32,222 nt of DNA. Source: Bacteroidota bacterium. GTDB taxonomy: Bacteria > Bacteroidota > Ignavibacteria > UBA10030 > UBA8401. The notes below the pieces were generated by a model. That model was not told the origin of the DNA. It worked only from the letters and a program-made list of their open reading frames with translations, and did no database searches. The stretch lies in contig JAQUOA010000008.1 of NCBI GenBank assembly GCA_028749215.1, forward strand, positions 1 through 32,222, given 5' to 3'. Positions within the stretch are counted from its first letter, which is position 1; every line of letters starts with the position of its first letter. Below, piece after piece: positions 1 to 32,222 of the stretch. The position numbers were made by a program, and so were the translations under genes.

Positions 1-2311
1 CTTGAGCTTGTAATCTATTTACTCGACGCAATGTTACTCGCAATTCCAAACCTTTGGTCGTTGAATAATCACCATTGACAAGCGTAGGATACACCTGTTG
101 GCTTGCGCCTGATGCAGGTTGAATTTGTGTGTATTGAACTTGATCTTGGATATCACGATAGAATGTTGTGATATCAAATGAAGCAAAATCTGAAACCTGA
201 TTAGCAAAACCTATTTCATATTGCGTCGTACGTTCCGGGCGCAAACCATACCCAGATACTCCCGTAAAGAAATTTCCGCCCTTAACGTGACTATAGGTAC
301 GGCCAAGACCTAAATATGAATCTCTGTAACGGGTGCTTGACACTAATTTATTAAATTGCGCATGGAAGACTGTCCTATCGGTGACGGGGAACGAAAATCC
401 GATACGAGGACTGATGTATTGCGCTGCCTTAGTTTTTCTGTACGAGGCACTTGAGATAACTTTATTCACTTCGTCAAAAAGTACAAACGATGGGTTAATC
501 AATTCTATACCACCATTGTCAATATAGTCGTAACGAACACCAACGTTCACATTGATATCGGGCAGTTCAATTTTATCTTGCACGTAGAATGCTGCTTCCA
601 CTGGTTTTCGCGGACCTAAATCAGTTACTAGACCATTTTTCTGCACATCGGCGTCAATCGATTTCCCATATACATCATACCCATAATTATCTATTCCAGT
701 ACCTTGGGTTCTAAGCTGTATAACTTTATCGTCTGCCGATAAAGTTGGATCGTTAACTGTTTGCGCGCGAAGAAGTGCATTTCCAGGACTGAACCGTCTA
801 AATGTATACGTATTATATTCACCCCCAACCTTAAGTGCGTGGTTTTGAGTTTGGGCAGAAAAGTCTAAACGACCTCCCATTTTATCTTCATTTTGTCTAT
901 CAAATACGGTCACAATGGGTGTACCTGGTTGATTAATAACTACATCGCCACCGTATAATTGCCATGCATCGTACGGAGAATAACGTGTTCTGAATTGATA
1001 ACCTAGTTTAGCATTTGCAACTGAGTCACCATATGCATTGACACTAAATCTAAAGTTAGGATCCATAGTAACATTTTCTCGGGTAGCGTAGTATACGCTT
1101 GCTTCATAATTAATTGCTGGAGTTATAAATTGCGTAAATTTATAACTTGCAAATCCATTCTGACTCGTATTCAACGGTAAGCGTGAAGTGTTGAGCACAT
1201 TACCTATACCAGCATTGTTGCGGAAAGTCTGTGAAAACCATGATCCCGAACCATGCATTTGAATGTTGCCCATATTATACAATACGGTTCCAACATAATT
1301 AAATCTATTATCCATTCCGCCTATTCGATTACCCGATTGGTACACAAGATTGATCGTATCCGGTTGCGCAGTTGTTGGATGAAGAGGTGATCGCGTATCT
1401 TCGGTTACAATACCTTTCATATTAATACCATCCCAGCGTCGAACATCAAGATCACGGAAGAATGTATTTTGGATACTACCAAAAAATCGAAGTTTGTCGG
1501 TTACCACTGGACCGCCAACGGTAAAAGTATAATCTGAATATCCGTACGAATAACCACCTAAACTTTTATTCCCTTGACCCGTATAATTATCGGTTTCCAT
1601 GAGAAGAGAAGCTTTCCATTTGTCAGACCCGGTCCGCAACTGGCTCATAACCAAACCACCGCTTGCATTACCGTACTCTGCGGAATAGCCGCCAGCTTGT
1701 ACCTGAATTTGCTCGACAGTTTCCGCACTGAAACTAATTGCACGTCCACCAACAAACTTGTTCGTTGCAGGCACGCCATCTACCACAAAACCAGTTGCAT
1801 CTGGACGAGCACCGCGAATGTAAAAGTCATTGTCACGTGATATAACACCCGGTTGCAAACGAACTGCATTTTCAACTCCTCGGACAGGAAGGTTTGCAAC
1901 AAAATCAGCATCGACAATTCGCACCGACGCCGTGGCAGATTTATTGACCAACGGACGTTCTGCAACTACCAAAACAGTACCCACCTGCACACCTTCTGGA
2001 GGCAATTTAAAATTTGCTTCTGATGTGAGATCTGCGTTCACACGGATGTTAGTGATAGTGATCGCTTGATATCCAATGTAACTGGATTTCAATGTATAAG
2101 TCCCCACTTCCAACTTCAGAATACTGAATTCGCCATTTACGTCTGTTGTTGTTCCGAACGAAGTTCCAACGACAACTACAGCCGCCCCTACCAGTGGTTC
2201 GCCACTTTCGCGGTCAACGACTTTACCCTTGATCTTTCCTTGAGAGCCGGCAAAGATAAGACCGGGAGCGAACATAGCTAGAACTAGAAAAAAGTAGAGC
2301 ATATGTTTCAT
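1..2311 (-). CDS. TonB-dependent outer-membrane receptor, C-terminus cut by window edge
   Basis: This ORF is absent from the track because its stop lies outside the window; I translated it from the ATG at 2311 and 770 codons remain inside. The N-terminus MKHMLYFFLVLAMFAPG is a signal peptide with likely cleavage near IFA|GSQ. Residues about 25–105 (GKIKGKVVDRESGEPLVGA) form a carboxypeptidase-regulatory-like domain. A plug domain follows, with NDFYIRGARPDATGFVVDGV and YSAEYGNASGG, and then a long beta-barrel with alternating aromatic strands (for example PRIGFSFPVTDRTVFHAQFN and RPERTTQYEIGFANQ). Such receptors import a bound ligand across the outer membrane using TonB/ExbBD energy; the substrate cannot be told from sequence. 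An AGGAG ribosome site lies 6 nt before the ATG and a strong promoter lies about 170 nt upstream. Confidence 0.93.
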   Translation of the reverse strand, partial: MKHMLYFFLVLAMFAPGLIFAGSQGKIKGKVVDRESGEPLVGAAVVVVGTSFGTTTDVNGEFSILKLEVGTYTLKSSYIGYQAITITNIRVNADLTSEANFKLPPEGVQVGTVLVVAERPLVNKSATASVRIVDADFVANLPVRGVENAVRLQPGVISRDNDFYIRGARPDATGFVVDGVPATNKFVGGRAISFSAETVEQIQVQAGGYSAEYGNASGGLVMSQLRTGSDKWKASLLMETDNYTGQGNKSLGGYSYGYSDYTFTVGGPVVTDKLRFFGSIQNTFFRDLDVRRWDGINMKGIVTEDTRSPLHPTTAQPDTINLVYQSGNRIGGMDNRFNYVGTVLYNMGNIQMHGSGSWFSQTFRNNAGIGNVLNTSRLPLNTSQNGFASYKFTQFITPAINYEASVYYATRENVTMDPNFRFSVNAYGDSVANAKLGYQFRTRYSPYDAWQLYGGDVVINQPGTPIVTVFDRQNEDKMGGRLDFSAQTQNHALKVGGEYNTYTFRRFSPGNALLRAQTVNDPTLSADDKVIQLRTQGTGIDNYGYDVYGKSIDADVQKNGLVTDLGPRKPVEAAFYVQDKIELPDINVNVGVRYDYIDNGGIELINPSFVLFDEVNKVISSASYRKTKAAQYISPRIGFSFPVTDRTVFHAQFNKLVSSTRYRDSYLGLGRTYSHVKGGNFFTGVSGYGLRPERTTQYEIGFANQVSDFASFDITTFYRDIQDQVQYTQIQPASGASQQVYPTLVNGDYSTTKGLELRVTLRRVNRLQAQ

Positions 2312-2612
2312 ATTTTTCTCCTAATTATTGTTAAGTGTATTAATGTGGGTTGTTTGATGTGTACGAGATTATTAAAATCTGATGTACCCGATGGAGGAAT
2401 AAAAAAATTGAACTCAGAAATGTAACTATTTTATAATTGCCACGTAACATGTAATTTAACTCTCATTTTCTAATGGTCGAAATATAGAGAGCGCTGTTAC
2501 AAATGTCAAGTGTCTTAAAAAAGAAAACTACCCAATTTTTACAATTATAAAGCGCTGCGGTTGACATTGGTAAAAAAATACGTTATCCAGAATCATCATA
2601 AAAAAGAGGGCT
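2312..2612 (-). promoter_or_regulatory. Non-coding leader and promoter region of the TonB receptor gene
   Basis: This 301-base gap holds no convincing gene. The 79- and 90-codon plus-strand track ORFs that start at 2561 and 2652 run into the minus-strand gene at 2613–3845 and look like shadows. The gap contains the receptor promoter (2481–2509), a leader of about 165 nt, and two AGCGCT palindromes at 2490–2495 and 2551–2556. There is no good intrinsic terminator for the upstream 2613–3845 gene: only a short run of T follows its stop, without a stem. Confidence 0.6.
2481..2509 (-). promoter_or_regulatory. Sigma-70-type promoter for the TonB receptor gene
   Basis: On the minus strand TTGACA (2509–2504) is followed by a 17-nt spacer and TATATT (2486–2481). 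The -35 matches consensus exactly and the -10 differs at one position, with ideal spacing. Transcription would start near 2474, leaving a leader of about 165 nt before the ATG at 2311. A perfect AGCGCT palindrome lies inside the spacer, a position where a repressor could act; no regulator is identified. Confidence 0.75.
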
Positions 2613-3845
2613 CTAGTCTACGCACGGTGATGGAAACACGATCCTTTCTGGATGGATGCGTTGTCCATTGGACAAAAACCGTTGAATATAGACTTGAATT
2701 TGATTATTCCTTCCATCACACCATGCAACAACAAACTTCCCTTTTTCGTTCATCGCGACTGCCGGGAACTCCTGCACAGTTGGTTCCGGTGTCTTGTTAA
2801 CTATGAAATTTCTCCCGATAGGGCGCCCCTCATAATTAAAGAGTTGAGCGTAAATATCTCCAATCTGATTTTTAAAATCATTTCGATAATCTTCCCAAAC
2901 GCAGACAAACCTTCCCTTGGTTGATCCTGCGATTCGTGGCAGACGTTGCCATTGTTTAGTACGATCATCATTCACTTTAATGTTAGCCCGTGTAAATTTT
3001 TTTTTGTTTTTAATTTTCTGCAAATATATGTCCGATTCTCCCGTGCGATAGTCTTTCCACACGATAAAATAATCATCGGCGCCCCTATTCAAAACTTCTG
3101 GATTTGATGAATACGCATTGCCCTTGGATTCATCAACAACAATATTTTGTGAAAACAAAAGTTTCCAGTTGCTTTCTTTCGCATATACATGAAATAGTTT
3201 TTCTTCCAAATCCTGCCAGGCAAACACCATTGAAGAATCTATTCCCATTTTTACACAAGGATATTGAGGCAATGAAATTCCTTTCGTTACTAGAAAATTT
3301 TCACCGATCTTTTCTCCCTTATCACCATAACGCTGTGCATAGATCGCAGGACGACCCCAACGGTAATCTTGCCAAACAATGACACCGTTCCCATGAGGAT
3401 GAATAGACACCCGTGGACACATTGAAGGCATATCATGGTCGGCTGTACGCTGGGCCGAATCGATACAGCTTCCAATGTTTGAAAACCGTGTATACCAAAC
3501 AGCACCACGCCCATCTTGCCATTGTTCCCAAGTAACTGTTACATTTCCATATTCGTCAATCCCAAGATCAGCATTTTGGCCATAGCCTGTCAGAGATCCA
3601 TTGACAATGCACGGATGAAAAATAAACTTATTTGCCGTATCAAGAAGTGCTAAAAAAATATGTCCTCCTTGTTGCGGTGATGAATTACAAACAACGGCAA
3701 CAATACCACTCTTTGAAATTGTTACATTACAATTAACAAAATCGATTGATGGATCGCTTTCTTGCGCGTCCGATATCGATAAAAAAAATAAGCAAATGAC
3801 CCCATGGAATAACAATATAGTTTTATAAGAATCGGTAAAGTTCAT
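2613..3845 (-). CDS. Secreted W-x-D-x-R repeat protein, probable seven-bladed beta-propeller
   Basis: A 410-residue protein with a signal peptide (ILLFHGVICLFFLSISDAQE, cleavage likely after SDA). The mature part is made of about seven repeats of 45–60 residues, each with a hydrophobic strand, a W-x-D-x-R core and a strand like DIYAQ. Cores seen are WEQWQDGRG, WQDYRWGRPAIYAQRY, WQDLEEK, WKDYRTGESDIYLQ, WEDYRNDFKNQIGDIYAQ and WCDGRNNQIQVYIQRF, plus a degenerate first copy. Seven such repeats suggest a seven-bladed propeller. No catalytic motif, membrane anchor or type IX sorting domain is visible, so the function is unknown; an exported binding or surface protein is a guess. It lies just upstream of the TonB receptor on the same strand but is separated from it by 301 nt with its own promoter. 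The ribosome site is weak (TTGAG about 9 nt before the ATG). Confidence 0.8.
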   Translation of the reverse strand: MNFTDSYKTILLFHGVICLFFLSISDAQESDPSIDFVNCNVTISKSGIVAVVCNSSPQQGGHIFLALLDTANKFIFHPCIVNGSLTGYGQNADLGIDEYGNVTVTWEQWQDGRGAVWYTRFSNIGSCIDSAQRTADHDMPSMCPRVSIHPHGNGVIVWQDYRWGRPAIYAQRYGDKGEKIGENFLVTKGISLPQYPCVKMGIDSSMVFAWQDLEEKLFHVYAKESNWKLLFSQNIVVDESKGNAYSSNPEVLNRGADDYFIVWKDYRTGESDIYLQKIKNKKKFTRANIKVNDDRTKQWQRLPRIAGSTKGRFVCVWEDYRNDFKNQIGDIYAQLFNYEGRPIGRNFIVNKTPEPTVQEFPAVAMNEKGKFVVAWCDGRNNQIQVYIQRFLSNGQRIHPERIVFPSPCVD

Positions 3846-4200
3846 AGTGTGATCTCAATGCAAGACGGTATACGAAAACTAAGGCGTTTCTATTTTTACA
3901 AAGATATAAAAAACTGGCGTGTGAAACAGTAGGAAGGATTTATTTTAAGGTAAAAAACGGATACTGCCAAAATCAAACGGTTCTCACCAAAAATATTGTG
4001 CTGATCTGCATCCAACTCTAAATCCTATCTTGGCAGCAACTACGAACGTTTATTAAACTTCATTCCGTCCCACCATGATGGTTTCAAACATCAAATTTCT
4101 GGCTTTCATCCCAAAATTATTTCCGAGAACAATATCTTATCATATGTTGTGTCATGATTATTGTCAAAATATACATCATCCATAAAAAAAAGGAGGAATA
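3846..4200. promoter_or_regulatory. Divergent intergenic region between the repeat protein and the HTH gene
   Basis: This 355-base AT-rich stretch has no ORF of note and must carry the start signals for both flanking genes. Visible elements are a likely promoter for the plus-strand cassette (4147–4175), an 11-base palindrome ACCATGATGGT at 4072–4082, and a related CATGATTATT at 4153–4162 inside that promoter. A TGCCAA/TTGGCA pair sits about 65 nt apart near 3966 and 4030. None is proven to be an operator. Confidence 0.5.
4147..4175 (+). promoter_or_regulatory. Candidate promoter of the HTH–histidine kinase–response regulator cassette
   Basis: TTGTGT (4147–4152), a 17-nt spacer and TATACA (4170–4175) lie just upstream of the GTG at 4201. 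Each hexamer matches four of six sigma-70 consensus positions. Transcription would begin near 4182 and give a leader of about 20 nt holding a very strong AGGAGG ribosome site at 4191–4196. The spacer includes a TCATGA palindrome, consistent with autoregulation by the first gene (inference). Confidence 0.5.
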
Positions 4201-4566
4201 GTGAAACTCAATAAAAAGATCGTGGCTCAAAACCTGCGATTGTTCGGTTACAAACGATTCGGCACAATGAAAAAATTCGCTGAAGCACTCGATATGAATC
4301 CTTCAACTCTCTATTCGGGGTATTTGAATGGCCGCAGCATACCTGGTCCCGTGCTGTTGGTGAAATTAATGGACTTAGGCTGCAACATTAACTGGTTGTT
4401 AACAGGTAGAGAGATGCCATCCACAACGTTCAACGAAATTGACAAGGTGAAAAGGTTAGAAGAAGAGAATGCCCGATTGCGATTTGCGTTATCTTATTCT
4501 GACAATTCTTTAACAGCTTTTAAAGAAATAGAAAAGATTAATGGCACATTTGCGAAAACACAATAA
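4201..4566 (+). CDS. CI/XRE-like helix-turn-helix regulator with a coiled-coil tail
   Basis: A 121-residue protein starting at GTG; AGGAGG four bases upstream fixes the start. Residues about 5–70 form an XRE/phage CI-type DNA-binding domain: FAEALDMNPSTLYSGYLNGR covers the recognition region and CNINWLLTGREMP is the motif typical of the Bac_CI_repressor family. Residues about 78–100 (VKRLEEENARLRFAL) are a short coiled coil, probably for dimerisation. There is no S24 peptidase domain, so it should not be a self-cleaving LexA/CI repressor. It precedes a histidine kinase and response regulator on the same strand, separated from the kinase by 65 nt. Its target may be its own promoter or the divergent gene, but that is inference. 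Confidence 0.8.
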   Translation: MKLNKKIVAQNLRLFGYKRFGTMKKFAEALDMNPSTLYSGYLNGRSIPGPVLLVKLMDLGCNINWLLTGREMPSTTFNEIDKVKRLEEENARLRFALSYSDNSLTAFKEIEKINGTFAKTQ

Positions 4567-4585
4567 TTAGTTATGGTGGAGTTTC

Positions 4586-4669
4586 ATGCAAACTTTTACT
4601 ACACTTGCATCCGTAATTGTGCCTGTTCATTATGACGGTAAAGACTTATTTACAAAAATACAGAACTGA
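4586..4669 (+). CDS. Possible 27-codon leader ORF overlapping the histidine kinase start
   Basis: An ATG at 4586 with GGTGGA five bases upstream opens a 27-codon frame (MQTFTTLASVIVPVHYDGK...) ending in TGA at 4667–4669. It overlaps the start of the kinase gene in another frame. The kinase start itself has no visible ribosome site, so ribosomes entering here could reach the kinase start by translational coupling. It may equally be a chance ORF; it is too short for codon-use tests. Confidence 0.3.
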   Translation: MQTFTTLASVIVPVHYDGKDLFTKIQN

Positions 4670-5786
4670 ACTTCTCTTCAACTTCGGATTTCTAACGATC
4701 CTAGGAATTGCCTTTTTTTTGCAGACTATTTTCAGCGATTCTGTCTGGAACAATAGCCAGGATAGTATGAAACCGCACTTTATCATCAACACCTTTGTGG
4801 ATAGAGTGGTGGCGGCGTATTTATGGCTTTTACTCACTCCGTTCATTATTTGGACATCCGAAAAAATTGCTGAAAAAAAATTTTCATTTTTAGGGATGGC
4901 TGTTATCCATTCATTTGTCGGATTATTTTTTACTTTTATTCACATACCGATTTACAGCACCTTTGTTTTCGTTGCCCATTCTGTCACTCCATTGATGTAT
5001 GTGGACGATTTTGACAAAATTCCAAACATTGATTATGGAAACTACGTTGTTTATTCACTCACACGCGTGAACCACGTGTACCGTCTTCTTTACTACTGCA
5101 TTATCATTGCCATTCACTTTGCATTCGATTACTTCCGAAAATATTCCGAAAGAGAACTTCGTGCATCACAATTAGAAGTTCAACTGAAAGAAACTCAAAT
5201 TCGTACTTTGCATCAACAACTGCAACCTCATTTTCTTTTTAATACCTTGAATGGCATTTCTTCTCTCATGTACAAAAACGTGCAAGCCGCTGACACCATG
5301 CTTACCTATCTTGGCGATTTGCTCCGGATTTCATTAGAGAGAATGAATGTCCAAGAAGTACAGTTAAAAGATGATATCGCCTTCATCGAACGGTATCTGC
5401 TTATCGAAAAAACTCGGATGGGTGAAAGGCTGGCGGTAAAGACAAATTTTCATACTGAAACGCTTGATGCCCTTGTCCCATGCATGATGATGCAACCGAT
5501 TCTAGAAAATGCGATTAAACACGGACTTGGATCTAAACTAAAACAAGGAACTATCCTCGCTTCATCGTGGCATTACGCTGAAAAGCTTTTCCTTCAAATT
5601 GAAGATGATGGCAATGGTTTTGATCTTCCTCTCGAACAAAATCTAACACGCGGCGTTGGGATTAAAAATACCATCGAACGTCTCAAACTTCTCTATGGGA
5701 ACAATTACTCGCTGACATTCGTTAATAAAGAAACGGGTGGCATGCGTGTAACTCTTTCAATCCCATTCCGTATGCAAACCGAGTAG
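4632..5786 (+). CDS. LytS/YehU-type membrane sensor histidine kinase
   Basis: The track begins at a TTG at 4617, but the ATG at 4632 (MTVKTYLQKY, 384 residues) is a more natural start; an in-frame stop at 4614 rules out anything longer. Four to five hydrophobic stretches (FNFGFLTILGIAFFLQTIF, AAYLWLLLTPFIIW, AVIHSFVGLFFTFIHI with the adjoining STFVFVAHSV, and LLYYCIIIAIHFAF) fill the first ~170 residues as a membrane sensor. A helical linker leads to the His_kinase domain with LHQQLQPHFLFNTLN, whose histidine (about residue 200) is the phosphate acceptor. The ATPase part shows the N box (MQPILENAIKHG), EDDGNGF and GVGIKNTIERL. It should phosphorylate the LytTR regulator 34 nt downstream. No ligand-binding domain is recognisable, so the signal is unknown. 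Confidence 0.9.
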   Translation: MTVKTYLQKYRTELLFNFGFLTILGIAFFLQTIFSDSVWNNSQDSMKPHFIINTFVDRVVAAYLWLLLTPFIIWTSEKIAEKKFSFLGMAVIHSFVGLFFTFIHIPIYSTFVFVAHSVTPLMYVDDFDKIPNIDYGNYVVYSLTRVNHVYRLLYYCIIIAIHFAFDYFRKYSERELRASQLEVQLKETQIRTLHQQLQPHFLFNTLNGISSLMYKNVQAADTMLTYLGDLLRISLERMNVQEVQLKDDIAFIERYLLIEKTRMGERLAVKTNFHTETLDALVPCMMMQPILENAIKHGLGSKLKQGTILASSWHYAEKLFLQIEDDGNGFDLPLEQNLTRGVGIKNTIERLKLLYGNNYSLTFVNKETGGMRVTLSIPFRMQTE

Positions 5787-5820
5787 ATAAGCATACAACT
5801 CATTCATTTCATCCTTTTTT

Positions 5821-6588
5821 ATGATTCGTGCGATTATCGTGGACGATGAACCGCTCGCCCGCGAAAAAGTAGAACTATTTGTTCGTGACGAGGCCGACAT
5901 TGAAGTAGTTGCCGTGTGTGGGAATGGTCCTGATGCTGTTGAAGCCTACCATAAGTACAAACCAAACCTTTTTTTTCTAGACATTCAAATGCCGCAGATG
6001 AACGGCTTCGATGTACTTCAACAACTCACCACCAATCCTTTCCCTGCAATAATTTTCATTACGGCCTTCGATGAGTTTGCACTGAGAGCATTTGAATTTC
6101 ATGCACTTGATTACCTATTAAAGCCATTTAACCAGGAACGATTCCGTTTTGCAGTAAACCGAGCGCGAGAAATTCTAACATCAACAAGTCAATCAGAAAT
6201 TTCGATGGAACAAATTAAAGTCTTGCTCGACGCTTATCAAAAAAAGTCAGTACTAATGGAACGGCTTATTGTAAAAACTAATGGGAAAATTATCTTTTTA
6301 AAGGTCAACGAAATTGAATGGTTGGAGGCAGCTGGTAATTATATCAAGTTGCACGTTTGGAATGAAGAGCACCTTATCCGTGATACGATGAACAGCATTG
6401 AAACTCAACTTGACCCGGGAAAATTTGTCCGGATTCATCGCAGCACAATAGTGAATGTCGAACAGATTAAAGAAATGGTCCCGTGGTTTAATGGAGAGTA
6501 CAAAATAACTCTGAAATCTAATGCTCAGGTTTTTTTAAGCCGGGGATTCAAAGATAACTTCAACAAACTTCTCGGCAAGAATTTATAA
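5821..6588 (+). CDS. LytTR-family response regulator
   Basis: A 255-residue two-domain regulator. The receiver domain (1–~120) has the acidic pair in IIVDDEPLAREK, the phospho-acceptor Asp54 in LFFLDIQMPQMNGF, Thr81 in FITAFDEFALRAF and Lys101 in YLLKPF, so it looks fully competent. A LytTR DNA-binding domain follows (about 146–252), with VNEIEWLEAAGNYIKLHV and GKFVRIHRSTIVN typical of the LytR/AlgR family. It forms a pair with the upstream kinase (34-nt gap). No clear ribosome site precedes the ATG, only a T-run. LytTR proteins bind direct repeats upstream of target promoters; the targets here are unknown. The gene ends at a strong bidirectional terminator. Confidence 0.93.
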   Translation: MIRAIIVDDEPLAREKVELFVRDEADIEVVAVCGNGPDAVEAYHKYKPNLFFLDIQMPQMNGFDVLQQLTTNPFPAIIFITAFDEFALRAFEFHALDYLLKPFNQERFRFAVNRAREILTSTSQSEISMEQIKVLLDAYQKKSVLMERLIVKTNGKIIFLKVNEIEWLEAAGNYIKLHVWNEEHLIRDTMNSIETQLDPGKFVRIHRSTIVNVEQIKEMVPWFNGEYKITLKSNAQVFLSRGFKDNFNKLLGKNL

Positions 6589-6615
6589 AACTCATTGTCA
6601 ATTACTTGGACCTCT

Positions 6616-6653
6616 AAAAAAGAAAAACCCTCCGAAGATGGTTTTTCTTTTTT
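6616..6653. terminator. Bidirectional intrinsic terminator between the LytTR gene and serA
   Basis: A perfect 14-bp inverted repeat, AAAAAAGAAAAACC and GGTTTTTCTTTTTT, encloses a 10-nt loop. Read on either strand, the stem is followed by a T-rich run, so it can stop both the plus-strand regulator transcript and the minus-strand serA transcript. The genes converge here (stops at 6588 and 6674). Confidence 0.9.
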
Positions 6654-6673
6654 GTCCTATTTACTTGCGGATT

Positions 6674-8257
6674 CTATAACGTCACAACCTTCGCATGAAA
6701 CACACCATCCAGCGTTTTTACTTTTTCAAGCACTGAATCTGGAATCGGGTTATCGACACTTACAACGGTGAGGGCACGTTCCCCCGCACCGGTGCGCCCG
6801 AGGGACAATCCGGCAATATTGATGTTTGCTTCGGCAAGAATTGTTCCCACCTTGGCCAACATACCCGGTCGATCAATATTAGTATAATAGAGAAACGTTC
6901 CTTCCGGATTACCTTCAACATAATAGCGGTCCAGCCGAACAATCTTCAGATATTTCCCGCCAAACACTGTGCCGGCAAATGACCGTTCTTCAACATCGGT
7001 TTTATAGGAAATGGTAAAAAGATTGGTATATGTTTCAACATCGGCTTCTTTCTTTTCACTGACGCGAACACCGAGCGATTGTGCAATGACCGGAGCATTA
7101 ATATAATTAATCGGTTCTTGTACTTGAATTAATTTTGAAAGAAGTCCGCGCAACACACCCGCTTTTAACAATTCGGAATGTTTGTGCAGCAGCTCGCCGC
7201 GCAATTCAATCGTCAACTCTTTTAACTTTCCATTCATCACTTGCGCCTGAAGCATACCGAGCTTTTCAGCCAGCGATAAGAACGGTTTAATTTCTGCAGG
7301 AATTCCGGATTGCAACGCAGATGCGTTCACTGCACCGACTATGCCTCGATCTTTCAAAGCATCAGCAATTTGGTGAGCAATTTGAATAGCAACTTTTTCC
7401 TGAGCTTCTTCGGTTGAAGCACCAAGGTGCGGAGTGGCGACGACTTTGGGATGTTTTGCAAGCGTGTAATCTTTCGGCGGCTCTTCGGAGTAGACATCAA
7501 TTGCAGCGCCGGCAACATGACCGCTGTCCAGAGCTCTTAACAGTGCCGCTTCATCGATAATTCCCCCACGCGCGCAGTTGAGAAGTCGAACTCCTTTTTT
7601 GCATTTAGCAATTGTGGCATCGTTGAGCAGTCCGCGTGTTTCATTGTTGAGCGGAGTATGCACAGTAATAAAATCTGAGCGGCGATAGATTTCATCGAGC
7701 GACACCAATTCAACATTGATCTTCGCTGCAACATCAGCACTGAGTACAGGATCGTACCCGATTGTCGTCATGCCGAATGCTTGTGCCCTGAGGGCCACTT
7801 CGTGGCCAATTTTGCCAAGGCCGACAATGCCGAGAGTTTTTCCGAGAAGCTCGGTTCCCATAAATTTTTTTCGATCCCACTTCCCTGCAACCATACTGGC
7901 GTGGGCATTGGGAATATTGCGTGAAAGTGCCATCAACATTGAGAAGGTGTGTTCAGCGGTAGAAATGGTATTCCCGCCCGGTGTGTTCATAACAATAATG
8001 CCTTTTCGCGAGGCGGCTTCAGAATCAATATTGTCGACACCGGCGCCGGCACGGCCGATCACTTTCATCGACGTTGCTTTTTCAATGATATCGGCGGTAA
8101 CTTTTGTTCCGCTTCGCACAACAAGCGCTGCATACTCAGAAACAATTTTCTTTATTTCATCCGCAGGAAGGCCCGGTTTCAGATCAACCTGAAATCCTTC
8201 GTGTGTGAGAATATCGACACAACTTTTTTCAATCGGATCAGTAATGAGAATTTTCAT
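6674..8257 (-). CDS. serA: D-3-phosphoglycerate dehydrogenase, long form with ACT domain
   Basis: A 527-residue enzyme oxidising 3-phosphoglycerate to 3-phosphohydroxypyruvate with NAD, the first committed step of serine synthesis. The NAD-binding motif is GIVGLGKIG (about 143–151). Catalytic residues seen are Arg230 (NCARGG), a Glu in YSEEP (258/259) and His277 (ATPHLGAS). Residues about 310–450 match the intervening domain of long-form (type I) enzymes, and 454–527 form an ACT domain (YYTNIDRPGMLAKVGTILAE), usually the site of serine feedback control. The start has AGAGGG nine bases upstream. It is the downstream partner of a class-V aminotransferase, with a 73-nt gap containing a strong hairpin, and ends at a shared terminator. 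Confidence 0.97.
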   Translation of the reverse strand: MKILITDPIEKSCVDILTHEGFQVDLKPGLPADEIKKIVSEYAALVVRSGTKVTADIIEKATSMKVIGRAGAGVDNIDSEAASRKGIIVMNTPGGNTISTAEHTFSMLMALSRNIPNAHASMVAGKWDRKKFMGTELLGKTLGIVGLGKIGHEVALRAQAFGMTTIGYDPVLSADVAAKINVELVSLDEIYRRSDFITVHTPLNNETRGLLNDATIAKCKKGVRLLNCARGGIIDEAALLRALDSGHVAGAAIDVYSEEPPKDYTLAKHPKVVATPHLGASTEEAQEKVAIQIAHQIADALKDRGIVGAVNASALQSGIPAEIKPFLSLAEKLGMLQAQVMNGKLKELTIELRGELLHKHSELLKAGVLRGLLSKLIQVQEPINYINAPVIAQSLGVRVSEKKEADVETYTNLFTISYKTDVEERSFAGTVFGGKYLKIVRLDRYYVEGNPEGTFLYYTNIDRPGMLAKVGTILAEANINIAGLSLGRTGAGERALTVVSVDNPIPDSVLEKVKTLDGVFHAKVVTL

Positions 8258-8280
8258 ATTCGTACCCTCTATAATAGTAG

Positions 8281-8302
8281 ACCCCGAGGAAGAACTCGGG
8301 GT
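8281..8302 (-). promoter_or_regulatory. Hairpin in the aminotransferase–serA gap, just before the serA ribosome site
   Basis: ACCCCGAG and CTCGGGGT form a perfect 8-bp GC-rich stem around a 6-nt loop. On the transcribed (minus) strand a run of seven T precedes the stem and none follows, so it is not a normal intrinsic terminator in either direction. It lies 23 nt upstream of the serA ATG and could affect mRNA processing, stability or serA translation. Confidence 0.6.
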
Positions 8303-8330
8303 AAAAAAACCAAGAGACCGGTAAAGGAAA

Positions 8331-9467
8331 TTACTTCGCGGCTAATGCCTGCAACAATCCTTTGACTCCGGCACCAAGATCAAATTTGTATCCCGATTCT
8401 TTCAATGTTAGTTCCAAAGCACCGATCATCATAATCATATCCAGCTCGTCGTAATATCCAAGATGTGAAATACGGAATATTTTTCCGGTAAAGTCATCTT
8501 GTCCGCCCGCGATGGTGATGCCGTATTTTCCTTTGAGGATTTTATTGAACGATTTCCATTCAACTCCCTCCGGAACCCATACCGGTGTAACCGCGAATGA
8601 TGGAAATTCGGAAAACAATTTTAATCCAATAGAAGAAACACCGGCACGAATTGCACCCGCAAGACGTTTATGACGGCTCCATACATTTTCAATTCCTTCA
8701 TCAACAATTTTTTGGAGAGCAGCATCAACGCCTATCACTAACGACACGGCCGGAGTCCATGGCGTATCATTATCTTGATACGATTTCAACGCACGTTTCA
8801 AATCAAGATAGAATCTCGGCATCTTCGATGTCTCGATTGCAGCGACAGCTCGTTTGCTGAGTGCGACGAAAGCAAGTCCCGGCGGAATCATTAAACCTTT
8901 TTGCGAACCGGTGACGCACACATCAATTCCCCATTCATCAAAACGCATTTCGTGCGCCCCAACAGCCGTGATGCCGTCAACGCAGACCAATGCGTTGGAA
9001 TTTTCGCGGATTATTTTCGCCAATGCTTTCACATCCGTTGCCGCACCGGTCGACGTTTCGCTGTGTGTAAGGTACACCGCTTTAGCATCCGGGTTTGCTT
9101 TCAGAGCAGAAAGAATTTGTTCTTCGGTCGGCGCTTTTCCCCATTCAATTTTAATTTCAACGACATTTAAGCCGTACACTTTCGGCATCTTTACCCAGCG
9201 TTCGCCGAACTTTCCGCCGTTGCACGAAATAACTTTATCACCGGGTGAGAACAAACTGACGAATGTTGATTCGACACCGCCGGTTCCTGAACAGGTCAGA
9301 GTAATAACCGGTTGTTCAGTTTGGAAAAGGTATTTTAAATTTTTGTTAACTCGCGTCGTCACCTCGTTGAATTCAGGATTGCGATGATGGATGATCGGTT
9401 CCGCCATCTTCAACATTACGGTTTCCGGAATCGGCGTGGGTCCTGGGGTAAATAATCGTTTTTTCAT
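8331..9467 (-). CDS. Class-V PLP aminotransferase (serine–pyruvate / alanine–glyoxylate family)
   Basis: A 378-residue fold-type I PLP enzyme. The N-terminus KRLFTPGPTPIPE and the SGTGGVES loop are typical of the serine–glyoxylate/alanine–glyoxylate family. Asp164 (CVDGITAVG) should contact the PLP nitrogen and Lys190 (VTGSQKGLMIPPG) should form the Schiff base. A substrate-binding arginine is probable in KIFRISHLG. Its position immediately upstream of serA suggests a role in serine formation, either transaminating phosphohydroxypyruvate in place of a classical SerC or interconverting serine, glyoxylate and pyruvate; the sequence alone does not decide. No phosphoserine phosphatase gene is nearby. 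An AAAGGG ribosome site precedes the ATG. Confidence 0.92.
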   Translation of the reverse strand: MKKRLFTPGPTPIPETVMLKMAEPIIHHRNPEFNEVTTRVNKNLKYLFQTEQPVITLTCSGTGGVESTFVSLFSPGDKVISCNGGKFGERWVKMPKVYGLNVVEIKIEWGKAPTEEQILSALKANPDAKAVYLTHSETSTGAATDVKALAKIIRENSNALVCVDGITAVGAHEMRFDEWGIDVCVTGSQKGLMIPPGLAFVALSKRAVAAIETSKMPRFYLDLKRALKSYQDNDTPWTPAVSLVIGVDAALQKIVDEGIENVWSRHKRLAGAIRAGVSSIGLKLFSEFPSFAVTPVWVPEGVEWKSFNKILKGKYGITIAGGQDDFTGKIFRISHLGYYDELDMIMMIGALELTLKESGYKFDLGAGVKGLLQALAAK

Positions 9468-9536
9468 AGTACATGCCCTTTGTAAAAAGAAAAAAGAAGG
9501 AACTGCGGGATTTTATAAGACTTCGACGTGAAGCTC

Positions 9537-10154
9537 TTACGCAACTTTTGAGGAAAGAAGTTCTTTTTCCTCGATACGACGCTCAATCATTTTCATCAGA
9601 TCGTTACGTCCGTCACCGGTGACTGCAGAAAAAGGTTGTATGCCGGCAAGATGTTTGTACTTGCTGAGCGCGCCACCGATGCAATTCATTTGGTTGATCA
9701 ATTTATTCTTCGGCAGTTTATCCGCCTTCGTAAGGACAAGAAGGAACGGGACTTTGTAGAAGTCGAGCCATCCCATCATCGTATTGTCCAGCTCTGTTGG
9801 TCCTAACCGAGCATCGACTATTTGAATGGCTAATGCAATTTGTTTTCGTGTGTGAAAAAATTCTTCAATAAGCTGTGTCCATCCCGCTTTCACATGCTCC
9901 GCAACTTTTGCATATCCGTATCCCGGCAGATCGACGAAATACAAATCCTTATTGATGAGATAGTAATTGAGCTCTCGTGTTTTTCCCGGTGTTGAACTGA
10001 CACGCGCAATATTTTTGCGATTGCACAGTTTATTCAGCAACGACGATTTACCAACGTTGGAACGTCCAATAAAAATAATTTCCGGAAGGTTGGTTTTAGG
10101 AAGTTGATGAAGGTTGGCTACACCGACTACAAAATCTACAGTAGAAATTTTCAT
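9537..10154 (-). CDS. engB: Ribosome-biogenesis GTPase EngB/YsxC
   Basis: A 205-residue TrmE-Era-EngA-EngB family GTPase with the usual length. G1 is GRSNVGKSSLLNK (about 30–42), the switch region has RVSSTPGKTRELN, G3 is FVDLPGYGYAKV and G4 is LTKADKLPKN. In other bacteria EngB is needed for late assembly of the 50S subunit, which fits its place next to the ribosomal cluster. It lies 69 nt downstream of rplQ beyond a hairpin, so it may be read through from the alpha operon or have its own start; I found no convincing promoter. Confidence 0.97.
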   Translation of the reverse strand: MKISTVDFVVGVANLHQLPKTNLPEIIFIGRSNVGKSSLLNKLCNRKNIARVSSTPGKTRELNYYLINKDLYFVDLPGYGYAKVAEHVKAGWTQLIEEFFHTRKQIALAIQIVDARLGPTELDNTMMGWLDFYKVPFLLVLTKADKLPKNKLINQMNCIGGALSKYKHLAGIQPFSAVTGDGRNDLMKMIERRIEEKELLSSKVA

Positions 10155-10191
10155 ACGCCTAACACATCTTTTTAGTTAAAGTCTCTGAACA

Positions 10192-10219
10192 ACAAAGGAT
10201 AGCAATCGCTATCCTTTGT
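10192..10219 (-). terminator. Likely terminator at the end of the rplQ (alpha) operon
   Basis: ACAAAGGATAGC and GCTATCCTTTGT form a perfect 12-bp stem with a 4-nt loop, right after the rplQ stop. On the minus strand the core stem GGATAGC/GCTATCC is followed by TTTGTTGTT, an interrupted U-tract, so termination is plausible but may be partial, leaving some read-through to engB. Confidence 0.65.
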
Positions 10220-10223
10220 ACGA

Positions 10224-10763
10224 TTATTGCTTTTCTGCAGCCGCGGTTTGTTCGCCCGCACTTGCTTCAGCTCCTGCTGTCGCAGGTTCGACTTTAGTAC
10301 TTTTCTTTTTCTGACTGATACGCGATCGACGATCTTGCTTCTTCTTCACCGGCGTTGCCGTTTCCTCAGCCTGCACGCCAAAATCAACAAGCTCCAGCAA
10401 TGCAACGTGAGCACCATCGCCCAAGCGCTGCCCGAGTTTTATCACTCTGGTATATCCGCCGGGACGGTTGGCCACTTTCGGTGCAATTTCGGTGAAGAGC
10501 ATTTTCACAACATCTTTGTCTTTGATGAAACGGGCAACTTCGCGGCGTGCATGAATATTCTTCGGCGCACCGTCAACTTCTTTTGCCACAGCATTCTTTG
10601 CCCGGGTAATAATTTTCTCTACCACGGCACGTGCTTCTTTTGCTTTTGCCAGTGTTGTCTTGATTCTTTTATGACGCAATACCGATGTTGACAAAGCGCT
10701 TAACAGAGCTTTACGGTGACTTGCTGTTCGATTTAATTTTCTTCCTGCTCGTCCATGTATCAT
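10224..10763 (-). CDS. rplQ: 50S ribosomal protein L17 with C-terminal extension
   Basis: L17 sits near the exit-tunnel side of the 50S subunit. The conserved part (residues 1–~120) has GRKLNRTASHRKALLSALST near the start and RPGGYTRVIKLGQRLGDGA. The protein has 179 residues against about 120–130 in most bacteria: the last ~50 are a low-complexity Lys/Ala/Glu tail (KKKQDRRSRISQKKKSTK, then EPATAGAEASAGEQTAAAEK). Such tails occur in this phylum group and are probably disordered. It is the last gene of the alpha operon, 12 nt after rpoA. Confidence 0.97.
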   Translation of the reverse strand: MIHGRAGRKLNRTASHRKALLSALSTSVLRHKRIKTTLAKAKEARAVVEKIITRAKNAVAKEVDGAPKNIHARREVARFIKDKDVVKMLFTEIAPKVANRPGGYTRVIKLGQRLGDGAHVALLELVDFGVQAEETATPVKKKQDRRSRISQKKKSTKVEPATAGAEASAGEQTAAAEKQ

Positions 10764-10775
10764 TGCAATATCCTT

Positions 10776-11762
10776 TTATTCGCTGTCTTTCAAATATTTG
10801 TCAACATCCATACCGAAGGTAAGATTGTTGGCGTCAACAATTGCTGTTAACTCTGCCAGTGATTTACGCCCGAAGTTACGGAACTTCAATAACTCGCCTT
10901 CATCTTTACGAACCAGGTCGCCGAGCGTTTTAATATCGGCCGCACGCAGGCAATTGTGCGAACGGACGGAGAGTTCAAGTTCATCGACCGGCGTGATCAA
11001 GATTTTTCGGATGCGGGAAATCTCTTCATCCCGTTCGGTATCTTCTTTTTCTGTTTCCTGTGTTGCATCAAAATTAATAAAGAATTGAATATGGTCACGC
11101 AAAATTTTTCCTGCATACGCAACGGCGTCTTTCGGCACAATGGAACCGTCGGTATCAACTTCCAAAATCAATTTTTCATAATCCGTCTGCTGGCCGACGC
11201 GTGTCGATTCAACATGGTACCGCACATTCACGATCGGTGTAAAAATTGAATCGATCGTAATGGTACCGACGGGCTGATCGGGCATTTTGTTTTCTTCCGA
11301 TGTAACGTACCCTTTGCCACGTCCGATGCGAAATTCAATTTCAAAATCGGCATCTTTATTCAGCGTGGCAATCTGTAATTCCGGATTCATGATTTCGACT
11401 TCAGGGCTTGCGTTTTGAATATCTCCCGCCAAGAATTTTCCCGATCCTTTTAAATGGACGGAGACTTTTCCCACTTTTTTATTCGTCGCCTTCAACCGTA
11501 CTTGTTTGAGGTTCAAAATCATGTCGGACACGTCTTCGACGATGCCGGGAAGAGTGGTGAATTCATGAACAATTCCCTCGACCCGAAGCGCCGTAATGGC
11601 GTATCCAGGAAGCGATGAAAGAAGAACCCGGCGTAATGCATTTCCAATGGTAACGCCGTATCCTTTTTCTAACGGTTGGACGATAAATCTGCCGAACGTT
11701 TCTGTGCTTGAAGTTTCTTCAAGAAGAACGTTTTCAGGCATTTGAAATTGTGTGTTACTCAT
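10776..11762 (-). CDS. rpoA: RNA polymerase alpha subunit
   Basis: A 328-residue alpha subunit. The N-terminal domain (about 1–235) carries FGRFIVQPLEKGYGVTIGNA and LRRVLLSSLPGYAI, used for dimerisation and beta/beta-prime assembly. A short linker leads to the C-terminal domain (about 255–320), with DELELSVRSHNCLRAADIKT and FRNFGRKSLAEL, which contacts UP elements and activators. It lies between rpsD (33 nt) and rplQ (12 nt), the usual alpha-operon order. Confidence 0.98.
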   Translation of the reverse strand: MSNTQFQMPENVLLEETSSTETFGRFIVQPLEKGYGVTIGNALRRVLLSSLPGYAITALRVEGIVHEFTTLPGIVEDVSDMILNLKQVRLKATNKKVGKVSVHLKGSGKFLAGDIQNASPEVEIMNPELQIATLNKDADFEIEFRIGRGKGYVTSEENKMPDQPVGTITIDSIFTPIVNVRYHVESTRVGQQTDYEKLILEVDTDGSIVPKDAVAYAGKILRDHIQFFINFDATQETEKEDTERDEEISRIRKILITPVDELELSVRSHNCLRAADIKTLGDLVRKDEGELLKFRNFGRKSLAELTAIVDANNLTFGMDVDKYLKDSE

Positions 11763-11795
11763 AATCGGTTCCCACCAAGTGAAAAAAACTATAAA

Positions 11796-12407
11796 TTATT
11801 TGGAGTACAGCTCGACAACGAGCTGTTCGTTTGCCAGCAACGGAATTTCTTCACGCTCCGGCACACGTAAAAATGTTCCTGCCATGCCAGCTTTATCAAG
11901 ACTTACCCAGCCGTACATCGACGCATCTTTCACGCGTTTCATTGCGTTGTGAATAATGTCGAGCTGACGGCTCTTTTCACGCACTGTGATGATATCTCCT
12001 GCACGCAATTGGAAAGACGGAATATTCACCTTCTCGTTGTTCACAAGAAAATGCCCGTGATTGACAAGCTGACGCGATGCACGGCGTGTCGGCGCTAATC
12101 CAAGCCGATAGACGACGTTGTCGAATCGCTGCTCGAGCAGTTTTACGAGATTATCGCCGGTCTTTCCTTTCATGTGCGACGCTTTTTCAAAATATGTACG
12201 GAATTGTCGTTCCAACACTCCGTAGATATATTTCATTTTTTGTTTTTCTTTAAGCTGTAATCCGTATTCGGAGGTCTTTTGCCGTTTGCCTTTACCATGC
12301 TGACCCGGACCGTACGGGCGACGCTCCATAAACTTGTTTGCTTTTTGACTTAAGGCAATACCAAGTTTGCGGGATTGCTTTACTATTGAACCTGTTGAAC
12401 GTGCCAT
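11796..12407 (-). CDS. rpsD: 30S ribosomal protein S4
   Basis: A 203-residue S4, a primary 16S rRNA-binding protein that nucleates 30S body assembly. It has the S4 RNA-binding domain (RLDNVVYRLGLA-like segment with RRASRQLVNHGHFLVN). The N-terminal region (SRKLGIALSQKANKFMERRP) lacks the zinc-binding cysteines, so it is the C-minus form. In E. coli S4 represses its own operon; no matching leader structure was identified here. Confidence 0.98.
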   Translation of the reverse strand: MARSTGSIVKQSRKLGIALSQKANKFMERRPYGPGQHGKGKRQKTSEYGLQLKEKQKMKYIYGVLERQFRTYFEKASHMKGKTGDNLVKLLEQRFDNVVYRLGLAPTRRASRQLVNHGHFLVNNEKVNIPSFQLRAGDIITVREKSRQLDIIHNAMKRVKDASMYGWVSLDKAGMAGTFLRVPEREEIPLLANEQLVVELYSK

Positions 12408-12435
12408 TCTACTTTTTTATTCCTTTAATTAAGAA

Positions 12436-12840
12436 TTAGACTCTGCGTCGTTTTGGTGGACGGCATCCATTGTGAGGTATCGGGGTGATGTCACGAATGA
12501 TCGTCACTTCCAAACCGGCGGTCTGTAATGCACGAATCGCAGCTTCACGACCGGAGCCAGGGCCTTTCACGAACACTTCCACTTTGCGAAGACCAAGATC
12601 GTACGCTTCTTTCGCCGCTGCTTCTGCCGACGTTTGTGCCGCATACGGTGTGTTCTTGCGCGATCCTTTAAATCCGTTCTTTCCCGCTGAAGACCATGCA
12701 ATGGTGTTTCCGTACGTATCGGTAATTGTCACAATAACGTTGTTGAAAGTTGCTTTGACGAACGCTTTGCCGTTCACATCAACATGAATTTTCTTTTTCT
12801 TTTTTGCCGCGGTCGTTGGCGCCGCTTGTTGTTTTGCCAC
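12436..12840 (-). CDS. rpsK: 30S ribosomal protein S11
   Basis: A 134-residue S11 of the 30S platform. It carries [33 protein letters not shown] and the C-terminal [18 protein letters not shown] signature. The N-terminus has a Lys/Ala-rich stretch. Translation starts at GTG, 20 nt after the rpsM stop, with AAAGGT upstream. Confidence 0.98.
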
Positions 12841-12860
12841 AGTTCTACCTTTCAGACTAA

Positions 12861-13244
12861 TTATTTCTTAGCGATTGCTTTCTTCTTTCCTGCGACTGTC
12901 TTACGTTTTCCTTTTCTCGTCCGCGAATTCGTTCTGGACCGCTGACCGCGCACGGGCAAACCTTTGCGATGACGAAGGCCGCGATACGCGCCGATATCCA
13001 TCAACCGCTTGATGTTCATTTGCGTTTCAGCGCGAAGAGCACCTTCGGTTTTATATTCGGTTTGAAGAATAGTTCGGATCTTATTTACTTCTTCATCGGT
13101 CAATGATCCTACTTTTTTGTTTTCATCTATACCGGCCTTCGCAAGAATCTCCTGCGCAGTTGTACGGCCGATGCCGTAAATATAGGTGAGACCGATAACA
13201 CTTCGTTTATTTTTTGGTAAATCAACTCCTGCAATACGGGCCAC
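12861..13244 (-). CDS. rpsM: 30S ribosomal protein S13
   Basis: A 127-residue S13 of the 30S head, contacting the P-site tRNA and the 50S bridge. It starts [20 protein letters not shown] and has [19 protein letters not shown] plus a basic C-terminal tail ([18 protein letters not shown]). Start codon GTG with AGGAG eight bases upstream. It begins the alpha set after rpmJ. Confidence 0.98.
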
Positions 13245-13266
13245 TGATCAATCTCCTAAATGTCTA

Positions 13267-13380
13267 TTAACCTTGACGTTGTTTGTGTTTTGGATTCTTG
13301 CAAATGACCATCACTTTGCCTTTGCGGCGGACGATCTTGCAGTGTTCACAGATTTTCTTTACAGATGCACGAACTTTCAT
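13267..13380 (-). CDS. rpmJ: 50S ribosomal protein L36
   Basis: A 37-residue gene too short for the ORF track, read from ATG at 13380 to TAA at 13267. The translation [20 protein letters not shown], continuing [17 protein letters not shown], is a complete L36. Cys11, Cys14, Cys27 and His32 give the zinc-binding (C-plus) form. It lies between infA (19 nt) and rpsM (22 nt), its usual place. Confidence 0.97.
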
Positions 13381-13399
13381 GGTCGTTCCTTTTCAACTC

Positions 13400-13618
13400 T
13401 TATTTGTAGCGGTAAGTAATTCTGCCTTTGGTTAAATCGTACGGAGATAATTCTACCGTAACTTTATCCCCTACCAAAATCTTAATGTAGTGCATACGCA
13501 TTTTGCCGGAGATGTGCGCAAGAATTTCGTGTCCATTGTCTAACTTTACCCGAAACGATGCATTGGGCAGCGTATCGGTTATGACTCCATCAACTTTTAT
13601 TGCGTCTTGTTTAGACAT
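13400..13618 (-). CDS. infA: Translation initiation factor IF-1
   Basis: A 72-residue S1-fold (OB) protein that binds the 30S A site during initiation. The sequence shows [20 protein letters not shown] and [20 protein letters not shown], the complete family. Its ATG overlaps the map stop by one base (TAATG), indicating translational coupling. Confidence 0.98.
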
Positions 13619-14385
13619 TAATTATACATTGTTAAAACTTCTGCTTTGCCTTTGCCAACAACAATCGTGTATTCAAAGTGTGCCGACGGCTTTCCATCCT
13701 GCGTCACAATTGTCCAACGATCTGCCAGTGTCCGCACTTTGTACGATCCCGCGTTCACCATCGGCTCAATCGCCAATGTCATCCCTGCACACAGCATCAC
13801 GCCTTTATTAGGCTTTCCATAATTTGGAACTTGCGGATCTTCGTGCAACTCTCTTCCTACCGCATGACCCACTAAATCTCTGACCACCGAAAAACCTTCT
13901 GCTTCAACATGCGATTGAACGGCGTTGGCAATATCTCCGATCCGATTTCCATCCACCGCTTTTTCCACTGCACGATCGAGCGACTCTTTTGTTACCCGCA
14001 TCAATCTTCTTTTTTCTTCAGAAACATCACCAACCGCAAATGTGAAAGCCCCGTCTCCGAAAAATCCATTTTTCTTTGCCCCTACGTCAATCGAAACTAT
14101 CTCCCCTTCGCGCAAAATTCTTTTCCCCGGTATGCCATGAACCACTTCATCGTCAACTGAGATGCACAATGTTCCAGGAAACGGGTTGCCTACTTCTGCA
14201 CCGTATCCTTTGAACGCCGGCACCGCCCCACAGCTTCGAATGTAATCTTCAGCCATTAAATCAAGCTGTAAAGTTGAAGCACCGGGTTTAATCTGCGTTC
14301 CAATAAGCTTTATGACATCGCTTACTATTCGGCAGCTTTCACGCATCAACTCAATTTCTTCTGCCGTTTTAATTGTTATTGCCAT
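13618..14385 (-). CDS. map: Methionine aminopeptidase, type I
   Basis: A 256-residue enzyme removing N-terminal Met from new proteins. Metal ligands are the two Asp in [17 protein letters not shown], His in [12 protein letters not shown], Glu in AIEPMVN and Glu in FEYTIVV. The track starts at a TTG (14403), but the ATG at 14385 ([14 protein letters not shown]) fits the family better. Neither has a clear ribosome site, so coupling to the secY stop 23 nt upstream is likely. It follows secY directly with no adk gene between, unlike E. coli-type or Bacillus-type spc operons. Confidence 0.96.
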
Positions 14386-14408
14386 TGGCGTCCAAACAAT
14401 CAACCGAT

Positions 14409-15749
14409 TTAGCGACCGATACGGCCTTTAATCTTACCGCTCTTCATGAAACCATCGTAGTGACGCATCAGCAAATGTGATTCAATTTGCTGCAAGGTAT
14501 CGAGCGCCACACCGACAATAATTAACAAACTTGTTCCGCCAAAAAAAGATGCAAAGGTCGGGGTAATTCCAAATCGAATCATAAACGCCGGAAGAATTGC
14601 AACAATAGCCAAAGAAATTGATCCGGGCAATGTAATCTTCGTTAAAATGTTGTCGATAAAATCTGATGTATGTTTCCCGGGACGAATGCCTGGGATAAAT
14701 CCGCCATTCTTTTGCATGTTATCAGCAACGTCAGTCGGGTTAAATGCGATGGCCGTATAAAAATATGTGAAGAACACAATCATCAAACCGTAAAAGAATG
14801 AATACGTGAACGAGGTATGATCAAGGTATCCGGCTATCGACCCAACAAAATCACTTTCAGGGAAAAACGTCAACACCGTCTGAGGAATAAACATAATTGA
14901 CTGAGCAAAAATAATCGGCATAACTCCTGCCGTATTCACCCGCATTGGAATATATTGTGTTACTCCGCCGTACACTTTTCGTCCAACCACACGTTTTGCA
15001 TACTGCACCGGAATGCGGCGCGTCCCCTGCGTAATCATCACAACGCCGGCAACAATCAACAACATTCCTGCCCAGATAATAAGTTCAATGATAATCGGTC
15101 GTGCACCTGAATTGACAAGATCCAACTCTCCGAGAATCGCATGCGGGAATCGTGCGATGATACCGATAAAAATAATTAGTGAAATACCATTTCCAATACC
15201 ACGCTCCGTAATTTGTTCACCGAGCCACATCATGAACATTGTGCCCGCGGTAAGGAATAACATTGTGCTGAAGGTGAATAGAACACCATGCACTTCAACC
15301 GGAACAATCGGAATTCCATTGGCATTAAGACTTCCCAGCCGCACGGTGACGCCCCATGCCTGCAACAATGAAATTACTACGGTACCAACACGAGTATATT
15401 GATTGATCTTCTTTCGACCTGCATCGCCTTCCTTTTGTAATTTTTGGAAGAAGGGAACAACAGCACCGAGCAATTGAATTATAATAGAGGCGCTGATGTA
15501 CGGCATAATGCCGAGCGCAAAAATTGCGGCATTGCTAAACGCACCGCCCACAAAAAGATCGTAGAGACCAAACAGCGTATTCGATGCTTGGTTCCGCATT
15601 GATTCCGCCAGGACGCCGGCATCAATACCGGGAAGCGTAACGTGAGATCCGATGCGGACGACAATTAAGATCGCCGCGGTGTACAGGATTCGTGTCCGCA
15701 GTTCTTCAATCTTAAAAATATTTCTGAAATTTTCAGTAATCTTACTCAT
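14409..15749 (-). CDS. secY: Protein translocase channel subunit SecY
   Basis: A 446-residue integral membrane protein with ten predicted helices forming the Sec channel. Recognisable parts are the N-terminal IFKIEELRTRILYTAAIL, the plug region after helix 1, PYISASIIIQLL, ERGIGNGISLIIFIGI, and GKHTSDFIDNILTKITLPGS in the late cytoplasmic loop. The track extends the frame 27 residues into rplO; the true start is the ATG at 15749 (MSKITENFRN). It lies 10 nt after the rplO stop. Confidence 0.97.
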   Translation of the reverse strand: MSKITENFRNIFKIEELRTRILYTAAILIVVRIGSHVTLPGIDAGVLAESMRNQASNTLFGLYDLFVGGAFSNAAIFALGIMPYISASIIIQLLGAVVPFFQKLQKEGDAGRKKINQYTRVGTVVISLLQAWGVTVRLGSLNANGIPIVPVEVHGVLFTFSTMLFLTAGTMFMMWLGEQITERGIGNGISLIIFIGIIARFPHAILGELDLVNSGARPIIIELIIWAGMLLIVAGVVMITQGTRRIPVQYAKRVVGRKVYGGVTQYIPMRVNTAGVMPIIFAQSIMFIPQTVLTFFPESDFVGSIAGYLDHTSFTYSFFYGLMIVFFTYFYTAIAFNPTDVADNMQKNGGFIPGIRPGKHTSDFIDNILTKITLPGSISLAIVAILPAFMIRFGITPTFASFFGGTSLLIIVGVALDTLQQIESHLLMRHYDGFMKSGKIKGRIGR

Positions 15750-15759
15750 TAAAGTGTAC

Positions 15760-16248
15760 TCATGCTTTTGCTGCAGCGTGTTCGCGCACGATTTCTTGCG
15801 TTGAACCGCCGACAGCCGTAATTTTTTCAACTGCAGATTTGCTGAACTTGTGAGCTGCGATTTTGAGCTTTGCTTTCAATTCACCATCGCCGAGAATTTT
15901 TACCGGCGATTTTTTATCTGACACTGTTCCGAGTTTATACAGCACCTCCGGATTGACGACACCGTCGCTGATTTTTTCCTCATCAACTAATTTTTGCAAC
16001 ACTTCAACATTGACGATTGCATATTCAATTCGATGCACCGGTGTAAATCCGAATTTCGGAAGGCGGCGCACCAACGGCATTTGACCCCCTTCAAAATTGC
16101 GTTTCTCTCCTGAACCGGATCGTGATCCTTGACCTTTGTGACCGCGTGTGGATGTACCGCCGTGCCCCGAGCCCTGGCCTCTGCCGATACGTTTTCTTTT
16201 CTTTCTGGAACCTTGTGCAAAATGAAGATTACTTAAAATGTCTGCCAT
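15760..16248 (-). CDS. rplO: 50S ribosomal protein L15
   Basis: A 162-residue L15, a late-assembling 23S rRNA-binding protein. The Gly/Arg-rich N-terminus ([20 protein letters not shown], then [11 protein letters not shown]) and [15 protein letters not shown] are family hallmarks. AGGAG precedes the ATG. The 67-nt gap from rpmD contains two small hairpins. Confidence 0.98.
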
Positions 16249-16270
16249 ATTTCTCCTGTGGTAACTTTAC

Positions 16271-16301
16271 TAGCCATAGGCTAACGCTCCGGAGTCGGAG
16301 C
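16271..16301 (-). promoter_or_regulatory. Tandem small hairpins in the rpmD–rplO gap
   Basis: Two perfect inverted repeats lie side by side: TAGCC/GGCTA (16271–16283, 3-nt loop) and GCTCCG/CGGAGC (16286–16301, 4-nt loop). Neither is followed by a T-run on the transcribed strand. They fill most of an unusually wide gap in an otherwise tight operon. Confidence 0.45.
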
Positions 16302-16315
16302 TCGCGTACCGTAGA

Positions 16316-16510
16316 TTAGTCTTTTACTTCTTCAACCTTAACGAGATGTCGAACTGCATTTACCATACCGCGAATTTGCGGCGTATCGGTATGAACGACG
16401 GTATAATTCGGCCGTCCAAGACCAAGTGCTTTAATTGTGTCTTTGTGTTTCTGCAACGTATCAATAATGCTGACCGTTTGTGTAATTTTAATTTTTTTCG
16501 GCGCTGCCAT
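16316..16510 (-). CDS. rpmD: 50S ribosomal protein L30
   Basis: A 64-residue L30. [20 protein letters not shown] and [20 protein letters not shown] match the single-domain bacterial family. The track starts at a GTG (16516); the ATG two codons in ([10 protein letters not shown]) is preferred, with GAGTG upstream. L30 is absent from some bacterial lineages; it is intact here. Confidence 0.95.
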
Positions 16511-16526
16511 AATCACTCACAAAAAT

Positions 16527-17030
16527 TTAGTTTTGAAAAAGTTCCTGCAGCGAAATACCGCGTTCATTGGCTATCATTTTTGCATCGCGCATTGACTGCA
16601 AGGCACGCAACGTCGCTTTCACAATATTGTGAGGATTCGGAGAACCCATTTGCTTTGTCAGCACATCCTTTACTCCGGCCATTTCCAATACAGCACGAAC
16701 GCCTCCGCCGGCAATCAATCCCGTTCCGGGCGCCGCAGGACGAAGCAATACTTTACCTGCTCCAAATTTCCCCACAGCATCGTGCGGCACAGTTCCGTTG
16801 ATCAAAGGAACTTTCACAACATTTTTCTTCGCATCGTCGGTACCTTTTGAAATTGCATCGGCAACTTCGTTTGCTTTTCCAAGACCGATGCCCACATGTC
16901 CGTTTCCGTCTCCCACCACAACAATCGCGTTAAAGCTGAATCGGCGTCCGCCTTTCACAACTTTTGCCACACGGTTGATGTGCACCAGCTTGTCTTTTAG
17001 ATCTAAATCACTTGCTTTTATTCGTGCCAA
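16527..17030 (-). CDS. rpsE: 30S ribosomal protein S5 with a TTG start
   Basis: A 167-residue S5, involved in decoding accuracy and mRNA unwinding. It has [37 protein letters not shown] and the C-terminal domain [19 protein letters not shown]. The alignable start is TTG ([10 protein letters not shown]), with TGAGGT six bases upstream and no ATG nearby. It follows the embedded tRNA-Gln by 42 nt rather than following rplR directly. Confidence 0.97.
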
Positions 17031-17072
17031 GATAAAACCTCACAATAATGATGATACTCTTTTATTGGAAAG

Positions 17073-17143
17073 CTGTCGGGAGAGGAGTCGAACCTCTACA
17101 TACGCCTCCAAAGGGCGCTGTCCTGCCATTAGACGACCCGACA
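17073..17143 (-). tRNA. tRNA-Gln (anticodon UUG) inside the spc operon
   Basis: The minus strand folds as a full cloverleaf of 71 nt: acceptor TGTCGGG/CCCGACA (7 bp), D arm GTCT/GGAC, anticodon stem GCGCC/GGCGT with loop CTTTGGA (anticodon TTG), variable ATGT, T arm AGAGG–TTCGACT–CCTCT and discriminator G. The weak U1–A72 pair is typical of bacterial tRNA-Gln. CCA is not encoded. It begins five bases after the rplR stop codon and lies 42 nt before rpsE, on the operon strand, so it is probably cut out of the ribosomal protein mRNA. Confidence 0.95.
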
Positions 17144-17148
17144 ACATT

Positions 17149-17517
17149 TTAAAATTTCAATCCGCCTTCACGCGCACCGTCGGCAAATGCTTTTACTCTG
17201 CCGTGGTACAAATATCCGTTACGATCGAACACAACCGTTGTAATTTTTTTATCAAGAGCTTTTTTGGCAAAAAGTTTGCCGACCACCGCACTCTTCTCCA
17301 ATTTCGATTTCGCTGATGCAAGTTCTTCTTTCACTTCTTTTGAATTAGTAGAAAGAGAAAGCAGGGTCTTTCCAGCCGTATCGTCAATAATCTGCCCATA
17401 AATTTCATTCAAGCTGCGGTACACAGAAAACCGCGGGCGTTCTGTGGTACCGAAAATTTTCTTCCGAATAGTTTGCTTAATGCGAAGACGGCGTTTATTT
17501 GGTTCTTTTTTTATCAT
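17149..17517 (-). CDS. rplR: 50S ribosomal protein L18
   Basis: A 122-residue L18, which binds 5S rRNA in the central protuberance. It shows [37 protein letters not shown] and the C-terminal [20 protein letters not shown]. It starts at ATG 18 nt after rplF. The next element downstream is a tRNA-Gln only five bases past its stop, so tRNA processing would leave this message with a 3' end almost at the stop codon. Confidence 0.97.
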
Positions 17518-17535
17518 ATGCTCAACGTAAAGTTA

Positions 17536-18081
17536 TTATTTCGCTCCGGCCGCAGTTTTACCGGCTTTGCGACGGATATATTCACCTTCGTACTTCACTC
17601 CCTTGCCCTTGTACGGTTCAGGCGGTTTGAAGGATCGAATCTTTGCAGCAATTAAACCGACGAGCTGTTTGTCAAAGCCGCTGATCACGATATTCGTCGG
17701 CGTCGGCGCTTCAATTTTAATAGTTTCCGGTGCACGGAACACAATTGCATGTGAAAAGCCGAGAGCGAGTTGAAGATTCTTTCCTTTAATTTCTGCCTTG
17801 TAACCCACACCGACGAGTTCCAATTTTTTTGTGAATCCTGATGCAACACCTTTTACCATGTTGGCAATGTTGGCTCGTGTGGTTCCATGTAAAGCGCGGT
17901 CCGGACGATCGTCTGAACTGCGTGTCACATGAACTTCATTAGCTTTCACTTCAACGGCAACACGCGGATGAATTTGTTCTTTCAACTCACCGGCTTTCCC
18001 TTTTACGGTAACAACTCCGTTGTTGACGGTGACCGTGATACCGCTTGGGATGACAACTGGTTTTCTACCAATACGTGACAC
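17536..18081 (-). CDS. rplF: 50S ribosomal protein L6
   Basis: A 181-residue L6 near the factor-binding site. MSRIGRKPVVIPSGITVTVN at the start and GVGYKAEIKGKNLQLALGFS plus KIRSFKPPEPYKGKGVKYEG in the second domain identify it. It begins with GTG, with AAGGAG six bases upstream, 12 nt after rpsH. Confidence 0.98.
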   Translation of the reverse strand: MSRIGRKPVVIPSGITVTVNNGVVTVKGKAGELKEQIHPRVAVEVKANEVHVTRSSDDRPDRALHGTTRANIANMVKGVASGFTKKLELVGVGYKAEIKGKNLQLALGFSHAIVFRAPETIKIEAPTPTNIVISGFDKQLVGLIAAKIRSFKPPEPYKGKGVKYEGEYIRRKAGKTAAGAK

Positions 18082-18093
18082 TGTCTTCTCCTT

Positions 18094-18492
18094 TTACCAA
18101 ATGAGGCAGAGAACTTCTCCGCCAACGTTTTCTTTTCGAGCCTGTCTGTCGGTCATCAAACCTTTCGGCGTTGATACAATGGCCAATCCGAGACCGTTAT
18201 TGACGCGCGGAAGATTATCTACCGCACGATACACGCGACGGCCGGGTGTGCTGACTCGGCGTGTGCCTTTGATAACATTGCTTCCGTGGTAATACCGCAG
18301 TGCAATACGAATGACACCTTGTTTGTTGCTTGATTCTACAACATCAAACAAAGTGATCAATTTATTCTCCGCAAGAATTCGCGTCATATCTTTCTTTAAA
18401 TTCGATGCGGGAATTTCTACTTTTTTATGCTTCGCCTGAATTGCATTGCGAAGCCGTGTAAGATAATCTGCAATTGGATCTGAATGAGCCAT
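18094..18492 (-). CDS. rpsH: 30S ribosomal protein S8
   Basis: A 132-residue S8, a primary binder of the 16S central domain. DPIADYLTRLRNAIQAKHKK opens it and VSTPGRRVYRAVDNLPRVNN with GLGLAIVSTPKGLMTDRQAR closes it. In E. coli S8 is the translational repressor of the spc operon; I did not find the matching rRNA-mimic hairpin upstream of rplE here. Confidence 0.98.
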   Translation of the reverse strand: MAHSDPIADYLTRLRNAIQAKHKKVEIPASNLKKDMTRILAENKLITLFDVVESSNKQGVIRIALRYYHGSNVIKGTRRVSTPGRRVYRAVDNLPRVNNGLGLAIVSTPKGLMTDRQARKENVGGEVLCLIW

Positions 18493-18513
18493 CGTGAAAC
18501 GTTCTCCTAATAG

Positions 18514-18783
18514 TTACCAGCTTGCTTTTACAAGACCGGGAATTTTACCTTCGTGTGCCAGTTTACGCAACATAAGACGCGACAGCCCAAACTTGCGGTA
18601 GTAGCCTCGCGTGCGTCCGGTTAAGTTGCACCGGTTGTGAAGACGCGTCGGATGACTGTCGCGCGGCAGCTTGCGCAGTCCTTCAGTGTCTCCCTGTTCA
18701 ATTAATTCTTTTCGCTTTGCCGCATACTTTGCAACAATTTTTTCACGTCGTCGTTGACGGGCAACCGAACTTAGTTTTGCCAT
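18514..18783 (-). CDS. rpsN: 30S ribosomal protein S14, long zinc-free form
   Basis: An 89-residue S14. The internal stretch [20 protein letters not shown] and the single Cys in [20 protein letters not shown] show the long C-minus form, not the 61-residue zinc form. It lies 9 nt after rplE. Confidence 0.97.
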
Positions 18784-18792
18784 AGTCTCCCT

Positions 18793-19431
18793 TTATCCTG
18801 CTTTTGCAACTGGTTGTTCACGCTTAATAAATGGAACGCCAAACAACTTCAGCAATTCCATCGCTTCCATATCAGTGTTTGCCGTTGTGACAAACGTAAT
18901 ATCCATTCCGGAAATCTTTGTTACCCTATCCGCATCAATTTCCGGAAAAATAATCTGCTCTTTAATTCCCAATGTGTAATTTCCTCGTCCATCGAATGAA
19001 CGATCCGACACTCCGCGGAAATCTCTAATCTGAGGCATGGCCAGCGAAATGAGCCTGTCGAAAAATTCGAACATCATTCTGCTTCGCAAGGTAACCCTCA
19101 CGCCAATCGGCAGTCCCTGCCGGAGTTTGAAATTTGAGATTGCTTTTTTTGCTTTGGTCACGGCAACTTTTTGTCCGGTAACTGCTTCAAGCTCTGCCAC
19201 AGCGGTTTCAATCAACTTTGCATCCTGTGTCGCTCCGCCGACGCCGATATTGACGGCGATCTTTTCAAGCTTCGGCACTTCCATTACGTTGGAGTAGTTG
19301 AACCGTTTCATCATTGCCGGAATAATATCTTTTTTGTATTTCTCTGCGAGACGCGGGTACACTCCTGCTTCGCGTACTCCCGGACCGCTTTTCACTGCTT
19401 TGTCGTCTTTTTGCTTTTTCTCTTTTGCCAT
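18793..19431 (-). CDS. rplE: 50S ribosomal protein L5 with N-terminal extension
   Basis: L5 binds 5S rRNA and contacts the P-site tRNA. The start is the ATG at 19431 ([16 protein letters not shown]), with GAGAAG eight bases upstream; the track's GTG at 19458 is less likely. The 212-residue product carries about 25 extra charged residues before the usual [17 protein letters not shown]. Core motifs are [30 protein letters not shown] and [16 protein letters not shown]. Confidence 0.97.
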
Positions 19432-19485
19432 GTCGTTTCTTCTCGTTAGTTGTGCCACGTTATTCGCGTAACACCATGTGTTGAA

Positions 19486-19809
19486 TTAAAACAGCTCGCC
19501 GCTCTTTCGAGCAACGCGCATTACTTTCTTTTTGCCCGATACAGAATCTTTCGTGCGTTCGTATCCTACCCGTGTTGCTTCACCACTCTTTGGATCTTTT
19601 ACCATCACGTTCGAAGCATTGAATGGCGCTTCTTTTTGCACAACGCCTCCCTGCGGATTACTTTGCGACGGACGGGTGTGACGTTTCACGACATTCACTC
19701 CTTCAACAATGATCCGATTTTTTTCAGGAAACACTTTCAATACTTTTCCTTCTTTTCCTTTGGCATTGCCGGTGATGACAACGACGATATCATTCTTTTT
19801 TACGTTCAT
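19486..19809 (-). CDS. rplX: 50S ribosomal protein L24
   Basis: A 107-residue KOW-domain protein that starts 50S assembly. [20 protein letters not shown] holds the KOW motif and [20 protein letters not shown] is the family core. It is 19 nt after rplN; the 54-nt gap to rplE holds no evident gene. Confidence 0.98.
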
Positions 19810-19828
19810 AGGTCATTTTCTTTCTGTC

Positions 19829-20197
19829 TTACAGCACTTCAGGTGCGAGTGATACAATTTTCATAAACTGCTTTTCTCGAAGCTCACGCGCTACCGGTCC
19901 AAAGATGCGTGTTCCGCGTGGTTCATTCTGCGCCGTGATGAGTACAACAGCATTCTCATCAAAGCGGATATAGGAACCGTCTTTGCGTCCCACTTCCTTT
20001 GTTGTGCGAACCACGACGGCGCGGGACACATCTCCCTTTTTTACTGCGGCACCGGGAATGGCAGCTTTCACCGACACAACAACAAGGTCTCCGACAGATG
20101 CATATCGACGGTCATGACCGCCAAGCACGCGGATACATCGGACTTTTTTTGCACCTGAATTATCTGCAACAACTAAATTGGTTTCTTCTTGAATCAT
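19829..20197 (-). CDS. rplN: 50S ribosomal protein L14
   Basis: A complete 122-residue L14 at the subunit interface. [20 protein letters not shown] and [20 protein letters not shown] are diagnostic. It opens the spc set, 21 nt after rpsQ, with no separate promoter visible, so the S10 and spc sets look like one transcription unit. Confidence 0.98.
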
Positions 20198-20218
20198 TGT
20201 CGTCTCCGAACAGAACTG

Positions 20219-20476
20219 TTATTGCGCTTTCGCAACGATTTGCACTAACCGCCAACGTTTTAATTTACTGATGGGGCGGGTTTCCATGATTAACACCGTA
20301 TCGCCGACACCCGCTTCATTCTTTTCATCGTGAGCGTAAAACTTTGTCGTACGTTTGAAATATTTTTTATACAACGGATGTACTACTTTCCGTTCAACGG
20401 CAACGACGATGCCTTTGTGCATCTTATTGCTCACCACTTTGCCGGTTCGTGTCTTGCGATTATTACGAGTTTCCAT
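20219..20476 (-). CDS. rpsQ: 30S ribosomal protein S17
   Basis: An 85-residue OB-fold primary 16S binder. [20 protein letters not shown] and [20 protein letters not shown] identify it. The track begins at a TTG; two adjacent ATG codons follow AAGAGGA, and the second (20476, METRNNRKT) has the better spacing and matches the family start. Confidence 0.96.
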
Positions 20477-20496
20477 CATTCCTCTTAACAAAAAAT

Positions 20497-20703
20497 TTAC
20501 TGTACTTTCGCTTTGGTTAATTCACGTTCACGCAAAATCGTTTTCATACGCGCAATATCTTTGCGAAGCAGTGTGAATTGTGATGTGTTCTCAACTTGGC
20601 TGGTCGCCTTGTGAAACTTCATTGCTGAGAGAGAATCTCTATTCTCATCAATCCTCTTTAGTAATTCTTCGTCGGTCAGTAACCGAAGATCAGTTGGTTT
20701 CAT
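20497..20703 (-). CDS. rpmC: 50S ribosomal protein L29
   Basis: A 68-residue two-helix protein at the tunnel exit, next to the docking site of trigger factor and [23 protein letters not shown] and [20 protein letters not shown] fit the family. It lies 11 nt after rplP. Confidence 0.96.
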
Positions 20704-20714
20704 AGCTCTCTTCC

Positions 20715-21134
20715 TTATGCAGCCAAATCAATTCGTTTAACAAACTTTGTTTTAATGGGAAGTTTGTGTGCGGCAAGAGTCAAAGCTTCTTGCGCTAATT
20801 CTTTTTTAATGCCGCCCACCTCAAATAAAATACGTCCCGGTTTAATCACAGCAACCCAAAATTCCGGTGCACCTTTACCGCTTCCCATACGGGTTTCTGC
20901 GGGCTTTTTGGAAACCGGTTTGTCCGGAAAAATTCTGATCCACACTTTTCCTTCACGTTTCATCAAGCGTGTCAGCGCAACACGTGCCGCTTCAATTTGG
21001 CGGGCACTGATCCAAGCCGGTTCCATCGCTTTCAAACCGTAATCGCCGAACGCAACTGTTGCACCGCGTGTGGCAACACCGCTCATTCGTCCGCGCTGTG
21101 CTTTTCTATACTTTACTCTTTTTGGCATTAACAT
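20715..21134 (-). CDS. rplP: 50S ribosomal protein L16
   Basis: A 137–139-residue L16 near the A-site t[23 protein letters not shown] and [20 protein letters not shown] are typical. Two ATGs are possible: 21134 (MLMPKR), which has GGAG nine bases upstream, and 21128 (MPKRVKYRK), which matches the family start. I keep the first because of the spacing. Confidence 0.97.
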
Positions 21135-21161
21135 AGTTCAAAACTCCAGGTACAATTTCAG

Positions 21162-21800
21162 TTAACGATTGCTTTTATCAAGGATTTCGCCTTTGCAAAT
21201 CCATACTTTCACGCCAATCTTTCCGTAGATGGTCGCTGCTTCAGCATGCGCATAATCGATATCCGCACGAATAGTGTGAAGCGGAATACGTCCATCTTTA
21301 TACTGTTCGGAGCGTGCAATTTCCGCGCCGCCCAAACGACCGGCACACATTACGCGAATACCTTCGGCACCCATACGCATTGCAGCGGTGATAGCCTGCT
21401 TCATTGCACGGCGAAATGCGATACGTCCTTCAAGCTGTGCCGCAATATTTTCCGCCACAAGCTGTGCATCAAGTTCTGGACGCTTAATTTCATTAATGAG
21501 GATCTTAACTTCTTTATTCGTAACCTTCTTCAGTTCTTCTTCGAGCTGTGTAATTTCTTTTCCGCTTTTACCGATGACAACTCCGGGCCGCGATGTATGA
21601 ATGGTGATGCGAGCGTTCTTCGGCGTGCGCTCAATTTGGATCTTTGACACACCGGCTTTTTTCAAACGATTGCGGAGATAGTTCCGTACGTTATAATCTT
21701 CAAGCAGTTTACTTGCAAAATTTTTATCATCGTACCAGTTAGAGTCCCACGTTTTGATGATGCCTAACCGAAAACCGACCGGATTTATTTTTTGTCCCAA
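21162..21800 (-). CDS. rpsC: 30S ribosomal protein S3 with a TTG start
   Basis: A 212-residue S3, part of the mRNA entry channel helicase. The universal N-terminus [12 protein letters not shown] begins right after a TTG codon, with GGAG five bases upstream, so TTG is the start. A KH domain follows ([20 protein letters not shown]) and then [20 protein letters not shown]. The C-terminus is short, without the extended tail some bacteria have. Confidence 0.98.
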
Positions 21801-21821
21801 AGTAGCTCCTGAACAGTGTAA

Positions 21822-22175
21822 TTACTTTTTAACTTTTCGTTGATCCACCACAATAGTCAAGTGATGAGAACGCTTCAAAATCTTGTATGCACGGCCCATC
21901 GGCGCCGGAAGAATTCGTTTCATCGACTGTCCGCCATTCACAAAACATTCTTTAATAAACAAATCATCTGCACTAACACCGGCGTTGGCATCTTTATTCT
22001 GAAAATTTGCAACGGCCGAGCGCAAAACTTTTTCAGCCGTCTTCGATGCATGTTTCGGCTGGAAGTGAAGAATGTTCAGCGCTTCACCTACCGATTTACC
22101 GCGAATAAGATCGATCACTAACCGCATTTTGCGCGGAGATGTTCCGATGTAACGATTAATTGCTTTTGATTCCAT
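21822..22175 (-). CDS. rplV: 50S ribosomal protein L22
   Basis: A 117-residue L22 lining the peptide exit tunnel. NRYIGTSPRKMRLVIDLIRG and the loop segment VNGGQSMKRILPAPMGRAYK, which reaches the tunnel constriction, are intact. It follows rpsS by 29 nt. Confidence 0.98.
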   Translation of the reverse strand: MESKAINRYIGTSPRKMRLVIDLIRGKSVGEALNILHFQPKHASKTAEKVLRSAVANFQNKDANAGVSADDLFIKECFVNGGQSMKRILPAPMGRAYKILKRSHHLTIVVDQRKVKK

Positions 22176-22204
22176 GTCTATTCAAACTCCAAATTTCAAT
22201 TCGA

Positions 22205-22483
22205 TTAAACAGCTGCTTCCGTTTTAAGGCCGGGATGTCCGCGGAAAATTCGAGTCGGCGCAAATTCACCGAGCTTGTGTCCTACCATCGCTTCTTGAAT
22301 GTAGACCGGGATGAATTTATTCCCGTTATGCACCGCAAATGTATGACCGACAAATTCCGGAGGAATGGTGCACGACCGCGCCCACGTTTTAATGACCTGC
22401 TTTTTGTTGGTTTTATTCAACACCTCAACTTTGGACAACAGGCGTGAATCAATGTATGGACCTTTTTTGAGCGAACGACTCAT
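22205..22483 (-). CDS. rpsS: 30S ribosomal protein S19
   Basis: A 92-residue S19 of the 30S head. [20 protein letters not shown] and [18 protein letters not shown] mark it. It lies 19 nt downstream of rplB. Confidence 0.98.
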
Positions 22484-22502
22484 AGTATTCTCTTAAAAAA
22501 AT

Positions 22503-23327
22503 TTACTTGCGACGCTTAACAATGTATTTACTTGACTGCTTATTTCGCGTACGTGTTTTCAAACCTTTTGATTTTTGTCCCCATGGGCTTACGGGATGAC
22601 CGCCGCCCGATGTTTTACCTTCACCGCCGCCCATCGGATGGTCGACAGGATTTCTTGCAACACCGCGCGACAACGGACGTCTGCCGAGCCAACGTGACCG
22701 ACCCGCTTTGCCGAGGCTGATATTTTCGTGATCGATGTTGCCAAGCTGTCCGACGGTTGCATAACAATCGGCTGCAACGTTTCGAACTTCACCGGAAGGA
22801 AATTTCAAGAGAACAAAGTCTCCTTCTTTCGCCTGCACCGTTGCGAAGTTGCCCGCGCTCCGTGCAATTTGCCCGCCCTTGCCTGGACGAAGTTCGATGT
22901 TGTGAATCATCGTATTCACTGGCATTGCTTTTAACGGAAGCGCGTTGCCAAGAATTGGTTCTGCGGTTTCACCGGCAACAATTTTCTGACCGATTTTGAG
23001 ACCTTCCGGAGCAAGCACATACGTTTTTTCACCATCAGGGTATTGTATCAACGCTATGTATGTTGATCTGTTCGGATCATACTCAACAGCGACAACCTTC
23101 CCTTCAATATTCCGTTTGGAGCGTTTGAAATCGATGATGCGGTATCGTCTCTTGTGTCCACCCCCGCGATGCCGCGAAGTTACACGTCCAAAACCGTTTC
23201 GCCCGCCGCTCTTAGTAATTTTTTCTAAAAGAGATTTTTCAGGCTTTGACTTCGTAATTTCTTCAAACGTTGCAATCGAATAGTATCGAGTTGCAGGGGT
23301 CATCGGTTTTAATTTGCGTAATGCCAT
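22503..23327 (-). CDS. rplB: 50S ribosomal protein L2
   Basis: A 274-residue L2, required for subunit joining and near the peptidyl transferase centre. [20 protein letters not shown] opens it; [20 protein letters not shown] and the C-terminal [20 protein letters not shown], with the histidine important for activity, are present. It starts 17 nt after rplW. Confidence 0.98.
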
Positions 23328-23344
23328 AACTTACTCTTTTGAAT

Positions 23345-23647
23345 TTAGACGTTCGCCAAAAAATCTATCGTTTGGCCTTCTTTTAAAGTCACAAATGCTT
23401 TCTTCCAGTCACTGCGTCTGCCGGAAATCCGGCCGCGCTTTGTCATTTGCGCTTTTGTTTTACCTTTTACATTCACCGTCCGCACGCTGACAACATTCAC
23501 ATTGAATTTTTTTTCAACAGCTTTCTGAATTTGAATTTTGTTTGCATCCGGAACAACCTTGAAAGCATACTGACGTGTCGTTGTCAGTGCCGTCATCTTT
23601 TCCGTCAGCAATGGTTGTATAAGAATTCCCGTCATGGTTACTGTCAT
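23345..23647 (-). CDS. rplW: 50S ribosomal protein L23
   Basis: A 100-residue L23, the tunnel-exit protein contacted by trigger factor and SRP. It has [40 protein letters not shown] and [15 protein letters not shown]. The ATG lies five bases after the rplD stop, with only a weak AAGTGA ribosome site, so it is probably translated by coupling; MTGILIQP four codons in is an alternative start. Confidence 0.96.
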
Positions 23648-23652
23648 TTCAC

Positions 23653-24282
23653 TTAGTTAGCAAATGTTTTGTGAATCACATCGACGCTGCTTTTGAATAC
23701 CACAACAACATTGTTGTTGAGGATATCATACGTCGATGCTTTTGCCGCTTCGAGCACATTCAATGTCGGAATATTGCGGCCCGCTTTTAAAACGTTACCT
23801 TCAGTTTTTGTGGTCAACAACAACACTTTCTTTTTGTCGGCTTGCAAGGCTTTCAAAATGGATGCCATCTCTTTTGTTTTGGGGACATCAAATGAAAAAT
23901 CTTCGACGACTACAATTTGGCCGTCTTTCGCTTTGTACGACCATGCAGATTTTCTCGCAAGGCGTTTCACTTTTGCCGGAAGTTTTACAACATAGTCGTG
24001 CGGTTTAGGTCCAAAGATTGTACCACCGCCAACCATCAACGGCGATCGGCTTGTACCTTGACGTGCACGGCCTGTTTTCTTTTGAGCGAAAGGTTTTTTT
24101 CCGCCTCCGCTTACCTCGCCGCGTTCTTTCGTTTTATGAGTTCCCTGGCGTTGATTTGCCCAGTATGAACGCACCGCTTGGTAGATCGCGTGATCATTCG
24201 GTTCGATTTCAAAAATATCCGGTTTGAGTTCTACTTTTTCGCCGGACTTCGTTCCATCTTTTTTTACGACATCAATATTCAT
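23653..24282 (-). CDS. rplD: 50S ribosomal protein L4
   Basis: A 209-residue L4 whose loop lines the exit tunnel. [40 protein letters not shown] and [18 protein letters not shown] are the family core. The start is taken as the ATG at 24282 ([10 protein letters not shown]) rather than the track's GTG at 24300. In E. coli L4 also represses the S10 operon; a strong hairpin lies before rpsJ here. Confidence 0.97.
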
Positions 24283-24304
24283 GGCTGATGCTTTCTGCAC
24301 ACAG

Positions 24305-24925
24305 TTATTTCGTAATAGTCACATACGTATTTTTTGCTCCCGGAATCGATCCTTTCACCAACAAAAGATTTGACTCGGGAATAACTTTTACAACGGTAAG
24401 ATTTTTCACGGTCACATTTTCGAAGCCCATACGTCCTGCCATGCGCATTCCTTTGAAGACGCGCGACGGATACGATGAACCGCCGATGGAACCAGGTGCA
24501 CGAACGCGGTCCGATTGACCGTGTGTGGTCATACCAACACCACTGAAATGATGTCTCTTAACAACACCTTGGAAGCCGCGTCCTTTGGATTTTGCCATCA
24601 CATCAACGACATCACCCTTCATGAAGATATCGACTTTCACTTCCTGACCGAGTTCCAACTTTGTTCCGTTGAAATTGCGAAACTCGCGTAACAAGCGAAG
24701 AGCTTTAGCGCCGACTTTTTGGAAGTGACCTTTTAAAGCTTTGTTAACAAGACGTTCAGGTTTTTCATCAAATCCGAGCTGGATGGCATCGTAGCCGTCT
24801 TTGTCTTTCGTTCGGATTTGAGTGACATAGCATGGACCTGCTTCAATGACAGTGCACGGAATTGAAATTCCGTTGTCATCGTACACGCTCGTCATACCAA
24901 TCTTTTTTCCTAAAATTCCACTCAC
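24305..24925 (-). CDS. rplC: 50S ribosomal protein L3
   Basis: A 206-residue L3 that nucleates 50S assembly. [20 protein letters not shown] at the start and [40 protein letters not shown] and [12 protein letters not shown] in the core are diagnostic. It starts with GTG, with AAGGAG eight bases upstream. Confidence 0.98.
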
Positions 24926-24980
24926 TTTTTATTCTCCTTGAGAACAATCGTAATTGTACCACATCTTCAGCACTACCACC

Positions 24981-25289
24981 CTACACTTTAATTTCTACAT
25001 CAACACCAGCCGGCAAATCGAGCTTCATTAACGCATCAACCGTTTTTGAGCCGGATGAAAGTATATCTATCAAACGTTTGTGCGACTTAATCTGAAATTG
25101 TTCACGCGATTTCTTATCGACGTGCGGCGACCGGTTTACGGTGAACACAGACCGTTTCGTCGGAAGCGGAATTGGTCCTGAAACCACTGCACCTGTCGAC
25201 TTCACCGTCTTAATAATCTTTTCGGCCGATTTATCAATCAGTACATGATCGTATGAACGTAATTTGATGCGAATTTTTTGACCAGCCAA
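24981..25289 (-). CDS. rpsJ: 30S ribosomal protein S10 with a TTG start
   Basis: A 102-residue S10, also known as the NusE antitermination factor. [40 protein letters not shown] and [13 protein letters not shown] are complete. The start is TTG at 25289, with GAGGAG eight to nine bases upstream; no ATG or GTG is available. It heads the S10 set, 63 nt after tuf, with a strong hairpin in that gap. Confidence 0.97.
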
Positions 25290-25310
25290 TGTTTCTTCTC
25301 CTCGAGATGT

Positions 25311-25334
25311 ACTGCGGTGTTTTTACACCGCAGT
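25311..25334 (-). promoter_or_regulatory. Strong hairpin in the tuf–rpsJ gap
   Basis: ACTGCGGTGT and ACACCGCAGT form a perfect 10-bp stem with a 4-nt loop, ending 21 nt before the rpsJ start. No T-run follows on the transcribed strand, so it is unlikely to be a full terminator. It occupies the position of the S10 leader and could be a binding or processing site. Confidence 0.65.
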
Positions 25335-25352
25335 TCTCATCGACATTATGTA

Positions 25353-26558
25353 TTACTCAATAATTTTCGTTACAACACCAGCGCCAACTGTACGGCCGCC
25401 TTCACGAATTGCAAAACGGAGACCTTCATCCATAGCAATAGTTGAGATCAATTCAATCTGCATGTTATCAACGTTATCACCAGGCATAATCATTTCCACG
25501 CCCGACGGTAAGGTGACAACACCGGTAACGTCGGTGGTACGGAAATAGAATTGGGGGCGATAACCATTGATAAACGGTGTATGGCGTCCGCCTTCTTCTT
25601 TCTTTAAAACGTATACCTGAGCAGTGAACTTTTTGTGCGGTGTAATGGAACCTGGTTTTGCAAGAACCATCCCGCGTTCAAGTTCGTCTTTTTCAATTCC
25701 GCGAAGCAACAAACCAGCATTATCGCCTGCGTGCACTTCATCAAGCTCCTTACGGAACATTTCTGCACCGGTGATAACGGTTTTCTTGTGTGCGCCAAGA
25801 CCAATCACTTCAATTTCATCTCCAACTTTTGCACGACCGCGTTCGCATCGTCCGGTTCCTACTGTACCGCGTCCGGTTATCGAGAACACGTCTTCAATCG
25901 GCATCAAGAATGGCTTTTCAACATCGCGTTTCGGTTCTGGAATGTACTTGTCGACCGCAGCCATCAAATCAAGAATCGGTTTGTATGCAGGATCATCGAT
26001 TGGTTTTCCAGCAGCATATGCTTCGAGAGCTTTTGTCGCCGAGCCACGAATAATCGGAATTTCATCGCCGGGAAATTTATTTGCGGTAAGAAGTTCGCGC
26101 AATTCCATTTCAACAAGGTCAAGTAATTCAGGATCTGCAATATCAACTTTATTCAAGAACACAACAATCTTCGGAACGCCAACTTGATAGGCAAGAAGAA
26201 TGTGTTCGCGTGTCTGCGGCATTGGACCGTCTGTACCAGCAACGACCAAAATTGCACCATCCATTTGTGCGGCACCGGTGATCATGTTCTTCACATAGTC
26301 AGCGTGGCCTGGGCAGTCAACGTGCGCATAGTGGCGATTCTCTGTAGAGTATTCGACGTGAGCCGTTGCGATCGTGATACCACGTTCACGTTCTTCAGGT
26401 GCATTGTCAATTGAATCAAAGGTACGAACAGTGGAAAGACCTTTCAGCGCCATCGTCATTGTAATAGCAGCAGTTAAAGATGTCTTACCGTGATCAACGT
26501 GTCCAATCGTACCGATGTTCACGTGCGGCTTGCTGCGGTCAAATTTTTCTTTTGCCAT
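25353..26558 (-). CDS. tuf: Elongation factor Tu
   Basis: A 401-residue EF-Tu that delivers aminoacyl-tRNA to the ribosome. G1 is [10 protein letters not shown]2 lies in [16 protein letters not shown]3 is DCPGHADY, G4 is NKVD and G5 is RGSATKAL. Domains 2 and 3 follow. The domain-2 stretch [18 protein letters not shown] differs from the common GRGTVVTGR/GRGTVATGR type by a Gly and a Cys. AGGAG precedes the ATG. It lies between fusA (50 nt) and rpsJ (63 nt), in str-operon order. Confidence 0.98.
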
Positions 26559-26608
26559 GAGGATTTCTCCTAGTTAATTGTTATTGGTTAATTCAAATTT
26601 CAAATCTA

Positions 26609-28702
26609 TTAAGAAGCTTTACCTTTTACTTTTTCGATGATCTGATCGGAAATAGATCGCGGTGTTTCGTCATAATGATCGAATTGCATCGTATACAATG
26701 CGCGACCCTGTGTCATCGAACGAAGTGTTGTTGCATATCCGAACATTTCAGAAAGCGGAACCATCGACTTGATGACCTGCGCATCTTTTCGAGGATTGAT
26801 TCCTTCGATTTTTCCGCGACGCGAATTCAAATCACCCATCACATCTCCCAGATAATCTTCCGGTGTCACAACTTCAACAGCCATCATCGGTTCCAAAATT
26901 ACAGGGCTGGCTTTTTTTGCACCTTCTTGAAATGCAATCGAGCCGGCAATTTTAAACGCCATTTCGGACGAGTCAACATCATGGTACGAACCGTCAAACA
27001 ATCGCACTTTAATATCTTCAACGGGATATCCGGCAAGAATACCATTCTTCATTGCTTCAACAATTCCGGCCGAAACCGGCTTAATGAATTCGCGAGGAAT
27101 GACACCGCCGACAACACCATCTTCAAATTCATATCCCTTCCCTTTCTCATTCGGCTCAAGTTCAATCCACACATGTCCATACTGACCTTTACCACCGGAC
27201 TGACGCACAAATTTTCCTTCAGCAGTAACTTTCTTTCGAATGGTCTCCTTATACGCCACCTGCGGTTTACCAACATTTGCTTCAACTTTGAATTCGCGCT
27301 TCATGCGATCAACAATAATTTCCAGATGAAGCTCACCCATTCCGCCGATAATTGTCTGACCGGTCTCTTGGTTCGTTGAAATACGAAACGTCGGATCTTC
27401 CTCAGCCAATTTCTGCATCGCCTCACCCATCTTCTCTTGATCCGCTTTTGTCTTCGGTTCAATTGCCTGATGGATAACCGGTTCGGGAAATATCATTTTT
27501 TCAAGAATCAAAGGATCATCTTCGGCACACAGCGTATCGCCCGTTCTGGTATTCTTAAAGCCTATAGCCGCCAAAATATCTCCGGCATATCCTTCATCGA
27601 CATCTTCGCGATGGTTTGCATGCATACGAAGCACGCGACCGATGCGCTCTCTCTTCTCGCTCGATGAATTGTAAAGATATGAACCAGCTTTTACCGTGCC
27701 ACTGTAAATACGGAAAAAAGTCAACCGACCAACGTAAGGATCGGTCATAATTTTAAATGCCAACGCGGTAAACTTTTCGCTATCAGAAATCTTGCGAGTT
27801 ACCATATCCCTCATATTTGGATGGTGACCGCTGATCGCACCACCTTGAATATCAGTCGGCGAAGGAAGAAAATTTACAATTGCATCAAGCAGCATCTGGA
27901 CACCCTTGTTTTTAAAGGATGAACCGCACAATACTGGAACGATGCTTACTTTCAAACATGCTCGGCGCAACACATCGTTAATTTCTTTTTCGGAAATCTC
28001 TTTGCCTTCAAGATATTTCTCAAGAAGTGAATCATCTTCATCGGATACTGCTTCAAGCATTTTTGTACGATACTCAGCTGCCTGCGCCTGCAAGTCATGG
28101 GGAATATCAATTTCGTCCCACGTCATTCCATTTGCTTCGTCATGGAAGATGTGTGCTTTCATTTTCACGAGATCGATAATACCTTTAAACAGATCGCCTT
28201 GACCGACAGGAAGATGGATTGGAATAGCGTTAGCTCCAAGTCGTTCTTTCATCATCTGCACAGCACCGAGAAAATCTGCACCGGTGCGATCCATCTTGTT
28301 CACAAATGCAATCCTTGGAACTCCATATTTATCAGCCTGACGCCATACTGTTTCTGACTGAGGTTCAACACCGCCAACAGAACAAAATAAAGCAACAGCT
28401 CCATCCAAAACACGAAGCGAGCGCTCTACTTCAATCGTAAAATCCACGTGGCCAGGAGTATCAATAATATTAACACGATGATCTTTCCAAAAACAGGTCG
28501 TCGCCGCAGAGGTGATAGTAATACCGCGTTCTTTTTCCTGCTCCATCCAGTCCATGGTTGCAGCGCCGTCATGCACCTCTCCCATGCGATGCAGTACGCC
28601 AGTATAGAATAAAATGCGTTCAGTCGTCGTCGTCTTACCGGCGTCGATGTGAGCCATAATTCCAATATTTCGCGTATGTTCTAAAGAAAATTTACGAGGC
28701 AT
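26609..28702 (-). CDS. fusA: Elongation factor G
   Basis: A 697-residue translocase GTPase. G1 is [19 protein letters not shown], switch I has [14 protein letters not shown]3 is DTPGHVDF and G4 is [10 protein letters not shown]. Domains II–V follow, with [19 protein letters not shown] (domain III) and [18 protein letters not shown] (domain IV). Length and motifs fit the main, translation-active EF-G. The 82-nt gap after rpsG holds an imperfect hairpin at 28716–28744 (CTCCG stem with one mismatch) and an AAGGG ribosome site. Confidence 0.98.
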
Positions 28703-28784
28703 ATAAAACCCTTAACTCCGGAAAAGTATTTTTGTTTTTCGGAGAGTGAAATCCTAAATTTATATTTTATTCAGCGATGTTTTT

Positions 28785-29255
28785 TTACCACTTAAAGTGA
28801 GCAAACGCTTTGTTTGCTTCAGCCATGCGGTGTGTATCTTCTTTCTTTTTCACCGCATTACCCTCGCCGTTTGCAGCCGCGATAATTTCCGCAGCAAGCT
28901 TTAACGACATAGACTTATCCGAACGTTCTTGAGCGTAACTTAATAGCCATCGAATTGCGAGAGCGGTTCGCCGTTCGGGACGAACTTCTGTAGGAACCTG
29001 ATAGGTTGCTCCGCCAACTCTCCGTGCTCGAATTTCGATCACAGGAGAAACATTATGCACAGCTTTCTTAAAAATATCGAGCGGGGTTTGCGTTTTTGCG
29101 CGATCACTAATAACCTCGAACGCATCATAAAGGATATTTTGCGCAATATGCTTTTTCCCATCTTTCATGATGTTGTTGATAAAGCGATTCACCAAAATGT
29201 CTCCAAATTTTGGATCTGCTGCAGCAATACGTTTTGATGCTTGTTTTTTTCTCAT
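28785..29255 (-). CDS. rpsG: 30S ribosomal protein S7
   Basis: A 156-residue S7, the primary binder of the 16S 3' domain. DPKFGDILVNRFINNIMKDG, KAVHNVSPVIEIRARRVGGA and YQVPTEVRPERRTALAIRWL are intact. It starts at ATG 15 nt after rpsL. Confidence 0.98.
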   Translation of the reverse strand: MRKKQASKRIAAADPKFGDILVNRFINNIMKDGKKHIAQNILYDAFEVISDRAKTQTPLDIFKKAVHNVSPVIEIRARRVGGATYQVPTEVRPERRTALAIRWLLSYAQERSDKSMSLKLAAEIIAAANGEGNAVKKKEDTHRMAEANKAFAHFKW

Positions 29256-29270
29256 TGGTAACTATCTAAT

Positions 29271-29642
29271 TTATTTCGGTCTCTTTGCACCGTATTTTGA
29301 ACGCCCTTGTTTCCGCTCTGCAACGCCGGCAGTATCCAAGGTTCCACGAATAATATGGTAACGCACACCCGGAAGATCCTTCACCCTGCCGCCGCGAATC
29401 AACACGATCGAGTGCTCCTGCAAATTATGACCTTCGCCGGGGATATAAGCGGATACTTCTATCCCATTTGTCAGGCGCACACGCGCAACTTTCCGCAACG
29501 CGGAATTCGGCTTCTTCGGTGTCGTCGTATATACTCTTGTACAGACCCCCCGTTTTTGGGGATTTGAACCGAGTGCCGGCGACTTACTCTTTACCGCCAG
29601 GTTAATACGTCCGAGCCTTACTAATTGATTAATCGTAGGCAA
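29271..29642 (-). CDS. rpsL: 30S ribosomal protein S12, TTG start preferred
   Basis: A 123-residue S12 of the decoding centre. The track starts at GTG 29657 ([11 protein letters not shown]), but S12 proteins begin MPTINQLVR and the TTG at 29642 gives exactly that. The GTGGAG read as the first two codons is then the ribosome site, with GGAG nine bases from the [21 protein letters not shown] and [17 protein letters not shown] keep the wild-type lysines tied to streptomycin sensitivity. It is the first gene after its own promoter. Confidence 0.95.
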
Positions 29643-29688
29643 TGCTACAATCTCCACTTCTTTTTATTCATTGAAAAATTAGCTTATA

Positions 29689-29717
29689 AATATATCAAAA
29701 ATATATTTCTTTGTCAA
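29689..29717 (-). promoter_or_regulatory. Sigma-70-type promoter of the str–S10–spc–alpha cluster
   Basis: On the minus strand TTGACA (29717–29712), a 17-nt spacer and TATATT (29694–29689) lie in the rpoC–rpsL gap. Transcription would start near 29682, about 40 nt before the rpsL start. It is the only strong promoter I can see ahead of the ribosomal protein genes. The upstream side is AT-rich, like an UP element. Confidence 0.8.
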
Positions 29718-29753
29718 CTATTGCATAAAGAAATTTTTACTTTACAGCTAAAA

Positions 29754-32222
29754 TTAAATAGTTACCTTCGATTTTTTTCGTGCTTTTCGAACAAGCACAA
29801 CTTCTTCCTCTTTGATGTCGACATTTTCATCTACCGCTGGTTTTTCAATCACGCGAGCCGGCTTCTTTGATGTCACCAACACTTCCCGGAATTTCTTTAA
29901 TCCGGTACCGGCTGGAATAAGGTGGCCCATAATGACATTTTCTTTTAAGCCAAGCAGGTTATCAACTTTAGCTTCTATGGCAGCATCAGTAAGAACTTTT
30001 GTTGTTTCCTGGAATGATGCCGCAGAAATAAAGCTTTCCGTCGACAATGATGCTGTCGTAATTCCGAGAAGTACCGGTTCAGAAAGTGCCGGTTCAGAAT
30101 CGCGGGACTCAATGGTTTTCTTTTCTTTCTTCTTCAGTTCAACATTGAGTTCCTTCACTTTCTTCTTCTCAACAACTGTATTGTTTTTCAGCTTTGAATC
30201 TCCCTTGTGCTCAACAAAAATCGTGCCTTCGAGTTTTCGATTTTCTTCTTCAAATTTAACTTTGTCGATATAATCGCCTTCAAGAAAATGTGTATCACCG
30301 GGTTCTGTCACCCGAACTTTTTGCATCATTTGTCGAACAATGATTTCGATGTGTTTATCATTAATCTTCACACCTTGCATTCGATACACTTCTTGAATTT
30401 CATTCACCAAGTATTCTTGCACTGCACTGGTTCCTTTGATACGAAGAATATCATGCGGATCAATCGCACCATCGGATAAACGTTCACCGCTTCGAATAAT
30501 ATCATTTTCCTGTACAAGCACGTGCTTGCCAAGGGCAATCATATATACTTTCTTCTCTTTGCCATCATGACTTGTCACAATCACTTCACGCGAACCTCGT
30601 TTTTGAGCTCCGAAAGAAACTGTTCCATCAATTTCACTTACCACTGAAGGATCTGACGGTGACCGTGCTTCAAAAAGCTCGGTGACTCTTGGCAAACCAC
30701 CGGTGATGTCTCGTGTCTTTCCAATATCTCGCGGAATTTTGACAAGAACTGTTCCCCCAGAAATTGCTTCACCATCATCAACCAGGATATGAGCGCGCGT
30801 CGGAATAATGTAGTTGGCAATTTTCTTTCCGGCTTTATCAACGATCATAATTGACGGACTTAAATTGCGATCGCGAGATTCAATGACAACTTTTTGAATG
30901 TGTCCTGTTTGTTCGTCGGGCTCATCACGATAGGTGATGTTCTCTTTCAAATCTTGATACTTTACTTCGCCGGCGTGTTCAGACATAATGGTTGCGTTGT
31001 AAGGATCCCACTCGTACAGCAATTGACCCTTTTTTACCGCCGCACCATCTGTTAACTGAAGCATAGCGCCGTATGGGACATCATATTTCGTAAGGACGGC
31101 ATGGTCGCTGTTCAAGACATGAATGATGCCGCTTCGTCCGAGCGATAATATTTTTTCTCCCTCTTCGGTCGTCACTTTAATTGCTTTGATACCTTCGTAC
31201 TTTACAAACCCATCAAATTTTGATGTGATATGTGATTGGGATGCAATTAAACTTGCCGTACCGCCGGTATGGAATGTTCGCAGTGTCAACTGAGTTCCGG
31301 GTTCACCGATAGACTGGGCGGCGATGATACCAACTGTTTCGCCGACTTCAACCAGTTTGCCTGTTGTCAAGTTACGTCCGTAGCATTTTGCACACACACC
31401 CCGTTTCGATTCGCACGTGAGCACGGAACGAATTTCAATTAGTTCCAAAGATGTTTCGGAAATAACTTGGGCGATCTCTTCATCAATAATTTCTCCGCTC
31501 TTTACCAACACTTTTCCTGACATTGGATCTTTTACATCGTGAACGGAAACGCGGCCGAGAATTCTTTCTGAAAGAGGTTCCTTTACATCTTCACCTTCCT
31601 TCAATGCACCGGTAAGTACACCGCGGAACGTGCCGCAATCTCCCTCGGAGATAATGGCATCCTGCGCAACGTCGACAAGACGGCGTGTAAGATATCCGGC
31701 ATCAGCCGTTTTCATCGCTGTATCTGCAAGACCTTTACGCGCTCCGTGTGTTGAAATAAAATATTCTAGAATTGACAAGCCTTCACGGAAATTCGCAGTG
31801 ATTGCATTTTCAATCAACTCACCGGTTGCACCGGAAAGTGATTTTTGCGGTTTCGCCATCAATCCGCGCATTCCGGCAAGCTGACGCACCTGCTCCTTGG
31901 AACCGCGGGCGCCGGAATCGATCATCATATAGATAGAGTTGAAACCTTCTCGTGAATTTTGCAGTGATTCAAATAAACGTTCGGCAACGCGGCTGGTGGT
32001 GCGTGTCCAGATATCAATAACTTTATTGTAGCGCTCGCCGTTGGTGATGAAACCATTTTGATACTGGCGTTCAACCGAATCAATTTCTTTTTGCGCCTTA
32101 ACAATCAGCTCTTCTTTTTCTTTCGGCACAGCAACATCAGAAACGTTTACCGACAATCCGCCTTTCATGGCGTACGTAAAGCCAAGGTTTTTCATATCAT
32201 CAAGAAACTTTGCCGTGCGCAT
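29754..32222 (-). CDS. rpoC: RNA polymerase beta-prime subunit, C-terminal part
   Basis: The frame is open to the window edge, and the Met at 32222 is only where the window ends: the N-terminal ~600 residues with the catalytic NADFDGD motif are outside. The 822 residues present include the trigger-loop region ([20 protein letters not shown]), the second zinc site (EGDCGT with [14 protein letters not shown]) and [20 protein letters not shown]. The C-terminal [20 protein letters not shown] and [18 protein letters not shown] are conserved. A Lys/Glu-rich stretch ([20 protein letters not shown]) adds about 40 residues compared with E. coli before LLGITTASL; similar insertions occur in Bacteroidota relatives. 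It precedes rpsL by 111 nt. Confidence 0.98.

What the first reader, a model, noticed from the sequence alone, without database searches (positions are those of the whole stretch)
17073..17143. tRNA-Gln(UUG) embedded between rplR and rpsE in the spc operon
A complete cloverleaf lies on the operon strand, five bases after the L18 stop and 42 bases before S5, in one of the most conserved gene orders in bacteria. Co-transcription would mean that RNase P and 3' processing cut the ribosomal mRNA in two, separating S5–L30–L15–SecY from the upstream part and leaving L18 mRNA with almost no 3' UTR. Glutamine tRNA supply would be tied to ribosomal protein synthesis. I know of tRNA genes next to tuf in other bacteria but not of this placement.
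Basis: partly seen in the sequence, partly recalled or inferred. Interest (0 to 1): 0.65.

Follow-up and report, generated by a model that had tools for sequence, protein, structure and literature searches.

The report
Glutamine tRNA inside ribosomal protein operon
In most lineages of the bacterial group Ignavibacteria, the tRNA that reads the CAA glutamine codon sits inside the large ribosomal-protein operon between the genes for L18 and S5, so it is probably cut out of the ribosomal mRNA; it is an old, conserved placement that I could not find described, not an oddity of one genome.

Summary
A complete tRNA-Gln(UUG) gene lies at 17073–17143 on the operon strand, 5 nt after the L18 stop and 42 nt before the S5 start. 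It is not unique to this genome: it occupies the same slot in 62 of 82 sampled genomes of the surrounding clade (Ignavibacteria), in all sampled members of 10 family-level groups, and is absent from 5 other families and every outgroup sampled. The tree fits one ancient gain and about four losses; a single tRNA-bearing clade is rejected (AU p = 0.022). The helices show clear compensatory changes. The gene is the only tRNA-Gln(UUG) found in its own assembly. Families without it carry a differently built, free-standing tRNA-Gln(UUG); no genome checked had both. No promoter or terminator signal isolates it. Best explanation: it is co-transcribed with the S10–spc–alpha transcript and released by RNase P and 3' processing, which splits that mRNA. 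Co-transcription is inferred, not shown. tRNA genes inside ribosomal-protein operons are a known kind of arrangement; this position is a new variant.

The parts
17073..17143 (-). tRNA-Gln(UUG), 71 nt without CCA, U1-A72, G73
   Evidence: ARAGORN; RF00005 59.6 bits; covariation
17149..17517 (-). rplR (L18), immediately upstream; stop codon 5 nt before the tRNA
   Evidence: ORF; TIGR00060 118.6 bits
17144..17148 (-). 5-nt spacer between the L18 stop and the tRNA 5' end (expected RNase P leader junction)
17031..17072 (-). 42-nt spacer between tRNA and S5 start, with Shine-Dalgarno-like GTGAGG; expected 5' leader of the released S5-L30-L15-SecY mRNA
   Evidence: no terminator found
16527..17030 (-). 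rpsE (S5), TTG start
   Evidence: ORF; TIGR01021 217.6 bits
9537..32222 (-). uninterrupted same-strand gene series around the tRNA: rpoC (cut), rpsL, rpsG, fusA, tuf, S10 genes, spc genes, alpha genes, engB-like GTPase
   Evidence: ORFs and translations; gene names by reading of the translations, only L18 and S5 tested with profiles

Best explanation
A functional, sole-copy tRNA-Gln(UUG) gene is a fixed member of the spc operon in most Ignavibacteria. It is transcribed as part of the long ribosomal-protein transcript. The cloverleaf folds in the RNA, RNase P cuts at its 5' end and a 3' nuclease at its other end, CCA is added, and the tRNA is released. The cuts separate the mRNA ending in L18 from a new mRNA starting a few tens of nucleotides before S5, which keeps its own Shine-Dalgarno sequence and start codon. 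Production of the CAA-reading tRNA is thereby tied to transcription of ribosomal-protein genes. Shown: gene, position, conservation, selection on the fold, sole UUG copy in the assembly, lack of isolating signals. Inferred: co-transcription, cutting, and any effect on expression.
For: Intact gene with compensatory changes in 8 pairs. Same slot and strand in 62 of 82 clade genomes (61 called directly plus G021, where a scaffold gap cuts the tRNA). Only UUG glutamine tRNA in its assembly; CAA is used 105 times against CAG 87 in 34 window genes. In 32 of 32 further tRNA-bearing genomes the best match to the model is the operon copy. No promoter enrichment in the 100 nt upstream of the tRNA in 70 loci (sigma-70: 4.59 mismatches observed, 4.45 shuffled; Bacteroidota-type: 3.41 against 3.39); no terminator-like site in 16900-17600; with 3-8 nt after the L18 stop in several genomes any private promoter would have to lie inside rplR. 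S5 has a Shine-Dalgarno-like match in 53 of 61 tRNA-bearing genomes. RNase P RNA is present, 240 bits.
Against: No transcript data. The consensus scans are weak for this phylum, and an unrecognised promoter inside rplR or the tRNA is possible: a 9-of-12 sigma-70-like match overlaps the tRNA 3' end (17079-17051), though it did not look conserved in neighbouring genomes on inspection. In the 17 genomes with longer tRNA-S5 spacers, Bacteroidota-type matches were somewhat better than shuffled (2.88 against 3.54 mismatches), and some f10 genomes have a TAnnTTT-like motif between rplR and the tRNA, so private promoters may exist in some lineages. Canonical RNase Z was not found, so the 3' step is unassigned.
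Confidence: 0.8

Rival explanations
1. The tRNA has its own promoter (inside rplR) and the S5 genes have a second one; the placement is only an insertion at a tolerated site without shared transcription.
For: tRNA genes commonly have private promoters; some f10 genomes show a TAnnTTT-like motif upstream; a sigma-70-like 9/12 match overlaps the tRNA 3' end here; outgroup f8 genomes without the tRNA have a TATCTTTG motif in the same gap.
Against: No enrichment of either promoter type over shuffled sequence in the 100 nt upstream of the tRNA in 70 loci; no terminator here; 3-8 nt spacing from L18 in several genomes.
Confidence: 0.15
2. The tRNA serves chiefly as a processing element: cutting it out uncouples S5-L30-L15-SecY from the upstream spc mRNA, changing stability, translation or feedback control.
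For: Conserved position over a whole class; S5 keeps its own Shine-Dalgarno-like site.
Against: At least four lineages appear to have lost the tRNA and closed the gap to 16-39 nt without visible harm; in each, another free-standing tRNA-Gln(UUG) is present, which fits a tRNA-supply role better. The rplR-tRNA spacer has no consistent hairpin (mean z -0.25 over 46 spacers).
Confidence: 0.15
3. Pseudogene, mis-called repeat or assembly error.
For: The window is from a metagenome assembly of 341 contigs; single-base oddities occur (G025 anticodon GUG).
Against: Same gene in the same place in 62 genomes with compensatory changes.
Confidence: 0.01

Closest known systems
tRNA-Trp between rpmG and secE in the secE-nusG-rplKAJL gene series
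   Same: A single-copy tRNA gene within a ribosomal-protein/translation gene series on the same strand; present in this very genome (L166, tRNA at about 3635-3708, secE from 3730) and recorded for other bacteria (PMC8046335).
   Different: There the tRNA lies near the start of the series; here it lies in the middle of the spc genes, between two ribosomal-protein genes, and is a different isoacceptor found in one class.
tufB operon with tRNA-Thr-Tyr-Gly-Thr upstream of tuf
   Same: tRNAs carried with a translation gene (PMC8046335; co-transcription in E. coli is from my own knowledge).
   Different: A tRNA cluster at the front of the transcript, variable in content; not an insertion inside a ribosomal-protein operon.
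Classical free-standing bacterial tRNA-Gln(UUG), TGGGGYGTAGCCAAGYGGTAAGGCA type
   Same: Same anticodon and decoding role; U1-A72 and G73.
   Different: Different D arm and variable loop (65-71% identical overall), elsewhere in the genome, found in families lacking the operon copy and in most outgroups tested.

Membership tests
tRNA-Gln(UUG) gene | Cloverleaf fold over the family's cut-off score | tested here: met
   RF00005 59.6 bits against gathering 29; ARAGORN
tRNA-Gln(UUG) gene | Anticodon UUG, with U1-A72 and G73 typical of bacterial tRNA-Gln | tested here: met
   U1-A72 invariant in 23 distinct copies
tRNA-Gln(UUG) gene | Charged with glutamine and used in translation | not testable with these tools
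   No biochemical data; GlnRS profile TIGR00440 matches fragments on separate contigs of the own genome, the best over the cut-off
tRNA co-transcribed inside a ribosomal-protein operon (as tRNA-Trp in the secE gene series) | Same strand, between ribosomal-protein genes, no isolating terminator or promoter | tested here: met
   (sequence scans only)
tRNA co-transcribed inside a ribosomal-protein operon (as tRNA-Trp in the secE gene series) | Shared transcript and cutting by RNase P | not testable with these tools
   Needs RNA data; RNase P RNA is present
tRNA co-transcribed inside a ribosomal-protein operon (as tRNA-Trp in the secE gene series) | Position conserved across related genomes | tested here: met
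   62 of 82 clade genomes

The most novel reading that the evidence does not exclude
The tRNA is both product and processing site: its maturation obligatorily splits the spc transcript in Ignavibacteria, so that levels of S5-L30-L15-SecY are set by RNase P and the stability of a new 5'-monophosphate mRNA, and the CAA-reading tRNA rises and falls with ribosome synthesis; in genomes with only 3-8 nt after L18, a ribosome terminating on L18 would also compete with tRNA folding and cutting.
Probability: 0.25. Interest if true: 0.6.

Novelty: new variant of a known kind. Interest (0 to 1): 0.42.

Why it matters
The L18–S5 junction is part of one of the most conserved gene orders in bacteria. A whole class has kept what appears to be its only tRNA for the CAA codon there for a long time, and the families without it all have another, differently built copy elsewhere. 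This gives a natural experiment with both states on one tree: it can be tested whether cutting a tRNA out of a ribosomal mRNA alters the balance of ribosomal proteins and SecY, and how an essential tRNA is swapped between places in a genome.

Tried and rejected
Pseudogene or assembly error: rejected. Loss explained by glutaminyl-tRNA synthetase: GlnRS is found in most clade genomes with and without the operon tRNA and is not over the cut-off in the outgroups, so it does not track the loss. A stabilising hairpin at the 3' end of the L18 mRNA: a few genomes have strong ones (L037, L039, L164, L226), but there is no overall signal (mean z -0.25). Origin of the operon tRNA from tRNA-Glu: the D arm is 74-89% like tRNA-Glu and 56-61% like classical tRNA-Gln, but overall similarity does not decide (49-69% against 65-71%). 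Folding the tRNA with its flanks against shuffles was uninformative (z -0.57), although the acceptor and T stems appear in the predicted fold. An apparent absence in G021 (L165) is a scaffold gap inside the tRNA. Missed tRNAs in long rplR–rpsE gaps of six loci without an ARAGORN call: none found by Rfam. Paper searches found no report of this placement, but the library holds only open-licence papers.

Full report
What is there. The minus strand of the window from 32222 down to 9537 is one run of same-strand genes: rpoC (cut), rpsL, rpsG, fusA, tuf, the S10, spc and alpha genes (gene names read from the translations, with L18 and S5 confirmed by profiles). Between rplR (17149–17517) and rpsE (16527–17030) lies a 71-nt tRNA-Gln(UUG) at 17143→17073. 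ARAGORN and Rfam agree (59.6 bits). It starts 5 nt after the L18 stop and ends 42 nt before the S5 TTG start; GTGAGG before that start is a Shine-Dalgarno-like site. CCA is not encoded, as in 34 of the 37 tRNA genes of this genome.

Copy number. The own genome (3.02 Mb, 341 contigs, 96.7% complete) has 37 tRNA genes over the cut-off. Two are tRNA-Gln: this UUG copy and a CUG copy on another contig. By ordinary wobble rules only the UUG tRNA reads CAA, used 105 times against 87 CAG in 34 window genes, so the gene should be essential if no copy was missed. In 32 further genomes that carry the operon copy, that copy is the best match to a model built from it. Second matches that scored in the range of the classical tRNA-Gln were fetched: one is a tRNA-Gln(CUG) (G069) and one, in G107, is a second UUG tRNA of yet another body. 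No genome had the classical UUG tRNA together with the operon one.

Distribution. In the window's order, all 21 sampled genomes of its own family and all sampled members of families f2–f5 have the tRNA in the same slot and strand, while all 10 sampled genomes of family f6 lack it. The named records show that these are Ignavibacteria/Ignavibacteriales metagenome assemblies. In the wider class it is present in f10, f13, f14, f16 and f17 and absent in f7, f9, f12 and f22 and in the outgroup families f8, f11, f15, f18–f21 and f23; Chlorobiaceae, Bacteroidia, Calditrichota and other phyla among the named loci also lack it. Counting one per genome within the clade, 62 of 82 have it (61 called directly, plus G021 where a scaffold gap cuts through the tRNA). 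Spacers: L18 stop to tRNA, median 36 nt, range 3–54; tRNA to S5, median 45 nt, range 22–172. Without the tRNA the gap is 16–39 nt; a 66-nt value in the same output belongs to G021.

History. A tree of L6+L18+S5 (145 rows) needs 5 changes of state (shuffled labels about 48), which reads as one gain at the base of Ignavibacteria and four losses (f6; f7+f22; f9; f12). Only 2 changes are forced by well-supported branches. Holding all tRNA-bearing genomes together as one clade costs 53.6 log-likelihood units and is rejected (AU p = 0.022). Families without the operon tRNA, and most outgroups tested, have a free-standing tRNA-Gln(UUG) of the classical type (TGGGGYGTAGCCAAGYGGTAAGGCA…). The operon tRNA has another body: its D arm (GTCTAATGGCAGGAC) resembles tRNA-Glu, and overall it is 65–71% identical to the classical type. 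The simplest reading (inference) is that the clade's ancestor had both and descendants kept one or the other. Repeated re-import of either type is not excluded. GlnRS presence does not track the loss.

Selection. Among 23 distinct operon copies 99.2% of pair cells are standard; 8 of 21 pairs have changes on both sides (shuffled mean 4.6, none of 500 shuffles reached it), and slid controls fall to 43–55% paired. It is a working gene under long selection.

Mechanism. Shared strand, no terminator, no promoter enrichment upstream in 70 loci, and only 3–8 nt of spacer in several genomes all favour release from the operon transcript. RNase P RNA is present. S5 keeps a Shine-Dalgarno-like match in 53 of 61 tRNA-bearing genomes, as needed if its mRNA begins anew after cutting. 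The 3' step is unclear: canonical RNase Z (TIGR02651) is not over its cut-off in this genome or in 20 others of the class, while 9 of 14 control genomes pass; the nearest own protein is an MBL-fold enzyme at 78 bits against a cut-off of 293. No RNA data were available, so co-transcription, cutting and regulatory effects are inferences. Possible private promoters in some lineages (f10, and longer tRNA–S5 spacers) are not excluded.

Comparison with what is known. tRNA genes in ribosomal-protein or translation operons are established: tRNA-Trp is assigned with rpmG to the secE operon, and tRNA-Thr-Tyr-Gly-Thr to the tufB operon (PMC8046335). This genome has both kinds of neighbourhood: tRNA-Thr, Tyr, Thr, Gly, then an L33-like ORF, tRNA-Trp, secE and nusG. 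The passages of that survey read here (204 genomes, Proteobacteria and Firmicutes groups) mention no tRNA inside spc, and the text does not name rplR or rpsE. The Melioribacter roseus genome paper (PMC3534657) mentions 45 tRNA genes and, in the passages shown, no such placement. Other searches found nothing. The library is limited, so 'not described' is provisional.

Verdict. Real, conserved and probably undescribed in position, but a variant of a known kind. Its value lies in the class-wide natural experiment and in the either-or pattern with the classical tRNA-Gln, not in a new mechanism.

Noticed in passing
L158/L214 (G025 C46:24847-24917): In one genome the tRNA in this slot has anticodon GUG (His) by a single base change at position 34; congeners G060 and G061 have UUG. 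G025 has its own tRNA-His and tRNA-Gln(CUG), and no other UUG tRNA-Gln was found by the model. Sequencing error or a real anticodon change.
   Followed up: partly
whole genomes of the class; L307:163-1059: Canonical RNase Z (TIGR02651) is not detected over its cut-off in this genome or 20 others of the class, although 34 of 37 tRNA genes here do not encode CCA. Which enzyme makes tRNA 3' ends is open.
   Followed up: partly
L222 and L251 (family f8), rplR-rpsE gap: A gap of about 140 nt without a tRNA holds the motif TATCTTTG, like a Bacteroidota -7 element: a possible internal promoter at the same operon junction.
   Followed up: no
L024, L215, L216 against L209-L211, L290-L292, L300: tRNA-Gln(CUG) also comes in two bodies: in the own genome and in f5 genus g13 it has the D arm of the operon UUG tRNA (GTCTAATGGCAAGAC), elsewhere a TGTAATTGGCAACAC type; suggests replacement or conversion between isoacceptors.
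   Followed up: partly
L288 (G107 C5:85131-85201): A second tRNA-Gln(UUG) of yet another body (TGGTGTAACGGTAGCAC D arm, like L257 of outgroup f8) in a genome that has the operon copy; possibly acquired.
   Followed up: no
window 17030 and loci: rpsE start codons: TTG or GTG in 52 of 61 tRNA-bearing genomes, ATG in all 10 f6 genomes without the tRNA; follows families, so cause unknown.
   Followed up: no
families f1-f23: GlnRS is found in most Ignavibacteria but not over the cut-off in outgroups f8, f11, f15, f18-f21, nor in some members (G008, G026, G044, G075, G084, G110): patchy gain or loss of direct glutaminylation.
   Followed up: partly
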